The notes beneath the pieces were generated by a model, which saw nothing but the letters and a program-made list of their open reading frames with translations, made no database searches and had not been told where the DNA came from. A program made the translations under genes and the position numbers. From Paenarthrobacter ilicis (GTDB taxonomy: Bacteria > Actinomycetota > Actinomycetes > Actinomycetales > Micrococcaceae): a DNA stretch of 64,000 bases. Below are positions 1-64,000 of the stretch, piece by piece (the first letter of the stretch is position 1; every line of letters begins with the position of its first letter). The DNA is taken from positions 310,001-374,000 of the forward strand of contig NZ_JAFBCD010000001.1 of assembly GCF_016907545.1 (NCBI RefSeq), written 5' to 3'.

Positions 1-1
1 C

Positions 2-541
2 TATTGGTATGGCAAGGACCCCGGACAGAAGGCGCTGGCCGTCGACGTCCTGAACGCGCTGAGGGACTACCGCGCGTCCGAGCAAGCCATGCGCCGGAGG
101 ACCAGATCGTCCATGGGCATGGGCGAGAAGGATCTGCTGGCGTTGCGCTACCTCTTTGAGGCCGAGGCGGCTGGCGACTTCATGAAGCCCAAGGACCTTG
201 GCGACAAGCTGGGCATTACCTCTGCCTCCATGACCACGCTGATTGACCGCCTGGTGAAGTCCGGGCACGTCCGCCGCGAACCCCACCCCACGGACCGCCG
301 CGCGCTGGTCCTGAAGGCCACGCCGGGCTCGGACCAGGAGGTTCGGCACACCCTGGGCGGTATGCACCGCCGGATGATGGACGCCGCGTTTTCCCTGAAC
401 GCTGAGGAATCGAAAATTGTGGTGGCCTTCCTGGAGCACATGCGCGAGGCCCTGGACACCATCGACGAGGACGCGCCCGAAGAAGGACAGCCCTCCCCTG
501 AGGGACAGCACCCGGACGCGGCCAACGCCCACCGTCAATAG
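2..541 (+). CDS. MarR family transcriptional regulator, 5'-truncated by window edge
   Basis: The frame is open from the left edge, so the true start lies outside the window; an ATG at 89 is internal to the same frame. The visible part holds a winged helix-turn-helix of the MarR type: a 'KPKDLGDKLGIT' helix, a recognition helix around 'TTLIDRLVKSGHV' and the wing 'HPTDRRALVL' with the DRR signature. The C-terminal tail is acidic and low-complexity. It ends 8 bp before the convergent crt operon with no obvious terminator between them. The ligand and targets cannot be read from the sequence. Confidence 0.85.
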   Translation, partial: YWYGKDPGQKALAVDVLNALRDYRASEQAMRRRTRSSMGMGEKDLLALRYLFEAEAAGDFMKPKDLGDKLGITSASMTTLIDRLVKSGHVRREPHPTDRRALVLKATPGSDQEVRHTLGGMHRRMMDAAFSLNAEESKIVVAFLEHMREALDTIDEDAPEEGQPSPEGQHPDAANAHRQ

Positions 542-549
542 AGCCCCTG

Positions 550-1797
550 TCATGACGTCAGGCTCCACTGCAGGATAAAGATCAGCGTCACCAGGAATCC
601 TGACCCATAGTTGAGCCAGATAAACCGGCGCCAAGCAGCGTTGGTGCCTGCCGCCGTCGTATCCGTGACGTTCCAGTGGCGGGCGCAATTGATGATGTAT
701 GGGACGGCGATGATCGCCGCGAGGGGGCCAGGCCACGGCGTGGCCAGCATGGCCAGTCCCGCAACCAGCCACAGCACGACGGCGAGGCGAACCGTCCGGC
801 GGGCACCGATGACTGTTGCTATGGAACCGATGCCGGCCTGGCGGTCGGGCTCGATGTCCTGGACGGCGCCGAACGCATGGGCGGCCATGCCCCACAGGAA
901 GAACGCCACCAGGAGGATCACCAGGCCGGGCGTCACGTCCGCCCCCGCCAAGGCCAGTCCGACGACGGCGGGGCTGACAAAGTGCGTGCTGGACGTCAGC
1001 GAGTCCAGGACCGGGCGTTCCTTGAACCGCAGTCCTGCGGCGGAGTACGCCACCACGGCGAAGGCGCTCACGGCGAGGCTGATCCATGCCGCCGGGCCGC
1101 CCGCGAAGGCCAGTACCAGCAGGAAAGGAACGTTGGTGATGGCGGCGAGCCACAGCATGGGCTTGTGCAGCCGTGGCTGCAGGAGCGCGCCCTCCATGCC
1201 GCCCTTCCGCGGGTTCTTGAGATCGGACTCGTAGTCGAAGACGTCGTTGATCCCGTACATGGCCAGGTTGTAAGGGATGAGGAAGTAGAACGTGCCAACC
1301 ACCAGAACCCAATCGATCTCCCGGGTGGTGAGGAGCATCGCCGCTGCAAACGGGTAGGCGGTGTTGATCCAGCTGACCGGCCGCGATGCCAGGACCGCTT
1401 GGGAGACCAAGCCCTTCATCTGCGCGTCGGCTCCGTTCTGTTGCGGTTGGTTGCGCCTGCGTTCATTGCGTTCGTTGCGGCGGCGTTCGTTGCGGCGGGT
1501 GAGCCACATCCACAGTCCGGGGAGTGCCACCACGCCGGCCAGTGGGTAGGCGAAGTCTTCAATCGGGGCCAGGCCGATTTTCGCGCCCAGGATGTGGGCG
1601 GGATCGTAGTGGAAGAGTTCCATGCCGATCATCACGGAATCGAACACTGCGGTGAGCACGGCCAGGGCGGCGAAGGCCACCCCCACGGCCCGCCAGTGCT
1701 TCCGGGACTCGCCCTCAGCGCTGCCAAGCCGGGCGAAGGCCACCCCTGCAACCACAGCGGCGGCGATGAACGCGAGCGCAAGCCACATGTAGGTCAT
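550..1797 (-). CDS. crtEb: Fused C50 carotenoid cyclase subunit (CrtYf-like) and lycopene elongase (CrtEb-like)
   Basis: A 415-aa membrane protein with two recognisable parts. Residues 1-100 look like a small lycopene/flavuxanthin cyclase subunit, with three membrane helices and a 'PIEDFAYPL' motif resembling the PxEE motif of CrtYe/CrtYf proteins. Residues 127-415 are a UbiA-type prenyltransferase with both metal-diphosphate motifs (NDVFDYESD near 185 and DIEPD near 315), as in lycopene elongases that add two C5 units to lycopene. They are joined by an Arg/Asn/Glu-rich repeat linker at residues 101-117. In Corynebacterium glutamicum these are separate genes. The start overlaps the crtYe stop by 4 nt (1794-1797). 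It is the last gene of the operon. The ring type of the product cannot be decided from the sequence. Confidence 0.88.
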   Translation of the reverse strand: MTYMWLALAFIAAAVVAGVAFARLGSAEGESRKHWRAVGVAFAALAVLTAVFDSVMIGMELFHYDPAHILGAKIGLAPIEDFAYPLAGVVALPGLWMWLTRRNERRRNERNERRRNQPQQNGADAQMKGLVSQAVLASRPVSWINTAYPFAAAMLLTTREIDWVLVVGTFYFLIPYNLAMYGINDVFDYESDLKNPRKGGMEGALLQPRLHKPMLWLAAITNVPFLLVLAFAGGPAAWISLAVSAFAVVAYSAAGLRFKERPVLDSLTSSTHFVSPAVVGLALAGADVTPGLVILLVAFFLWGMAAHAFGAVQDIEPDRQAGIGSIATVIGARRTVRLAVVLWLVAGLAMLATPWPGPLAAIIAVPYIINCARHWNVTDTTAAGTNAAWRRFIWLNYGSGFLVTLIFILQWSLTS

Positions 1798-2171
1798 ACG
1801 TTTTCCCTGGTTTTAGCATCCGGGGCAGACCGCGGCGCACCGTCCAAACGTTTCCGTGAACCGTCCAGAAGTTTCCGCGCACCCGTGTACAGCACCATGG
1901 TGCACAGCACCAGGAACGTCAGGAACACCGGCTCCTCCACCGGGAGTTCCGGTGCCAGCATCAGCCCTGTGGCAATGGTGCCTTCGCCGCGCAGGAAGAT
2001 CCCCAGCCCGATCCCCGCCAGGTCCCACGCCAGCAGGAAGGCCAGCCCGACGGATGTCACTACGGCCGCCGCCGTGGCGTCACGCCAGAAGAACAACTGG
2101 AAGCGGTGATCCAGCAGAAGCATGCAGGTGATGCCGAGCAACAAGCAAACCAGGTAAAGAATGCCCATCAT
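1794..2171 (-). CDS. crtYe: C50 carotenoid cyclase subunit, CrtYe-like
   Basis: A 125-aa protein with three predicted membrane helices and the 'LPVEEPVFL' motif (PxEE) typical of the small heterodimeric lycopene cyclase subunits of actinobacteria (CrtYe/CrtYf, CrtYg/CrtYh, LbtA/LbtB). Its partner subunit is the N-terminal part of the next gene. Together they should cyclise the ends of the C50 chain. The last 25 residues are charged and probably cytoplasmic. Start and stop are both coupled by 4-nt overlaps to crtI upstream and the crtYf/Eb fusion downstream. Confidence 0.85.
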   Translation of the reverse strand: MMGILYLVCLLLGITCMLLLDHRFQLFFWRDATAAAVVTSVGLAFLLAWDLAGIGLGIFLRGEGTIATGLMLAPELPVEEPVFLTFLVLCTMVLYTGARKLLDGSRKRLDGAPRSAPDAKTRENV

Positions 2172-3820
2172 CCAACCCTGCTAGCTACAGGCCTCACAGT
2201 GGTAGGGCCGGGGCTGTGGTCTCCGCGGATCCGCTTCAGAACCAGCTCGGCGCTGATAAGGCACATGGGCACTCCCACACCCGGGGCCGTGGTGGCTCCC
2301 GCGTAGTAGAGCCCACGGACACGCTTGGAGGCGTTTTGGGCGCGGAACATGGCGCTTTGCCGCAAGGTGTGGGCGGGGCCAAGCATGCCTCCACGCCAGG
2401 AGTTGTAATCCCGGGCGAAGTCCTGGGGTCCAACCGTGTGGCGGACCACGATGCGCTCGCGGAGGTCCGGGATGGAAGCCCATTGGGCGATCTGGTCAAT
2501 CGCGGCATCCGCGGTCCGCTCGATGATGTCATCACCGGTGCCCTCGGGGCCACCGGACCCCAGCGTGGTGTCCGCGGGAACGGGAACCAGCACAAAGAGG
2601 TTCTCGTGGCCCTGCGGAGCCACTCCCGGGTCGGTGGCACTGGGCTTGCAGACGTAAATGGACGCCGGATCCGGGATGCTGGTCTCCGCCCCGAAAATGG
2701 CTGAGAAGTTGGCCTCCCAGTCACGGGTGAAGAACAGGGAGTGATGCGGCAGCTCCGGAAGTTTGCCCTTGACGCCCAGCATTACCAAAACGGCCCCGGG
2801 CCCGCTGGTGCGGCTCTGCCAGTACTTGTGGTTGTAGCTGCGGTCCCTGACGCCCAGCAATTGGGTCTCGGTGTGGTGGAGGTCAGCCCCGGATACCACC
2901 AGGTCTGCCACGCTGTAATGCCCGGCCCCGTCCTTGTCCTGCCACTTCACGCCGGTGACTTCGCGGAGGTCCTTCCCGGTGATGCCGGCAGGCAGCCGCA
3001 CGGCGTCGAACCGGCCCACCTTCTTGGTCCGGGTGGTGTCCCGCGTGGTGATCTTCAACGCTTCAGCGCCCGTGTGGATCCGGACTCCGGCGTCAACAGC
3101 CAGGGCTTCGAGCCGTTCCACGAGTTCCCAGAACCCGCCTATGGGGTACTGGACACCATCACTGAGGTCCAAGGCACTCATCAGGTGGTACATGGCGGGC
3201 GCGTCAGAGGGGTTGGTGCCCAGGAAGACCGCCGGGTACCCCAGGACTTGCCGCAGTACGGGATGCTGGAACCGCTTGGCAACGTACTTGTCCAGCGGCG
3301 TTGTCAGCAGTTGTGCCAACTTGGGCAGGTTCCGGACCACTTCGGGCTGCATGAGTTCCTGCAGTTTGGTGAACGGGTTGTACAAGAAGTACTTCTCGGC
3401 CATGGCTGTGGTGTGGCGGGCTGAGTCAAGATAGGTGGACAGTTCCCTGGCGCTGCCGGGCTCCACCCGCTCGAACGTCTTGAGTACCTCATCGCTTCCC
3501 AGCGGAACAGTCAGGGGTTCCGGGAGGCCGCCGTCGTGATCCGGTTCGCTGAAAACACGGTAGGCGGGGTCAAGCGTGCGGAGGTCCAGCTGTTCGGCGG
3601 CGCTGGTGCCCAGCAGCTTGAAGAAATGGTCGAAAACGTCCGGCATGAGGTACCAGGACGGGCCGGTGTCGAAGCGGAAGCCATCCCGTTCCAGGCTCCC
3701 GGCCCGCCCGCCCACGCGGTCGCGCTGCTCCAGGAGCTGCACTTCATGTCCTTCGTGGGCCAGGAGTGCTGCGGTGGCGAGCCCGGCAATGCCACCGCCG
3801 ATCACTACAGTCCGGGTCAT
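2168..3820 (-). CDS. crtI: Phytoene desaturase (lycopene-forming)
   Basis: About 550 aa. The N-terminus carries the FAD-binding Rossmann motif 'VIGGGIAGLATAALL' followed by an acidic end and 'RVGGRAGS'; the C-terminus has the family signature 'YYAGATTAPGVGVPMCL'. CrtI enzymes convert colourless phytoene to lycopene by successive FAD-dependent desaturations. The frame is open upstream to 3901, but the ATG at 3820 begins exactly at the dinucleotide-binding motif and overlaps the crtB stop by 4 nt (ATGA), so I chose it. Third of the consecutive crt genes; acts on the product of CrtB and feeds the elongase/cyclase. Confidence 0.93.
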   Translation of the reverse strand: MTRTVVIGGGIAGLATAALLAHEGHEVQLLEQRDRVGGRAGSLERDGFRFDTGPSWYLMPDVFDHFFKLLGTSAAEQLDLRTLDPAYRVFSEPDHDGGLPEPLTVPLGSDEVLKTFERVEPGSARELSTYLDSARHTTAMAEKYFLYNPFTKLQELMQPEVVRNLPKLAQLLTTPLDKYVAKRFQHPVLRQVLGYPAVFLGTNPSDAPAMYHLMSALDLSDGVQYPIGGFWELVERLEALAVDAGVRIHTGAEALKITTRDTTRTKKVGRFDAVRLPAGITGKDLREVTGVKWQDKDGAGHYSVADLVVSGADLHHTETQLLGVRDRSYNHKYWQSRTSGPGAVLVMLGVKGKLPELPHHSLFFTRDWEANFSAIFGAETSIPDPASIYVCKPSATDPGVAPQGHENLFVLVPVPADTTLGSGGPEGTGDDIIERTADAAIDQIAQWASIPDLRERIVVRHTVGPQDFARDYNSWRGGMLGPAHTLRQSAMFRAQNASKRVRGLYYAGATTAPGVGVPMCLISAELVLKRIRGDHSPGPTTVRPVASRVG

Positions 3821-4722
3821 CGGCGGAGCTCCATCCAGGTTGAGGCCAAGGCCCGGGCGGCGAGCCCGGCTTTCACAGTGTCCGGAACACGCACGCGGCA
3901 ACGGTACAACTCATCCACGGTGGTGTGTTCAATCCTGTCCGTCAGCGCAGCGAACAGGGCCAGTGCGCTGCGCACGGCGGCCCGCGCATCGTGGGGCAGC
4001 AGGGGGATCGCGGCGGTGGCGTCGGCCAGCTGCGAGCGGATGGTGGCCACCCATTCAACGCGGTCCTTGTCCTCAAGGTGATCGGCCGTGCCCAGGTAGC
4101 TGCGTCCCAGCCGCGCGGTATCGTCGGCCAGGTCGCGCAGGAAGTTGATGTTCTGGAAGGCAGCGCCCAACTGGCTGGCGCCATGCTGCAGGGCTGCCGC
4201 GGCGCCGTCGTCAATGGTTTCATCCCGCATGAAGACCCGCAGGCACATCAGCCCCACCACTTCGGCGGAACCGTGCACGTACCCCTGGTGGGCCTGGGCA
4301 TCGAAACGCAGGGGCGCCGCTGGCGCTGCAGTCCGCTCGCCGAGGTCCGTGCGCATGGAATCGAAAAAGGGATCGATGAGCGTCCGGTCGATGTTCGACG
4401 CCCGGGCAGTCTGCGCGAAGGCGTGGATGATCAAATCGCTGCTGTAGCCGATTGCCATGGCGCGGTGGGTCTCGTCAATGAAGTGGTCCAAGGCGTCGCT
4501 CTGCTCCTGGTAGCTCAGGCCAGCCTCCGCAGTGACGCCGTCCACCAATTCATCGGCCACGCGGACCAGGGCGTAGATGTTGCGCACATGCTGGCGGTGC
4601 CTGGCCCCCAGCAGTCTGCAGGCGAGCCCAAAGGACGTGGAGTAAGCCGCAATCACCTGGTTGGCGGCACGCTCGGCGGTCTTGGTGAACTGTGTGAACG
4701 AGGTATCAGTGGCGACGCTCAT
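3817..4722 (-). CDS. crtB: Phytoene synthase
   Basis: A 301-aa squalene/phytoene synthase family protein, the usual length. It shows both aspartate-rich substrate motifs, 'VADELVDG' near residue 60 and 'NFLRDLADD' near residue 195. It condenses two geranylgeranyl diphosphates (from CrtE) to phytoene. The ATG overlaps the crtE stop and its own stop overlaps the crtI ATG, so translation is probably coupled across the operon. Confidence 0.93.
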   Translation of the reverse strand: MSVATDTSFTQFTKTAERAANQVIAAYSTSFGLACRLLGARHRQHVRNIYALVRVADELVDGVTAEAGLSYQEQSDALDHFIDETHRAMAIGYSSDLIIHAFAQTARASNIDRTLIDPFFDSMRTDLGERTAAPAAPLRFDAQAHQGYVHGSAEVVGLMCLRVFMRDETIDDGAAAALQHGASQLGAAFQNINFLRDLADDTARLGRSYLGTADHLEDKDRVEWVATIRSQLADATAAIPLLPHDARAAVRSALALFAALTDRIEHTTVDELYRCRVRVPDTVKAGLAARALASTWMELRR

Positions 4723-5834
4723 GATTGACGCCCTTCAAGTTGACGTGACAGATCCAGCAGGACGTTGCGGGCACCGGCCGGGACACGGGATTCCGGGCTG
4801 GCCAGGACGCTGTTGAACGCCTGCATCTGCTCACTGATCAGGGACTGGACAAACTTTTCCGCTCCACAGCCGGTGAGCTGGTTGCGGACATGATCGCCGT
4901 CCGGGCCGCTGAGTTCCGGCCTGCCGAAGTACGGCTCGATGTCCGCCCAGTTGCTGGTACCCCTGGCGTGGGCGATGATGGCCGTTTCCTTGCCTTCCCG
5001 CAGATCCGAAAAGGGATCCTTGCCGTGGCGGCTCGGATCCCCGAAGGTGGAAAGGAGGTCATCCTGGAGCTGGAACGCCAGGCCAAGGTGCCTGCCGGCT
5101 GTTGCCAGCGCGGTTTCGACGGCGAAGTCCGCACCTGCCAGCGCGGCGGCGGCCCGCAGCGGCAACTCGAACGTGTAGGTGGCTGTTTTATAGCCGCACA
5201 TCATGAGGATGGTCTCCAGGTCCGGGCTGATGATCCCGTCTCCCAAGCCCACATCCAGCTGCTCGCCGGCGACGGTTTCGTTGATGGTGTGTTCCAGGAG
5301 GTCCAGCAGGCGCAACCTGAGTTCGTGGGGGAGGTCCGCCCGGGCGAAGGCTTGATGCGTGGCTGCGAGCAGCATGTCACCCATCAGTATTCCGCCGGTT
5401 TGTGCCCAGTGGAGTGCTCCGTCCGGCCGGTCCAGTTCGCCTGCCTCGGTCAGGAGGGACCCAATCAGGTTGGGGTGTCCGCGCCGGACCAGGTCGCCGT
5501 CAATCACGTCGTCGTGGAGCAGGAAGGAATAGTGGAGGAGTTCAATGGCCGCGGCGATGCTGATGGCGGTCTCCCGCTGACGGGAAGCGTCCCGCCGGGG
5601 AGCGTCCTGTTGGGACGTGTCCGGCTGCAGGGCATCGTAGGTTTCCATCAGCAGGAGGGGCCGCACGAATTTCCCGCCCAGCACGTTGTTCCCTGCCAGG
5701 GTCCACAGCCGTGCGAAGTCGGGCCCGTAGGCGGTTGCCGCACTGGCCCTTTTTTCGATCAGTCCGCTCAGTTCGGTCTCGATCGCCGAGCAGAGATCGG
5801 TCCGGGTGCGCGCGGCGCCGGAGGTGACCGTCAT
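4719..5834 (-). CDS. crtE: Geranylgeranyl diphosphate synthase
   Basis: About 371 aa, polyprenyl synthetase family. The first aspartate-rich motif is 'LLHDDVIDGD' and the second 'QLQDDLLSTFGD', followed by the 'GKDPFSDLREGKET' region typical of these enzymes. It makes the C20 precursor for CrtB. The frame extends upstream to 5903, but the ATG at 5834 overlaps the idi stop codon by 4 nt (ATGA), matching the coupling style of the other crt genes; the extra 23 residues would be a Pro/Gly/Ser-rich tail lying inside idi. Confidence 0.92.
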   Translation of the reverse strand: MTVTSGAARTRTDLCSAIETELSGLIEKRASAATAYGPDFARLWTLAGNNVLGGKFVRPLLLMETYDALQPDTSQQDAPRRDASRQRETAISIAAAIELLHYSFLLHDDVIDGDLVRRGHPNLIGSLLTEAGELDRPDGALHWAQTGGILMGDMLLAATHQAFARADLPHELRLRLLDLLEHTINETVAGEQLDVGLGDGIISPDLETILMMCGYKTATYTFELPLRAAAALAGADFAVETALATAGRHLGLAFQLQDDLLSTFGDPSRHGKDPFSDLREGKETAIIAHARGTSNWADIEPYFGRPELSGPDGDHVRNQLTGCGAEKFVQSLISEQMQAFNSVLASPESRVPAGARNVLLDLSRQLEGRQS

Positions 5835-6385
5835 GCCTCGGCTCCAGCTGTCAGTGGGAGGGCCCGGGCTTCCATCAACTGGGGGAACTGCATTCCCAGC
5901 CACGGGCTGAACGCCGCCGGAGTGTGGTCCAGGGCATCGGCCAGGAGTGCCGGGGAAATCCAGGCCCAGTCGGCTACTTCTGCAGGGTTGGGCTGCGGAG
6001 TGCCACTGATCCGGGCTATGTAGACGGGGCAGATTTCGTTCTCCACGATTCCGGTGGGGTCCACTGCCCGGTAGCGGAAGTGGGGGAGCGTGAGCTCGAT
6101 TCTGTTGGCGTCCACTCCCAGCTCGAACTGTGCGCGGCGCATCACTGCGTCTTCAAAATCTTCGCCGGGAGCCGGGTGGCCGCAAAAACTGTTGGTCCAC
6201 ACGCTGGGCCAGGTCTTTTTCTCCGGGGAACGGCGGGTGAGGAGGACCTCGCCCGCTTCGTTGAGGAGGTAGCAGGAGAAAGCGAGATGAAGCGGAGTGT
6301 CCTTGGTATGCACAGTAGCTTTGGGTGCCTCGCCGATGTGGTTGCCGGCGTCGTCGAGAAGGACCACCATCTCTGTCGCGTTCAT
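5831..6385 (-). CDS. idi: Isopentenyl-diphosphate delta-isomerase, type 1
   Basis: A 184-aa Nudix-fold protein of the usual length. The catalytic cysteine lies in 'TNSFCGHP' and the catalytic glutamate in 'ENEICPVY', both characteristic of type 1 IPP isomerases. It interconverts IPP and DMAPP, supplying the starter for CrtE. It is the first gene of the six-gene carotenoid operon, so the operon promoter must lie in 6386-6481, shared with the divergent MarR gene. Confidence 0.92.
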   Translation of the reverse strand: MNATEMVVLLDDAGNHIGEAPKATVHTKDTPLHLAFSCYLLNEAGEVLLTRRSPEKKTWPSVWTNSFCGHPAPGEDFEDAVMRRAQFELGVDANRIELTLPHFRYRAVDPTGIVENEICPVYIARISGTPQPNPAEVADWAWISPALLADALDHTPAAFSPWLGMQFPQLMEARALPLTAGAEA

Positions 6386-6422
6386 CTTTCGCCTTCCATC
6401 GGGAACAACTCACTGACCAATA

Positions 6423-6440
6423 TTGCTAGATAAGCTAGAA
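6423..6440. promoter_or_regulatory. Candidate operator in crt/marR divergent promoter (CTAG-N5-CTAG)
   Basis: The 96-bp divergent intergenic region is clearly AT-richer than its surroundings. It contains CTAG at 6426-6429 and again at 6435-6438, giving a short inverted (also direct, GCTAG) repeat, the size of site a MarR dimer could read. The placement between idi and the MarR gene supports a regulatory role. The assignment to the neighbouring regulator is inference. Confidence 0.35.
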
Positions 6441-6460
6441 GAAAGATTATCATGTAAGAA

Positions 6461-6472
6461 GTTAGGTGTAAC
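6461..6472. promoter_or_regulatory. Second small inverted repeat (GTTA-N4-TAAC) near the marR start
   Basis: GTTA and TAAC arms separated by 4 nt lie 9 bp before the MarR ATG, over the expected -10 region for that gene. It could be an autoregulatory site or part of the promoter: TAACAT at 6469-6474 is placed as a -10 would be for a leaderless transcript starting at 6482, and no Shine-Dalgarno is visible. Confidence 0.3.
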
Positions 6473-6481
6473 ATACTTAAC

Positions 6482-7045
6482 ATGCCCAATCCTGAAGAAA
6501 TCGACGCCTCGGTTTCCTCGGGCATTTACCATGTGGAGTCCAACGATCCCCATCAGGCATTGGTGGACAGGGCTGGCCTTTCTGACTCCGACGTTCAGCA
6601 GATCAACGGGGTAATGGAGGCGTTGGGGCGGTTGCGTGACGCTGAACAGCGGCTCTCCGATGCGTCAAGGATTTACATGAATCTCAACCAATCGGACATG
6701 CGGGCCCTGCACTATCTGATCGTCTGCGCCAACCAAGGCATCATCGCTACCCCGGGTGCCATTGCAGCCCACCTCCACATCTCCACGGCGTCTACAACCA
6801 AGCTACTGGACCGCTTGGAACGGGCCGGGCATATATCCCGACTCGCCCATCCGTCCGATCGCCGGGCCCTGGCAATTGCCATTACTCCCGAAACGCATGA
6901 GGCCGCCATGAGGACCGTAGGCAAGCAGCAAGCCAAGCGTTTCCTGGCGGCCAAGCGCTTGAATCCGGCAGAACGGGAAACAGTGATGCGGTTCCTCGAT
7001 GACATGGCACAGGAGATTGAGCCCGGCGAGTTCGCCCGGCCCTGA
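6482..7045 (+). CDS. MarR family regulator of carotenogenesis (CrtR-like)
   Basis: A 187-aa MarR protein with an N-terminal extension of about 40 residues, a helix-turn-helix near residues 90-125 ('IAAHLHISTASTTKLLDRLE') and the wing 'HPSDRRALAI'. It is divergent from the idi-crt operon, the arrangement seen for CrtR in Corynebacterium glutamicum, a MarR-type repressor of the crt operon that responds to geranylgeranyl diphosphate. By position it probably plays that role here; ligand and identity are inferred from context. No Shine-Dalgarno precedes the ATG. Confidence 0.82.
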   Translation: MPNPEEIDASVSSGIYHVESNDPHQALVDRAGLSDSDVQQINGVMEALGRLRDAEQRLSDASRIYMNLNQSDMRALHYLIVCANQGIIATPGAIAAHLHISTASTTKLLDRLERAGHISRLAHPSDRRALAIAITPETHEAAMRTVGKQQAKRFLAAKRLNPAERETVMRFLDDMAQEIEPGEFARP

Positions 7046-7140
7046 GGTTCGTTCTGTAAGATGCGTGACAAGGCCCACAGTTGAGGGGACCGGCAGGTGT
7101 CTGGCGTTGCCAGCGGGGGATTCACATAAAGGAATAGTCG

Positions 7141-8247
7141 ATGGCTCAAGAAGAGGGCTCACTTTCACCCGACGGCGGTGACATACAGCCGCGGCCACAA
7201 GGTGCCGGGGCTGCCCGTGACGCACACAGCGCCACCATGCGGGAGCATGTCATGGAAATCATCGACGAGATTCTGGAGGATCCGGACCCGGCCACCAAGG
7301 ACGCCCGCACCAGACTGAAGAGCCTGGTGGAATCCCACCCCGGAAATCCCTCCGGCGCCCTGCTGAAGCATCTGCTGCAAACCCGGAATTCCCCCGACGT
7401 GGGCAATGCGGTTCCCCTCCGGCTGGTACCCGCCAGTGTGCAGATGGCCTCGAACAAAACTGCCCACACAGTGTCCGTTCCCGTCAGCCACGAAGTGCGC
7501 GAGGGCATTGAATCGGTTCTTGCCGACAAGCTTCTGTTGACCGCATTCCAGCCCGTCCATGGACTTCCGGCAGGAGAAGTGGTGGGTGTTGAAGCGCTGA
7601 CCCGTTTTGTGGGAGTGGATGGCGCAAGCGCGGATGTCTGGTTCAACGAGGCAGCCGCGGCCGGCCTGGGAACTGAATTGGAAGTAGCGGCCCTCCATTG
7701 CGCGCTGACAGCCGCCCATGATGTTCCCCGGGAAATGTCGGTGGCCCTGAACCTGACTCCCGCCACCTCGGTGGACCCGCGGGTGCGTGAGCTCCTGGCT
7801 GCTGCGGCGTTGGCGCCGGACCGGATCATTGTGGAGCTCACGGGCAGCCTGGAAGAGGTCAGTGGGCACTCCGGGGCGGCCGGACTTGGGCCACTCCGTG
7901 CTTTGGGACTGCGCCTGGCAGTGAGTGCCTCGGGAGCTGCCATGGTTTCCCTGGACAGGTTGGAACAGCTGCGCCCCGACATCGTCAAGCTGGACCGTCA
8001 CCTGATTCACGGGATCGGAAGCAACACGGGGCAGAAATTCCGGGCCCAGGCGATCGTTGAACTGGCCCGTGAAATCGGCGCTGACATCATTGCCGAAGGC
8101 ATAGAGACCGAGGACGAGTTGAGGGAAGTTGCGGCGCTCAACGTGACCGCCGTTCAGGGGTATTTGCTGGGCCGGCCATCCGTCCATCCGCTGGACTGGT
8201 CCGCCTGGAGCCTCCGGGCGCAGCCGGAAACGCAACACGCCGGCTGA
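7141..8247 (+). CDS. EAL-domain protein lacking the DDFG metal-binding aspartates
   Basis: A 368-aa protein, no membrane segment. Residues 33-80 form a short helical region; residues 131-360 are an EAL (c-di-GMP phosphodiesterase) fold. Visible key residues: E151 in 'VEALTRF', N204 in 'LNLT', E232 in 'VELT', K283/D285 in 'VKLDR', E319 in 'AEGIE' and Q339 in 'VQGYLLGRP'. The usual DDFG motif is replaced by S262-A263-S264-G265, so both aspartates needed for the two-metal site are absent and catalysis is unlikely. It may bind c-di-GMP or a partner protein instead. AAAGGA precedes the ATG at good spacing. It stands alone after the MarR gene. Confidence 0.85.
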   Translation: MAQEEGSLSPDGGDIQPRPQGAGAARDAHSATMREHVMEIIDEILEDPDPATKDARTRLKSLVESHPGNPSGALLKHLLQTRNSPDVGNAVPLRLVPASVQMASNKTAHTVSVPVSHEVREGIESVLADKLLLTAFQPVHGLPAGEVVGVEALTRFVGVDGASADVWFNEAAAAGLGTELEVAALHCALTAAHDVPREMSVALNLTPATSVDPRVRELLAAAALAPDRIIVELTGSLEEVSGHSGAAGLGPLRALGLRLAVSASGAAMVSLDRLEQLRPDIVKLDRHLIHGIGSNTGQKFRAQAIVELAREIGADIIAEGIETEDELREVAALNVTAVQGYLLGRPSVHPLDWSAWSLRAQPETQHAG

Positions 8248-8380
8248 TGGCAGCGCTGGCTGGCTGACTGCGGGGTAACCGGATGACTCGCGTAAAGTAG
8301 CACGCGGGGGTTGTGCCGGTCCCGAGAAAACTGGGGGCGGCTGGTGCATGTCCCCACAGAGCCAGGAAGTTTCTACGTTG

Positions 8381-9685
8381 ATGGACAGGTTTTTCAGTAT
8401 CCTCACGGATTTTCGCAACAAAGCGTTGCCGGCGGGGCTGCTGGAGCGCCTCAACACCGGGCGGGGCCTCCTTTGGGGGTTCGTACTGGTGCATCTGGGT
8501 TTCCTGGTGTTCGCCGCGCTGCTTGCCTTCCGCAATGAAGCTTTCAGTGACACGTTCATTTACCGGGAATGGGCGCTGGCGGGATTCAACGAATCGAACC
8601 TCACCGGTGGGCCCAGCCCCTGGGTCTACCCCATCCTGGCCCTCATCCCCATGGGCATCTCCGCGGTTGCGGGTTCTGGCCCCTTCTTCTTCATCTGGGT
8701 GCTGCTGACCACCCTGCTCAACGCCTGGGCAATGATCAAGCTCACCGATCGTGGCCGGCGCCGCGAGGCCATCCCCGCGGGATGGTGGTGGTTGTCCTTC
8801 GTGCTGCTCATGGGCTGGTTGGGCTTTGCCCGCGTTGACGGCCTGACTGCTCCTTTGGTCCTGGTGGCACTTGTCTACGGTGTGGCCCGGCCCTTCATCG
8901 CTTCGGTCCTCCTTTCCATTGGCACCTGGGCCAAGGTGTGGCCCGCAGCAGTGATGCTGGCCCTGTTCGCGGTGGTCAAGAACCGCCTGCTGGTTGTGCT
9001 GGCCGGAATCACGACGACGGCCGTGGTGGTTGGGCTCGCAGCTACTGTTGGTGCCGTCCCCAAGTTGCTGAACTTCCTGACCCAGCAGGGTGACCGCGGA
9101 ATGCAGCTCGAAGCCACGTTCACCACCCCATGGCTCTGGCTTTCGGTGTTGGGTGTGGGCGACTCGCGGATGTACATGAACACAGACATCAACTCCATGC
9201 AGGTGGATGGCCCGGGAACGGCCTTCATGTCCGTGTTGATGCAGCCACTCCTTCTGCTGGCCGCAGCCGCCGTTGCGGGACTGACCTTTTGGGCCCTGCA
9301 CCAGGCAAAAGCCAGCGGTGGCATTGACCGTACCGAACTCCTGCTCTCCGGCGCACTGACCCTGGTGACCGCGTTCATTGTGTTCAACAAAGTGGGTTCC
9401 CCGCAGTTCATGGTGTGGCTCGCGCCGGCCGTGGCTGTTGGCCTGGCCCACAACTGGAAGGCATGGCGGGCCCCGGCCACCATGCTCATTGCCATCGCTG
9501 TTGCCACGTTCTTCATCTACCCGCTCTTCTACGATGCGCTCAGCCACAACAACCCCCTCATGGCCTTGGTCCTGACCATTCGCAACGTCCTCCTGGTGGT
9601 CCTGTTCTTCTGGTCCGCCCGCCGCCTCTACTTGTTGGGCAAGAAGCCGTCAGCTGTGACCGCAACAGCCGGCAAGGAGCTCTAA
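8381..9685 (+). CDS. GT87-like integral membrane glycosyltransferase (DUF2029 type)
   Basis: A 434-aa multi-spanning protein with about ten hydrophobic helices. Features resembling polyprenol-phosphate-mannose-dependent transferases include an early acidic 'AFSDTFIYREW' loop, 'GWLGFARVDGLTAP' and a late 'VFNKVGSPQFMVWLAP' segment. Likely adds sugars to a cell-envelope glycolipid; acceptor unknown. An in-frame ATG at 8348 exists, but the ATG at 8381 has AGGAAG upstream and starts where the downstream paralogue does. The next gene is a close paralogue, suggesting tandem duplication. Confidence 0.78.
   Translation: MDRFFSILTDFRNKALPAGLLERLNTGRGLLWGFVLVHLGFLVFAALLAFRNEAFSDTFIYREWALAGFNESNLTGGPSPWVYPILALIPMGISAVAGSGPFFFIWVLLTTLLNAWAMIKLTDRGRRREAIPAGWWWLSFVLLMGWLGFARVDGLTAPLVLVALVYGVARPFIASVLLSIGTWAKVWPAAVMLALFAVVKNRLLVVLAGITTTAVVVGLAATVGAVPKLLNFLTQQGDRGMQLEATFTTPWLWLSVLGVGDSRMYMNTDINSMQVDGPGTAFMSVLMQPLLLLAAAAVAGLTFWALHQAKASGGIDRTELLLSGALTLVTAFIVFNKVGSPQFMVWLAPAVAVGLAHNWKAWRAPATMLIAIAVATFFIYPLFYDALSHNNPLMALVLTIRNVLLVVLFFWSARRLYLLGKKPSAVTATAGKEL
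9674..9679 (+). promoter_or_regulatory. Strong ribosome binding site (AAGGAG) that places the next start at ATT
   Basis: AAGGAG lies inside the last codons of the upstream glycosyltransferase gene and 7 nt before an ATT codon at 9687. It is the best Shine-Dalgarno in the neighbourhood, and there is no ATG or TTG in the downstream frame between the stop at 9657 and the first GTG at 9777. It therefore argues for initiation at ATT. Confidence 0.6.
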
Positions 9686-9686
9686 A

Positions 9687-10964
9687 ATTTCCGCGTCGTT
9701 CTTTGACACGCTTGTCCGTGTCCGCAGCCGTTTCCTGCCGCCCGGCGTCGTTGCCTGGTTTGCCCGGCCCAGCAGTGTGTGGTGGGGCTTCGCTGCCGTC
9801 CATTTCTTTTTCCTCTGCTGGATGGCGTCCTTCTTCCTGAACGGCGATACCTTCAGTGACACCGAGCAGTACCGGCAGTGGGCCATGGACGGCTACAACC
9901 CGGCCAACCCCGGCAAGATCAGCCCGTGGGTCTACCCGGTGCTGGCGCAGATCCCCATTTTCCTGGCCGGCATTGCCGGCCCGGATTTGTACCTGTTGAT
10001 GTGGACCCTGATCATCTTTGCCCTCAACGCGCTGGGCCTGAAGTACCTGACGTCCGGTCCCCGCAAGGTGACCGGTATTGCGCCGGCATGGTGGTGGCTG
10101 TTCTTCACCGTGTTCATGGGCTTCCTGAGCTTTGCCCGGGTAGAGGGAATCACTGCCCCGATCGTGCTGATTGCGCTGCTGTGCGCAGCGCGTCGGCCGG
10201 TGGTTGCTGCCACCCTGCTCAGCATTGCCACGTGGATCAAGGTGTGGCCGGCGGCCGTCCTGGTGCCCATGGTCATTGCCAGCAAGTCACGGATCCAGAT
10301 GATCGCCGCGGGCGTCGGCGTGACCGCCGTCGTGGCCCTTGGCACTTACCTGACCGGTGGCTTCAAGCACCTGATGGACTTCCTGGTCAACCAGGGTGAA
10401 CGCGGCATGCAGTTGGAAGCCACGTTCTCCACGCCGTGGGTATGGCTCAGTGTTTTCAACGTTGCCGGATCCCGCATGGCGGACAACGTGGCCATCAACT
10501 CCACGGAGGTTTATGGCCCGGGAGCGGACGCCGCTGCCTTCCTGATGCAGCCGCTGCTGATTGTTGCAGCGATCGCCGGTGCCATCCTGCTGATCCGGGC
10601 ACTCAAGCGCGGTGCGGAACGCGAGGAAGTGTTCCTTGAAGGCGCACTGATGATGACCACGGCCTTTATTGTGTTCAACAAAGTGGGTTCACCGCAGTTC
10701 ATCATCTGGTTGGCGCCCGTGGTGGTGGCCGGCCTGACGCATGATTGGAACCGCTGGAAGGTCCCTGCTGCGCTGCTGATGTCCATCGCCATCACCACGT
10801 TTGTGATCTACCCGCTGTTCTACACTCCGCTGATCCACGCGCACCCCGTCATGGCCGCAGTCCTGACCATCAGGAACGTCCTGCTGGTGGTCCTGCTCTG
10901 GTGGTCGGTGCAGCGCACCGTGGAGCTTGGCCGCCGGGTACCGGTCAGCCAGGCCACCCCGTAA
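9687..10964 (+). CDS. GT87-like integral membrane glycosyltransferase, paralogue of upstream gene; apparent ATT start
   Basis: The first conventional start (GTG, 9777) would give 395 aa, but homology to the upstream paralogue continues 30 codons further: the segment 'FFDTLV...FLPPGVVAWFARPSSVWWGF' matches 'FFSILT...ALPAGLLERLNTGRGLLWGF' of the neighbour. The only well-placed start is ATT at 9687 behind AAGGAG, giving about 425 aa. The conserved membrane topology and the 'VFNKVGSPQFIIWLAP' segment are shared with the paralogue. Envelope sugar transfer is inferred. An ATG-to-ATT mutation or a base error at this codon are the alternatives. Confidence 0.75.
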   Translation: MSASFFDTLVRVRSRFLPPGVVAWFARPSSVWWGFAAVHFFFLCWMASFFLNGDTFSDTEQYRQWAMDGYNPANPGKISPWVYPVLAQIPIFLAGIAGPDLYLLMWTLIIFALNALGLKYLTSGPRKVTGIAPAWWWLFFTVFMGFLSFARVEGITAPIVLIALLCAARRPVVAATLLSIATWIKVWPAAVLVPMVIASKSRIQMIAAGVGVTAVVALGTYLTGGFKHLMDFLVNQGERGMQLEATFSTPWVWLSVFNVAGSRMADNVAINSTEVYGPGADAAAFLMQPLLIVAAIAGAILLIRALKRGAEREEVFLEGALMMTTAFIVFNKVGSPQFIIWLAPVVVAGLTHDWNRWKVPAALLMSIAITTFVIYPLFYTPLIHAHPVMAAVLTIRNVLLVVLLWWSVQRTVELGRRVPVSQATP

Positions 10965-10975
10965 TTCCGGAGTAC

Positions 10976-12574
10976 CTAACGGTTGGTGGGGCGCCTGTGC
11001 AGCAGGCGCCTGTCCGTTTGGCCCACCCAGCGCGATAACCTGCCCTGGACCAGCAACCTGCGTGTGTGGATGTCCAGGAACACCAGGTAGAAGGCGAACA
11101 GCAGGGCGATGGCGAAGGCCAAGGAGGACAGGTCCACGGAGACCTCCACGAAGGACCACACGGACAGCTGGTCCTGGGCGCCGAACACCACAAAGAAGGT
11201 CACGCCGACGTAGAGGATACGCATCTGCCAGTCGTCCCTGATGCCCGTGACGGCAAGGAACGGGACGAACCAGAGGATGTACCAGGGTTGGATGATCGGG
11301 GACAGGAGTACCAGCGCGGAGAAGGCCAGTGCCATGCGCCGTACCACCCGTGAATGGTCTCCTCGGAACATCAGCAGGATTACCAAGGCCACGGCCCCCA
11401 ACTTCATGGCAGACCTGAGGATGTCCGCCATGGCGTTTCCGGGCAGGCCCAACGCGTTGCCAAGGAACTCGATCTGCTGGCCCAGGAACCCTGAGGGCGA
11501 GTAGCCGGTGAACCCGGGGGTGGGGTCCGTGATGGCCCAGGCCCACCCCATGCCCAGTCCGTGGGGAAGGCCGCTGAGGAAGAGCACACCAAAACTGATG
11601 GACGCCGTAGCGGCCCAGATCCCGAACTTCCGCGGCCACGATGCCCCGGGGCCTGCCCACATCAGCCCAATGAAGGGCAGGAGCAGGACGGTGATGGGCT
11701 TGATGCCGATGGAGGCCGTCACCAGCAGGATGCCCAGAATGGGCCGTTTGGTGGCGGCGTAGTACGTTCCGGCCACGGCCAGGCCCACCATGATGGCATC
11801 GTTGTGCGCGCTGGCAATGAAGCTGATCAGGAAGAGGGGATTGGCCACCGAGATCCAGAGCGCGCGGGCACCGTTGATGCCATGCAGCTCGGCCAGCTTG
11901 GGCACGTAGACCACGCACAGGAGTACGCCGCCGGCCGCCAGCAGCCTGAACAACAGCACGGAAACGTCCGGCTGGGCGCCGGTGATGGCCACAACGGCCT
12001 GCTCCAGCCACAGGAAGTAGGGCCCATACGGTGTGCGGGCTTCAGCCCACGCCGGGTCCGCGCCCAAAGAGAACCAGTTGCTGAGGGTGGAGATGCCTAC
12101 CGTGTAGGGATTCTGGCCCTCCATCATCAACCGGCCTTGGCCTATGTACGCATAGACGTCGCGGGAGTAGACGGGAACGGCAAACAGCAGTGGCAGGGAC
12201 CACGCCCCGATGGCCCACAGGATGGGCTTCAGGGAATTTCCTTCCCAGGAGCCCATTCTTTGGCCCAGCCTGAGCCAGGAACGGACCAACAGCATGGCTC
12301 CGACCGTCAACAGCACTGCGGACGTGGTGACGCCCCAGCCCTCCGTACGCAAAGCGATGACTATGGGGTGGCGGATCATGGGGGATCCGTTGGCAATCCA
12401 GCCGATGCCAATGGACCCGGCAAACATGAACAGTGAGCCCAGAAGTCCCTGCAGAATGGCGGGATAGGTTACCGGTTTGCCGGTCACGGGGTTGGTATCG
12501 CCGGTCCGGGTGCCGCTGGACGATTCACGCGTGGCCGGTGTGGGGCTCGCTTTGGGGGTACTGCCTGCAGTCAT
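10976..12574 (-). CDS. Polyprenol-phosphate-mannose-dependent alpha-(1->6)-mannosyltransferase, MptB-like
   Basis: A 532-aa GT-C protein with a Ser/Thr/Pro-rich cytoplasmic tail of about 35 residues, then about a dozen membrane helices. The 'VPVYSRDVYAYIGQGRLM' loop, 'ARTPYGPYFLWLE' and 'QPWYILWFVPF' are hallmarks of the MptA/MptB family that elongates the mannan core of lipomannan-type lipoglycans. It converges on the two GT87-like genes (11-bp gap), so three envelope glycosyltransferases sit together. The exact acceptor is not deducible. Confidence 0.8.
   Translation of the reverse strand: MTAGSTPKASPTPATRESSSGTRTGDTNPVTGKPVTYPAILQGLLGSLFMFAGSIGIGWIANGSPMIRHPIVIALRTEGWGVTTSAVLLTVGAMLLVRSWLRLGQRMGSWEGNSLKPILWAIGAWSLPLLFAVPVYSRDVYAYIGQGRLMMEGQNPYTVGISTLSNWFSLGADPAWAEARTPYGPYFLWLEQAVVAITGAQPDVSVLLFRLLAAGGVLLCVVYVPKLAELHGINGARALWISVANPLFLISFIASAHNDAIMVGLAVAGTYYAATKRPILGILLVTASIGIKPITVLLLPFIGLMWAGPGASWPRKFGIWAATASISFGVLFLSGLPHGLGMGWAWAITDPTPGFTGYSPSGFLGQQIEFLGNALGLPGNAMADILRSAMKLGAVALVILLMFRGDHSRVVRRMALAFSALVLLSPIIQPWYILWFVPFLAVTGIRDDWQMRILYVGVTFFVVFGAQDQLSVWSFVEVSVDLSSLAFAIALLFAFYLVFLDIHTRRLLVQGRLSRWVGQTDRRLLHRRPTNR
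10990..11010. terminator. GC-rich hairpin between converging genes, possible terminator
   Basis: GGCGCCTG and CAGGCGCC arms (8 bp) around a 5-nt loop, 26 nt after the stop of the plus-strand glycosyltransferase and inside the 3' end of the opposing mannosyltransferase gene. No T-run follows, so it is a weak candidate. Confidence 0.3.
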
Positions 12575-12734
12575 GGCTGGTCGGTTCCCCCGCTCACGGT
12601 ATGGCGCTCAATTCCAAGAGCGCGGACGATGCCCCAGAGCTTCTACATGCGGCAAGTGAAATTTTAGCGTCGATCCTGTCCCAGCCACCACAGGCGCGGC
12701 AAAGGGTGACGGAATGCATACCAATCGTCCTGCT

Positions 12735-13571
12735 TCAGGTCCGTTCGCCCATCAGCCGGGTCATCTGCTCCGCGGCGTCGCTGCCGGGGGCGGGGGTGTA
12801 CACCACAATGTGCAGGTCCGGCCGGTCCGAGGGAGAGACCTGATGGTGTTCCATCTGCAGCACCCCGACGGCGGGATGGTGAAACTGCCGTTCGCGGGAC
12901 TCGAAGCCCAGGATGTCGTAGCGGTCCCAACTTTCCTGGAATTCCGGGCTGGCTTCCTTGAGCCGCTCCACTTGGTAGGCCACGTCCGGATCGCCCAGCC
13001 GCTGCCCGGTCTCTGCCCGGAACTCTGCAAGGAACCTTTTGCTGGTGACGTCCCAGTCCGGGAGCAGGTCCCGGACATAGGGGTCCGTGAACACCAACCA
13101 CAACAGGTTCCTGTCCACGGCCTCGAACGTTCCTATGTTGGGGTACAACGCCTCATAGGCGCGATTCCACCCGGCTACGCCCCAGTCCGGGGACAACGCA
13201 TAGGACGGGTTGGGATCCAAAGCGTCCAGCAGCCGCTGCACATGGGCGGGGGCATCGGCGGCCACCGGCCCTTTGGGCAGGGACGATGAATATCCGCCCA
13301 GGGACAGCACGTAGCTCAGGCCGGTGTCCGAGAGGTGCAGGGTGCGGGCAATGGATTCCAGGACCTGCCGCGAGGGGCTGATGTCCCGCCCCTGCTCCAG
13401 CCAGGTGTACCAGGTGACGCTGACTCCGGAGAGGAAAGCGATCTCTTCCCGGCGGAGGCCGCGCTCCCGGGACCTGCCCACCGGGGGCAGTCCGTAATCG
13501 GATCGCAGGGCCTGGGTCCGGCGGGTCCTCAGGTAGAGGCCAAGCTCCTTGCGTCTCTCATTACTCACCAC
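12735..13571 (-). CDS. Helix-turn-helix regulator with MmyB-like ligand-binding domain
   Basis: A 278-aa protein. Residues 1-85 form an XRE-type DNA-binding domain with the family-specific 'RGLRREEIAFLSGVSVTWYTWLEQGRD' region; residues 105-275 are the MmyB-like sensor domain ('PSYALSPDWGVAGWNRAYEALYP', 'NLLWLVFTDP', 'VGVLQMEHHQV'). Such proteins usually repress a neighbouring oxidoreductase gene, but here the divergent gene is ilvD, so the target is unclear. The divergent region 13572-13653 contains repeated TTACT/TACTAGTA elements that could be its sites. Confidence 0.82.
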   Translation of the reverse strand: MVSNERRKELGLYLRTRRTQALRSDYGLPPVGRSRERGLRREEIAFLSGVSVTWYTWLEQGRDISPSRQVLESIARTLHLSDTGLSYVLSLGGYSSSLPKGPVAADAPAHVQRLLDALDPNPSYALSPDWGVAGWNRAYEALYPNIGTFEAVDRNLLWLVFTDPYVRDLLPDWDVTSKRFLAEFRAETGQRLGDPDVAYQVERLKEASPEFQESWDRYDILGFESRERQFHHPAVGVLQMEHHQVSPSDRPDLHIVVYTPAPGSDAAEQMTRLMGERT

Positions 13572-13653
13572 CCAACACTATTACTCTGTTACTTTCAGTA
13601 CTAGTAGCAGCACCGTCTTCCGCTCCGTGGCGTAGACCAGCAGGATGGTATTC

Positions 13654-15516
13654 ATGCCTGCACTACGCTCAAGAACTGTCACCCACGGCCGCAACATGGC
13701 CGGAGCCCGCGCGCTGTTGCGTGCCTCCGGCGTTGCCAACACGGACATCGGCAAGCCGATCGTCGCGGTGGCCAACTCCTTCACCGAGTTCGTCCCCGGC
13801 CACACCCACCTGGCCCCCGTGGGCCGGATTGTGTCCGACGCGATCCTTGCCGCCGGTGCGGTGCCGCGCGAATTCAACACGATCGCCGTGGACGACGGAA
13901 TCGCCATGGGCCACTCCGGCATGCTGTACTCCCTGCCGTCCCGGGATCTCATTGCCGATTCCGTGGAGTACATGGTCAACGCCCACTGTGCCGACGCCTT
14001 GGTGTGCATCTCCAACTGCGACAAGATCACCCCGGGCATGCTCATGGCTGCGCTGCGCCTGAACATCCCCGTGGTGTTCGTTTCCGGCGGTCCCATGGAG
14101 GCCGGCCGGGTAACGCTGACCGACGGCTCCGTGCGCTCCCTTGACCTGGTGAACGCGATCTCCGACGCCGTTGACGAGTCCATCTCCGATGAAGACATCA
14201 ACCTGATCGAAGAGAACGCCTGCCCCACCTGCGGTTCCTGTTCCGGTATGTTCACCGCGAACTCCATGAACTGCCTGGCCGAGGCCATTGGGCTGGCCCT
14301 GCCGGGCAACGGCTCCGTGCTGGCAACCCACACGGCCCGCAAGGCGCTGTATGAGAAGGCCGGTTCCACGATTGTTGAGCTGGTGAAGCGCTACTACGAC
14401 GGCGACGACGAGTCCGTCCTGCCGCGCAACATCGCCACCGCTGAAGCGTTCGACAACGCCATGGCCCTGGACATTTCCATGGGTGGCTCCACCAACACCA
14501 TCCTGCACCTGCTGGCTGCTGCCCAGGAAGCGGGCGTGGACTACGGCCTGGCGGAGATGGATGCCAAGTCCCGCCAGGTTCCCTGCCTGGCCAAGGTTGC
14601 CCCGAACGTTGCCGGGAACAAGACCTACTACATGGAAGACGTGCACCGCGCAGGCGGCATCCCGGCGCTGCTGGGTGAACTGAACCGTGGCGGCCTCCTG
14701 CACAAGAACGTCCACTCCGTGCACTCCAACGACCTTGACGGCTGGCTGGACTATTGGGACGTCCGCGGCGGCAAGGCAACGGACGAAGCCAAGGCGCTGT
14801 GGCATGCTGCTCCCGGTGGCGTCCGTTCCTCCACAGCTTTCTCGCAGTCAAACGAATGGACCTCCCTGGACACGGACGCCGAGGATGGCTGCATCCGCTC
14901 GGTGGAGCACGCGTTCTCCAAGGACGGCGGCCTTGCAGTGCTGCGCGGCAACATTGCCGTGGACGGTGCCGTGGTGAAGACCGCAGGCGTTGACGAGTCC
15001 ATCTGGACGTTCGAAGGCCCCGCCATTGTCTGCGAATCACAGGACGAAGCCGTGGAAATGATCCTGAACAAGGCCGTCAAGGAAGGCGACGTGGTGGTGA
15101 TCCGCTACGAAGGTCCCCGCGGTGGTCCCGGCATGCAGGAGATGCTCTACCCCACGTCCTTCCTGAAGGGCCGCGGCCTGGGCAAGAAGTGCGCACTCAT
15201 CACCGACGGCCGGTTCTCCGGCGGAACCTCCGGCCTGTCCATCGGTCACATTTCCCCCGAGGCGGCCTCCGGTGGCGACATCGCCTTGGTGGAAAACGGC
15301 GACATCATCAGCATCGACATCACCCAGCGCTCCCTGCAGCTGAAGGTCTCGGACGAGATCCTGGCCGAGCGCCGCGAAAAGCTCCTGGTCAACGGCGGCT
15401 TCAAGCCCAAGAACAGGGACCGCCAGGTCTCACCGGCTTTGCGGGCCTACGCTGCCATGGCGCTTTCGGCGGACAAGGGCGCCGTCCGCGACGTCTCCCT
15501 GATCGAAAACATCTAG
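13654..15516 (+). CDS. ilvD: Dihydroxy-acid dehydratase
   Basis: About 620 aa, IlvD/Edd family. The Fe-S ligands sit in '[11 protein letters not shown]' and '[12 protein letters not shown]', and '[14 protein letters not shown]' near the C-terminus is the family signature. It dehydrates 2,3-dihydroxy acids in valine, leucine and isoleucine synthesis. The frame opens with an ATG at 13645, but that ATG is part of the Shine-Dalgarno (AGGATG); the ATG at 13654 sits 8 nt after AGGA and starts at the conserved '[17 protein letters not shown]'. No other ilv gene is nearby. Confidence 0.95.
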
Positions 15517-15532
15517 CCGCCGTTCCGAGCAC

Positions 15533-15586
15533 AAGCCGCCTGGCGCCGTCGTACTTCACTGAAAGTACGACGGCGGTGGGCGGCTT
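15533..15586. terminator. Bidirectional terminator between ilvD and kdpE
   Basis: A long hairpin: inner arms GCCGTCGTACTT (15545-15556) and AAGTACGACGGC (15563-15574), outer arms AAGCCGCC (15533-15540) and GGCGGCTT (15579-15586), followed on the plus strand by TTTTGTTT. Its place between converging genes fits termination from both sides. Confidence 0.85.
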
Positions 15587-15604
15587 TTGTTTGCGGGGAG
15601 CGGT

Positions 15605-16282
15605 TCAGGGGACGAACCTGTAGCCCATGCCCGGCTCCGTGATGAAGTGCCGCGGGTTGCCCGAATCGGCTTCCAGTTTCCGCCGGAGTTGGGCCATGTA
15701 CACACGGAGGTAGTTGGCTTCCGTGGCGTAGGCCGGGCCCCATACTTCGGTGAGCAGCTGCTGCTGTGTGATCAGCTTGTCAGGATTCCGGACCATGATG
15801 TCCAGGATGCTCCACTCGGTCCGCGTGAGCCGGACCTCCCGGCCGGCAGCCATGATCTTCCGCTTTGCCAGGTCCACCGTGAAGGTTGGTGTCTCCACCA
15901 CAGTGGCCTGGTCCAGGTCCTCGGCGCTCCTGCGAAGCGCGGCACGAAGGCGGGCCAGGAGCTCATCCAGGCCAAAGGGCTTGGTGATGTAATCGTCCGC
16001 GCCGGCGTCCAGGGCTTCCACTTTGTCATTGGAGCCGTGCCGGGCCGACAGGACAATGATGGGCACATCGCTCCATTCGCGGAGGCGGGTGATCACGGTT
16101 GTCCCGTCGATGTCAGGCAGGCCCAGGTCAAGGATCACCAGTTTCACGGGCCGTTGCGCAGCAGCGTGCAGGGCCGATTCGCCGTCAACCGCCGTGAACA
16201 CCGTGTAGCCGTGGCCTTTGAGGGTGATGGCCAGGGCACGCACAATGTGGGGATCGTCGTCCACCACCAGGATGTTGGTCAT
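15605..16282 (-). CDS. kdpE: Response regulator KdpE
   Basis: A 225-aa OmpR-type regulator: receiver domain with the acidic pocket 'VVDDDPH', phospho-acceptor Asp in 'LVILDLGLPDIDG' and 'GADDYITKPFG', then a winged-helix DNA-binding domain ending 'HFITEPGMGYRFVP'. The frame is open upstream to 16846, but the ATG at 16282 overlaps the kdpD stop by 4 nt and starts exactly at the receiver domain. It should activate the kdp operon in response to KdpD, probably at the direct repeats near 23576-23593. Confidence 0.93.
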   Translation of the reverse strand: MTNILVVDDDPHIVRALAITLKGHGYTVFTAVDGESALHAAAQRPVKLVILDLGLPDIDGTTVITRLREWSDVPIIVLSARHGSNDKVEALDAGADDYITKPFGLDELLARLRAALRRSAEDLDQATVVETPTFTVDLAKRKIMAAGREVRLTRTEWSILDIMVRNPDKLITQQQLLTEVWGPAYATEANYLRVYMAQLRRKLEADSGNPRHFITEPGMGYRFVP

Positions 16283-18816
16283 AGGTGCCGCAATTCCGGG
16301 AGGGCGCCCGTGGATAGCGGCAGCCGGATCACCATGGTCAACCCGCCGCCGGGTGTTTCCTCGGCCGTCAGGGTTCCGCCCATGGCCTCGGTGAATCCCT
16401 TGGCCACGGCCAGGCCCAAACCCACACCCGTGGCAGCCGGGACATCGTCCAACCGCTGGAAGGGCTGGAACATCTGCAGGACACTGGCCGCTGGAACGCC
16501 CTGGCCGTGATCGATGATCCGCAGCTCGCTGGCGGGTTGGCCGGCCAGTGTGGCGGTACTGAGACCGCCGGCGCTGCCAACAATCACAATGTCCGAGCGT
16601 GGGGCATACTTCACGGCATTCTCCACAATGTTGGCTATGACCCGTTCCAGCATGCCGGCATCCGCATCCACCTCCGGCATGTTGGCTGCCAGGTCCACCC
16701 TGACGCGGCCGGCCGGGATGCCGTGCAGGGAAGCCGGTATCACCTCGGACCAGCGGATGGGTTTGATCAAGGCATTCACGGAATCGGAGGTGATGCGGGA
16801 CATGTCCAGGAGGTTGCCCACCAGGACGTCCAGGCGGTCCGAGCATTCGTCAATGGTGGCCAGGAGTTCTTGTTCTTCCTCTTTGGTGTAACTGACCCCC
16901 GTTTGCCGAAGGCCGCCAACGGCAAGTTTGATGCCTGCCAAGGGAGTCCGGAGATCGTGGGAAACAGCCCGGAGGATGGACGTGCGCATGGTGTTGCTCT
17001 CGGCCAGGCGCACCACTTCGCGGCGGCTGGCAGCCAGTTGGCGGCGTTCAAGCTGGGCCGTGAGGTGGGAGCCGAAAGCTCCCAGCAGGCGGCGGTCGCT
17101 GGCCGGAAGCACCCTTCCGCTGAGGACCAGCCGTGTGGTGGCGTCGATCTCTTCGATGGTGTCCGTCCCGGCATCTTCGCTGGAGGCAGCGGCCGGGCCT
17201 GCCGCCGCAATCAGCCGCCACCCGCCGTCGTCCGTCAGTTCATGCAGTGCTGCCCGGCGGACCTGGAAGACATCCAGCGCCTGCTCCAACAATCCCACCA
17301 CCGTGTCCTCCGCAGCCGTGGCGCCGCGGGTCAGGTCGGCCAGGGTGGTGGCCTCGGACCGGGCCCGGGCAGCTTCTTTGGAGCGCCGGGCGGAGAGGTC
17401 CACCACCACCGCCACGGCGGAGGAGACCCCGGCGAACACCAGCAGCGCCAGGAGGTTTTGGGGGTCGTTGATGGTCAAGGTACCCAAGGGCGGAACCGAG
17501 TAGTAGTTCACCAGCGCACTGCTCCACAGGGCAGCCAGCAATGCCGGCCACAGCCCGCCAACCAGGGCAACGGCAACGGAGCCGCTGAGCTGGACCAGGA
17601 CCGCTGTAGCAATGTTGTGCGATGGGCTGGCGGCCAGCAGGAGCTGCAGGAGGACCGGCAGCACCACTGCCAGCGCAAAGCCCACCACCACCCGGATCCG
17701 GCCCAGGTCCCGGGGCCGTGGAGGCCTCCTGCCCTGGCCGCTGAGCGGGTGGGAGACCATGTGGACGTCAATATCGCCCGATTCCCGGACCACCTTGTTT
17801 CCCACGCCGCCCATGAGCCTTCCGGGCAGGGCTTTACGGCGTGAAACCCCCACCACAATCTGGGTGGCGTTGACGCTCCGGGCAAAGTCCAGCAGGGCTT
17901 TGGCGGGGTCCTCCCCGGAGACGATGTGGTAGCTGCCGCCCAGGTCCCGGATCAAGGTGCGCTGGGCTTCCAGGTCCTGCGGGGATTCCGCGGCAACGCC
18001 ATCTGCTGCACGCACGTGGACTGCCAGGAGGTCCCCGCCGTTCACCCGCTTGAGGATCCTGGCGGCCCTGCGGATCAGGACTTCACCTTCCGGCCCGCCG
18101 GTCAGCCCGATTACTATCCGTTCACGCGCCGGCCAGCTGTCCTCGATCCGGTTTTCCGCGCGGTAACGGGCCAGCCCCTCATCCACCCGGTCCGCCAACC
18201 ACAGCAACGCCAGTTCGCGCAGCGCGGTCAGGTTGCCCGTGCGGAAGTAGTTGGACAGTGCGGCGTCGATCTTGTCCGAGGCGTAGATTTTGCCGTCGCC
18301 CAGGCGTTGCCTGAGGAGCTCGGGGGAGATGTCCACCAAGTGGATCTGGTCAGCCCGCCGGACCACATCATCAGGGACGGTTTCCGCTTGCCTGACGTCC
18401 GTGATGGCGCCCACCACGTCCCCCAACGAGGCCAGGTGCTGGACGTTGACCGTGGAGAGAACGTTGATGCCCGCCTCCAGCAGTTCCTCGATGTCCTCCC
18501 AGCGCTTGCGGTTCCGGCTGCCGGGAATGTTGGTGTGGGCGTACTCATCCACCACCGCGGTGTGCGGGGCTCGCGCCAGGACGGCATCCAGGTCCATCTC
18601 TTCGAAGGCGGTGCCGCGGTACTCGACGTCCTTGGTGGGGATGACTTCCAGGCCGTCCGTGAGCGCCTTGGTATCGGCGCGGCCGTGGTGCATGGCGAAG
18701 GCCACCACCACGTCCTCGCCGCGCTCCACAAGCCGGTGGGCTTCCTTGAGCATGGCGTAGGTTTTGCCGACGCCGGGAGCCGCCCCCAGGAATATTCTTA
18801 GTGCTGCCCGCGCCAT
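16279..18816 (-). CDS. kdpD: Sensor histidine kinase KdpD
   Basis: About 845 aa with the full KdpD layout: N-terminal KdpD domain with Walker A 'GAAPGVGKTYAML', a Usp-like domain near 230-360, four closely spaced membrane helices near 375-480, a GAF-like region, the phospho-acceptor histidine in 'AVSHDLRTPLAG' near 635 and a HATPase domain with 'GVGLGLAVAKGF'. It senses K+ limitation or osmotic state and phosphorylates KdpE. An ATG 9 nt upstream (18825) is too close to the GGAAGA ribosome site; the ATG at 18816 fits better. Its stop overlaps kdpE. Confidence 0.93.
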   Translation of the reverse strand: MARAALRIFLGAAPGVGKTYAMLKEAHRLVERGEDVVVAFAMHHGRADTKALTDGLEVIPTKDVEYRGTAFEEMDLDAVLARAPHTAVVDEYAHTNIPGSRNRKRWEDIEELLEAGINVLSTVNVQHLASLGDVVGAITDVRQAETVPDDVVRRADQIHLVDISPELLRQRLGDGKIYASDKIDAALSNYFRTGNLTALRELALLWLADRVDEGLARYRAENRIEDSWPARERIVIGLTGGPEGEVLIRRAARILKRVNGGDLLAVHVRAADGVAAESPQDLEAQRTLIRDLGGSYHIVSGEDPAKALLDFARSVNATQIVVGVSRRKALPGRLMGGVGNKVVRESGDIDVHMVSHPLSGQGRRPPRPRDLGRIRVVVGFALAVVLPVLLQLLLAASPSHNIATAVLVQLSGSVAVALVGGLWPALLAALWSSALVNYYSVPPLGTLTINDPQNLLALLVFAGVSSAVAVVVDLSARRSKEAARARSEATTLADLTRGATAAEDTVVGLLEQALDVFQVRRAALHELTDDGGWRLIAAAGPAAASSEDAGTDTIEEIDATTRLVLSGRVLPASDRRLLGAFGSHLTAQLERRQLAASRREVVRLAESNTMRTSILRAVSHDLRTPLAGIKLAVGGLRQTGVSYTKEEEQELLATIDECSDRLDVLVGNLLDMSRITSDSVNALIKPIRWSEVIPASLHGIPAGRVRVDLAANMPEVDADAGMLERVIANIVENAVKYAPRSDIVIVGSAGGLSTATLAGQPASELRIIDHGQGVPAASVLQMFQPFQRLDDVPAATGVGLGLAVAKGFTEAMGGTLTAEETPGGGLTMVIRLPLSTGALPELRHL

Positions 18817-18846
18817 GAACGCCATTCTTCCACTAGTGCACCAGCC

Positions 18847-19449
18847 CTATTGGCGGTTCGTGGCCGCGGCGATGTCCAGGTTCAGCAACGTAACGTTCAC
18901 CGAGGCCTGGCCAAGGAACGCTTCCGCCCCGCCGGTGGTTTGTCGGTCCACCATGCTCTGCACATCGTCCGGACCCAAACCATGGGCCGCCGCCACCCGC
19001 GGCACTTGGATCCGGGCGTATTCCGGTGAAATGTGCGGGTCCAGGCCCGAACCGCTGGCCGTCACTGCGTCTGCGGGGACGTCCGCCACCGGCACCTTTT
19101 CGGCTGCGGCAATGGCCGCCCGCTGGGCGGAGACGGCGTCCAACAGTGAGGGATCGTTGGGGCCCAGGTTGCTGGCAGAGGACGACGCCGGGTCCCAGGT
19201 GACTGCCGACGGCCGGGCGTGGAACCACTCGGGACTTTGTACACCGGAACCGTCCGAGGATACCTGGGAAATCAGGGCCGACGCCGCTGGATTGCCGGCT
19301 TGGTCCTTGACCACTGACCCGTTGGCTTGGAACGGGGCCACCAGCTGCCCTGCACCGAAGATTGCCAGCGGATACAGGACACCCAGCACCAGGGTGGCGA
19401 AGAGGAGGAACCGTGCGGCCGTAGCCGCTTGGCGCAAATACATTTTCAT
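18847..19449 (-). CDS. kdpC: Potassium-transporting ATPase subunit KdpC
   Basis: A 200-aa protein with one N-terminal membrane helix ('FLLFATLVLGVLYPLAIFG') and an extracytoplasmic domain holding KdpC motifs 'WFHARPSA', 'SGSGLDPHISPEYA' and 'QIPRVA'-like 'IQVPRVA'. It assembles with KdpA and KdpB and assists ATP/K+ handling. AGGA lies 6 nt before the ATG. It is 8 bp after kdpB and 21 bp before kdpD. Confidence 0.94.
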   Translation of the reverse strand: MKMYLRQAATAARFLLFATLVLGVLYPLAIFGAGQLVAPFQANGSVVKDQAGNPAASALISQVSSDGSGVQSPEWFHARPSAVTWDPASSSASNLGPNDPSLLDAVSAQRAAIAAAEKVPVADVPADAVTASGSGLDPHISPEYARIQVPRVAAAHGLGPDDVQSMVDRQTTGGAEAFLGQASVNVTLLNLDIAAATNRQ

Positions 19450-19457
19450 GGGTTGTC

Positions 19458-21623
19458 CTAGCCGATGCCGGGGATGAGGGAAATGAGGAGGTCCAGCAGT
19501 TTGATGCCCAGGAACGGCGCCACCAGGCCGCCCAGCCCGTAGAGCAGCAGGTTCCTGCCCAGGGCCTGGTTGGCGGAAACCGCCCGGTACTTCACGCCCC
19601 GGAGGGCCAGCGGAACCAGTGCCAGGATGATGAGTGCGTTGAAGATCACCGCTGAAAGAATGGCCGACGCCGGGGTGGCCAGCCCCATGATGTTCAGCAT
19701 TCCCAAGCCGGGAAAGGCGGCCGTAAAGAGCGCCGGAACGATCGCAAAGTACTTGGCGACGTCGTTGGCCACGGAGAAGGTGGTCAACGCCCCGCGGGTG
19801 ATGAGCAGCTGTTTGCCGATGCCCACAATGTTGATCAGCTTGGTGGGATCGGAGTCCAGGTCCACCATGTTGGCCGCCTCCTTGGCGGCCGGCGTCCCGG
19901 AGTTCATGGCAACCCCCACGTCCGCTGCCGCCAACGCCGGGGCGTCGTTGGTGCCGTCACCGGTCATGGCCACCAAGCGTCCTTCGCCCTGTTCCTTGCG
20001 GATTACCTCCATCTTGTCTTCGGGGGTAGCTTCAGCCACAAAATCGTCAACGCCGGCTTCGGCGGCGATCGCCTTGGCCGTGACGGGGTTGTCGCCGGTG
20101 ATCATCACCGTGCGGATCCCCATCTTCCGCAGTTCCTCAAACCTGGCGCGCATCCCGGGCTTCACCACATCCGCGAGGTGCACTGTTCCCAGAACCCGGG
20201 CGGCGCCGTCGTGAGTGTGTTCGGCCACCAGCAGCGGCGTGCCGCCCTGGGCCGAGATGTCCTGCACCCGTTGCTGCACGTCGGCGGGCATGGTGCCGCC
20301 GGCTTCAGTGACGAAGCGTTCGACGGCGGCCGCGGCACCTTTGCGGATCCGGTGGCCGCCGAGGTCCAGCCCACTCATGCGGGTCAGGGCCGTGAATTCA
20401 ACAATGGCCAGGTCCGGAGTGGTTGAACTGAGCTCCTCGAGGGACTGGCCACCGCCGGTGAGGCCGGTGCCGTCGGCGGTGCCGCCGTCGGCCAGCTCCA
20501 CAATGGACCGCCCCTCCGGCGTCTCGTCCGCAAGGCTGGACAGCCGGGCCGCCGTGACGAGTTGGTCCTGCCCGATGCCGGCCGCAGGGTGGAAGCCCAC
20601 CGCGCGCCGGTTGCCGTAGGTGATGGTTCCGGTCTTGTCGAGCAGCAGGGTGGTGATGTCACCTGCCGTTTCCACTGCCCGTCCGGACGTGGCCAGGACG
20701 TTGTGCTGCACCAGGCGGTCCATGCCCGCGATGCCGATGGCCGGTACAAGGGCGCCGATGGTGGTGGGGATCAGGCAGACGAGCAACGCCACCAGGACGA
20801 TCGGAGACGGCGTGGCGCCGGCCAGGGACGCGATGGGAGCCAGGGTCATGGTGACCACCAGGAACACGATGGTCAAGGAAACCAGCAGCACGTGGAGGGC
20901 AATCTCATTAGGGGTCTTGTGCCGGACGGCCCCTTCCACCAGCTTGATCATCCGGTCAATGAACGTGGCACCCGGTTCTGCGGTGATGCGGACCAGGATC
21001 CGGTCAGACAGGACCTTGGTGCCGCCGGTGACCGATGAACGGTCCCCGCCGGACTCCCGGATCACCGGCGCCGATTCACCGGTGATGGTGGATTCATCAA
21101 CGCTGGCCAGGCCCTCGATGATCTCCCCATCGGAGGGGATCACATCACCGGCCTGGCAGATCACAACATCGTTGAGTTTCAGGTCCGTTCCCGGTATTTC
21201 CTTGGTGGAGCCGTCCTCCAGCCGCACCCGGGCCACGACGCCCTTGCGGCTGGCCCGGAGACTGTCCGCCTGCGCTTTGCCACGGCCTTCGGCAATGGCC
21301 TCGGACAGTGTTCCGAACAACACCGTCAACCAGAGCCACGCGGTGACCACAATGCCGAAAACCGCGGGCTTGAACAGGCAGATGATGGTGCAGGCCGCGG
21401 CCCCCACCAGTACAACGAACATGACGGGCGAGTGGACCATCTGGCGCGGGTGGAGCTTTGCGAAAGCCACCGGAAGGGCTGCGCGGATGGTGGCGGCGTT
21501 GAGTTTGGCCGGCGCTTTGGTGTGGTGCTTGTGGTCTCCGGGTGTTCGTGTTTCCGGAGAATTTCCGTCGGCGTAGGTCAGTGCCGACGTGTCCGCGGCT
21601 GGTGCCGAACTGGACCGGGTCAT
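19458..21623 (-). CDS. kdpB: Potassium-transporting P-type ATPase subunit KdpB
   Basis: A 721-aa P-type ATPase: actuator loop '[10 protein letters not shown]', phosphorylated Asp in '[12 protein letters not shown]', and hinge '[17 protein letters not shown]'. It hydrolyses ATP to power K+ uptake through KdpA. The N-terminus carries an extra 35-40 residue polar stretch before the first family block, a little longer than usual. The ATG overlaps the kdpA stop by 4 nt. Confidence 0.95.
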
Positions 21624-23287
21624 TGAATGAGTCCTTCTGCGAGGGGGCCCAACGCGAGGGCCGGGAAATAGCTGAGAGCCGTCATGATCACGGTGACGCT
21701 GAGGAGGAGGGAGCCGAACAGGGCGCCGTGCGTGGGCACGGTTCCTGCAGACACCGGGATTTTCCTTTGCCGGGCCAGGGAGCCGGCCAGGGCCAGGACC
21801 AGGGCTATGGGAAGGAAACGTCCCAGCAGCATGGCAACACCCAGCGCTGCGGAAAGGTACGGCCCGGAACTGGTGATGCCGCCAAACGCGGAGCCGTTGT
21901 TGTTGGCGCCGGAGGTGAAGGCGTACAGCATTTCACTGAACTGGTGGGGTCCACTGGCCGGGGCGTTGGCCATGGCCTCCGGAAGAAGCGCCGTGACGCC
22001 CGCGAACACCAGCACCAGGGTGGGGGTCACCAGGATGTACAGGGCAGCGAGTTTCATTTCGCTCGGGCCGATCTTCTTGCCCACGAACTCCGGGGTCCGC
22101 CCCACCATCAGGCCCGCGATGAACACGGCAATGATGGCCAGGACCAGCATGCCGTACAAGCCTGATCCGGTCCCTCCGGGGGCTACTTCACCGAGCATCA
22201 TGTTCAGCATGGCCACGCCCCCTGCCAGCGGAGGAAGGGAATCGTGCGCCACATTTACGGCTCCGGTGGAGGTGAGCGTGGTGGAGGCTGCGAAGATTGA
22301 GCTCGCTGCCGGCCCAAGGCGCTGCTCGAAGCCTTCGCCCAAGCCGCCTGCCGCCGTCGTCGCTGTTCCTTGTGCCGAGGCGACAGCCGCCGCCATCAAG
22401 GCCGTGGAGGTCAGCCAGAGCGCACCCATCACACCTGCCACCGTGAATCCCTGGCGCTGGTCGCCCACCATCCGTCCGTAGGTGTAGGGGAGCGCAGACG
22501 GGATGAGGAGGATCAGGAATACCTGGAAAAGGCTGGTGAAGACGTTGGGGTTCTCCAGGGGGTGGGCTGAGTTCGCATTGAAGTAGCCGCCCCCGTTGGT
22601 CCCCAGCACCTTGATGGCTTCCTGCGAAGCGACCGGCCCGCCGGGGATCACCTGGCTGACGCCTGTGGCCTGGTTGGCAACGTCCGTGGACCAGAAATTC
22701 TGTACGACGCCGCCAATCACCAAGGCGATTGCTGCCACCGCAGCGAGGGGCAGGAGGAGGCGGAAGGACGCGCGGGTGACGTCCACCCAGAAGTTGCCCA
22801 GCCGGTCCGTTCCAGCCCGCGCGATCCCGCGGATCAGGGCGATGGCCACCACGATTCCTACTGCTGCGGACAGGAAGTTCTGAACCGCCAGCAGGCACAT
22901 CTGGACGAAGATGCCCACAGTGGCCTCCGGCGCGTACGTCTGCCAGTTGGTGTTGGTCACAAAGGAGATAGCCGTGTTCATGGCAACCCAAGGATCCACG
23001 CCCGGAAGGCCGTTGCTTCCCGGGAGCACACCCTGGAGCCGCTGCAAGGCGAAGATCACCAGGATGGACACCGCGGAGAAAGCCAGAACGCTGCGCAGAT
23101 ACACAGACCAGCTCTGTTCAGTCCCGGAGTCCGCTCCGGCCAATCGATAAAACACCCGTTCAGGCTTTGAAGACCTTGAACCGGAGAACACCTTGTCCAT
23201 GTAGACGCCCAGCGGTTTGTGCACAAGAACCAGCACAACCAGCAGGACGACTATTTGGGTGATCACTGATGCGGTGCTGAAAACCAC
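21620..23287 (-). CDS. kdpA: Potassium-transporting ATPase subunit KdpA
   Basis: A 555-aa channel-like subunit with about ten membrane helices and repeated selectivity-filter elements such as 'TNTNWQTY', '[19 protein letters not shown]' and '[12 protein letters not shown]', typical of the K+ pathway of Kdp. The start codon is GTG (23287), six bases after the kdpF stop, with a GAGGG ribosome site. Coupled to kdpB by a 4-nt overlap. Confidence 0.95.
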
Positions 23288-23293
23288 CCGCCC

Positions 23294-23392
23294 TCACCAC
23301 TTTTCCGGGTTGAGCAGCACTGCCAGCAAGTAACCGATCAGGGCCAGGCCCACCAGGAACAGCCCCGCCCACATGACGGCGTCCAGCATCAT
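23294..23392 (-). CDS. kdpF: Small Kdp subunit KdpF
   Basis: A 31-32 aa single-helix membrane peptide: a short N-terminus, hydrophobic 'AGLFLVGLALIGYLLAVL' and the C-terminal 'NPEKW' typical of KdpF, which stabilises the KdpABC complex. Two adjacent ATG codons (23392 and 23389) could serve as start; the first overlaps the stop of the preceding 37-aa ORF (ATGA). The frame is open further upstream but only these starts give a KdpF-like product. Confidence 0.9.
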   Translation of the reverse strand: MMLDAVMWAGLFLVGLALIGYLLAVLLNPEKW

Positions 23393-23502
23393 TGCCCGCT
23401 CACCGGGCCTCCGCCGTCGATCATTCCGCCCAAAAGGTGGGCAACCCACATCACGATTCCCATGCTCACCACAAGAATCACCACAACAGCCACGTCGGCC
23501 AT
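23389..23502 (-). CDS. Novel 37-aa single-helix membrane peptide at head of kdp operon
   Basis: An ATG at 23502 with AAAGGA (23510-23515) 7 nt upstream opens a 37-codon frame that ends in TGA overlapping the first kdpF ATG by 4 nt, the same coupling as between the other kdp genes. The product begins 'MADVAVVVILVVSMGIVMWV', one membrane helix of about 20 residues, followed by 'AHLLGGMIDGGG' and a polar tail. I do not recognise a named family. Position, ribosome site and coupling argue that it is translated; it may be an extra Kdp accessory peptide or a leader controlling kdpF translation. Confidence 0.7.
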   Translation of the reverse strand: MADVAVVVILVVSMGIVMWVAHLLGGMIDGGGPVSGQ

Positions 23503-23515
23503 TGGAACGTCCTTT

Positions 23516-23543
23516 CATCAGCACCCCGTTGGCGGGGCTGATG
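23516..23543 (-). promoter_or_regulatory. Hairpin directly abutting the ribosome site of the kdp operon
   Basis: On the operon's mRNA strand, CATCAG and CTGATG arms (6 bp) are stacked, across a 2-nt bulge, on CCCCG/CGGGG arms (5 bp) with a 4-nt loop. The helix ends immediately before AAAGGA of the 37-aa ORF. It could modulate initiation of the whole operon. It does not look like a ydaO-type c-di-AMP riboswitch. Confidence 0.5.
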
Positions 23544-23575
23544 CCAGTCAACCCCCGTGAATGCGGCGAAAAGGC

Positions 23576-23593
23576 GTTCCTTACGGTTCCTTA
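23576..23593 (-). promoter_or_regulatory. Candidate KdpE binding site: direct repeat TAAGGAAC with 10-bp period
   Basis: On the kdp strand TAAGGAAC occurs twice with a 2-bp CG spacer (23593-23586 and 23583-23576), a one-helical-turn direct repeat as OmpR-family regulators such as KdpE bind. It lies 74 bp before the first start codon, just upstream of the expected promoter; a TTGACT element follows at 23551-23546. KdpE assignment is inference. Confidence 0.6.
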
Positions 23594-23700
23594 ATGCGGT
23601 GGACGCCAATCTTGATGATTTTTTAACGCCCGCCAGGGGGTGCCCAAAGAAGCCGGCTTGTGGGTACATTGATCCATAAGCGGCGGTATGTGGAATTCCA

Positions 23701-23718
23701 TTGATTCCCGGAAATCAA
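23701..23718. promoter_or_regulatory. 18-bp near-perfect palindrome upstream of the 73-aa gene
   Basis: The segment TTGATTCCCGGAAATCAA reads the same on both strands except at one symmetrical pair (positions 7 and 12). It lies about 70 bp before the TTG start at 23787, within the 284-bp spacer that also holds the kdp control region on the other strand. It looks like a repressor operator; the regulator is unknown. Confidence 0.4.
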
Positions 23719-23786
23719 CGGCTGCTTGGTTTGAATCAGTTCCACAGCAGGTTGTCATTTGTTCCATATCCATGAAAGGAAATGCC

Positions 23787-24008
23787 TTGGCTGTTTCTGT
23801 TGAATTGGGCAAAGCACTCGATAAAGCCTACGAAAATGCCTCGCTGGACGAGATTCTGGCGGCACCACCGTCAGCGCTCGCAGGGGTTACCGAGAAACAC
23901 GACGAACTTCTGGCAGGAATGGGCATCAAGACGGTGCGCGATCTTGGCAGCAACAAGTACTTCGCCGTGGCAGGCGTCCTGGTGGCCCTGGCCGGCAAGA
24001 CGGGCTAG
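23787..24008 (+). CDS. Small conserved-looking cytoplasmic protein with TTG start, function unknown
   Basis: The best start is TTG at 23787, six nt after AAAGGA (23775-23780); an in-frame ATG at 23772 overlaps that site. The 73-aa product has two helical blocks, 'ELGKALDKAYENASLDEIL' and 'LLAGMGIKTVRDLGSNKYFAVAGVLVAL'. The second resembles the helix-hairpin-helix-like 'GIKTVRDL' tail found in many small actinobacterial proteins. No signal or membrane segment. It is transcribed away from kdp and ends in a strong hairpin. Function not recognised. Confidence 0.65.
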   Translation: MAVSVELGKALDKAYENASLDEILAAPPSALAGVTEKHDELLAGMGIKTVRDLGSNKYFAVAGVLVALAGKTG

Positions 24009-24014
24009 TTCCAG

Positions 24015-24046
24015 CGGACGACGGCGGGAGGGTCCGCCGTCGTCCG
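24015..24046. terminator. Strong hairpin between converging genes
   Basis: Perfect 13-bp arms CGGACGACGGCGG (24015-24027) and CCGCCGTCGTCCG (24034-24046) with a 6-nt loop, between the stops of the 73-aa gene and the LysR gene. There is no T-run, but position and stability fit a bidirectional terminator. Confidence 0.7.
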
Positions 24047-24047
24047 G

Positions 24048-24929
24048 TCACCCGCCTCTGCTGCCCGTCAGGGCGTACAGTCCGCGCATCAACCCGATAA
24101 TCCGCTCAAGGTCTTGAGGCGGATCCTTGATTAACCACGCTGCATGCACGGCGACGGGTGGCGCATCGCGCACGGGCCTGTAGGTGACGCCCCGACGCCG
24201 GTACTGATGGGCCGTTGATGCTGCGGTGATGCCCCGGGCCGCACCGCTGCCAATGACCGTCAGCCAGTCGTCCACATCCTGGGTGGACACCACGTCCTGC
24301 GGGCCGACGTCCCCGGGCCACAGATCCAAGGTGGTGCTGCCGGTGCGCAGGTCCAGCGCCACGGGCCGCGAAGCCACTTGCGCCAAGGTCACAGACCTTT
24401 TGGCGGCCAGCTCATCATCCGAGGCCATGGCGCAGTATCGCTTCTCACTTCCCACAGGTTCATGCCCGACGGCGGCAGCCTGCGGCAGTTTGCGGAGGAT
24501 GGCAAGGTCTGCGGTCCCGTCAGCCAAGCCACCCGTAGGGGTATTGGACCGGACCAGCAGCAACTCACGGTGTGGAAAAGCGGACGACCACCGGCGCTGG
24601 AACTCCGTGGTGTGCTCGCCCAGCGCGGACCACGCGTACCCGATGCGCAGCTTACCCGTGCCTGCGCGCGCCTCGCGTCCCAGATCGTCAAGAAGGGCCA
24701 GGACCCGGCGCGCGGTGGCAAGGGTTTTCTGGCCGCTGGCCGTCAGTGCGACACTTCGCGTGGTCCGCTCCAGCAGCCTGGTGCCGAGGAACTCTTCCAA
24801 AGCGGCGATGTTTCGTGACACTGCTGCTTGGGACATTCCCAGGGCAATACCGGCGTCCGTGAACGTGCCCTCATCAACTACCGCTGCCAGGCACCGCAAC
24901 TGGCGTACTTCAATGTCCACGAGGACCAT
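24048..24929 (-). CDS. LysR family transcriptional regulator
   Basis: About 293 aa: N-terminal LysR helix-turn-helix ('RQLRCLAAVVDEGTFTDAGIALGMSQAAVSRNIAALEE') and a substrate-binding effector domain ('LRIGYAWSALG', 'LVRSNTPTGGLADGTADLAILR'). The frame runs up to 24971, but that extension would cover the promoter; the ATG at 24929 starts just before the HTH. It is divergent from an EamA exporter and probably controls it. A T-N11-A site lies 8 bp upstream of the start. Confidence 0.85.
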   Translation of the reverse strand: MVLVDIEVRQLRCLAAVVDEGTFTDAGIALGMSQAAVSRNIAALEEFLGTRLLERTTRSVALTASGQKTLATARRVLALLDDLGREARAGTGKLRIGYAWSALGEHTTEFQRRWSSAFPHRELLLVRSNTPTGGLADGTADLAILRKLPQAAAVGHEPVGSEKRYCAMASDDELAAKRSVTLAQVASRPVALDLRTGSTTLDLWPGDVGPQDVVSTQDVDDWLTVIGSGAARGITAASTAHQYRRRGVTYRPVRDAPPVAVHAAWLIKDPPQDLERIIGLMRGLYALTGSRGG

Positions 24930-24936
24930 CCTATTG

Positions 24937-24951
24937 ATGCATTCCGTGCAT
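24937..24951. promoter_or_regulatory. LysR-type box (T-N11-A) in the lysR/eamA divergent region
   Basis: Inverted repeat ATGCA-N5-TGCAT at 24937-24951 contains the classical T-N11-A LysR motif. A further ATGCAT palindrome follows at 24966-24971 and TGCAT again overlaps the EamA start at about 25003, suggesting several half-sites across the divergent promoter. Confidence 0.55.
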
Positions 24952-25006
24952 AAACAGGGGTGTCCATGCATTTAGCGGATGTGTTCCGGAGGATCAGACT
25001 TTTTGC

Positions 25007-25918
25007 ATGACCAACACTGTTTCCACGGGCAAGGCCAAGGGAGTGGCTACCCTCATGGCCAGTGCCCTCTCCAATCAGCTCGGGGCGGCCACCGGCTCAT
25101 TGGCGTTTCCGGTACTGGGCCCGGTGGGCGTGGTTGCTGTGCGGCAGTTGGTGGCAGCTGCTGTCCTGCTGCCCATTGTCCGGCCCAGGCTGCTCGAGCT
25201 CACGTGGCGCCAGTGGTGGCCGGTCCTCCTGTTGGCAGTATCTTTTGGAACCATGAACCTGGGCCTCTATGCCTCAATCCAGAGGATAGGCCTCGGCTTG
25301 GCGGTGACGCTGGAGTTCCTGGGTCCGTTGGCTTTGGCCATCATCAGCACGCGGCGGATCGGCAGCATGGTGTGTGCCCTGGCGGCGGCCGCGGGAGTAG
25401 TTGCCATAACCCAGCCAAAAGCTTCCATGGACTGGGTGGGCATTGCCCTGGGCTTGCTGGCTGCATGCAGTTGGGCCGCTTACATCCTCCTCAACCGGAC
25501 GGTGGGGCGTCGAATCCACGGCATCCAAGGGACGGCCGCAGCCACGGGGGTTTCGGCAGTGCTGTTCCTCCCGGTGGCCGTGGTGGTCTTTATCAGCCAG
25601 CCGGTGGATGTGGTGTCCGTGCTGTGTGCAGTGGGCGCGGGAGTTCTGGCATCCGTCCTGCCCTACGTGGCAGATCTTGTGGCGTTGAGGCGTGTGCCGG
25701 CCAACCTGTTCGGAGTGCTGATGAGCATCAACCCGGTGTTTGCCGCAATCATAGGGGCTGTGCTCCTCCGGCAGGAATTGGCAGCAGTGCAGTGGGTGGG
25801 GATCGGGTTGATTGTTGTTTCCAATGCCGCCGTGTTGCTGCTGGGCCGTCCGGGCCAGCGGGCACTCCGTCCGGGTCAGCGGGCACTCCGTCCGGGTCAG
25901 CGGGCACAACGCCGCTAG
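25007..25918 (+). CDS. EamA/RhtA-like metabolite exporter
   Basis: A 303-aa drug/metabolite transporter with ten hydrophobic helices in two EamA repeats (about residues 15-140 and 150-285). The charged loops and 'LEFLGPLALAI' are typical of RhtA-type amino-acid exporters; the substrate is not determinable. The C-terminus ends in three copies of a 7-residue Gly/Pro/Arg unit encoded by a 21-bp tandem repeat, unlike a normal family tail. The stop codon shares CTAG with the stop of the opposing LacI gene. Confidence 0.82.
   Translation: MTNTVSTGKAKGVATLMASALSNQLGAATGSLAFPVLGPVGVVAVRQLVAAAVLLPIVRPRLLELTWRQWWPVLLLAVSFGTMNLGLYASIQRIGLGLAVTLEFLGPLALAIISTRRIGSMVCALAAAAGVVAITQPKASMDWVGIALGLLAACSWAAYILLNRTVGRRIHGIQGTAAATGVSAVLFLPVAVVVFISQPVDVVSVLCAVGAGVLASVLPYVADLVALRRVPANLFGVLMSINPVFAAIIGAVLLRQELAAVQWVGIGLIVVSNAAVLLLGRPGQRALRPGQRALRPGQRAQRR
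25846..25907 (+). repeat. 21-bp tandem repeat, three copies, in the 3' end of the exporter gene
   Basis: Units at 25846-25866, 25867-25887 and 25888-25907. Copies 2 and 3 agree throughout; copy 1 differs at one base (C for T) and the last copy diverges at its final base. The unit is in frame and encodes a repeated GQRALRP-like tail. Looks like recent slippage expansion. Confidence 0.85.
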
Positions 25919-26928
25919 GACGTGGCCGGGGCGTGGTCCGTGGATCCCCGGACCTGGAGTTGGCTGGGGACCTGGTGCAGGCGGGCAGGAAGGTCAGGGG
26001 TGCTGAGCCGCTCCAGGATGAACTTGCCCGCCTCCACCCCCACGGCGAGGTTGCCGTTGTCCACCGAGGTCAGGGACAGATGGCGGATCTTGGCAAGGTA
26101 CGTGTTGTCGTAGCCCACCAGTGAAAGGTCCTTGGGAACGGAGAGGCCAAGGTCATCAGCGGCGGACAGGGCGCCGATGCACGCAATGTCGTTGTAGGCG
26201 AAGATTGCGGTGGGCCTGGTGGGAGCGGCCAGCAGGCGGCTCGCAGCACTGTAAGCGCTCTCTTCGCTGACCCCTCCGGCTACCGTGGTTGGTTCACAAC
26301 CGGCCTGCCTCATGGTCCGTTCGAAGGACAGCCGCCGGAGCCTGCCCACCTCGCCCGGCCCCTGAAGGTGGGCCACGCGACGGTGACCCAGGGACAACAG
26401 GAGTTCAGTTGCCTGCCGCGCCCCGGCGTCGTCGTCATTGACCACAATGTCGACGCCGGGCAGCAGCGGTTCGCGCGTTCCGGCAAGGACCACGGGAATA
26501 CTGCGGGCAGCGTTTTCGATCGCGGCGGACTCGTTGGTGGTCCCCACCACCACCAAGCCGTCAATGCGCTGTTCCAGCAGGGTCTCCACGGAACTGCGTC
26601 CCACGCGCTGGTCCGTGTAGGAGTCGGCGAGCACAGGCGAAACCCCCGCCGCATGAAGGGAGGCCGTCAGTCCTTCCAGCAGCTCAACAAACCACGGGTT
26701 GCGGATGTCGTTAAGGACAACTCCAATGGTTCCTGTCCGTGTGCCGGAAAGCCGCTGTGCCAGCCTGTTGGGGCGGTAGCCCAGCTGTTCCATGGCGTCC
26801 AGGACGGCGCGCCGCCGGCTCTCGCTGACGTTCGCGGAACCCTGCAGGACCAAGGAAACCAGGGACTTGGACACGCCGGCGGCGGCTGCGACGTCGCGGA
26901 TGGTGGGCTTGGCGGCAATTTTTTCCAC
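25915..26928 (-). CDS. LacI family transcriptional regulator
   Basis: About 337 aa. N-terminal LacI helix-turn-helix 'TIRDVAAAAGVSKSLVSLVLQG' with the hinge helix 'RPNRLAQRLSG', then a periplasmic-binding-like sensor domain ('TIGVVLNDIRNPWFVELLEG', 'IFAYNDIACIGAL'). I chose GTG at 26928, which follows a GGAAGGGA ribosome site; the frame continues to an ATG at 26961. Divergent from a Gfo/Idh/MocA pair with a central-CG palindrome between them, so it likely represses that pair in response to a sugar or polyol. Confidence 0.86.
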   Translation of the reverse strand: MEKIAAKPTIRDVAAAAGVSKSLVSLVLQGSANVSESRRRAVLDAMEQLGYRPNRLAQRLSGTRTGTIGVVLNDIRNPWFVELLEGLTASLHAAGVSPVLADSYTDQRVGRSSVETLLEQRIDGLVVVGTTNESAAIENAARSIPVVLAGTREPLLPGVDIVVNDDDAGARQATELLLSLGHRRVAHLQGPGEVGRLRRLSFERTMRQAGCEPTTVAGGVSEESAYSAASRLLAAPTRPTAIFAYNDIACIGALSAADDLGLSVPKDLSLVGYDNTYLAKIRHLSLTSVDNGNLAVGVEAGKFILERLSTPDLPARLHQVPSQLQVRGSTDHAPATS

Positions 26929-27004
26929 AGCGTTCCCTTCCCACGTGTCCCTCGGCTTCATCCAAGCCTAAGGGGTTGACGCGCCCTTGCTCATCCAGCC
27001 ATTA

Positions 27005-27016
27005 TGGACCGGTCCA
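27005..27016. promoter_or_regulatory. Perfect 12-bp palindrome, candidate LacI operator
   Basis: TGGACCGGTCCA, a perfect palindrome with the central CG typical of LacI-family operators, lies in the 120-bp spacer between the divergent LacI gene and the first oxidoreductase gene, 32 bp before the latter's ATG. Confidence 0.55.
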
Positions 27017-27048
27017 AGTAAATTCCAAAGAGTCAATGAGGATCCTTC

Positions 27049-28251
27049 ATGAGTGCACCCAACAGCCGCCAGCTGACTGCCGGCATGGTAGGAGGCGGGG
27101 CGGGCGCAGATATCGGCAAAACGCACCGTTACGCGATGCGCCTGGACGGCCACTACCAACTCCAGGCCGGCATCTTCGGCAGGGAGGAGGGCAGTTCCCG
27201 TGCCATCGCCGCGGAACTGGGCGTACCTGCGGACCGCACCTACGCCGACTACCGCCAGATGGCACAGGCCGAGGCCGCCCGTGAGGACGGGGTGGACGTG
27301 GTGGTGGTAGCCACGCCAAACGACAGCCATTTCGGGATCGCGCGCGCTTTCCTGGAATCCGGCATTTCGGTGGTTTGCGAGAAGCCCCTCACCAGGGACT
27401 CCCAAACAGCGGCGGAGCTGGTCCGGGTGGCTGCCGCGAATGACGCCGTGCTGGCTGTCCCGCATTGCTACTCCGCGTACGCCATGGTGCGCCAAGCAGC
27501 CCGGATGGTCCGGGAAGGTCAGCTGGGAGCCATCCGGTTTGTCGACGTCGAGCATGCCTCCGGCTGGGCTGCCACCCCCTTGGAAAAGTCAGGCCACAAG
27601 CAGGCGAAATGGCGCACGGATCCGGACATCTCAGGGTTCCCCAGTGTTGTGGGGGACCTGGGAACCCACGCCTTCCACCTGCTTCGCTACATCACCGGGC
27701 TGGAGGCCCAGCGGGTATCCGGGCGGCTTCAAACCCTGGTCCCCGGACGCAGGGTGTTTGACCATGCCACTGTTGACGTGGAACTCGCCGGGTCCGTTCC
27801 TGCGCGGGTTTGGGCCAGCATGGCCGCGACCGGTCACAACCATGGGCTGCGGATCCGGGTCTTCGGGGAGAAAGGCAGCCTGGAGTGGCAGCACGAGGAT
27901 CCGCACCATCTCACTGTCCAGGACCTTGATGGCGCCACCACCACCCTGACGCATGGCCTCAGCACGCTTCACCCCGATGCTTCACGGCTCACCAGGGTTG
28001 GTCTGGGCCACCCCGAAGGATTCCTGGAGGCCTTCGCCAACTTCTATTCAGATCTTGCCGAGGTTCTCCGTGCGCGTCGTGACGGTACTCCGCTTCCGCA
28101 ACGCGACCTGTCCTTCCCTACGGGAATTGATGGCCTGATCGGCGTGCAGTTCGTCGAATCCGTCGCGGCCTCCCATCACGACGACTCCGCCTGGAAAATC
28201 CCGGCCTTCGCCGCCACGCCGGCTGTAAACCTCGAGAAAGCAGCAGTCTGA
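27049..28251 (+). CDS. Gfo/Idh/MocA family oxidoreductase
   Basis: A 400-aa NAD(P)-dependent dehydrogenase. N-terminal Rossmann motif 'GMVGGGAGADIGKTHRYA', the family 'VVCEKPLTR' segment near 105-113 with the catalytic-region Lys, and the C-terminal substrate domain with 'GDLGTHAFHLLRYITG' in which the histidine is likely catalytic. Such enzymes oxidise sugars or inositols; substrate unknown. GAGGA precedes the ATG at 6 nt. Followed after 2 nt by another family member, so the two form an operon. Confidence 0.87.
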   Translation: MSAPNSRQLTAGMVGGGAGADIGKTHRYAMRLDGHYQLQAGIFGREEGSSRAIAAELGVPADRTYADYRQMAQAEAAREDGVDVVVVATPNDSHFGIARAFLESGISVVCEKPLTRDSQTAAELVRVAAANDAVLAVPHCYSAYAMVRQAARMVREGQLGAIRFVDVEHASGWAATPLEKSGHKQAKWRTDPDISGFPSVVGDLGTHAFHLLRYITGLEAQRVSGRLQTLVPGRRVFDHATVDVELAGSVPARVWASMAATGHNHGLRIRVFGEKGSLEWQHEDPHHLTVQDLDGATTTLTHGLSTLHPDASRLTRVGLGHPEGFLEAFANFYSDLAEVLRARRDGTPLPQRDLSFPTGIDGLIGVQFVESVAASHHDDSAWKIPAFAATPAVNLEKAAV

Positions 28252-28253
28252 TT

Positions 28254-29249
28254 ATGCCCCGTTTTGCACTCATTGGCGCCGGATTCATCGGCTCTGTCCA
28301 TGCCGTCAACCTGGCCGCGCACCCCGGCGTTGACTTCACACTTGTCTACGACGTGGACCAGCAACGCGCACAAGCATTGGCCGACGCCCACGGCGCGTCC
28401 GTTGCGTCCAGCCTGGAGGAGGTCTTCGAGCCGTCCTCGATCGACGCCGTCTTCATTGCCTCCTCCACCGACACGCACGCCGGGCACCTCCGCCGGGCTG
28501 CCGCCGTCGGGATTGCCGTCCTGTGCGAGAAGCCCATTGACCTGGACCTGGACAGGGCGCGGGACGTCGCCACGTTTGCGCAGGACAGCGGCGTTCCCGT
28601 GATGGTGGACTTCAACCGCCGTTTTGACCGCGACTGCGCGGAGCTCAAGCGCGTGGTGGACTCGGGCGAAATCGGGAAAGTGGAGCTCATCCAGCTCACC
28701 TCGCGGGGACCATCCATGCCCCCTTTGTCCTACGTGGCCGTTTCCGGCGGGCAAATGCGTGATCAGACCGTGCACTTCTTTGACCTGGCACGCTGGCTGT
28801 CCGGCCTTGACCCCGTGGAAGTTTTCGCCACCGGTTCGGCGTTGGCCGAGCCGGGCATCACAGCGTACGACGACGTTGACACCTCCGCGGTAACTTTGCG
28901 GCTGCCGGGAGGTGCTTTGGTACAGATCGATTCCGTTCGCCGCACCGGATACGGGTACGACGAACGGATCGAAATCATGGGGTCCGAAGGAATGGTGGAG
29001 GCCCGGCGGCACCGGAATGGAGCTGTTTCCCGGTATCGCGGCGGATCCGTGGTGGACGATGGCCTGCACCCGGGCTGGTTTGAACGGGTCCAACCGACAT
29101 ATGCCGCCGCACTTGCCGCCTTTGTGTCGGCCCTGGATGGCGGAGTGGCTCCGGCCCCCTCCTTGGAGGACGGGTTGAAGGCGCAGGCGATTGCCGAGGC
29201 TGCCGTGCTGTCCCTGAGCTCGGGCCGGATGGAACCGATCAAGTACTAG
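28254..29249 (+). CDS. Gfo/Idh/MocA family oxidoreductase, inositol 2-dehydrogenase-like
   Basis: A 331-aa protein with Rossmann motif 'LIGAGFIGSVHA', the 'VLCEKPIDLD' segment and 'DQTVHFFDLARWLSG' in the substrate domain. Length and motifs fit inositol 2-dehydrogenases (IolG), but related sugar dehydrogenases look the same. Second gene of the plus-strand pair. Its stop overlaps the stop of the opposing isomerase by CTAG at 29246-29249. Confidence 0.85.
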   Translation: MPRFALIGAGFIGSVHAVNLAAHPGVDFTLVYDVDQQRAQALADAHGASVASSLEEVFEPSSIDAVFIASSTDTHAGHLRRAAAVGIAVLCEKPIDLDLDRARDVATFAQDSGVPVMVDFNRRFDRDCAELKRVVDSGEIGKVELIQLTSRGPSMPPLSYVAVSGGQMRDQTVHFFDLARWLSGLDPVEVFATGSALAEPGITAYDDVDTSAVTLRLPGGALVQIDSVRRTGYGYDERIEIMGSEGMVEARRHRNGAVSRYRGGSVVDDGLHPGWFERVQPTYAAALAAFVSALDGGVAPAPSLEDGLKAQAIAEAAVLSLSSGRMEPIKY

Positions 29250-30040
29250 TTGGGAGAGAACGCCGCCCGGAAGGCCGCCAACGCTGCATCCCCGGCCTGG
29301 ACTGACTGTCCGCCAGAGGCATTGGCTTCCAAGCCGATCACGCCCGTGTAGCCGGCATCCCGAAGGGCCTTGGCGATCACCGGGTAATTGATCTCGCCGG
29401 TGCCGGGCTCGAACCGGCCGGGCACGTCGGCCACCTGGATTTCCCCGGTGTGCGGTTGGGCTGCCCGCACCAGCTCCATCAGGTTCCCTTCGCCGATTTG
29501 GGCGTGATAGAGGTCCAGCATCATTTTGACGTTGGGGTGATCAGCTGCCTTGACCAAGGCCATGGTGTCCTTGGCGCGGGCCAGCGGGATGCCGGGGTGG
29601 TCCAGGATGGTGTTCAGGTTTTCCAGGGCAAAGACGATCCCGTGCTCCTGGCCCAACCGGCCCAGTTGTTCCAGGGTGCGGAGTCCGGTCAACCACATCT
29701 CTCCCGTGGAGCGATGCGTGGGCCGAACGGCACGGCCACCCTCTCCCAGCTCCGCAGGATGAACCACCATGCGTTCAATGCCCAGTTCCAGGGCTGTGGG
29801 AATCAGCTTCTCGGCAGAGGAAAGAACCTCATGGGCCGTGGAAGCATCGGTCAGGCTCCCGCCAAAGTAGCCGCTCATGGAGGAGAAGCTGGCCCCCGTC
29901 GCAGCAAGCGCCTTGATGTCGCGGCCGCGGGTATCCCAGAGCTCCACCCCAAAGCCTTGTTCGTGGATACGGCGGACTCGGTCCAGGAGCGGGAGGTCGC
30001 CGTAAACCATCTCTGCGCAGACTGCGAGCCGGAAGCTCAT
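29246..30040 (-). CDS. Hydroxypyruvate isomerase-like TIM-barrel protein
   Basis: A 264-aa xylose-isomerase-like TIM barrel. Motifs 'FALENLN', 'MLDLYHAQIGEGNL' and 'IQVADVPGRFEPGTGEINY' are characteristic of the Hyi/sugar-phosphate isomerase group, carrying metal-binding Glu, Asp and His. It probably isomerises or epimerises the product of the adjacent dehydrogenases. The ATG overlaps the stop of the upstream oxidoreductase by 4 nt, so they are one operon. Confidence 0.84.
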   Translation of the reverse strand: MSFRLAVCAEMVYGDLPLLDRVRRIHEQGFGVELWDTRGRDIKALAATGASFSSMSGYFGGSLTDASTAHEVLSSAEKLIPTALELGIERMVVHPAELGEGGRAVRPTHRSTGEMWLTGLRTLEQLGRLGQEHGIVFALENLNTILDHPGIPLARAKDTMALVKAADHPNVKMMLDLYHAQIGEGNLMELVRAAQPHTGEIQVADVPGRFEPGTGEINYPVIAKALRDAGYTGVIGLEANASGGQSVQAGDAALAAFRAAFSPN

Positions 30041-31176
30041 GCTCGGGCTCCCTGAACTGCGGGTTCGGCCGGCGTGAGCTCTGCAAACTCGCTCACATCT
30101 ACCGGGAGTTCCCTTTGCGCGGAGGCAAAGGCGGCCAGTGCCACGGCCAGCGCATTGCGTGCATCGGATCCACCTGGTGCTGCGACGGCGTAAGCCGCAG
30201 GTGCCGCCGTCGAACCTTCACCGGCCAACCCCCGGCGAATGGCGACGTCGTGGGCGAAGTGGGCGAGTTCGTCCGTGTAGGCATCGTGGAAGAGATCGAT
30301 ATTCAGCCGGGTGGTGTCCGATCCGATGCCTGCCGCAGTGAAGCTGGTGGCGTTGGTTGCCTGGGGCGTGCCTGCGGTGACCATGCCTGCGGAGCCGAAG
30401 ACCTCGCCCCGGACGTCGTAGCCGTAGAGGGCGTTGAAGTTGGCCTCTGCCACGGCGATGGCCCCGTTGCTGTAGGTCACTGTCACCACTGCGGTGTCCA
30501 GCAGGCCGCCTTCCTTGGCATCGGGAGCCACCAGGGCGTCGGCCACGGCATGGACTTTCACCGGGACGGCGCCGGGGTTGAGCCAGTTGAGGGTGTCAAA
30601 GTCGTGAATCAGGGTTTCCAGGAAAATCGTGCCCGGAGCCACGCGCCCGGGGTTTGGAATGCCTGCCTCGGTTCCGGGATCGCGCGTCAGGGAGCGAAGG
30701 AGTTGAGGGGTGCCCACAACGCCTGAGTCGATCAGCTTCCGCGCCGCAGCAAAGTCGGCAGAGTAGCGCCGATTGAATCCGAAACGCAGGACGACGCCGG
30801 CGCTTTCCGCTGCGTCGATTGCAGCGTCGATCTCCGCAATGGTCCGTCCACCGGGCTTCTCGCAGAAGACATCCTTGCCTGCCTTGGCCGCTGCCGTGAT
30901 CAAGTCGGCATGAAACCGCAAGGGGGTGGCAATCAGGACAGCATCGACGTCCGGGTCCGCCAGGACGTCAGCCACCTCGGTGCTGATTTTGCTGACGCCC
31001 AAGCGGCTGGCCAGGGATTCGAGTGCCGGAAGCACAGGATCTGCCAAAGCTTCCAGCCGTGCGTGGGGGAGGCGGCGTGCAATTGATTCAGCGTGGAATG
31101 CGCCGATCCACCCGGCCCCGATCACGGCGATGCGGACGGGCCGGTCTTCGGTGACCGGATGCTGAAGGTACGTCAT
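30037..31176 (-). CDS. Gfo/Idh/MocA family oxidoreductase, inositol dehydrogenase-like
   Basis: A 379-aa protein with Rossmann motif 'VIGAGWIGAFHAESIA', 'DVFCEKPGGRT' and 'ETLIHDFDTLNWL'. First gene of a two-gene minus-strand operon with the isomerase. Two copies of a LacI-type palindrome lie just upstream (31199-31212 and 31246-31259), so it is probably sugar- or polyol-inducible. Substrate not determinable. Confidence 0.86.
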   Translation of the reverse strand: MTYLQHPVTEDRPVRIAVIGAGWIGAFHAESIARRLPHARLEALADPVLPALESLASRLGVSKISTEVADVLADPDVDAVLIATPLRFHADLITAAAKAGKDVFCEKPGGRTIAEIDAAIDAAESAGVVLRFGFNRRYSADFAAARKLIDSGVVGTPQLLRSLTRDPGTEAGIPNPGRVAPGTIFLETLIHDFDTLNWLNPGAVPVKVHAVADALVAPDAKEGGLLDTAVVTVTYSNGAIAVAEANFNALYGYDVRGEVFGSAGMVTAGTPQATNATSFTAAGIGSDTTRLNIDLFHDAYTDELAHFAHDVAIRRGLAGEGSTAAPAAYAVAAPGGSDARNALAVALAAFASAQRELPVDVSEFAELTPAEPAVQGARA

Positions 31177-31198
31177 TGTGGCTCCTCGAGTCAGTCTT

Positions 31199-31212
31199 CT
31201 AGATCGTTCTAG
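31199..31212. promoter_or_regulatory. LacI-type operator copy 1 (CTAGATCGTTCTAG)
   Basis: A 14-bp palindrome with one mismatched pair (positions 6 and 9) and a central CG, 23 bp upstream of the oxidoreductase start. An identical copy lies at 31246-31259. Confidence 0.7.
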
Positions 31213-31245
31213 TTAACCCATGGTCCCATGCCGGCTTATCCTCGT

Positions 31246-31259
31246 CTAGATCGTTCTAG
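31246..31259. promoter_or_regulatory. LacI-type operator copy 2 (CTAGATCGTTCTAG)
   Basis: Identical to the copy at 31199-31212, 47 bp away. Two identical operators at this spacing flank the expected promoter, suggesting cooperative or looped repression. It overlaps the last bases of the small ORF at 31256-31510. Confidence 0.7.
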
Positions 31260-31510
31260 TAGATTTTCCTTCCATGGGTGTTGGAAGCCGGAACGCGTGA
31301 CCCGGCGTCTTCGGTCCCCCGAGTGCTGGGTGCGCCGAAACCCCTGGTGGCGCGGGTGTGGTCCAAGGCCAACTTCGCCAGCGGCGTGATCAGCAGGAGA
31401 ATGACGAAGGTCCCGGTGCCGGCGAGCCCTGCCAGGAGGACCAGCCCCGCCATGAGGAGCAGGTGAATGCCAGGCTCGGTGACCAGGCTGAGGTCTGTTG
31501 GCACGGTCAT
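31256..31510 (-). CDS. Small putative membrane protein, function unknown
   Basis: An open frame of 84 aa from ATG 31510 (or 90 aa from GTG 31528). It has a hydrophobic block 'LLLMAGLVLLAGLAGTGTFVILLLITPLA' (broken here by my reading into two helices or one long one), then a charged polar tail. Codon third positions are GC-rich as in neighbouring genes, but no clear Shine-Dalgarno is seen and the 3' end runs into an operator. It could be a real small membrane protein or chance. Confidence 0.4.
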   Translation of the reverse strand: MTVPTDLSLVTEPGIHLLLMAGLVLLAGLAGTGTFVILLLITPLAKLALDHTRATRGFGAPSTRGTEDAGSRVPASNTHGRKIY

Positions 31511-31795
31511 CCCATGGTGTGGTGTCACGTCATGCTCCCGGTGGTGGCTTGTTAGAAATCCCTGATACCTAGTGGTGGCTGGTGCTGCCTGAAAGTGATG
31601 CGTTTCGGGGAGGTTTGCTTCCGATTGCCCCTGTTGGCGCGGAGTGTTGGGTGGGACAAAGTGAGCGTTGGGAATCTTTACAGGCTTGGCGCGTCACGTT
31701 CCGGCAGGTCACGGCACATAAACAGTGCCCATGCCGTTGGAACGTGTTCAGCGCCGTTGCCCTTTTCGGCTGCGTCGCGGTCCATCGGCGGAGTT

Positions 31796-31846
31796 GCAGC
31801 GATGGGTGTGGCGGGTTCTGGGGCCCGCCCGGGGCGCCATCGCTGC
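31796..31846. other. Nested hairpin in non-coding region
   Basis: Outer arms GCAGCGATGG (31796-31805) and CCATCGCTGC (31837-31846), perfect over 10 bp, enclose inner arms GGCGGG (31810-31815) and CCCGCC (31824-31829). The nested arrangement with an internal loop is more than expected by chance even in GC-rich DNA. No T-run follows. Confidence 0.5.
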
Positions 31847-31859
31847 GTTAACCGGGCTA

Positions 31860-31894
31860 GTGCGGTCGGTCGTCTGAGTCGCGACCGGCCGCAC
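31860..31894. other. Second strong hairpin in non-coding region
   Basis: Arms 31860-31872 and 31882-31894 pair over 13 positions (one G-U type pair) around a 9-nt loop, 13 bp after the nested hairpin. No T-run follows, so a simple terminator is not obvious. Confidence 0.5.
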
Positions 31895-31993
31895 GATCGG
31901 TCTTCCCGGGCCCGTGAGTCCCACGCATGGCAGCCCCGCCGCCAAGCATGGCCAGCTCTGTCATTACTGCCCGTGCCACCCTAAACTGGCGGC

Positions 31994-32374
31994 ATGATGA
32001 CGCCGAGTCGGATGCGCAGGGCCAGGATCACCTCCCTTGCACTGTTCTTCGGGGTCGCCCTCACAGGGTGCGCAGGCAGTGGCGGCAGCCCCTTTGTTGG
32101 GGTCTGGGGTGAACCCGGCAACCTCCAGAAACCTTCTTTGGATCTGCACACGGACGGTTCCATTTCGGGAACGGATGGCTGCAACAGGCTCATGGGCTCC
32201 TGGAAGGAAGAGGCCAAAACGGCCACCTTTGGCCTCGCTTCAACCCGGATGGCCTGCCCTGGAATTGACGCCTGGTTGTCCGGCGCGGCCACGGCCAGGA
32301 TCCAGGAAGACGGCAAGCTGGCGGTGTTCGGCCAGGACGGTCAACAAATCGGCACCCTTGATGCCGGCAAATAA
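31994..32374 (+). CDS. META-domain lipoprotein
   Basis: A 126-aa protein with a lipoprotein signal peptide: basic 'RMRRAR', a hydrophobic stretch and the lipobox 'LTGC'. The mature part is a META/HslJ-like domain ('LDLHTDGSISGTDGCNRLMGSW', 'TRMACPG'). It is probably anchored on the outer face of the membrane; function of such domains is poorly known. TAAACT lies 6 nt before the ATG and there is no Shine-Dalgarno, so the mRNA is probably leaderless. Confidence 0.78.
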   Translation: MMTPSRMRRARITSLALFFGVALTGCAGSGGSPFVGVWGEPGNLQKPSLDLHTDGSISGTDGCNRLMGSWKEEAKTATFGLASTRMACPGIDAWLSGAATARIQEDGKLAVFGQDGQQIGTLDAGK

Positions 32375-32420
32375 CCCGGCGGGCACGCTTCTATAGACTG
32401 GCTCCGAGCAAAGGAGAGCC

Positions 32421-33407
32421 ATGGCCGGGAAACGTCCCACCCTCATGGACGTGGCTGAAGCCGCGGGCGTATCGCGTGCCTTGGTATCCATCATCATGCG
32501 GGATGCCCCCGGGGCCTCCGAAGCCACCCGGCTGAAGGTCCAGCAAGCTGCAAAGGAACTGGGCTACCGCCCGGACAGCCGCGCCAGGCTCCTGCGGTCA
32601 ACCCGAACACGGCTGCTGGGCGTCAGCTACACAACGTCCCAAGCCTTTCACGCGGAACTTGTGGATGCTGCCTATGCCGGGGCAACTGCCCGTGGCTACG
32701 ACATCGCGCTCAGCGCGGTGGCAAACGGCCGCCCCGAGACAGCCGCCGTGGAGTCCCTGCTGGACCTGGGCTGCGAGGCGCTGATCATGGTGTCGCCACA
32801 CCTCAGCCCGGAAGAGCTGGCCGGCTACGCCCTGCGGATGCCAGTTGTGAGTCTCCTCCGTGACGACGTTGGGCCTGCTGTGGATTCGGTGAGCAGCGAC
32901 GACCACGCAGGGATAGCCCTGGCCGTGGAACACCTGTTTTCACTGGGACACCGGCGGATTGCGCACGTTGACGGTGGTAACGCAGTGTCCGGGCCACAAA
33001 GAAGAGCCGCGTTCACGCAGGAGATGAAGGTCCGTGGCCTTGATCCCCACATCGTCACAGGCGGACCCACCGAGGAAGACGGGCTGCGCGCCGGCCGTAG
33101 CCTGCAAGCAAACCTGCCCACCGCCGTCGTGGCTTTCAACGATCGCTGTGCGCTGGGAGTGTGGGAGAGTCTCCGGGCTGCCGGGCTGCGCGTATCAGAG
33201 GACGTCTCCATCATGGGCTACGACGACAGCCAATTCGCGCGGCTCGGTTACGTTCAGCTGTCCTCCATCAGCCAGGATGCGCCGTTGCTTGCCCGTGCCG
33301 CAGTGGACCGGGCGGTGGACCGGCTGGAGGGAACGACGTCGGCCGGCCACCTGGTGCGGACACCGCACCTGGTGGTCCGCCGCACCACCGGCCCCGCGCC
33401 CGGGTAG
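32421..33407 (+). CDS. LacI family transcriptional regulator
   Basis: A 328-aa regulator: HTH 'TLMDVAEAAGVSRALVSIIMRD', hinge 'RPDSRARLLRSTRT' and a sugar-binding-like domain ending 'LVVRRTTGPAPG'. AAAGGAG precedes the ATG. It has no obvious adjacent catabolic target; it may act on the operators at 31199-31259, which lie 1.2 kb away. The stop is immediately adjacent to the stop of the convergent gene. Confidence 0.86.
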   Translation: MAGKRPTLMDVAEAAGVSRALVSIIMRDAPGASEATRLKVQQAAKELGYRPDSRARLLRSTRTRLLGVSYTTSQAFHAELVDAAYAGATARGYDIALSAVANGRPETAAVESLLDLGCEALIMVSPHLSPEELAGYALRMPVVSLLRDDVGPAVDSVSSDDHAGIALAVEHLFSLGHRRIAHVDGGNAVSGPQRRAAFTQEMKVRGLDPHIVTGGPTEEDGLRAGRSLQANLPTAVVAFNDRCALGVWESLRAAGLRVSEDVSIMGYDDSQFARLGYVQLSSISQDAPLLARAAVDRAVDRLEGTTSAGHLVRTPHLVVRRTTGPAPG

Positions 33408-33821
33408 CTATCCTTCGCTGACGATCGCTTTCATGGTGTTGTTCCGCTTCTCATGGGTCAGCTCGGCCAGCCCCAGGGCCTCAAGCAGTGGCGGCATGTA
33501 CATTCCGAACCGTCCCCGGTAACCCTTGCGAAGGCCGTACCAACCGCCCACGGGGTTGTGCTCGCTGCGGCCCCATGCTTCAACGGTTCCGGGCACAGCT
33601 TCCTTGCCCTCGTCCGCGGCACCCAGGGGCACCCAACCGCCCTGCTCCACCAACCAGGCGTGGAGGTCCTCGATGGCACGGAGCTGGTAGAGCAGTTTGG
33701 TGGAGCCCACCTGGCAAACAATCACGGGCGGATCCGCGGTCTCATCCTTGTGCATGGTGTAGGTAGATGACCCGGGTGGAGTGGTGAGTTGCCACGGATC
33801 GTCGGCTGTTCCAGCTGCCAT
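33408..33821 (-). CDS. Conserved-type hypothetical protein (137 aa)
   Basis: A soluble protein without signal or membrane segment. Conserved-looking blocks are 'DDPWQLTTPPGSSTYTMHKDE', 'CQVGSTKLLYQLRAIEDLHAWL' and 'GTVEAWGRSEHNPVGGWYGL'. I recall similar uncharacterised actinobacterial proteins, possibly the DUF6855 family, but cannot confirm this. It lies 30 bp after the MFS gene on the same strand and may be co-transcribed. Confidence 0.7.
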   Translation of the reverse strand: MAAGTADDPWQLTTPPGSSTYTMHKDETADPPVIVCQVGSTKLLYQLRAIEDLHAWLVEQGGWVPLGAADEGKEAVPGTVEAWGRSEHNPVGGWYGLRKGYRGRFGMYMPPLLEALGLAELTHEKRNNTMKAIVSEG

Positions 33822-33851
33822 GACCTGTCCTTTCTTGACGGTGTGGTCAGG

Positions 33852-35168
33852 CTATATGGCGCCCGGCCGGGTGTCAGCAGTTTCTGGTTCCAATGGTTCA
33901 GAGGACAGCGGGTTCTGGATCTCGTCAGTGGTCATGCGGGCGGCAAAAAGTGCCACGAAAGCCATGATGGGGCACACCAGTCCGGCGATGAAGAAGATCA
34001 GCCAGATGGGAACCACCTCCGCGACGGGGCCCGCCAGGGCCATGGATACCGGCATGAGCGCCAAGGAAACGAAGAAATCCAGGCTGGAGATCCGGCCCAG
34101 CAAATGCCGGGGAACCCGGCGTTGAAGGAGCGTTCCCCAAATCACCATGCCGACACCCTCCGTGGCGCCGAACACCACCATGGCTGCCCCGAGCATCCAA
34201 AACTCGGTCATGAAGCCAATGGCAACCACCGGCAGGCTTCCCAAACCCCACGTCACCACCATCACCGTGAGGTACCGGCGTGGAAGCCGGAGCGTCGCCG
34301 TCACCAGGGCAGCCGAGGCACTGCCCACGCCCATGATTGCCAGCAGGAAACCGAACATCCGCGAATCGCCGCCCAGCTGGTCCCGGACCACGAAGGGGAG
34401 GAGGACCTCGATGGGGCCAATAAGGAACAGCACCGACGAGCACGCCCAGATCAGGGTCCAGAGCAGCCACGGTGTGCGCAGCGTATACGTGAAACCTTCC
34501 TTGAGATCCCGGAAGAACGATGATTTCCCCTCCGCTCCGGATCCGCCGGCGGCTGCATCAGGCGCTTCCGCGAGGCGTGACTGCCGGCTCAGAAAGTTGA
34601 GGATCGCAAAAGCCAGGAAGTGGCAGATGGCAACCCCGGCAATAGCGTGCGCCGGCGTCAACGACGCCACCAGGATGCCGGCCAACGCAGGCCCGGCCGC
34701 CTGTTGGAGGACGGGCCGGACCGTGCCCTCCATGCCGTTGGCTGCCAGGAGGTCCTCGGCCGGGAGAATGCGGGGAAGCATCGCCGAATAGGCCGGGAAA
34801 AAGAAGGCCTGGCCCATGCCCAGCACAAAGGCGCCCATGGCCAGATGCCACAGTTGGAGCACGTTCAGCATGGCCAACAGGGCAACGGCGGCAATGACCG
34901 CCAGGTTGGCGCCTTCCACGGCGATGATCAGCAGGCGCTGTGGGAACCGGTCCGCCGCGATCCCTCCGGCCAACACGAACGCCACCAGGCCAACGCTCGC
35001 CGCGGTGGCAACCAAGGACAGTTCCAGCGGACCGCCACCCAGGTGGATGACCTCGTACACCATGGCCACGGCCCACATGCCGGAGCCAAAGATTGAAATG
35101 GACAGCGCGGAAATCAGCACCCGGAATTCCCGGTGTGCAAAGGGTCGCAGCGCTCTCAACGCAGCCAT
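33852..35168 (-). CDS. MFS transporter, EntS/MFS_3-like
   Basis: A 438-aa protein with twelve predicted membrane helices and the MFS_3 layout ('FAHREFRVLISALSISIFGSGMW' start, 'GGIAADRFPQRLLI' loop 2-3, 'GMGQAFFFPAYSAMLPRILP'). This branch includes enterobactin and macrolide exporters; the substrate cannot be deduced. The tail of about 25 residues is acidic. Divergent from the gene at 35360. Confidence 0.82.
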   Translation of the reverse strand: MAALRALRPFAHREFRVLISALSISIFGSGMWAVAMVYEVIHLGGGPLELSLVATAASVGLVAFVLAGGIAADRFPQRLLIIAVEGANLAVIAAVALLAMLNVLQLWHLAMGAFVLGMGQAFFFPAYSAMLPRILPAEDLLAANGMEGTVRPVLQQAAGPALAGILVASLTPAHAIAGVAICHFLAFAILNFLSRQSRLAEAPDAAAGGSGAEGKSSFFRDLKEGFTYTLRTPWLLWTLIWACSSVLFLIGPIEVLLPFVVRDQLGGDSRMFGFLLAIMGVGSASAALVTATLRLPRRYLTVMVVTWGLGSLPVVAIGFMTEFWMLGAAMVVFGATEGVGMVIWGTLLQRRVPRHLLGRISSLDFFVSLALMPVSMALAGPVAEVVPIWLIFFIAGLVCPIMAFVALFAARMTTDEIQNPLSSEPLEPETADTRPGAI

Positions 35169-35359
35169 CCCACCAGCCTAGACCCGGCTGATGGAGCTGC
35201 GGAAGGTCTTGCTTGGAGGTCGCTCAGGCCCCTGTAGATTCGCCCTGCGCGGAAATTGTCCACATAGCGCGGAAAGGGTCGAAGGGGATGCAGGGGCGTG
35301 ACATAGTCTGAACCCAGCAGTTCCCCAGAAGGATCACAGACTGCCAAGGAGAAGTGAAG

Positions 35360-36211
35360 ATGCCCAAGCGCCCCAACCCGGCGGTGAAGATCGCCCAGGA
35401 AACAGCCCACAACGCAGTGTTTGACGCCCAAGGCAACGCCAAGCCCGGAGTGCACAATGTGCTGCTCAAAGCGGTTGAAGTACAGCGCCCGCTGGTTTTG
35501 GCCAACCTGCGCAGGCTGCAACGCAGGTACCCCAATGACTCCCCGACGCAACTCGCCGCGAAACTTGAGCGCCACTACCTGTTTGCCATCTCCGGAGGCG
35601 GTGCCGCAGTAGGCGCCACCGCCGTCGTTCCCGGAATCGGCACCGCAGCATCGCTGGGACTCTCAGCGTTGGCCACGGTGGGGTTCCTGGAGACCACTGC
35701 GCTCTACGCGTCCTCCTTGGCCGAGCTTCACGGCATCCGGCTCACCGATCCGGAACGGTCCCGGACCATGGTCATGGCCATCATGTTGGGCGAGGAAGGT
35801 ACGTCGCTGCTGGGCGCCCTCAGCGGACAATCGCTGGGGCGCAGCAAAGGTGTCACCAACGCCTGGGGCAAGACGCTCACGCGGAAGATCCCGGGGAGCG
35901 GATTCGGCGTGGTCCGCGATGCCATCCAGAAGGCCTTCCTGAAGAATCTGCTCAAGAAGCAAGGCGGTGCTTTCCTGGGCCGCGCACTCCCGTTCGGTGT
36001 AGGAGCGGTGGTGGGCGGTGCAGGCAACCTCATGATGGGTCGCGCCGTGGTGGCCAATGCCAAAGAAGCCTTCGGCACGCTCCCGGACACTGTTCCCGGG
36101 GAGTTGCTGCCCAATGCTTCCAAGGGCGCCATCCAGCCCGCTCCGGACGCCCAGGAAATCCCGGGCGAACTCCCTGTTGTGGAAGGTGGTTCCCATGGAT
36201 CTGAACGCTGA
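35360..36211 (+). CDS. Uncharacterised Gly/Ala-rich membrane-associated protein, EcsC-like (tentative)
   Basis: A 283-aa protein. A basic N-terminus is followed by a Gly/Ala-rich hydrophobic hairpin near residues 85-125 ('[30 protein letters not shown]') and a conserved-looking '[26 protein letters not shown]', reminiscent of EcsC-family proteins. A second Gly-rich segment lies near 220-240. The ATG at 35360 is 8 nt from AAGGAG; a GTG at 35354 is too close. Its last 17 nt overlap pxpA, so they are coupled. Function unknown. Confidence 0.7.
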
Positions 36212-36944
36212 TCTGGGCGAGTCCTTCGGCTCGTGGACCATGGGCGATGACGCCTCGATGTTCACTATTGTCAGCAGCGCCAACGTTGCGTGTGGTTTCC
36301 ATGCCGGGGATCCCCTCACCATGCTGGACAGCTGCCGCGCGGCCTTTGACCTGGACGTCAGGGTTGGTGCCCACGTGGGCTACCGGGACCTGGCCGGGTT
36401 CGGCCGGCGCTCGCTGGACATGAGCTTTGACGAGTTGTTCGGGGACGTGCTGTACCAACTGGGTGCCTTGGACGGCATGGCCCACGCGGTGGGAGCGTCA
36501 GTGGATTACGTGAAGCCCCATGGCGCGCTCTACAACAGGATTGTTCAGGACGCCGAGCAGGCCGAAGCCGTGGTGGCAGCTGTCCATGCCTATGACCCCG
36601 GCCTTCCTGTTCTGGGACTGCCTGGCTCTGCGTGGTTGAAACTGGCTGAGGACGCCGGGCACCCGGTGTTCCACGAGGCCTTTGTGGACCGGGCATACCT
36701 GCCGGACGGGACGTTGGTTCCGCGCAGCCAGGAGGGTGCAGTCCTGCACGATCCCGCCGCAGTGGCAGCCCAGGCAGTTCGCCTGGCTACCCGCAAGGAA
36801 GTGGTGGCGGTGGACGGATCGGTGGTCCAGGTGCAGGCAGACTCCTTGTGCATTCACGGAGATACTCCAGGGGCGGTGGCCATGGCCACCGCCGTGCGGC
36901 AAGCTCTGGAACAAGCAGGCGTGGAGATCGAGGCGTTCGCCTAG
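36195..36944 (+). CDS. pxpA: 5-oxoprolinase subunit A (LamB/YcsF family)
   Basis: A 249-aa protein beginning with the family signature '[11 protein letters not shown]', then '[11 protein letters not shown]', '[16 protein letters not shown]' and 'VKPHGALYN'. With PxpB and PxpC it forms the ATP-dependent 5-oxoprolinase of bacteria; those partners are not in the window, which is unusual. The frame is open from 36057 but the ATG at 36195 fits the family start and has GGAAGGTGG upstream. It shares CTAG with the opposing DUF445 stop. Confidence 0.9.
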
Positions 36945-38296
36945 CCGAACAACAGGTGCGCAACCGTGAAGATGGCCAGCCCGGCAAGGGCACCCACCAC
37001 GGTCCCGTTGATGCGGATGTACTGGAGGTCCTTGCCCACCTGCAGCTCGATCTTCTGGGACGTTTCCTCGGCGTCCCACCGTGCCACGGTGTCGGAGATG
37101 ACCCCTGCGATATCGGACCTGTACGTGTCCACCAAGTAGCCTGCAGCATCGCCGATCCAGGCGTTGACCTTGCCCGCCAGTTCGTCGTCGTTGACCAAAC
37201 GTCCACCGAAATCGCGGACGGCACCCTTGAAGCGCTGGCTCAGCTCGCTGTCAGGATCATCAACGGCACTGAGCAGCGCGGTCTTGACCGTTCCCCAGGT
37301 TCGGGAAGCGAGCTCACGGACCTCCGGGTCACCCAGGATTTGTGCCTTGATGGCTTCTGCCCGCTCAATCATGGCGGGATCGTGCTGCAGGTCCTGGGCG
37401 AGGTCGGTCAAGTAAGCATCGATTGACTGCCGGACCTGGTGGTCCTGATCCGATTGCACTGCCCTGATGAACTTGGCGAGCTCCACATAAACGCGGTCAC
37501 CCACCAGCCCGTCCACAAAGTTGGGAACCCAGAGCGGTGAACGGTCGGAGACCAAGCGGTTCACAGTGTCATGGTTGGCATCCACCCAGTCGGCAGCGCG
37601 ATCTACCAGCAGGTCAACAAGTTTGTGGTGGTGGCCGTCGGCGAACACCCTTTCAGCAAGCTTGCCCACGGGCGGTCCCCACGGCGGCGTCAGCAGATGC
37701 TTCCGGACCATGCCTTCGATCACGGCCTGTACGTCGTCGTCGTTCAACACTGTGAACGCGCCGCGGATCACCGCGCCGCCTTCCTTGGCAACGCGGTCTG
37801 CGCCGCCCGGCGAGGAGAGCCAGGTGCCGGCTTTCCGGGCAATGTCGATGCTGGCCAGCTTCTCCTGAACAACTTCCTGGGAAAGGAAGTTGCTCTCCAC
37901 GAAGTCGCTCAGCGATTCACCGATCTGGTCCTTGCGCCGCGGAATGATCGCGGTGTGCGGGATCTTCAATCCCATGGGGTATTTGAAGAGCGCGGTCACG
38001 GCAAACCAGTCGGCCAGGGCACCCACCATGCCACCTTCGGCTGCAGCCCGGACGTACTCGAGCCAGGGGTACTGCTTCTGGAACGCGAAGGCCAGCGTAA
38101 AGATCACTGCCATGCCGATCAGCAGGCCAAGGGCCAGCCGCTTCATGCGCCGCAGGGCCACGGCCTTCTCCTGGTCGCTGGCGGAAAGCTCGACGGCGGT
38201 GTTGTGGGGTGTGGGGGCGGTACCTGCCTCCGGGGTTCCCTTGAGGGGGTGGGTGGTGAGGTCTTCGGCTGGGATTCGTTCAGAGTTCACCTGCAT
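36941..38296 (-). CDS. DUF445 family membrane protein
   Basis: A 451-aa protein with a membrane helix near residue 55 ('[19 protein letters not shown]'), the DUF445 hallmark '[22 protein letters not shown]' soon after, a long helical soluble domain and a C-terminal membrane helix. Proteins of this family are of unknown function. The frame runs upstream to 38380, but the ATG at 38296 is the natural start before the divergent promoter. A 17-residue Pro/Thr-rich stretch precedes the first helix. Confidence 0.85.
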
Positions 38297-38346
38297 TAGC
38301 CCAGCGTAGCCCCCGCCAGTACCCCCGGGTGGGTTACCGTGTCTGC

Positions 38347-39234
38347 ATGACGAGCGACCACTTCGCCCTGGACCGGCCAAAGGTTTACGCCCACCGGGGG
38401 GCCAGCGCAGCTTTTGCCGAACACACCCGTGCGGCCTACCTGAAGGCCCTGGAGGACGGTGCCGATGGCGTTGAATGCGATGTCCACCTGACCCGCGATC
38501 AACACGTGGTGTTGATCCATGATGCAGACCTGGACCGCACCTCCACCGGTACGGGCCCTGTTTCCGAGCGGACGCTGGAAGAACTCCGCGGGTTGGATTT
38601 CTCCTCGTGGAAGGGCGCGCGCATCCCTGAGGCCTACGGTGGTGTCGCAGACCAGATCCTGACGTTGCCGGAGCTTTTGGACATTCTGCGCAGTGCTGGA
38701 CGGGATGTTGGATTGGCGATTGAACTCAAACATCCCAGCCCCTATGGCTTGAAGCTGGAGGAACGGGTGCTGGAACTCCTGGCCGAGGAGGGCTGGACGC
38801 CGGAAGAATCCCGTCTGGAGAATATTCAGGTTTCCTTCATGAGCTTCGATTCCGACTCCATCCAGCGGCTCCTGGAGTCTGTGCCTGCTGCACACATTTG
38901 CCAGTTGGTGGACGACTACACAATGAAGGAAATCCGCGAGGAACTTGGCTTGGGCTTCCTTACCGGCGGGGCAGTAGCCAACGTCATGAAGGCCATGCAG
39001 GAGGACGCCGAGCAGATCCTGGACCAGGGCACGGTGGGAATCGCCGGCCCCGGGATTGATTATGTCCGCGAGCATGCACGCAATGTGCAGCGCTGGATGG
39101 ACGATGGACGGGTCTTCAGGGTGTGGACGGTGGATTCGGAGAAGGACGTGGCGCTCTGCCACGGCCTGGGTATCCACGAGATCACTACCAACAAACCCGG
39201 GCAGGTCCTTGCCCAGCTCATGGTCTCCAGCTGA
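38347..39234 (+). CDS. Glycerophosphodiester phosphodiesterase family protein
   Basis: A 295-aa GDPD TIM barrel: 'YAHRGASAAFAEHT', 'GADGVECDVHLTRD' and 'LIHDADLDRTS' carry the metal-binding and catalytic His/Glu/Asp residues. It hydrolyses glycerophosphodiesters to glycerol 3-phosphate and an alcohol. No signal peptide, so cytoplasmic. The ATG at 38347 is chosen over an upstream GTG at 38329. The promoter must fit into the 50-bp spacer shared with DUF445. Confidence 0.9.
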   Translation: MTSDHFALDRPKVYAHRGASAAFAEHTRAAYLKALEDGADGVECDVHLTRDQHVVLIHDADLDRTSTGTGPVSERTLEELRGLDFSSWKGARIPEAYGGVADQILTLPELLDILRSAGRDVGLAIELKHPSPYGLKLEERVLELLAEEGWTPEESRLENIQVSFMSFDSDSIQRLLESVPAAHICQLVDDYTMKEIREELGLGFLTGGAVANVMKAMQEDAEQILDQGTVGIAGPGIDYVREHARNVQRWMDDGRVFRVWTVDSEKDVALCHGLGIHEITTNKPGQVLAQLMVSS

Positions 39235-39270
39235 CTTTGGGTGGCCCGCGCCGTGTGATTGAGTTATCCC

Positions 39271-39705
39271 ATGTCACTTCGCTGGTCAGCCCAAGCAACC
39301 CGGACCGTCTCCGCAGCAGCACTCAGCGCCCTGCTGATGGCCAGCGCCATGAAGCACTTCCGTACGCCCCGCTTTTATTACCCGGTGGTCCCGGACTATC
39401 TGTGCCGCGCTGATGGGCCCGGTTCCGGTTCCAACGGGCCTCTGGCCTTGATGTCCCGCGATGAATGGATAGCATCGTCCGGACTGATCGAGGGCGTTGC
39501 GGCCGTCGGGCTGTTGATACCGGCTACCCGGAAGGTTGCCGCCGACGCCACCACGGCCATGTTCACCGCATTCCTTGCCGGGCATATAGACGCCCTCAGG
39601 CGGGCCTACGGACCCACTGGCACCAAGGCTGAGCGCAAGATCCACACCGGGCGCCTTCCCCTCCAGATTCCGCTGATCCTGTGGTCCTGGAGCCTCAGGA
39701 AATGA
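39271..39705 (+). CDS. DoxX-like small membrane protein
   Basis: A 144-aa protein with about four hydrophobic helices; 'HFRTPRFYYPVVPDYL', 'SRDEWIASSGLIEGVAAVGLLIP' and 'RRAYGPTGTKAERKIHTGRLPLQIPLILWSW' match the usual order in DoxX-like proteins. Role unknown, sometimes linked to quinone or redox membrane chemistry. Its stop overlaps the azlC start (ATGA), so it leads the azlCD unit. Confidence 0.72.
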   Translation: MSLRWSAQATRTVSAAALSALLMASAMKHFRTPRFYYPVVPDYLCRADGPGSGSNGPLALMSRDEWIASSGLIEGVAAVGLLIPATRKVAADATTAMFTAFLAGHIDALRRAYGPTGTKAERKIHTGRLPLQIPLILWSWSLRK

Positions 39706-40472
39706 CCGGGGGAGCCGTTCCCCTGCGGCTCAAGGATTCGCCGGCCTTCAAGGTAGCCCTGTCCTTGAGCATCGCCACCGGCCTGTATGGGGTGTCTTTT
39801 GGCGCACTGTCTGTTGCGTCCGGTTTCGATTTCTGGCAGACCATGGTGCTGAGCCTTCTCCTGTTCAGCGGTGGCTCCCAATTCGCTTTCATCGGCGTAG
39901 TGGCAGGTGGCGGTTCCGGTGTGGCCGCCATGACTGCCAGCGCACTGCTGGGTTTGCGGAACGGTATTTACGGCATGCAGATCAACGCCATGCTGCGTCC
40001 CGGGGGTTGGAAGCGCTACCTCTCTGCGCACGTCACCATTGACGAATCGACGGCGACGGCGTCCGGGCAGTCAGACGTGGACGAACAGCGGCGGGGTTTC
40101 TGGACCGCGGGCATTGGCATATTCATCCTGTGGAATATTTTCACGGCGATCGGGGCGCTGGCCGGTGATGCCATGGGCGATCCCAAACAGTGGGGGCTGG
40201 ATGGGGCCGCTGTCGCGGCGTTCCTGGCGTTGCTGTGGCCACGGCTTAAGGGCCGGGAACCGTGGGCCATCGCCGCTGCCTGCGCTTTGGCCACCGTCCT
40301 TGCCGTGCCGTTTGTGCCGTCCGGTGTGCCGATCCTGGTGGCAGCCGTTGTGGCCGGCGCCATCGGCTGGTTCAGCCATGCGCGTTTGGATGAGGGCCTT
40401 GAACCGGACGTGGATCCCTACCCGGACAAGCAACCGGACAAGCACCCGCGCGAGCACGGAGGTGCGCAATGA
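39702..40472 (+). CDS. azlC: Branched-chain amino acid exporter large subunit
   Basis: A 256-aa membrane protein with 'YGVSFGALSVASGF', 'LLLFSGGSQFAFIGV' and 'LGLRNGIYGMQINAML', signatures of the AzlC/BrnF family. With AzlD it exports branched-chain and related amino acids. The ATG at 39702 overlaps the upstream stop; a frame extension to 39681 lies in the previous gene. The cytoplasmic C-terminus carries a short PDKQ/PDKH repeat. Confidence 0.9.
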   Translation: MTGGAVPLRLKDSPAFKVALSLSIATGLYGVSFGALSVASGFDFWQTMVLSLLLFSGGSQFAFIGVVAGGGSGVAAMTASALLGLRNGIYGMQINAMLRPGGWKRYLSAHVTIDESTATASGQSDVDEQRRGFWTAGIGIFILWNIFTAIGALAGDAMGDPKQWGLDGAAVAAFLALLWPRLKGREPWAIAAACALATVLAVPFVPSGVPILVAAVVAGAIGWFSHARLDEGLEPDVDPYPDKQPDKHPREHGGAQ

Positions 40473-40780
40473 ACCTGTGGCTGTGGATCCTGATTGCCTG
40501 CGCTCTGGCATATGTCACCAAGTTGGTGGGCTACTTTGTTCCGGCCAGGTTGCTGGAGAACCCGCGGATCATGCACGTCGCCGGGACCATGACCATCGGG
40601 TTGTTGGCATCGTTGACGGTGGTGAATGCGGTGGCTTCCGGCCAGGGGCTGGTGCTGGACGCACGCATGGGCGCTTTGGTGGCGGCCGCTGTCGCGCTGT
40701 GGCTCCGGGCGCCCTTCCTTGTGGTGGTGATATCAGGAGCTGCCGCAGCTGCAATCCTGCGCCTGCTCGGCTGGGGCTAG
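40469..40780 (+). CDS. azlD: Branched-chain amino acid exporter small subunit
   Basis: A 103-aa protein with about four membrane helices and the AzlD/BrnE pattern 'YVTKLVGYFVPARLLENPRI'. Partner of AzlC; coupled by a 4-nt overlap. Faces a TetR gene across a 46-bp spacer with a hairpin. Confidence 0.9.
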   Translation: MNLWLWILIACALAYVTKLVGYFVPARLLENPRIMHVAGTMTIGLLASLTVVNAVASGQGLVLDARMGALVAAAVALWLRAPFLVVVISGAAAAAILRLLGWG

Positions 40781-40813
40781 CTGCCGGGCTGCGGAAACGC
40801 CGCGGAAACCGGT

Positions 40814-40840
40814 CAGCGGCTAAGCGCTACTCAGCCGCTG
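40814..40840. terminator. Hairpin between azlD and the TetR gene
   Basis: Arms CAGCGGCT (40814-40821) and AGCCGCTG (40833-40840) with an 11-nt loop, overlapping the 3' end of the opposing gene. Position fits a terminator for both; no T-run. Confidence 0.45.
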
Positions 40841-41456
40841 TCAGCGTGACGCCGGGGATGTCCGACTGCTCGGGGAGTGGGCGTGACGGCCGTTCGGTAC
40901 GGATGGCATCTTCTACCAATGCCACCGGCCGTTTCCACGCCTCGGAGCCCGGTTCCATGGTGTCCACAGCGCCGATCAGCATGGCGATCAGCCGGACCAT
41001 GTCCTCGATGGTGATGTCGCGCCGCAGGGAACCCTGTCCTTGGCCACGCTGCAGCAAGGTGTCGATGGAGCCAATGATGCCGCGGGTGATCCCGATCAGG
41101 AGCCCGCGGCGGCCTGCGACGGCGTCCAGGAGGTTGGCGTCCTCGCTGGCTACCTGCATCACGGCGTCAATGACGTTGATGAGTCCTTCCGCGGCGTCCA
41201 TTCCGTCCAGGGCTGCTTCCGCCACCGGATCCACATTCTGGCGCAGCTGCCGCGACAATGCGGCCAGCACCAGTTGCTCCTTGTCCGAGAAGTTGCGGAA
41301 CAGCGTTGCGGGTCCCACCCCGGCGGTGGCGGCGATGGTCTGCAGGGGTACTTCGGGACCGTGCTCGCGGAAGCATTGCCGGGCGGCGGTGATGATTTTG
41401 TCCACGTTCCGTGCGGCGTCTGCCCTGAGGGGCTTGCGTTCAGAGGGCTGTTCCAT
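40827..41456 (-). CDS. TetR family transcriptional regulator
   Basis: A 209-aa regulator with an N-terminal TetR helix-turn-helix ('KIITAARQCFREHGPEVPLQTIAATAGVGPATLFRNFSDKEQLV') and a helical C-terminal domain. The frame runs on to 41798, but the ATG at 41456 gives the normal length and clears the promoter region. Divergent from the thiamine-binding protein gene; a GCGGGGGCCCCGC palindrome at 41475-41487 is a possible operator. Confidence 0.86.
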   Translation of the reverse strand: MEQPSERKPLRADAARNVDKIITAARQCFREHGPEVPLQTIAATAGVGPATLFRNFSDKEQLVLAALSRQLRQNVDPVAEAALDGMDAAEGLINVIDAVMQVASEDANLLDAVAGRRGLLIGITRGIIGSIDTLLQRGQGQGSLRRDITIEDMVRLIAMLIGAVDTMEPGSEAWKRPVALVEDAIRTERPSRPLPEQSDIPGVTLTAAE

Positions 41457-41491
41457 GTTTGTCAGGGTAGCAACGCGGGGGCCCCGCCCTG

Positions 41492-41519
41492 TTGTTACGC
41501 GGGAGTACGTTCTTATATG
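41492..41519 (+). promoter_or_regulatory. Candidate sigma-70-type promoter for the thiamine-binding protein gene
   Basis: TTGTTA (41492-41497) and TATATG (41514-41519) are 16 bp apart, about 30 bp before the ATG at 41548. Plausible but unproven; no good Shine-Dalgarno follows. Confidence 0.4.
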
Positions 41520-41547
41520 ACAAATCGGTACGTGAAACACTGGATTT

Positions 41548-41880
41548 ATGTTGCTTGCATTTTCAGTTGCCCCCTCCGGCCAGCCCGCGTCCTCCCATGA
41601 CGGCGCAACCAACCCCGAGGCCTCGGTGCATGACGCCGTGGCAGCGGCCGTAAAGATCGTCCGGGAGTCCGGACTGCCCAACCACACCGACTCCATGTTC
41701 ACCACCATTGAGGGTGAGTGGGATGAGGTCTTTGACGTCGTCAAGCGCGCCACCGAGGCCGTTGGCAGGTTTGGCAGCCGCGTCTCCCTGGTGATCAAGG
41801 CGGATATCCGTCCCGGTTACAGCGGCGAGCTGACCGGCAAAGTTGAGCGTTTGGAAGACGCCATTTCCGCCTCGGAATAG
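41548..41880 (+). CDS. Thiamine-binding protein, MTH1187/YkoF-like
   Basis: A 110-aa protein of the MTH1187 (DUF77) family: 'AFSVAPSG', 'VKIVRESGLPNHTDSMFTTIEGEWDEVFDVVKRA' and 'RVSLVIKADIRPG' are characteristic. Members bind thiamine-type ligands; role in the cell not well defined. Divergent from the TetR gene. Confidence 0.82.
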   Translation: MLLAFSVAPSGQPASSHDGATNPEASVHDAVAAAVKIVRESGLPNHTDSMFTTIEGEWDEVFDVVKRATEAVGRFGSRVSLVIKADIRPGYSGELTGKVERLEDAISASE

Positions 41881-41918
41881 TCCTTTCCTGTCTCCGGCGT
41901 GAGTGCAACACTGGGCTC

Positions 41919-42590
41919 ATGATCGAACACGTGACCCAGCCCGGGTGGGGCGACGTGGAGCAGTACCTGACTGACGTCGTCGTGCATCCCGATGCCTCCC
42001 ACCGGCGTGCGGTGAGCTCCGCCATGGAGGCGGGTATGCCGCCTATTGAGGTTGCCCCCAACGCGGGCAAGCTGCTGCGGATGCTGGTGGAAATCTCCGG
42101 CGCCCGGCGGGTTCTGGAGATCGGCACGCTGGCCGGGTTCAGCAGTCTGTGGATGGCCCAGGGACTGCCCGACGACGGCCGGATAGTCACGTGCGAATAC
42201 CTCCGGAAGCACGCCGATGTTGCCAGGGCAAACCTGGATGCCGCCGGGGTGGGTTACAAGGTGGACATCCGTGTGGGAGCGGCCCTGGACACGTTGCCGG
42301 CGTTGGCCGGGGAGGAGCCGTTCGACTTCGTATTCATTGACGCGGACAAGGAAAACAACGCCAACTACGTGGACTGGGCCATCCGTCTTGGACGCCCGGG
42401 AACGGTCATTGTGGTGGACAACGTCATTTGGGACGGCGCCATCCTGGATCCGGCCCGGGACCAGGTCAATGCCCCGGGAATTGTCCGGATGCTGGAGATG
42501 CTGGGCCGGGATCCCCGCCTGGACGCTACCGCCATCCAGACGGTGGGGAGCAAAGGCTGGGATGGTTTCGCCGTGGCAAAGGTACTGTGA
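41919..42590 (+). CDS. O-methyltransferase, class I SAM-dependent
   Basis: A 223-aa protein of the catechol/caffeoyl-CoA O-methyltransferase type: SAM motif 'VLEIGTLAGFSSLWMA', 'FDFVFIDADKENNANYVDWAI' with a metal-binding Asp, and 'VVDNVIWDGAIL'. Substrate unknown. Likely co-transcribed with the GNAT gene 3 bp downstream. Confidence 0.87.
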   Translation: MIEHVTQPGWGDVEQYLTDVVVHPDASHRRAVSSAMEAGMPPIEVAPNAGKLLRMLVEISGARRVLEIGTLAGFSSLWMAQGLPDDGRIVTCEYLRKHADVARANLDAAGVGYKVDIRVGAALDTLPALAGEEPFDFVFIDADKENNANYVDWAIRLGRPGTVIVVDNVIWDGAILDPARDQVNAPGIVRMLEMLGRDPRLDATAIQTVGSKGWDGFAVAKVL

Positions 42591-42593
42591 AGT

Positions 42594-43103
42594 ATGGATT
42601 TCACGTTCCGCCCGGCGACTGTTGAGGACGCCGAGGCCATGGCCCTGATGCACGTTCAATCATGGCGCGAGAGCTACGGCCACTTGCTGCCTGCAGAGTT
42701 CTTTGCCAAGCAGGAAGCGGGTTTGCCGGAACGCATTGCACGCTACCGCAAGTTCATCGCTGCCGGCCACACCCGCGTACTGGCCCATGATCCCGAGGGC
42801 GAATTGGTGGGGTTGGGGGCAGCAGGTCCGGGCACGGATGACGACAGCCCCTGCGCTACGGAACTTTTCATGCTCTACACGCTGGAGCGGGTCCATGGCC
42901 GTGGAGTGGGCCAGGGCCTGGTGGATGCGCTCATTGGCGATGGGCCGGCATACCTCTGGGTGCTGGATGACAATCCTCGCGCGGAGGCTTTCTATCGCCG
43001 CAACGGCTTCGTACCGGACGGCAAGCGCCAACTCTGCGATCCATCGTGGCACTCACTGCCCGAACACAGGATGGTGCGTTCCGGCGTCGTGCCTCTGCGG
43101 TAG
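42594..43103 (+). CDS. GNAT family N-acetyltransferase
   Basis: A 169-aa GNAT protein with 'FRPATVEDAEAMALMHVQSWRESYGHLLP' at the start and the acetyl-CoA loop 'GRGVGQGLVDALI', then 'LWVLDDNPRAEAFYRRNGF'. Substrate not determinable. The start is 3 bp after the methyltransferase stop. Confidence 0.87.
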   Translation: MDFTFRPATVEDAEAMALMHVQSWRESYGHLLPAEFFAKQEAGLPERIARYRKFIAAGHTRVLAHDPEGELVGLGAAGPGTDDDSPCATELFMLYTLERVHGRGVGQGLVDALIGDGPAYLWVLDDNPRAEAFYRRNGFVPDGKRQLCDPSWHSLPEHRMVRSGVVPLR

Positions 43104-43109
43104 AAGGTT

Positions 43110-43280
43110 TTACTCGCCCTGCCGCGGCGGGGGCGCGTGCTCTTCGGCGTCCTGGTCCTCCGGCAGGGGATCCAGGAGGCCGGGCAGTTTGGGCACGCGT
43201 GCCACCAGGAGGCAAACCACGGTGAGCCATGCCACCAGCACGGTCAGCACCTCAGCCCACAGTGTTGCTCCAAGATCCAT
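43110..43280 (-). CDS. Small 56-aa membrane protein, function unknown
   Basis: The minus strand from ATG 43280 encodes 'MDLGATLWAEVLTVLVAWLT', one membrane helix of about 22 residues, then 'ARVPKLPGLLDPLPED' and an acidic, Pro-rich tail, ending at TAA 43110. Composition is protein-like and GC3-rich, and the frame neatly fills the gap between the GNAT and spermidine-synthase-like genes. The ribosome site is weak. I do not recognise a family. Confidence 0.5.
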   Translation of the reverse strand: MDLGATLWAEVLTVLVAWLTVVCLLVARVPKLPGLLDPLPEDQDAEEHAPPPRQGE

Positions 43281-43364
43281 GAACCGATCTTAGGTCTCAC
43301 GCGGCCGTATCTGTAAGTAGCCTTACTAAATGTGTTGTCGGACACTCCCGCATGACTGCTCCAC

Positions 43365-43402
43365 TAGGCTGGGAGCATGACGTGGGCAGGACGGAAATAG
43401 TG
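43365..43402 (+). promoter_or_regulatory. Leaderless promoter with a 7-codon upstream ORF ending on the GTG start
   Basis: TAGGCT (43365-43370) sits 6 nt before an ATG at 43377, the spacing of a leaderless actinobacterial start. That ATG opens a 7-codon frame (MTWAGRK) whose TAG shares its G with the GTG at 43400. Suggests a translated leader followed by re-initiation. Confidence 0.4.
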
Positions 43403-44290
43403 GCAAAACGCGGTAAGAGGCCGACGACGGGTGTAGTCGAGGTGCCTTCCGGCACCCGCCCCAGCGGTCCGGTGGCAGGGGTCTACTACATCGATACCGG
43501 CGACTGCGAGTTGCTGCAGGACCAGGACAACTCCAACGGCTGGCTGCTGAAGATCAACGGCGTGATGAGCTCGCACATAGACCTGGCTGATCCGCTGTTC
43601 CTGGACTTTGAATACATGCGCTGGATCGCGGCATTGGTTGAATCCCGGTGGCCGCGGGAGCAGAAGCCCAAGCTCCGCGCACTGCACCTGGGCGGGGGAG
43701 CATGCTCCATGGCGCGGTACTTCCATGCCGCTTACCCTGACGCACGGCAGGTGGTGGTGGAGTTGGACGGAAAGCTGGCCGATTACGTGCGCGGCTGGTT
43801 CGACCTCCCCAAAGCACCCCTACTGCGGATCCGGGTGGGTGAGGCCCGGCAAGTGACCGAATCGCTCACTCCGGACACCCGTGACCTGATCATCCGCGAT
43901 GTCTTCGCCGGCGCCTTCACGCCCCGCGCGCTGACCACCCGCGAATTCACGGCACACGCGGACTCAGTGCTGGCCCCGGATGGACTGTACGTGGTGAACT
44001 CCGGGGACGCTCCGGACCTCAAGAACGCCAGGGCCGACGCCGCCACCATCGCCGATACCTTTGAACACACCATGATCATCGCGGACCCGGCCATGCTCAA
44101 AGGACGCCGCTACGGCAACATGATCATGGCCGGAAGCCACACTCCCTTCGGGGACGATCCCACCCTTGCCCGCAGGCTCCTGGGCGGTGGCGTACCGGCG
44201 CATATATGGAATGACGCCAAGGTGCGCGCCTTCGCGGCGGGCACGCCCGAGCGTCATGACCCGGAACCCACCTCAACTCCGGCTGAATGA
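43400..44290 (+). CDS. Spermidine synthase-like (SAM-dependent) protein
   Basis: A 296-aa protein with the spermidine-synthase-type SAM/dcSAM fold: 'LHLGGGACSMARYF', 'VVVELDGKLADYVRGWF' and 'DLIIRDVFAGAFTP'. Many such actinobacterial proteins are annotated as spermidine synthase without proof of polyamine transfer, so I keep the call general. GTG at 43400 follows GGACGG at 5 nt; an in-frame ATG at 43352 would put the promoter-like TAGGCT inside the gene. The 3' end overlaps the opposing ABC gene by 18 bp. Confidence 0.75.
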   Translation: MAKRGKRPTTGVVEVPSGTRPSGPVAGVYYIDTGDCELLQDQDNSNGWLLKINGVMSSHIDLADPLFLDFEYMRWIAALVESRWPREQKPKLRALHLGGGACSMARYFHAAYPDARQVVVELDGKLADYVRGWFDLPKAPLLRIRVGEARQVTESLTPDTRDLIIRDVFAGAFTPRALTTREFTAHADSVLAPDGLYVVNSGDAPDLKNARADAATIADTFEHTMIIADPAMLKGRRYGNMIMAGSHTPFGDDPTLARRLLGGGVPAHIWNDAKVRAFAAGTPERHDPEPTSTPAE

Positions 44291-46027
44291 GCTGTTCCAC
44301 GCCTCCCACAAGGTGGCGTAGCGTCCGCCTGCAGCCAGCAGATCGGCATGCGATCCTGACTCCATGATCCGGCCGTGTTCCATCACCACCACGGTGTCCG
44401 CGGAAGCGGCCTGGGACAAGCGGTGTGCGATCACCACGGATGTCCTGCCGGCCAAGGCAGCCTCAGCGGCGTGGTCCAGCATGGTTGCGGAGCCCGTGCC
44501 GGCTTCCGCGGTGGCCTCATCCAGGACCGCAATGGGCGGGTCCTTGAGCATCAACCGGGCAAGGGCCAGCTGTTGAGCTTGCTCCGGTGTGAGCCCGTGG
44601 CCACCAGCACCCACATGGGTCTCCAATCCGTCGTCGAGCGTCTCCACCCAGGAGGCTCCCACGTCCTGAAGAATCAGCTGGAGGTCCGCCACGGAAGCTC
44701 CGGGCCTGGCCAGCCGGAGGTCCTCGGCGAGAGTGCCGGAGAAAACGTGCACCTCCTGGCTGACCATCGCAATCCGCTGGTGCAGGTCCGCTGGAGCCGC
44801 GGCGGTTGAATCCAGCCCGCCCACCCAGGCAGTTCCGCTGTCCGGATGTTCCAGGCCCATGATCACCTTGGCGAGGGTGGTTTTGCCGGCACCCGACGTT
44901 CCCACAATCGCCACCCGCTCACCGGGCTTCACTGTGAGCGAGACGCCTTCCAGCGCGGGGCGCTGCCCGGGATAGGAGAAGGTGACGCCGTCCAGGATGA
45001 TGCCTGAATCAGCAGCCTTGGCTGGGCTGGGGGTGGCCTCCGGCGCAGCGGACATGGTCAGCCCGAACATCCGGCCAAGCCCGGCTGCAGCCTTCTGGAG
45101 TTCGTCGAACTGTCCCAGGACCAAGCCGATCGGATCGAAAAGCCGGTAGAAGTACAGTGCGGCGGCAGTGGCAGCGCCGATTGTCACAGCGCCCTCGGCA
45201 TGAAGCCAGAACCCCACCACCAGCACCGCGGAGAGGCCGATCAGCTCGGCCATGTTGAGGCGGTTGTAGAAGCGCGTCAGGTAGTTGACGCCCTTGAGCG
45301 CGTGCCCGATGTTCTCGCGGGAGGCTGCCGCAACAAGGTCTGCGTGGCGCGATCCGAGACCCAGGGCCAGGACGGACGGTGAGCCGTGGACCGTCTCGAT
45401 GATCTGCTCGGTCCTGGCTGCCTCGGTGATCCGGACGGTCCTGTAGATGGGCTCGGTCCGCTTGAGGAACCAGCGGAGGGTGAACACCTGCAACGGCGCG
45501 GCAATCAGCACGGCCGCGGCAAATCGCCAGTCGATCACACTGAGGCCCAGCAGCGTGACGGCAATGGTGAAGGCAGCGCTGGTGAACGCCGGGAGGACGC
45601 CGGAAATGGCGTCGCTGACTGCCTCAACGTCGCCGGATACGCGGGCCACGACGTCGCCGATGCCTGCCTTTTCGAGCTGCCCCAGCGGTTTGCGGACAGC
45701 GGCGGCGAACACTTCCTCGCGCAGGCTTGCCAGCGCCTCTTCGCAGATCCTGGCCAGCATGTTTTGGCCCAAAATACCCAGCAAGGCACCCAGGCCGCCA
45801 GCCACCAACAGTCCTGCGGCCAGCAACAGGAGGGACAGGACGTCTCCTCCGCCCGCCGCAATGTTGACCATGACGCCCAGGATGGCCGGCGCTGCCAGCC
45901 CGCAGCAGGACGCCGCCAAGAGCACCCCAATGGTCAGGGTGAGCCTCCCGGGTCGTTGCGCCAGCAGGCGCCACATGGCCTTCCGGGTCTGGCGTGGCGT
46001 GGCAATGGGAAGGATTCCGGTGCTCAC
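44273..46027 (-). CDS. ABC transporter, exporter-fold permease/ATPase half (catalytic partner)
   Basis: A 584-aa half-transporter: six-helix membrane domain (residues 20-320) and an ATPase domain. Walker A 'GTSGAGKTT' (K382), Q-loop Gln424, Walker B 'AVLDEAT' (D503, E504) and H-loop His535 are all intact, but the signature is 'LTPEQ' (479-483) instead of LSGGQ. It complements the upstream partner, whose signature is intact but whose ATP site is not. Placed beside siderophore uptake genes, the pair resembles IrtAB/YbtPQ, exporter-fold importers of ferric siderophores; drug export is the alternative. Confidence 0.85.
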   Translation of the reverse strand: MSTGILPIATPRQTRKAMWRLLAQRPGRLTLTIGVLLAASCCGLAAPAILGVMVNIAAGGGDVLSLLLLAAGLLVAGGLGALLGILGQNMLARICEEALASLREEVFAAAVRKPLGQLEKAGIGDVVARVSGDVEAVSDAISGVLPAFTSAAFTIAVTLLGLSVIDWRFAAAVLIAAPLQVFTLRWFLKRTEPIYRTVRITEAARTEQIIETVHGSPSVLALGLGSRHADLVAAASRENIGHALKGVNYLTRFYNRLNMAELIGLSAVLVVGFWLHAEGAVTIGAATAAALYFYRLFDPIGLVLGQFDELQKAAAGLGRMFGLTMSAAPEATPSPAKAADSGIILDGVTFSYPGQRPALEGVSLTVKPGERVAIVGTSGAGKTTLAKVIMGLEHPDSGTAWVGGLDSTAAAPADLHQRIAMVSQEVHVFSGTLAEDLRLARPGASVADLQLILQDVGASWVETLDDGLETHVGAGGHGLTPEQAQQLALARLMLKDPPIAVLDEATAEAGTGSATMLDHAAEAALAGRTSVVIAHRLSQAASADTVVVMEHGRIMESGSHADLLAAGGRYATLWEAWNSSFSRS

Positions 46028-47796
46028 GCGCCCACCACCTGGCGGTAGTCTGCGGACGTGGCCAGGAGTTCGCGATGGGTGCCGCTTTGCGCCTCAGCGC
46101 TGCCCCCGCCCATCACCACCCGGTGGCAGGCGGCCAGCAGTGTGGGGCTGGTGGTCACCAGCACCAAGGCCTTGTCCGGGAAGTTCCGCAAACCATGGGC
46201 GATCACGGCTTCGGTTGCGGTGTCGACGGCGGTGGTGGGGTCGTGCAGGACCAGCACGGGTTGCTGTCGGTGCAGTGCACGGCCCAGGACCAGGCGCTGC
46301 CGCTGGCCGCCGGACAGGCTCTGGCCGTGGCCGGACAGTACCGTTTCCGTGCCTTCGGGCAGCTGGGTTACAAAGTCGTCGACGGCGGCAGCGGCCATGG
46401 CGCGCTCCTCCAGTGCGTCGTTTCCTGCTGCGACGTTCTCCCGGACACTGCCGCGGAACAGCACGCCGTCATGGCTGTCTGCGAACACTGCGGAGCGGGC
46501 GTGAACGGGATCCAGGCCTGCTGCGTCCCGGCCGTCGATGGCCACCAAGCCACGGGGAGCGGGGGAGCGGAATCCCAGGATGTCCACCAGCCGGCGGGCT
46601 TGGGTCCCGTCCGGGAGCACAATGCCCACGATTTCCCCCGGCGACGCCGTGAAGGGCGGGAAAGCGCCCGCCGCTGGGTGGTCCAGGAGTTCGAGCAACG
46701 GAGCTTCCTGCCGAACCAAGGCGGGCTTTGCGCCTGGGCCGGGTGTCGCCGTCGTGTGTTCTGCCCGTTCAGGTGCCGGAACTGCGTCCGGTTCGGCGAG
46801 CAGCACGGCGATGCGCGCCGCCGAGGCGCGTTTGCGCGCGAGTTCCACGCTGAGGAAGCCAAGTGAGGCCATGGGTCCTTGGACGAACTGGGCCACCCCG
46901 ACAACAGCCACCAACTGCCCCACGGTGATGCTTCCTTGCACGGCAAACCATGCGGCGTAGAAGGCGATGCCGGCCAGGAAGGCGGCTGAGAGAGCGGTGC
47001 TGGCGCCGTTGTAGGCGGAACGGGAACGGACGGCCCGCAAGCCTGCCTGCAATGATGTCCGGCTGGCAGCACGGTAGCGGGAAACCGCTGCCTCTTCGGC
47101 TCCGAGGCCTTTGAGGGGCCGCGATCCCGTGATGAAGTCGGTCGCCAAAGCACCGGCCCGGGCAGCGGAGGACTGTTCGACGTCGCTCCGGTCTTCGAGG
47201 GGTTTGGTCAGGCGGTGCATCACCACCAGCACGATGGGAGTCGCCGCCAGGACGGCGATGCCCAGCGGCACTGAAATCATCAGCAGGGACGCTGCCGCCG
47301 TCACGACGCCCGCAGCAGCCGCGAGCCCGCCGGCGATCAGCCAGGACAAGCCGGCAACCCTGTCCGCGTCGGAAGATGCGATTGCCACTACCTCGCCGGG
47401 TGCGCGTCGGCTGGCCATGCCGCGGGGGTGCAGGATCCGCTCCACTGCCAACTGCCGGAGGTCGTGGGAGCCGTCCAGGAAGGAACGCTCGGTGGCCAGG
47501 GTGCCAAGCCGCCATGAAAGGGCCAGCACCACGAACACCACCGCCAGGGCGCCGATCCACCACAGAAGGGCTGCGGCATTGTTCGGTTGGATGGCATTGT
47601 CCACCGCAGCGCCGATGGTCACGGGAACCAACGCTTCGCTGACTTGGTGGAGGCCCAGCCCGGCGCAGCCCATCAGGAACAGCTTCCACCGGCCGTTGGC
47701 GAACAGTGCGTAGTTGAACAGGCGGGAGGCCTTCCAAGGGGGCGTTGGTTTGTTACGCCCGGGCGGGCAGGACTGAATGGCGGAACTGGAAGGCAT
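46024..47796 (-). CDS. ABC transporter, exporter-fold permease/ATPase half with degenerate ATP site
   Basis: About 590 aa, six-helix membrane domain plus ATPase domain. The Walker A position reads 'VLPDGTQARR' with no GK(S/T); the Q-loop Gln is replaced ('FADSH'); Walker B is 'LVLHDPTTAVD' with Pro for the catalytic Glu; the H-loop reads 'VTTSP'. Only the signature 'LSGGQRQR' is intact. It can therefore contribute just the signature half of one ATP site in a heterodimer with the next gene (4-nt overlap). Start uncertain: GTG 47817, ATG 47805 or ATG 47796; the first two overlap a DtxR/IdeR-like box. Confidence 0.83.
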   Translation of the reverse strand: MPSSSAIQSCPPGRNKPTPPWKASRLFNYALFANGRWKLFLMGCAGLGLHQVSEALVPVTIGAAVDNAIQPNNAAALLWWIGALAVVFVVLALSWRLGTLATERSFLDGSHDLRQLAVERILHPRGMASRRAPGEVVAIASSDADRVAGLSWLIAGGLAAAAGVVTAAASLLMISVPLGIAVLAATPIVLVVMHRLTKPLEDRSDVEQSSAARAGALATDFITGSRPLKGLGAEEAAVSRYRAASRTSLQAGLRAVRSRSAYNGASTALSAAFLAGIAFYAAWFAVQGSITVGQLVAVVGVAQFVQGPMASLGFLSVELARKRASAARIAVLLAEPDAVPAPERAEHTTATPGPGAKPALVRQEAPLLELLDHPAAGAFPPFTASPGEIVGIVLPDGTQARRLVDILGFRSPAPRGLVAIDGRDAAGLDPVHARSAVFADSHDGVLFRGSVRENVAAGNDALEERAMAAAAVDDFVTQLPEGTETVLSGHGQSLSGGQRQRLVLGRALHRQQPVLVLHDPTTAVDTATEAVIAHGLRNFPDKALVLVTTSPTLLAACHRVVMGGGSAEAQSGTHRELLATSADYRQVVGA

Positions 47797-47802
47797 GCTT
47801 AC

Positions 47803-47821
47803 CATGGTAAGGCTCACCTAA
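47803..47821. promoter_or_regulatory. DtxR/IdeR-like iron box upstream of the ABC pair and AraC gene
   Basis: Read on the minus strand, TTAGGTGAGCCTTACCATG matches 14 of 19 positions of the DtxR consensus (TTAGGTTAGCCTAACCTAA). It covers the 5' end of the exporter-fold ABC gene and lies 16 bp before the divergent AraC ATG, so iron could control both. Confidence 0.65.
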
Positions 47822-47836
47822 CTTCAAGAAGGCCAC

Positions 47837-48622
47837 ATGACCAGCCAGCCCATATCGCAATCCGGACAGGTCTCCACGGGATACTTCGAATGCGCCACCC
47901 CTGCCACCTGGACGGAGCACGTCCACCAGACCCACGAATTGCTGTGGGGTGCCCGTGGAGTGCTGACCGTGGAAGCTGATGGCGGCTTTTTTGCTGTCCC
48001 GGCCACCCTGGGGCTGTGGATTCCGGCGGGCGTGGTTCATGCGGTGAAATCCACCCAGGGAACGGGCTTCTACTGCTCGCACTTCAGTGCCCGGGTTGCG
48101 CCGGAGCTGGAAAGCCGAACCACGGCAGTCACCGTTCCTGCAGCAGCACAGGAGTTGCTGCGCCACATGAGCATGTTCGACATGGATGACTCCATCAGGG
48201 AAAGCTCCGGTCAGGTGGTGGTGGGGTTGCTGGATGTGGTGGATGCCCGGCCCATGCTGTTGCCCATGCCCCAGGATCCGCGGCTGGAGCTTATTGCCCG
48301 CGCACTCCTGGATGATCCCGCCTTGGACCGCTCGCTGGAGGAGTGGGGCGCGGAGGTTGCCATCAGCGTCCGCAACCTGTCCCGCCTGTTCCACAAGGAG
48401 ACGGGGATGACGTTTGCCCAGTGGCGCATACACGCGCGGGTGCGTGTTGCCTTGGGGTTGCTGGCGGCCGGGTACCCGGTTTCTTCCGTCAGCCGGCGTG
48501 TGGGCTACAACAATCCCAGCGCCTTCGTGCAGGTGTTCAGGAAGGTGATGGGGCACACTCCCGGTTGGTACGTGTCCTCGCTTAAGGCCGGAAACCACCA
48601 CTCTTTGGCCGGTTCCGAATAG
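47837..48622 (+). CDS. AraC family transcriptional regulator
   Basis: A 261-aa regulator: an N-terminal cupin-like sensor ('WTEHVHQTHELLWGARGVLTV', 'LGLWIPAGVVHAVKS') and a C-terminal double HTH ('ISVRNLSRLFHKETGMTFAQWR', 'SVSRRVGYNNPSAFVQVFRKVMGHTPGWY'). It sits between two iron boxes, with transport genes on both sides, like YbtA in yersiniabactin loci, so it probably activates siderophore uptake when a siderophore is present. AAGAAGG precedes the ATG. Confidence 0.86.
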   Translation: MTSQPISQSGQVSTGYFECATPATWTEHVHQTHELLWGARGVLTVEADGGFFAVPATLGLWIPAGVVHAVKSTQGTGFYCSHFSARVAPELESRTTAVTVPAAAQELLRHMSMFDMDDSIRESSGQVVVGLLDVVDARPMLLPMPQDPRLELIARALLDDPALDRSLEEWGAEVAISVRNLSRLFHKETGMTFAQWRIHARVRVALGLLAAGYPVSSVSRRVGYNNPSAFVQVFRKVMGHTPGWYVSSLKAGNHHSLAGSE

Positions 48623-48652
48623 AATCCGCCAGCTCTCGCCGCAGTCGCGTTG

Positions 48653-48671
48653 TTAGGGTAGGTATACCTAA
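48653..48671. promoter_or_regulatory. DtxR/IdeR-like iron box of the siderophore uptake operon
   Basis: TTAGGGTAGGTATACCTAA matches 15 of 19 positions of the IdeR consensus (TTAGGTTAGGCTAACCTAA) with an intact right arm. It lies 76 bp before the GTG of the binding-protein gene, as expected for an iron-repressed promoter. Confidence 0.8.
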
Positions 48672-48746
48672 CTTCGGCGGCCTGCTGAGCTATCTTGCGG
48701 CTGCCATGGGAGCTCTCCGTCTCCCCTGAAAATCAAGAGGACCGTA

Positions 48747-49718
48747 GTGATTTCACGCACTAAAACCATGTCTGCCGCCGTTGCGGCCTTGGCATCCGCA
48801 GCTCTGCTTTTGAGCGGCTGCGCCAGCACAGGGGCTAGCGCCAGCACAGATGCCAGCGCAAGCACCACATCGGCGACCCGCACGGTCACCAGCGAAGTCA
48901 AAGAGGTGAACATCCCTGCGGAACCGAAGAAGGCCCTGGGCATGTACACCACGGACCTGGACATGCTGATCACGCTCGGCATCCCGCTCGCCAGCCAGCA
49001 GCCCATCCGGGACAGCGGCTACTCGGGCTTCCCCTACTTCTTCAACCAAGACGCCCTCAAGGGCATCACTCCGTTCACCAACTACCCGGAATTCAACTTC
49101 GAGGCCATCCTCAAAGCACAGCCGGACGTCATCCTGAACGGTCTGGGCTATGAGAAGGAACTTGACGGCAAGCTCTCCGACATCGCCCCCACCTACACGT
49201 TCAACGGCTTCGATGGCAGCGATTGGCGCACCAAGTTCAAGACCGTTGCCGAGGCCTTCGGCAAGACCGGGCAGTACCAGGCCTGGATGGACAAGTACCA
49301 GGCCAAGGTTGATGACGTGAAGAAGCGCCTGGCCCAGGCCGGGAAGAGCAACATGGTGATCGGCCCCGTGGATTACTACGAGGACCAGGTTTCGGTCAAC
49401 TGCTACGGAACGCCGTGCTTGGTCATCAGGGACCTCGGATTGAAGGTGTCCCCGCTGGCCGACGGCGAAGGGGTCAAACTCAGTGCCGAGCAGCTCGAAC
49501 AGCTCAACGGCATCGACGCCATCATCACCACTGAGGTCCCCGAGAAGGATGGCGCCAACCCGGATGCCTTCGCTCCGCTGGCCAACAACAAGTTGTGGAC
49601 CTCACTGCCCGCTGTGGCCAACAAGCAGATCCACACGTACGACCTTGAGATGATCTACGGCTCGCCCAGCGGCCAGTACGCCCTCTTGGAGAAGTTCGAA
49701 AAGGCGCTCCTGTCATGA
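48747..49718 (+). CDS. Iron-siderophore ABC transporter substrate-binding lipoprotein
   Basis: A 323-aa lipoprotein: signal peptide with lipobox 'LLSGC', a Ser/Ala/Thr-rich linker, then a FepB/FecB-type binding fold ('LGMYTTDLDMLITLGIPLAS', 'NFEAILKAQPDVILNG', 'IDAIITTEVPEKDG'). It captures ferric siderophore outside the membrane and delivers it to the permeases below. GTG start with GAGGA upstream. First gene of a five-gene coupled operon. Confidence 0.9.
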   Translation: MISRTKTMSAAVAALASAALLLSGCASTGASASTDASASTTSATRTVTSEVKEVNIPAEPKKALGMYTTDLDMLITLGIPLASQQPIRDSGYSGFPYFFNQDALKGITPFTNYPEFNFEAILKAQPDVILNGLGYEKELDGKLSDIAPTYTFNGFDGSDWRTKFKTVAEAFGKTGQYQAWMDKYQAKVDDVKKRLAQAGKSNMVIGPVDYYEDQVSVNCYGTPCLVIRDLGLKVSPLADGEGVKLSAEQLEQLNGIDAIITTEVPEKDGANPDAFAPLANNKLWTSLPAVANKQIHTYDLEMIYGSPSGQYALLEKFEKALLS

Positions 49719-50596
49719 TGAGCATCTACCGGGCTGAGGTCACCGCCACCCGTCTGCTCACGCCCGGAATGGTCCGGATTACCTTCGGCGGTCCCGGCTT
49801 GGCCGGCTTTGATACCACGGGTGTCGGCGATGAATACCTCCGTGTCTTCCTGCCCGATCCTGGCACGCGTGAGGCTCGGCTGCCCATCTCCACCGGTGAC
49901 TCCTGGGACTGGTCCGAGGGCGTCGAGCCGTCCGCCATGCGGACCTACACGGTCCGCGGTGTGGACGCCGCGGCCGGGACCGTGGACATTGACTTCGTAG
50001 TTCACGACGGCGGACTGGCAGCTTCCTGGGCGCAGCGCGCCCACGTGGGTGACGTCGTCGGGCTTAACTCACCCACTGGACTGTATGAGCCGCCGGCCGG
50101 GCAGCAGTGGCAGATCCTGCTGGCCGACGCCACCGGCCTCCCGGCAGTGGCGCGCCTGGTGGAGCAGACGCCGCCGGGTGTCCGGACCCGGGTCCTGATC
50201 GAAGTTGAGGATCCATCGCACCACCAGGAACTGACGCTGGGCGCCGGTACCGAGGTCGCTTGGATTTACGGCGGGAACGGCCACAGCCAGTCCCGCCTGG
50301 GCGAAGTGCTGCGCTCCATGGAGCTGCCGGGCGGTATTGGCTATATCTGGGTAGCAGGCGAGACCAAGGTGCTGCGCGGGATCCGCAAGCACCTCCGGCA
50401 CGACCTTAAGCTCCCTCCCGAGTCCTACAAGCTGATCGGCTACTGGACGGACAAGAGTGAGGCCTGGGAAGAACGGTGGGAGAACCTCGACGCCGAAACC
50501 CGCCGCTGGTTCGACGACCTCTGGTCCAACGAGTCGCGGGATCGCGAGGAGATCGTGGACCTGCAGGACGCCAAGTTCGAATTGCTGGGCCTCTAA
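49715..50596 (+). CDS. Siderophore-interacting protein (FAD-dependent ferric-siderophore reductase)
   Basis: A 293-aa SIP-family protein: FAD-binding 'AMRTYTVRG' and 'VHDGGLAASWAQRAHVGD', and the C-terminal 'YIWVAGETKVLRGIRKHLR' and 'YWTDKSEAWEERWE' blocks. It reduces ferric siderophore in the cytoplasm to release iron. In mycobacteria a comparable domain is fused to IrtA; here it is free-standing. Coupled to the binding-protein gene by overlap and followed directly by the permease. Confidence 0.9.
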   Translation: MMSIYRAEVTATRLLTPGMVRITFGGPGLAGFDTTGVGDEYLRVFLPDPGTREARLPISTGDSWDWSEGVEPSAMRTYTVRGVDAAAGTVDIDFVVHDGGLAASWAQRAHVGDVVGLNSPTGLYEPPAGQQWQILLADATGLPAVARLVEQTPPGVRTRVLIEVEDPSHHQELTLGAGTEVAWIYGGNGHSQSRLGEVLRSMELPGGIGYIWVAGETKVLRGIRKHLRHDLKLPPESYKLIGYWTDKSEAWEERWENLDAETRRWFDDLWSNESRDREEIVDLQDAKFELLGL

Positions 50597-51703
50597 ATGG
50601 CGGCCGAAACCATGGCGCCGCGTCCTGTTGCCGCAGCTTCGGCGGCGGACACGCTGGACGTGGCGCCGGTTTCTGCCCAGGACGTGCGCCCCGCAGGCTT
50701 GGTGTCCGTCAACCGGTACCGGCTGCTGGGATTGCTCGCAGCCATTGGCGCGTTGGCACTGGTCTTGTGGCTGAGCCTTGTGGTTGGCTCCAAGGACGTG
50801 GACCTGGCCAACCTCTGGCCCGCCATCACGGCGTACGACGGCTCCCCGGAGCACGTGATCATCCACGACCTCCGCCTGCCCCGAACCGTCACCGGCGTGG
50901 TGGTTGGCATTGCCCTGGGACTGTCAGGAGCGTTGATCCAGGCCTTGACGCGCAACCCGTTGGCGGACCCCGGCATCCTGGGCGTCAACGCCGGTGCAGG
51001 CTTCTTTGTTGTCCTGGGAGTGGCGCTCTTCGGAGTCACCAGCATCCAGGAGTACATCTGGTTCTCCTTCTTTGGAGCGGTAGTGGCCACCGTGGCGGTG
51101 TATTTCATCGGCTCACGGGGGAGGGGCGGGGCCACCCCGCTCCGCCTCACCCTCGCCGGGGTTGCCCTCGGGGCAGTGCTGGGCGGTATTTCATCCGGCA
51201 TCACGCTCCTGCGCCCAGGCGTTTTTGACAGCATGCGCAGTTGGAGTGCCGGAACGCTGAGCAACCGCACCTGGGAGATCTTCACCACCGTGGCCCCGTT
51301 CATCCTTGTTGGAACGTTCATCGCCCTTGCCATGGCCCGGCCCTTGAACGCCGTGGCCATGGGCGACGACACCGCCAAGTCACTCGGGGCCAACATTGTG
51401 AGCACCCGCGTCTGGACCATCGTGTCAGTGACCCTGCTCTGCGGCGCCGCGACCGCAGCCGCAGGCCCCATCGGATTCGTGGGCCTCATGGTCCCGCACG
51501 TTGCCCGATGGATTGTTGGCCCGGACCAACGCTGGATTCTGGCCTACACCCTGGTGCTATCGCCAGTACTGCTTTTGGTGTCCGACATCCTGGGACGCCT
51601 GGTTCTCCGCCCCGGCGAGATGCAGGTGGGCATCGTCACTGCCTTCGTGGGCGCGCCCGTCCTCATCTGGCTCATTCGCCGCCGGAAAGTGAGCGCCCTG
51701 TGA
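50597..51703 (+). CDS. FecCD family iron-siderophore permease (first)
   Basis: A 368-aa protein of the BtuC/FepD type with about ten helices; 'LRLPRTVTGVVVGIALGLSGALIQALTRNPLADPGILGVNAGAGF' and 'GPIGFVGLMVPHVAR' are family marks. It forms a heterodimeric channel with the next gene. The ATG follows the SIP stop without a gap. Confidence 0.92.
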   Translation: MAAETMAPRPVAAASAADTLDVAPVSAQDVRPAGLVSVNRYRLLGLLAAIGALALVLWLSLVVGSKDVDLANLWPAITAYDGSPEHVIIHDLRLPRTVTGVVVGIALGLSGALIQALTRNPLADPGILGVNAGAGFFVVLGVALFGVTSIQEYIWFSFFGAVVATVAVYFIGSRGRGGATPLRLTLAGVALGAVLGGISSGITLLRPGVFDSMRSWSAGTLSNRTWEIFTTVAPFILVGTFIALAMARPLNAVAMGDDTAKSLGANIVSTRVWTIVSVTLLCGAATAAAGPIGFVGLMVPHVARWIVGPDQRWILAYTLVLSPVLLLVSDILGRLVLRPGEMQVGIVTAFVGAPVLIWLIRRRKVSAL

Positions 51704-52806
51704 CTTCTGTTGAACAGGCGCCAGCCATTGATCCTGCGCCAGCCGTTCACCCTGCGCCCGCCATCGACTTCGGCCGGCGGACTTTCGCTGTCCGCCGTTT
51801 TGGTGGTCGCGTCTCACTTCGCGTCGACGTCCGCACCCTGGTTGTCACCGCCGTCCTCGTCACCGCCGCCCTGGCGCTCGCCGTCGTCGCCCTTGGCCTG
51901 GGCGAGTTCAGCGTTGCGGTACCGGACGTTGTGTCTGCGCTGCTGGGAAACTCCAGCGGCGCCGTGCACATGGTGGTGGTGGAGTGGAGATTGCCCCGCG
52001 TCCTCCTGGCCCTGTTATTGGGGGCGGCCATAGGGGTCAGCGGGGCAATCTTCCAGTCCCTGACCCGGAACGCGCTGGGAAGCCCGGACGTGATCGGCTT
52101 CAACACCGGTGCCTACACGGGTGCGCTGGTGGTCATCCTGCTGATGGGTGGGGGCTACTTTGCTGTGTCTGCGGGTGCGCTGGTGGGTGGGCTGGTGACT
52201 GCCGCGCTGGTTTACCTGTTCGCTTACAAGAAGGGCATCCAGGGTTTCCGGCTCATCATCGCCGGCATCGCCGTGAGCGCCATGTTGGCGTCGGTGAACA
52301 CGTTCATGATCCTCAAGGCGTCCTTGGAGCAGGCCATGTCTGCTGCCGTCTGGGGTGCCGGTTCCCTGAACAAGATCGGCTGGGAGCAGGTGCTGCCGGT
52401 GGTGATCGTCTTTGTGGTGCTGTTGGCCGTGCTGTCTTTGTACGGCAGGCGGTTGGGGCTTTTGGAGATGGGCGACGACGCCGCCCGGGCCTTGGGCGTT
52501 CGGCTGGAAGGCTCGCGGCTGGTCCTCGCAGTGGTGGGCGTGGCTTTGACCGCGATGGTCACCGCCGCGGCTGGTCCCATCGCCTTCGTTTCTTTGGCCG
52601 CCCCGCAACTGGCGCGCCGCCTGACCCGCTCCGCGTCGGTGGGAATGGTTCCGTCCGCTGCCATGGGCGCGTTCCTGCTGGTGGCCAGCGACATCGTGGC
52701 GCAGAACCTTTTCGCCCCCATCCAGCTGCCCGTGGGCGTAGTGACCGTCAGCATCGGTGGCTGCTACCTCGTGTGGCTTCTTGCCCGTGAGGTGAAGCGG
52801 CAATGA
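51700..52806 (+). CDS. FecCD family iron-siderophore permease (second)
   Basis: A 368-aa FepG-like permease. The frame is open from 51241, but GTG at 51700 overlaps the previous stop (GTGA) and gives the right length. An Ala/Pro-rich cytoplasmic start precedes the first helix; 'WRLPRVLLALLLGAAIGVSGAIFQSLTRNALGSPDVIG' and 'AAGPIAFVSLAAPQLARRL' are family motifs. Partner of the upstream permease. Confidence 0.92.
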   Translation: MTSVEQAPAIDPAPAVHPAPAIDFGRRTFAVRRFGGRVSLRVDVRTLVVTAVLVTAALALAVVALGLGEFSVAVPDVVSALLGNSSGAVHMVVVEWRLPRVLLALLLGAAIGVSGAIFQSLTRNALGSPDVIGFNTGAYTGALVVILLMGGGYFAVSAGALVGGLVTAALVYLFAYKKGIQGFRLIIAGIAVSAMLASVNTFMILKASLEQAMSAAVWGAGSLNKIGWEQVLPVVIVFVVLLAVLSLYGRRLGLLEMGDDAARALGVRLEGSRLVLAVVGVALTAMVTAAAGPIAFVSLAAPQLARRLTRSASVGMVPSAAMGAFLLVASDIVAQNLFAPIQLPVGVVTVSIGGCYLVWLLAREVKRQ

Positions 52807-53648
52807 GTGAAGAATTGAAGGAGATTGCTGTGACTGATGTGCTGGATGTCCCTGCTTCTGTTGGACCGCTGACGGCGGCCGCGCGCCTCAGCGCCGAAAA
52901 CGTGAGTCTCGGCTACGCGGGCCGCACGGTGTCCCAGGCGCTGCACGTGCGCATTCCCGATGGCGAGTTCACGGTGATCGTGGGCCCGAATGCCTGCGGT
53001 AAGTCGACGCTTTTGCGTGCGCTGTCCCGGCTGCTGGAGCCCACCTCGGGGTCTGTGCTGTTGGATGGCAAGAGCATCTCGTCCTACGGTGCCAAGGAAG
53101 TTGCCCGCACGCTTGGCTTGCTTCCGCAGACGTCCATAGCGCCCGATGGAATTACCGTGGCGGACCTCGTTGCCCGTGGGCGGTACCCACACCAGAAGCT
53201 GTTGCGCCAATGGTCCGAGGCAGATGAGGCCGCCGTGGTTCAGGCCTTGGAAGCCACGAATGTTGACGGATTGTCCGGCCGATTGGTGGACGAGCTCTCC
53301 GGTGGGCAGCGGCAACGTGTGTGGGTGGCCATGGTGCTGGCGCAGCAAACCCCGCTGCTCCTGTTGGACGAGCCCACCACGTTCCTGGATATCGCGCACC
53401 AGATCGAGCTCCTGGAATTGTTCCGGCGTCTCAATCGCGAAGGCAATACCCTGGTGGCCGTGCTCCACGATCTGAACCACGCCTGCCGCTATGCCACGCA
53501 CCTCATTGCCATGAAGGACGGGGCAGTGGTTGCGGAGGGCCGGCCAGCCGATGTGGTCACTGCAGAGCTGGTGGAGCACGTATTCGGCCTGCCGTGCCTC
53601 GTGATCGATGACCCCGTGAGCCACACGCCGCTGGTGATCCCGCTCTGA
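52803..53648 (+). CDS. Iron-siderophore ABC transporter ATP-binding protein
   Basis: A 281-aa FepC/FecE ATPase with Walker A 'GPNACGKSTLLRAL', signature 'LSGGQRQRV', Walker B 'LLLLDEPTTFLD' and H-loop 'VLHDLNHA'. It powers the two permeases. Coupled to them by an ATGA overlap and last in the operon. An extra 25-residue N-terminal lead precedes the fold. Confidence 0.93.
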   Translation: MSEELKEIAVTDVLDVPASVGPLTAAARLSAENVSLGYAGRTVSQALHVRIPDGEFTVIVGPNACGKSTLLRALSRLLEPTSGSVLLDGKSISSYGAKEVARTLGLLPQTSIAPDGITVADLVARGRYPHQKLLRQWSEADEAAVVQALEATNVDGLSGRLVDELSGGQRQRVWVAMVLAQQTPLLLLDEPTTFLDIAHQIELLELFRRLNREGNTLVAVLHDLNHACRYATHLIAMKDGAVVAEGRPADVVTAELVEHVFGLPCLVIDDPVSHTPLVIPL

Positions 53649-53676
53649 ACCGCATCCCGCTCTTGAACCCGGCGCG

Positions 53677-54573
53677 CTAGTTCGCGCCCAGCAACTCTTC
53701 CCGCCGCTGCTCCGTTTCCTCCCGCAAGGCATGCACGACGGCGGCTACCGCGGGGCGGCGCATGGAGTCCGGGCGGAGGACCATCCAGTAGGGGAGGAGT
53801 TCGGCGAAGTCGGACGGCAGGAGACGCACCAAATCAGGGTGCCGATCGGCCATGAAGCACGGCAGGAAACCTACCCCGGCCCCGGCCCGCGTGGCTTCAA
53901 CATGGACAAACACGTTGGTTGAGCTGAGTCCGTCCCGCATGGTGGGGACCAGCCGGCGGGGCGCGTCCAGGTCGTCCACTTGCAGCATGGAATCCACAAA
54001 GTAGACCAGTTGGTGCTGCGTGAGTTCCTCGACGCTGGAGGGCGTGCCGTGGTCCTTCAGGTAGGCGCGCGAGGCATACATCCCCAGCCGGTACTCACCC
54101 AGCCGGATGGCCTCGGCGCGATGCACCTGCGGCGCGCCCACCACCACTTCAATGTCCAGGCCGGAGCGCTGTTGCAGGGCCCGCCGGGTCACCGTCACGA
54201 TCTCCACACTGAGCCCGGGATGCTCGCTTCGCAGACGGGCTACGGCCGGTGCTGCGATGTAAGCGCTGAAACCGTCGGTTGCGGTCATGCGCACGACGCC
54301 GGTGATGGGGTCGGGTGCGCGGTCGCTGGGTCCCAGCGCACCCACCGCTGCCTCGATCCGCTCGGCGACCTGCACGGCGTCGGCGCCCAACTCCGTCACC
54401 TCCCAGCCACCGGCCGCACGCGCGAGGACCCTGCCGCCGAGTGCCTTCTCCAGCGCCGCTATCCTGCGCGAAACGGTGGTGTGGTTCAGTCCCAAGGCCT
54501 GTGCCGCCGTCGTAAATTTTCCTGAACGCGAGACGGCCAGCAGGATGAGGAGGTCGTCCGGATTCGGTTTCAT
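53677..54573 (-). CDS. LysR family transcriptional regulator
   Basis: About 298 aa: HTH 'ILLAVSRSGKFTTAAQALGLNHTTVSRRIAALEKALG' and an effector domain ('LSVEIVTVTRRALQQRSGLDIEVVVG'). The frame is open to 54636 but the ATG at 54573 sits just before the HTH. Divergent from the transporter/3-hydroxybutyrate dehydrogenase operon, which it probably controls. Confidence 0.85.
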   Translation of the reverse strand: MKPNPDDLLILLAVSRSGKFTTAAQALGLNHTTVSRRIAALEKALGGRVLARAAGGWEVTELGADAVQVAERIEAAVGALGPSDRAPDPITGVVRMTATDGFSAYIAAPAVARLRSEHPGLSVEIVTVTRRALQQRSGLDIEVVVGAPQVHRAEAIRLGEYRLGMYASRAYLKDHGTPSSVEELTQHQLVYFVDSMLQVDDLDAPRRLVPTMRDGLSSTNVFVHVEATRAGAGVGFLPCFMADRHPDLVRLLPSDFAELLPYWMVLRPDSMRRPAVAAVVHALREETEQRREELLGAN

Positions 54574-54589
54574 ATCTGCAATTTTGCAC

Positions 54590-54645
54590 ATACTCAGTGC
54601 CACTTTGGTCATTGAGGCGCGGTGAATCTGCGGCAATACTCAGTG
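54590..54645. repeat. Direct repeat ATACTCAGTG in the LysR/MHS divergent promoter
   Basis: ATACTCAGTG occurs at 54590-54599 and 54636-54645, 46 bp apart, each preceded by a TGC-rich element; TGCAATTTTGCA at 54578-54589 is an inverted repeat beside the first copy. These may be regulator binding half-sites or paired promoter elements. Confidence 0.4.
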
Positions 54646-54710
54646 GAGCATGTCGTGTTGTGGATCACATCACGTTCACAAGGGTCAAAGAGGACACTGA
54701 GGAGATGGAT

Positions 54711-56108
54711 ATGAGCGTAGAGCAGCGCTCCGCATCAAGAGCCGGTAAAGACGCCGGCAAGGGCTCCGGCCTGAAGAAGATCGTCGCAGCCTCCATGGTG
54801 GGCACGGTGGTGGAGTGGTATGAGTTCTTCCTCTACGCCACCGCCGCGACCTTGGTTTTCGGAAAGTACTTCTTCCCCAGTACCGGAAACGAACTGGACG
54901 GCATCATCCAGGCATTCATCACCTACGCGGTAGGTTTCGTTGCCCGGCCGCTGGGCGGGATCGTCTTCGGCCAGATCGGCGACAAGCTGGGCCGCAAACC
55001 CACGTTGCAGCTGACAATCGTGATCGTTGGCGTCTCCACGTTCCTGATGGGCTGCCTCCCCGGCTTCATGGACATCGGCTACTGGGCACCGGCCATGCTG
55101 GTGGCCCTCCGCTTCATTCAAGGTTTCGCCCTTGGCGGCGAATGGGGCGGCGCAGTACTGCTCGTGGCTGAGCACAGTCCCAACAAGTCCCGTGGTTTCT
55201 GGTCCTCCTGGCCGCAGGCGGCAGTGCCGGTGGGCAACCTCCTGGCCACGCTGGTCCTCTTCGTCATGTCCACCACGCTGAGCAGCGAAGCGTTCCTCGG
55301 CTGGGGCTGGCGCGTGGCCTTCTGGCTCTCCGCAGTGATCGTTTTTGTTGGCTACTACATCCGGACGCACGTCACCGAGGCCCCCATCTTCCTGGAAGCC
55401 AAAGCCCAAGTGGAGGAGTCCAAAGCCGTCAGCTATGGCGTGGGCGAGGTCATCCGCAAGTACCCGAAGGGCATCCTGCAGGCCATGGGTCTCCGATTCG
55501 CTGAGAACATCATGTATTACCTGGTGGTCAGCTTCGCGATTGTTTACCTCAAGAGTGTCCACAAGTACGACACGTCATCGCTCCTGCTTGCGCTGCTGAT
55601 CGCCCACGTCATCCACTTCCTGGTGATCCCGCAAATCGGGCGCTTGGTGGACGCATGGGGACGAAAGCCCGTGTACCTGATCGGTGCCATCACCGGCGCC
55701 ACTTGGCCGTTCTTTGCCTTCCCCATGTTCGACACCAAGAATGCCGTGATCATCGTCCTCGCCGTGACCATCGGCCTCTGCCTCCACGCGTTCATGTATG
55801 CAGGGCAGCCAGCCATCATGTCCGAGCTTTTCCCCACCCGCATGCGCTACTCCGGTGTTTCGCTCGGCTCGCAGGTCACCTCGATCTTCGCTGGCTCCCT
55901 GGCTCCGCTCCTGGCAACCCAGTGGCTCAAGGACACCGGCTCCTGGCTCCCCACCGCGATCTATTTGGTGGTCGCCTGCGCGATTACCGCCGTCGCCGTC
56001 CTTACGCTCAAGGAAACCAAGGGCATCGCGCTGGAGGCCGTGGACCAGGCTGACGCCGAGCGCCACGGACTGGCCACCGCGGGAACACACCAAGGCACGA
56101 AAGGCTGA
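54711..56108 (+). CDS. MHS family MFS transporter (organic acid uptake)
   Basis: A 465-aa transporter with twelve helices and metabolite:H+ symporter family marks: 'SMVGTVVEWYEFFLYATAATLVFG', 'RPLGGIVFGQIGDKLGRKPTLQLTI' and 'GFALGGEWGGAVLLVAEHSP'. The ATG at 54711 is 6 nt after GGAG; the frame extends to 54597. Paired with a 3-hydroxybutyrate dehydrogenase 4 bp downstream, so its substrate is probably 3-hydroxybutyrate or a related hydroxy acid. Confidence 0.88.
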   Translation: MSVEQRSASRAGKDAGKGSGLKKIVAASMVGTVVEWYEFFLYATAATLVFGKYFFPSTGNELDGIIQAFITYAVGFVARPLGGIVFGQIGDKLGRKPTLQLTIVIVGVSTFLMGCLPGFMDIGYWAPAMLVALRFIQGFALGGEWGGAVLLVAEHSPNKSRGFWSSWPQAAVPVGNLLATLVLFVMSTTLSSEAFLGWGWRVAFWLSAVIVFVGYYIRTHVTEAPIFLEAKAQVEESKAVSYGVGEVIRKYPKGILQAMGLRFAENIMYYLVVSFAIVYLKSVHKYDTSSLLLALLIAHVIHFLVIPQIGRLVDAWGRKPVYLIGAITGATWPFFAFPMFDTKNAVIIVLAVTIGLCLHAFMYAGQPAIMSELFPTRMRYSGVSLGSQVTSIFAGSLAPLLATQWLKDTGSWLPTAIYLVVACAITAVAVLTLKETKGIALEAVDQADAERHGLATAGTHQGTKG

Positions 56109-56112
56109 TCTG

Positions 56113-56862
56113 ATGGACAACTCCTTGAACGGACGCAAAGCACTGGTGACCGGAGGGGCCAGCGGGATCGGGGCCGCCTGTGCCCGGGCGCTCGCCGCCC
56201 GCGGGGCGAAGGTGGTAGTGGCCGACGTCGATGCCTCCGGAGCTGCAACGCTGGCCGACGAGTTGGGCGGCACGGCCTGGGCGGTGGATCTGCTGGACAC
56301 GGACGCCCTCAGCGCGTTGAGCCTGGACTGCGACATCCTGGTCAACAACGCAGGCATCCAGAAAGTTGCGCCGATCGAGGAGTTCGAACCCGCGGAGTTC
56401 CGGCGGATCCTGTCCCTGATGTTGGAAGCGCCGTTCCTCCTCATCAGGGCAGCCCTGCCGCACATGTACGCCAATGGGTTCGGGCGGATCATTAACATCT
56501 CTTCCGTCCATGGACTCAGGGCTTCGGCCTATAAGAGCGCCTACGTCTCCGCCAAACATGGGCTGGAGGGGCTCAGCAAGGTTACGGCCTTGGAGGGTGG
56601 CGAACACGGCGTCACCTCCAACTGCATCAACCCGGGCTATGTCCGGACGCCGTTGGTGGAACGCCAGATCGCAGACCAGGCCCGGTTGCACGGGATCCCC
56701 GAGGCCGAAGTCCTGGCCAAGGTGATGCTTACCGAATCCGCCGTGAAGCGGTTGGTGGAACCAGCGGAGGTGGCGTCGTTGGCCGCCTGGATGGCCTCCG
56801 ACGACGCCGGTATGGTCACCGGCGCGAGCTACACCATGGACGGCGGTTGGTCGGCCAGGTAA
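56113..56862 (+). CDS. 3-hydroxybutyrate dehydrogenase-like short-chain dehydrogenase
   Basis: A 249-aa SDR with 'TGGASGIGAACARAL' (NAD binding), 'DILVNNAGIQ', catalytic Ser in 'NISSVHG' and 'YVSAK' (YxxxK). The 'NNAGIQ..PIEEF' and 'CINPGYVRTPLVERQIADQA' blocks are typical of D-3-hydroxybutyrate dehydrogenases, which form acetoacetate. The frame is open far upstream through the transporter gene; the ATG at 56113 matches family length. Operon partner of the MHS transporter. Confidence 0.86.
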   Translation: MDNSLNGRKALVTGGASGIGAACARALAARGAKVVVADVDASGAATLADELGGTAWAVDLLDTDALSALSLDCDILVNNAGIQKVAPIEEFEPAEFRRILSLMLEAPFLLIRAALPHMYANGFGRIINISSVHGLRASAYKSAYVSAKHGLEGLSKVTALEGGEHGVTSNCINPGYVRTPLVERQIADQARLHGIPEAEVLAKVMLTESAVKRLVEPAEVASLAAWMASDDAGMVTGASYTMDGGWSAR

Positions 56863-56875
56863 GGGGCCGCCCGGG

Positions 56876-57253
56876 TTAGTTCTGGCCGTTGATGATCTGG
56901 TCGGCGTTATCGAAGGCCCACGTCACCAGGGGAATGAGCAGCGTGCTGAGCTCGCGGCCGCGTTCGGTGAGGCTGTAATCCACGCGGGGCGGGATGACTG
57001 GTTGGGCGTCACGGCGGACCAGTCCGTCCCGCTCCAGTGTCTTCAGGGTTTGGGCGAGCATTTTCTCGCTGATGCCCTCGGCCCGGCGGCGCAATTCGCT
57101 CCAGCGCTGATCGCCTTCGGAGAGTGACAGCAGGATCAGCACACCCCATTTGCTGGTGATGTGGTCCAGCACCGTCCGGCTGGGACAACCAGCCGGGAAC
57201 ACGCCGTCGGCGATGGTTGCCGGCAACCTCGCTGGGAGGTCACTTACTTTCAT
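56876..57253 (-). CDS. HxlR (DUF24) family redox-type repressor, QorR-like
   Basis: A 125-aa winged-helix regulator. A conserved single cysteine (Cys23 in 'PAGCPSRTVLDHITSKWG') precedes the HTH, as in redox-sensing DUF24 regulators such as QorR and YodB; 'RWSELRRRAEGISEKMLAQTLKTLERDGLV' is the DNA-reading part. Divergent from a QorB-type quinone oxidoreductase, as QorR and qor2 are in Corynebacterium glutamicum. Quinones or diamide-like stress are the likely inducer. Confidence 0.86.
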   Translation of the reverse strand: MKVSDLPARLPATIADGVFPAGCPSRTVLDHITSKWGVLILLSLSEGDQRWSELRRRAEGISEKMLAQTLKTLERDGLVRRDAQPVIPPRVDYSLTERGRELSTLLIPLVTWAFDNADQIINGQN

Positions 57254-57256
57254 GTC

Positions 57257-57281
57257 AGTACCTTACCTCAAAGTGCGTACT
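57257..57281. promoter_or_regulatory. Inverted repeat AGTAC-N15-GTACT, candidate HxlR operator
   Basis: AGTAC at 57257-57261 and GTACT at 57277-57281 lie in the spacer right at the HxlR start codon and upstream of the oxidoreductase gene, as expected for a shared, autoregulated site. Confidence 0.5.
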
Positions 57282-57358
57282 AACTTTTGGGAAGTTTCGG
57301 GAAGTGCGGCTCGTTGTCCACCATGACAGAGCAAAATTTCCGTTGAAAGGAACCACCC

Positions 57359-58222
57359 ATGAGCATCGTTATCACTGGAGCAACCGGACAGCTTGGCCGC
57401 CATGTTGTCGAGGCCCTTCTGGAGCGTAACGTTCCCGCGGGGGACATCGTGGCCACCGGACGTTCGGTGGAGAAGCTGGCTGACTTTGCCGAACGCGGCG
57501 TCACGGTCCAAGAGATGGACTACGAAAACCCGGCATCAGTCGCCGCGGCGCTGAAGGGCGCTACCAAGGTGCTGCTGATCTCCAGCAGCGCAGTGGGCCA
57601 GCGCGTGGAGCAGCACCGCACGGTTATTGAGGCCGCCAAGGCGGAGGGCGTGGAGCTGCTGGCCTACACCAGCATTGCCAACGCTGACACCACGGGCATG
57701 AAGCTGGCCGCTGAGCACCAGGCAACGGAGGAGCTCCTCAAGGAATCCGGTATCCCGTTCGTCCTGCTGCGCAACGGCTGGTACCTGGAGAACTACACCG
57801 AGCAGCTGCCGGGCACCCTTGCCCAGGGTGCCATCGCAGGAAGTGCCGGCGAGGGCAAGGTCAGCGCAGCTGCGCGTGTTGACTATGCGCACGCTGCGGC
57901 CGCGGTGCTGGTGGCAGATGACCAGGCCGGAAAGGTCTACGAACTTGGCGGAGACCACGCGTTCACCATGGGCCAGCTGGCCTCTGAGATTTCCGATGCT
58001 GCCGGCCGCGAGGTGACCTACAACGATCTTCCCGCCTCCGATTACCAGCAGATGCTGGAGGGCGTCGGTGTGCCGGGCGCCTTCGCCGAAATCCTTGCAG
58101 ACTCCGATCTGGGAATCGCCCGTGGCGATCTGCTGGTCACCAGCGGTGATCTCCAGAAGTTGATCGGGCGCCCGACGACTCCGCTGTCCGAGGCCGTACG
58201 GTCGGCAACTTCCTCCCTCTAG
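57359..58222 (+). CDS. NAD(P)H:quinone oxidoreductase, QorB/NmrA-like SDR
   Basis: A 287-aa atypical SDR: 'ITGATGQLGRHVVEALLE' at the N-terminus, 'VLLISSSAVGQRVEQH', 'YTSIANAD' and 'LLRNGWYLENYTEQL', all typical of the QorB family of quinone reductases. It reduces quinones and protects against electrophilic stress. GAAAGGA lies before the ATG. Ends in a good hairpin. Confidence 0.87.
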   Translation: MSIVITGATGQLGRHVVEALLERNVPAGDIVATGRSVEKLADFAERGVTVQEMDYENPASVAAALKGATKVLLISSSAVGQRVEQHRTVIEAAKAEGVELLAYTSIANADTTGMKLAAEHQATEELLKESGIPFVLLRNGWYLENYTEQLPGTLAQGAIAGSAGEGKVSAAARVDYAHAAAAVLVADDQAGKVYELGGDHAFTMGQLASEISDAAGREVTYNDLPASDYQQMLEGVGVPGAFAEILADSDLGIARGDLLVTSGDLQKLIGRPTTPLSEAVRSATSSL

Positions 58223-58246
58223 AACAACCCGCAGATTGGTGGTTGA

Positions 58247-58273
58247 TTCCAATGCTCGGCGAGAGCATTGGAA
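58247..58273. terminator. Terminator hairpin after the quinone oxidoreductase gene
   Basis: Perfect 11-bp arms TTCCAATGCTC (58247-58257) and GAGCATTGGAA (58263-58273), 5-nt loop, with flanking GGTTG/CCAAC adding further pairing. No T-run. Confidence 0.65.
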
Positions 58274-58349
58274 CCAACTGTCACTTGGGTTTTCCACATA
58301 GATAACTTTGGGTCTGACGTTCGGACAAGGCCGCTGGAAGAGTGTCTTT

Positions 58350-59708
58350 ATGGACGGAATTCAGCGATCGCAGCGGGCAACAGTGGCTTGGCCGCCGCTT
58401 CCTGCCCGCGTCCTGGCTGCTCCAGCGGTTGCTCCTGAAGTGCCCACAGTCGGCATGGGCGTTCGGGGCCTCGTCCTTGCCCTCGAGTCGCTTGCGATCG
58501 CTTCCGATAGCCCGGGGCTTATCGATGAAATACGCGATCTTGAGGAATTGAAGTCTGCAATTTCCGCCCGGCATGCCCGTGCTGCAGTGGCATTTGACCT
58601 GGCGCAGCGGGCGGAGCAGGCCCATGCCGGGATTCCTGCGGCTGAGCGCGGGATGGGCGTTGCTGCTCAGGTGGCGATGGCGCGACGCGAGTCGCCCCAC
58701 AAGGGATCAAGACTCTTGGGGCTCGCCAAGGCGCTGGTCATGGAGATGCCGCGGACCCTGGCAGCGCTGGAGTCGGGCCAGTTGAACGAGTGGCGGGCTA
58801 CGTTGCTGGTGAAGGAAACAGCCTGCCTGTCCGTTGAAGACCGGGCCGCGGTGGACGAGGAACTGGCCCCTGACACCGGGACATTCGACGGGGCCGGAGA
58901 TAAGGCCATCATCTCCGCTGCAAGAGCCGCCGCGTATCGCCGTGACCCGAGGTCAGTGGCGCAAAGAGCAAGCCATGCCGCCACGGAACGGACAGTCAGT
59001 CTGCGTCCTGCTCCGGACACCATGACGTACCTCACCGCACTGCTCCCGGTCGCCCAAGGGGTGGCCGTTTATGCCGCGCTGACCCGGACGGCTGATTCCG
59101 TCCGCTCCAGTGGGGATGAGCGGACCCGAGGCCAAGTCATGGCAGACACCCTGACCGAACGCGTTACGGGCACTCCGGGTGGTGTCGCAGGTATCAACCT
59201 CAACCTCGTCATCACGGACCGCACGCTCTTCCAGGGCGACACCGAGCCTGCCCGTCTTGATGGTTACGGAATCGTCCCCGCGGAATGGGCAAGGGCGCTC
59301 TTGGTCAACGACCCGGACCGCAGCGAATTTGCAGTGATGCTCCGCCGCCTATACACCGCTCCCGGCAGTGGCGAGCTCCTGACCATGGACTCAAAAGCAC
59401 GATTCTTTCCGCAACGGTTGCGGAGCTTCATCCACATCCGGGACAACACATGCCGTACCCCCTACTGTGACGCGCCCATCCGGCACATCGACCATGTCAT
59501 TCCCTGGCATTCAGGAGGCAGCACACGTCTCCCCAACGGGATGGGGCTGTGCGAAGCCTGCAACCACACCAAGGAAAATCCGGGTTGGGCCGCGGCCAGC
59601 ATGCCCGGTGACGTGCATACACTTCAGGTCCGCACTCCCACCGGGCATAGCTACCAATCCAAAGCACCACCGTTGCCGGGACACAAGCCCGCACGCCTCA
59701 CAAACTAA
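58350..59708 (+). CDS. HNH endonuclease with DUF222 domain
   Basis: A 452-aa protein of the DUF222/13E12-repeat type common in multiple copies in actinobacteria. The N-terminal two thirds are the helical DUF222 domain ('[15 protein letters not shown]'-type repeats); the C-terminus is an HNH nuclease with 'CRTPYC', '[12 protein letters not shown]' and 'CEACNHTKE' (zinc Cys pairs and catalytic His). Biological role unclear, often associated with mobile or selfish DNA. ATG 58350 has GGAAGAG upstream; TTG 58308 is the frame's first start. Its stop overlaps the opposing permease stop (CTAA). Confidence 0.88.
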
Positions 59709-61165
59709 CGTGCCTTCACCACCGGCAGGGCGGCCGTTTCGTCCACCAGTTCGGCCCGTCGCAATCCGCCTCCGCGGACCCACAGCTTGTAGGCCACCAG
59801 CAGCAGCACCAGCCAGGTTCCGCCCACGTACAGAGCCACGCGGGTGTCCTCGAAGACGCCCAGGATCACGATCACCATGGCCATGAACGCCATGGTCAGG
59901 ATGGACGCAAAAGGCCAGAGCGGCGAACCGAATTCCGACGCCGGCAGGCCCTTGCGCTTGATCTCCCGCTTCATGGCAACGTGCGAAGCCAGGATCATCA
60001 CCCAAACCCACACGGTGGCAAAGGTGGCGATGGATGCGATGAGCACGAACACGTCCTCCGGAATGACCGCGTTCAGCACGACGCCCACCAGCAGGATGCC
60101 GCCCATCATCACCACGGTCATCCACGGAACGCCGTGGCGGGAGATCTTGCTGAAGCTCTTGGGTGCGTGGCCCTGCTGGGCCAGCCCGAAGAGGATGCGT
60201 CCGGCCCCGAAGATGTCGCTGTTGATCGCAGAAAGCGCGGCCGTGATGACCACGGCGTTGAGGATGTGCGGTGCGGCAGGGATCCCCAGGCCGTCGAAAA
60301 TCTGCACAAACGGACTGCCGCTGCTGCCTACCTCGTTCCAGGGGAAGATGCTCATCAGCACGCCCAGGGTCAGCACGTAGAAAAGGAGAACCCGCACGGG
60401 AACGGTGTTGACGGCCTGCGGAATGACCTTTTTGGGATCCCGGGCCTCGCCCGCGGTGATGCCGATGGTCTCGATCCCCCCGAATGCAAACATCACCACG
60501 GCGAACGCGGCCAGCAGGCCCTCGAAGCCGTTGGGGAAGAAGCCGCCGTGATTCACCAGGTTCCCCAAACCCGGTGCCACAGCGCCGCCGTCGCCCGTTT
60601 GAAAACCAAAGATCACAATGGCCGCGCCGCCTACGATCATGGCGATGATGGCCACCACCTTGATCAGGGAGAACCAGAACTCCAGCTCACCGAACACCTT
60701 GACGCTGAGCAGGTTCATGGCGCCCAGGAACAGGATGATGGCCAGCACCCAGATCCAGCGGTCCACCTGGGGGAACCAGAACCCCATATAGATACTGAAC
60801 GCGGTGACGTCGGCAATAGCCACGATCGCCATCTCGAACACGTAGGTCCAGCCGGTCACAAATCCGGCGAACGGACCCAGATAGCGGCTGGCGTACTGGC
60901 CGAAGGACCCGGAAACAGGGTGCCGGACGGCCATCTCACCCAGCGCCCGCATCACCATGAAGACGGCCGCACCGCCAATGATGTAGGCCAGGAGCACCGC
61001 CGGTCCGGCCTTTTGTATGGCGGAGGCTGAGCCGTAGAAGAGGCCGGTGCCGATCGCGGATCCAAGCGCCATGAAGCGGATGTGACGGACGTTGAGGCCT
61101 CGGCTGAGCGCCGTACCTGCGGCTTGGAGGACAGAACTCTCCGCAGCCAGCTTGGTTTGTTGCAT
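59705..61165 (-). CDS. APC family amino acid permease
   Basis: A 486-aa twelve-helix permease of the amino-acid transporter (GabP/AnsP/ProY) group: '[24 protein letters not shown]' and '[27 protein letters not shown]' are diagnostic. Substrate not determinable. The frame continues to 61453, but the ATG at 61165 has GAGAAGG upstream and begins at the family start. Divergent from the ALF-repeat gene with 270 bp between. Confidence 0.88.
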
Positions 61166-61435
61166 AGTAAAACCTTCTCGTCTTTGGGAGGGGATCGCTA
61201 TCCAGCAGATCACTTTCAAGGAGCTTGTGATGGGACTCACGCGGCTTTGGTGTCTTTGATCGCAGACACTCGCGGAACCGGGCTGCCCTGCGAGGCGCGA
61301 AAACTGGTAAAAGTCATAGTCCCCAGTCGGATATGATGGCCGCGGACAGCACATCACACGGTCAGGCATCCCTCGCATCACGCGTCGCCCCCTTGAATCC
61401 TGCGCTGCCGCCGCATCCTTATTTGGGGGACTCTC

Positions 61436-63526
61436 TTGAACTCTGCCATCCACCGCGCCCGCCGCTTTCTGGCCGCCGCCCTGGTGACCGCCGTTGCCGG
61501 CGCTTCGCTGCTTTTCGCTGCGCCCGCCCAGGCCTATGACATCCCGGACTTCGAGGTCCCCACCGCGGCGCAGGCCCCGGTTCCCTATGTTTCCCGGGTC
61601 GTTGACGCCGCTGGCGTGGTCCGGTTGTGGAAGACGGCGGGCCCCGCAACACGCGCCGCCGCCGCTGTGGCCCTGGCCGGAGGCCCGGACGCGGTTCAGG
61701 CGTTCGTCGACGCCGGGCAGGACGCTCCGCTGGCGGCGGACCGCAAGCAGTTGGTTACCGACCTGACGACGAGGGGAAGCGTGGAAGTCAGGGCTTCTGC
61801 GCAGCGCATCCTGGACCGCAACGATCCCGTCATCATCAACGACTTCCTGGCTCAGGGATGGTGGCGGACCTGGGACCTTGACCTGCGCATCACTGCTACT
61901 CAGTTCCTCAACTTGGATGGTCCTATCCGCCGGGCCGCTTCCGCCAGCATTGACGCGGGCCCCGAAGCAATCGAAGAGTTTGTCCTCTCTGGCTGGATGA
62001 CCGAGGCCAGGGTGTCGGACCGGCAGGCCGCGTACGCGCTGATTGCCTCTCCGAACCCTGCCGTTTCAGCAGGAGCGAAGACTGTCCTTGCCACGTCCGA
62101 CCCCGACTCCGACGCGGCGAAGGTTTCCGATTACCTGCGCTATGGCCAGTTCGTCGCAGCTGGTCACTACACCGAGTTCTCCACGGTCTCTGGCCTGCTG
62201 CAGCAGGTCAAGGCAGACATCAAAGACAACCCCCTGGGTTCGGCCGCCGTCGCAGACCGTGCGCAAGCTGCCGTCGTGACTGCCCGCGGTGCAGCCGTTA
62301 CCGCCCGGGACGCCGATGAGAAGCGGCTGCTGGCCGACTGGAAGTTCCTGACAGCGCAGGCTGCCCCGCGCCAGGTTGCGGACAACAACAGCATGGCTGA
62401 CCAGAAGCCGCTCAAGGAAGCATTCTCCAAGGCCGCCAAGGAAGTGCCCGGGGTGCTCGCTGTGGTGTCCGCGCCCGGAGCGGATCTTGATGCGCTGATC
62501 AAGGAAGCCCGCCTCGCTACGGTTGATCTGGCCCTCGTGGGGACTCCGGAGGTCAAGAAGGCCGCGGAGACGGCTTTGGCCAGCGGCGATGCGGCGGTGA
62601 AGAATTTCATTGGCAGCGGCTACGCAGCTGCCATCAAGCAGGACGCCGTGAGGCCTTCCGCTTTCGAGGGTGACAGGCAAGCGGCTTACAAAGCCTTGTC
62701 TGCAGGCGGTCCGTACGTCAAAAAGGCCGCTAAGGCTGCTCTTGAGTCAGTAAGCCACGCCGATACCCGCTACTTCCTGGAATATGGCTACGCTGACGCC
62801 CAGGAGCTGGACAACCGGATTCTGGCCTACCAGACCATGGACGACGCCGGTTTGGAGCTTCGCGCCGCGGCGAACGTTGCACTGGACGGCAGCCGCGCAG
62901 ATGCCCAGGTATTCGCCACGGCAGGCCAGTTCGCCGCACTGGAGCGGGACAACGCAACAACCGAGCACATTGCCTCGGTTGATGCCATGCTCACCGAGCT
63001 TGCGGGGCTGGCGGATAAGGCCAAGCTCGACGCCGGCCAGGCAGCTGCCGCTGCTGCGGAGGCAGCCCGTGCCGCCGAACAAGCACGCCGGGACGCCGAA
63101 GCGCGTGCCGCAGAAGAGGCTCGCCAGGCTGAAGCTGCCAGGGCTGCCGAGGCTGCGAAGGGCTCGGGCACTGTCAGTGCCTCCCAGGAGTACGGCAACG
63201 GCCAGGTCCCCAACGTGGTTCCGTGGCCGCGCGAGTACGCACCCGCCGTCGAAGTTCCGGACAGTGAGCCTGCACCGGAGTCGGCCACAGAGTCTCCCGT
63301 GCCAGCGCCCAGCATCTCGGTGCCTCCGGCATCGGCGGACAACGATGCGTCGGCGGATGGTTCGCCTACGGTTGATTCCGAGTCCCAAGAGGCGGCCGCG
63401 CCATTGGCCGCCTCTGCCACCGGTGTCAATGGTTGGACCATCGGCTTGATCGTCCTTTTGGTTCTGGCAGCCGCGGGGGCCATCACGTTCCTCTTGCGCC
63501 GCAAGGGATCTCCCGCAAAGAGCTGA
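61436..63526 (+). CDS. ALF-repeat surface protein with C-terminal membrane anchor
   Basis: A 696-aa secreted protein. Signal peptide (residues 1-33, 'LLFAAPAQA'), then at least seven Ala/Leu/Phe-type (ALF) helical repeats of about 40-45 residues, each with a 'AA..AL..G...V..F...G' core: roughly 70-105, 115-150, 165-205, 210-240, 375-415, 425-465 and 475-515. Next an Ala/Glu/Arg-rich coiled-coil region near 540-585, a Pro/Ser/Glu-rich stalk and a C-terminal helix with basic tail ('RRKGSPAKS'), so it is cell-surface anchored. Start is TTG with GGGGGA upstream. Function of ALF proteins is unknown. Confidence 0.82.
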
Positions 63527-63547
63527 AACACGCCGGCCCCCACGCCG

Positions 63548-63573
63548 TGAGTGTCTGGTATTTCAGACACTCA
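63548..63573. terminator. Hairpin between the ALF-repeat gene and the IclR gene
   Basis: Perfect 10-bp arms TGAGTGTCTG (63548-63557) and CAGACACTCA (63564-63573), 6-nt loop. No T-run; could be a terminator or an operator for the downstream regulator. Confidence 0.5.
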
Positions 63574-63678
63574 AGTTCGTCAACCGGCTGGTGCCTGCCA
63601 CCACTTGGGTGCACGCTTGAGTACGGTATCCCGGACTAGATTCGTTCCGGGCCCGTGAAAGGCGAGCAGCGAGGACCC

Positions 63679-64000
63679 ATGGCAACCATCAGCACCCCCA
63701 CTGGCAAAGCGACATCCAAGGTTCCTGCGGCCGAGAACACCCTCAGGATCCTCAAGTTGCTGGCCTCCCGCCGAGGCCCCATGGCGGCGTCCAACATTGC
63801 CACGGCGCTCGGCTTGCCGCGTTCCAGTGTCTACCACCTGCTGGGGGTCATGGAGGCCAACGGCTTTGTGATGCACCTGCATGAGGAGCAGCGCTACGGT
63901 TTGGGGATCAGCGCCTTCGAGCTCAGTTCGGCGTACTCCCGACAGGAACCGTTGTCCAGGCTTGGCCGTCCCATGTTGGCCGCCCTGGTGGACGTGCTCG
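63679..64000 (+). CDS. IclR family transcriptional regulator, 3'-truncated by window edge
   Basis: The first 107 codons are visible. An N-terminal lead, then the IclR winged HTH: 'ENTLRILKLLASRRGPMAASNIATALGLPRSSVYHLLGVMEANGFV', followed by 'YGLGISAFELSSAY' at the start of the effector domain. The gene runs off the right edge. GAGGA lies 3 nt before the ATG. Targets lie beyond the window. Confidence 0.85.
   Translation, partial: MATISTPTGKATSKVPAAENTLRILKLLASRRGPMAASNIATALGLPRSSVYHLLGVMEANGFVMHLHEEQRYGLGISAFELSSAYSRQEPLSRLGRPMLAALVDVL

Follow-up and report, generated by a model that had tools for sequence, protein, structure and literature searches.

The Kdp pump is a textbook transporter in which the small protein KdpF is thought to stabilise or tune the complex, and to our knowledge all of its solved structures are of the E. 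coli pump. CydX and AcrZ are further examples of short single-helix proteins that are accessory to large membrane complexes and are often missed in annotation. As for the region in front of kdpF, the accessible text of a study of Mycobacterium smegmatis places the start of the kdp transcript 120 nt before the kdpF GTG, calls the intervening stretch a long 5'-UTR, finds it transcribed under K+ limitation, and describes lacZ fusions that covered the TTG of MSMEG_5391 and the GTG of kdpF (PMC5401905). In M. tuberculosis and BCG, the accessible part of another report gives a 192-bp intergenic region before kdpF (PMC3618439). So far as their accessible text goes, two Streptomyces papers list only KdpFABC (PMC13011467, PMC10117811), and a Caulobacter paper notes that kdpF itself was unannotated in that organism (PMC8552747).

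The window, i.e. the whole stretch of 64,000 nucleotides of Paenarthrobacter ilicis DNA that was analysed, carries on its minus strand kdpF, kdpA, kdpB, kdpC, kdpD and kdpE in this order, preceded by a small ORF, here termed kdp-sORF, which runs from 23502 to 23389 on the minus strand with an ATG start, 37 codons and a TGA stop. The features of the locus are as follows:

23510..23515, minus strand: Shine-Dalgarno-like AAAGGA, 7 nt before the kdp-sORF start, seen in the sequence and present in 27/27 loci recognised by a motif
23389..23502, minus strand: kdp-sORF, which opens the operon and encodes 37 aa including a single hydrophobic stretch, recognised from sequence, conservation, selection and linkage
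23389..23392, minus strand: ATGA overlap of the kdp-sORF stop and the kdpF start, seen in the sequence, with the same 4-nt overlap in 153/180 pairs
23294..23392, minus strand: kdpF, 32 aa (PF09604, E 6.3e-07, above the cut-off; TIGR02115, 25.4 bits against a cut-off of 26.85)
21620..23287, minus strand: kdpA (PF03814, E 2.2e-210)
19458..21623, minus strand: kdpB, named by position and by its E1-E2 ATPase and hydrolase domains
18847..19449, minus strand: kdpC (PF02669, E 4e-59)
16279..18825, minus strand: kdpD (PF02702 and histidine-kinase domains)
15605..16279, minus strand: kdpE, probable extent (PF00072 and PF00486)

The open frame of kdpE extends to 16846, but the receiver domain begins only at residue 192 of that frame, which makes a start close to 16280 the probable one. 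A divergent small ORF lies at 23782-24008 on the plus strand, pointing away from kdp, and its product of about 70 residues (...LDEILAAPPSALAGVTEKHDELLAGMGIKTVRDLGSNKYFAVAGVLVALAGKTG) resembles a real protein.

The reverse complement of 23389-23502 translates to MADVAVVVILVVSMGIVMWVAHLLGGMIDGGGPVSGQ followed by the stop, and the plus strand read in the same frame over this interval gives a different translation. The minus-strand sequence bears out the earlier note, which had described an ATG with AAAGGA at 7 nt (here 23515..23510 and 23502..23500, respectively) and 37 codons with a TGA (23391..23389) overlapping the kdpF ATG (from 23392) as ATGA. This arrangement is more than chance, since both the AAAGGA and the NTGA overlap recur in all 27 loci picked by the N-terminal motif. 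A search of the window's own genome returned kdp-sORF itself as the single match. Its description as unannotated stood in that no family model was found, with no Pfam or NCBIfam model matching the window copy or two sets of 10 and 31 members, and a PDB profile search returned two chance-level matches only (E 1.2 and 1.6). It had to be relaxed in that a few copies are, or end, an annotated 'hypothetical protein' and that the Mycetohabitans copy bears a name. The latter, WP_212667346.1 (34 aa, L248, 1201-1305), is called a 'potassium ABC transporter ATPase'; it has the same place, the 4-nt overlap with kdpF and a similar sequence, and is on these grounds taken as a member of the kdp-sORF family. 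The product name is misleading because 34 residues are too short for an ABC ATPase, and no family model behind the name was found in Pfam or NCBIfam. When the Rhizobium copy served as a tblastn query at E<=10, 168 plasmid records matched, and the 60 of them that were listed mostly had no gene under the match; as this gene table of plasmids describes itself as incomplete, that is only suggestive of missing annotation. In the literature, 'kdp' was absent from the main texts of several mycobacterial or rhizobial small-protein or translation papers, and a search of mostly open-access main texts for reports of kdp-sORF found none.

Within the genus of the window, kdpA was found in 23 of 61 genomes, and in all 23 kdp-sORF adjoins it, directly before kdpF-kdpA (22 matches at E<1e-3 and one, in G055, at E 0.056). 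Overall, 33 of the 61 genomes gave a match at E<=10; no intact kdp-sORF was detected in the 38 genomes without kdpA, so that, as would be expected of a Kdp subunit, its occurrence coincides with that of kdpA (23/23 versus 0/38). One genome lacking kdpA (G035) gave a match at E<1e-3 that is interrupted by two TAG codons; its DNA (locus L023, read as the reverse complement from about base 1501 on) holds a decayed kdp-sORF and behind it a relic resembling kdpF, as though the front end of a kdp operon had outlasted the pump. The other nine matches among genomes without kdpA have E of 0.069 or more. Of the 61 genomes, 15 encode a KdpD-family protein in the absence of kdpA, and none of these 15 has a significant kdp-sORF match; the KdpD-family matches in kdpA-less genomes score lower and may be paralogues. 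Within the genus, kdp-sORF tracks kdpA, not kdpD.

Conservation of the frame in relatives, the check that had been proposed along with the ORF, was run with duplicates removed and gave a pN/pS of 0.32 for the 37-aa type (n=13) and 0.26 for the 39-aa type (n=12); kdpF in the same comparison gave 0.37 and 0.23. The kdp-sORF DNA read in the kdpF frame, on the other hand, gave 2.8 and 2.1. Hence, the kdp-sORF frame is under purifying selection and the kdpF frame through it is not. When both types were pooled pN/pS was 0.44, a value that a single one of 200 column shuffles attained. In the 37-aa type, one of the antisense frames is likewise fairly low (0.40). Divergence amounts to 12-14% of sites in kdp-sORF, as against 37-53% in the upstream stretch, the latter figure being inflated by indels as it comes from a gap-free comparison. 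Beyond the genus, the signal has the same direction and is weak in the Streptomyces-type copies: pN/pS is 0.68 in these, 0.55 in mycobacterial/nocardial-type and 0.62 in Micrococcales-type copies, while the two remaining frames gave 0.89-1.14 and 1.22-1.65.

To survey the wider distribution, we collected 246 loci with kdpA from genus, family and phylum searches, named genomes, plasmids and E. coli K-12, of which one was dropped for too little upstream sequence and 28 as duplicates, leaving 217 non-redundant loci. The 81 phylum KdpA match rows comprised 70 that gave loci or were taken, the window's own row, already counted, 7 fragments and 3 others (G437, G441, G475) that were left out, and 30 of the 36 family match rows yielded loci; loci outside Actinomycetota are the plasmid-borne ones and that of E. 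coli K-12. At least two TM-like small ORFs occur within 200 nt before kdpA in 181/217 loci, as opposed to 1/217 control stretches further upstream and 0/217 antisense (single TM-like small ORFs: 14/217 and 2/217, respectively). An exact 4-nt overlap joins 153/180 of these pairs, i.e. the 181 minus L129, a count that retains three pairings judged wrong (L104, L218, L220) and two doubtful ones (L061, L062). An HMM of 39 sequences, built in part from loci that it scored, detected kdp-sORF at >=6 bits in 178/217 loci and in none of the 217 antisense or 217 block-shuffled controls. Removal of L043 and L103, where the match is kdpF itself, and addition by eye of L038 give a corrected count of 177/217 carriers, 175 of them with kdpF, and 40/217 scored absent, among which L063 and L122 fall just below the cut and resemble carriers. 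A narrow HMM of 18 seeds, which is nearly blind to the window group, still detected 111/217 loci at >=15 bits, with none in the controls. As the set is skewed towards near relatives of the window, the carrier share is best given by source: 23/23 in the genus, 24/29 in the family, 73/76 on named contigs, 44/70 in the phylum-wide sample (26 scored absent) and 13/19 among plasmids and E. coli.

Carriers in Actinomycetota include Streptomyces, Mycobacterium, Nocardia, Microbacterium and Actinomadura. They extend into the Alphaproteobacteria and beyond, with Rhizobium, Azospirillum, Acetobacter, Paracoccus, Sphingobium, Acidithiobacillus, two Deinococcus species and Mycetohabitans. Loci with kdpA and without kdp-sORF are found in E. 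coli (K-12), Klebsiella, Lactiplantibacillus, Halobacterium and Trichormus, as well as in one clade of the window's own family and in part of the Actinomycetota. Given that E. coli and others have kdpA without it, the Kdp pump can work without kdp-sORF. A contig titled as an Acidobacteria MAG (L135) encodes a KdpA 66% identical to that of the window and shows no kdp-sORF; the contig may come from an actinobacterium and have been misbinned. In two deep-branching Actinomycetota loci (L061, L062), kdpF is preceded by another hydrophobic small ORF, which gives no match to the family and may be a far relative. From this distribution and the selection on its frame, we hold it near certain that kdp-sORF is a genuine, conserved protein-coding gene, the translation of which is predicted; where annotation was visible, almost every copy lacked a meaningful one.

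The wider family is typified by 27 residues with one helix, an aspartate at position 3 (D3), a basic C-terminus and the same place before kdpF. In 161 distinct 27-mers from 176 loci, the conserved columns are D3 (134 sequences), F14 (126), K/R22 (111), D/E25 (99) and K/R26 (137), and column 1 is a start codon (ATG, GTG or TTG) in 165/176 loci. The charges are strongly asymmetric, with means of 0.01 K/R per sequence on the N side and 1.58 on the C side, from which a topology with the N-terminus outside and the C-terminus inside is predicted. Mycobacterial-type copies at five loci (L073, L167, L177, L193, L199) have a differing C-terminus without the charged V-E-R-L type of ending. The window group shares position, start and D3 with members of the wider family. 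Together with two bridging sequences (L024, L044) it aligned to the family, the alignment of which contained two further bridges, over 27/27 columns without gaps (probability 92, E 6e-7). With all four bridges removed the probability dropped to 49 (E 1.8e-4), and the alignment then spanned just the first 20 columns, with the register kept. The 18-seed HMM scores the window copy at 1.1 bits. Sequence alone thus does not securely place the window group in the wider family; its place there rests on the bridges, the register and the position.

A six-frame search of 149 whole genomes with the wider profile gave a match at E<=0.1 in 25, but it misses carriers, the window copy among them; all 8 matches at E<1e-3 adjoin kdpA, as opposed to 1 of the 18 weaker ones (G219). 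On a FastTree phylogeny of 173 KdpA proteins from the 217 loci (152 from carriers and 21 from non-carriers), in which branch support was not weighed, the presence of kdp-sORF changes only 5 times, while 200 shuffles of the labels required at least 18 changes. Normally, kdpF intervenes between kdp-sORF and kdpA. The exception is L127, where no kdpF was recognised in between and the kdp-sORF stop overlaps the inferred kdpA start. In Deinococcus psychrotolerans the order is kdpB stop, 8 nt, kdp-sORF, GTGA overlap, kdpF, TGATG, kdpA, placing kdp-sORF inside the operon. A comparison of KdpA from carriers and non-carriers revealed no clear docking site, 1 of 211 conserved columns differing in 4 of 5 non-carrier clades.

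The earlier note had left the choice between an additional Kdp subunit and a translated leader, and conservation, linkage and position favour the former. On balance we consider it probable that the kdp-sORF product is an accessory subunit of Kdp, a role read from sequence and gene context. It would be a single-span membrane protein with its N-terminus outside and C-terminus inside by charge, translated first from the kdp mRNA and coupled to kdpF through the ATGA overlap. The peptide most likely lies next to KdpF and KdpA as an additional subunit of the pump, and would stabilise or tune the complex in the manner proposed for KdpF. A subunit is favoured over a leader because the peptide is conserved across phyla, is linked to kdpA and is co-inherited on the KdpA tree, and also because its gene is internal to the operon in D. 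psychrotolerans and directly abuts kdpA where no kdpF is recognised.

Small proteins with one membrane span that regulate kinases or transporters, such as MgrB and AcrZ, are well known, and the kdp-sORF product could likewise be a small membrane regulator encoded with the pump, one that binds KdpD, another membrane protein or the pump and so switches activity or signals the K+ state, rather than a stoichiometric subunit. The helix and the basic C-terminus are as compatible with a regulator as with a subunit, and the accessible text of a bacterial two-hybrid study reports an interaction between KdpF and KdpD for the mycobacterial proteins (PMC3618439). With regard to KdpD, however, kdp-sORF in the genus goes with kdpA and not with KdpD-family genes (possible paralogues notwithstanding). 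It also remains with kdpF-kdpA in D. psychrotolerans, and in D. radiodurans the sensor kinase is split and separately encoded, according to the accessible part of its description (PMC5716572). We accordingly regard a regulator as a rather unlikely, minority reading.

Under a different interpretation, the act of translating kdp-sORF, and not its product, would control kdpF-kdpA by attenuation or translational coupling. This would accord with its opening the operon in the window, with an ATGA overlap that would couple translation, and with the 120 nt before the M. smegmatis kdpF GTG being transcribed and read as a 5'-UTR in the accessible text (PMC5401905). The operon-opening position, however, is seen in the window but not in D. 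psychrotolerans (kdpB-sORF-kdpF-kdpA), and in L127 kdp-sORF overlaps kdpA rather than kdpF; moreover, the peptide shows residue-level conservation and purifying selection. A regulatory leader role is for these reasons unlikely, to a greater degree than a regulatory peptide, although local coupling of kdpF translation in addition is likely. More specific RNA devices were also considered. A c-di-AMP or other riboswitch was rejected as the leader has no Rfam match, the one sub-threshold match being inside kdpB; terminator or promoter logic was rejected as 23200-23620 contains no terminator-like site and the one such site, far upstream at 23853-23839, is about chance expectation; and a special RNA fold by kdp-sORF was rejected as the fold of 23280-23620 is ordinary (z -0.77). 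That kdp-sORF is an N-terminal extension of KdpF, for which the kdpF frame is indeed open upstream in the window (an 85-codon ORF), or an ORF that arose by chance because the DNA is GC-rich, is scarcely credible given the kdpF-frame pN/pS of 2.8 and 2.1 over the region and the occurrence of paired TM-like small ORFs in only 1 and 0 of the 217 control stretches.

If the kdp-sORF product is an accessory subunit, a conserved extra membrane protein in Streptomyces, mycobacterial, rhizobial and Deinococcus operons would alter the subunit list of Kdp, parts of kdp leaders that are now drawn as untranslated would be explained, and a direct test of small-helix function in a P-type ATPase would become possible. 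The misleading database product name would also be corrected. Descriptions built on E. coli omit kdp-sORF, and E. coli K-12 lacks the gene. Going one step further, we see an even chance that in many KdpA lineages other than the E. coli type the Kdp complex has five parts, among them an ancient second single-helix subunit, unrelated to KdpF and overlooked in annotation and in structural studies, and that the published '5'-UTR' or 'intergenic region' before kdpF hides kdp-sORF.

Among known proteins the closest parallel is KdpF, likewise a tiny single-span protein encoded near kdpA, with coupled translation likely. The two differ in that kdp-sORF is encoded before kdpF, whereas KdpF is encoded directly before kdpA, and in that the D3 and basic C-terminal motif of the former contrast with the Y-L / PE[RK]F pattern of the latter. 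There is no detectable similarity between them: neither PF09604 nor TIGR02115 matches the window copy or the sets of 10 and 31 members, and hhalign comparisons of the window group or the wider family with KdpF gave probabilities of 0.7, 0.6 and 0.7, in a setting where short profiles have little power. As to the M. smegmatis stretch described as a 5'-UTR or covered by the MSMEG_5391 fusion, other mycobacterial loci carry kdp-sORF at that very place, and, judging from those loci, a 27-codon ORF with an NTGA overlap would fit in the 120 nt. In size and in its single helix the predicted protein resembles CydX and AcrZ; their association with a complex has been demonstrated, whereas that of the kdp-sORF product with Kdp is a prediction.
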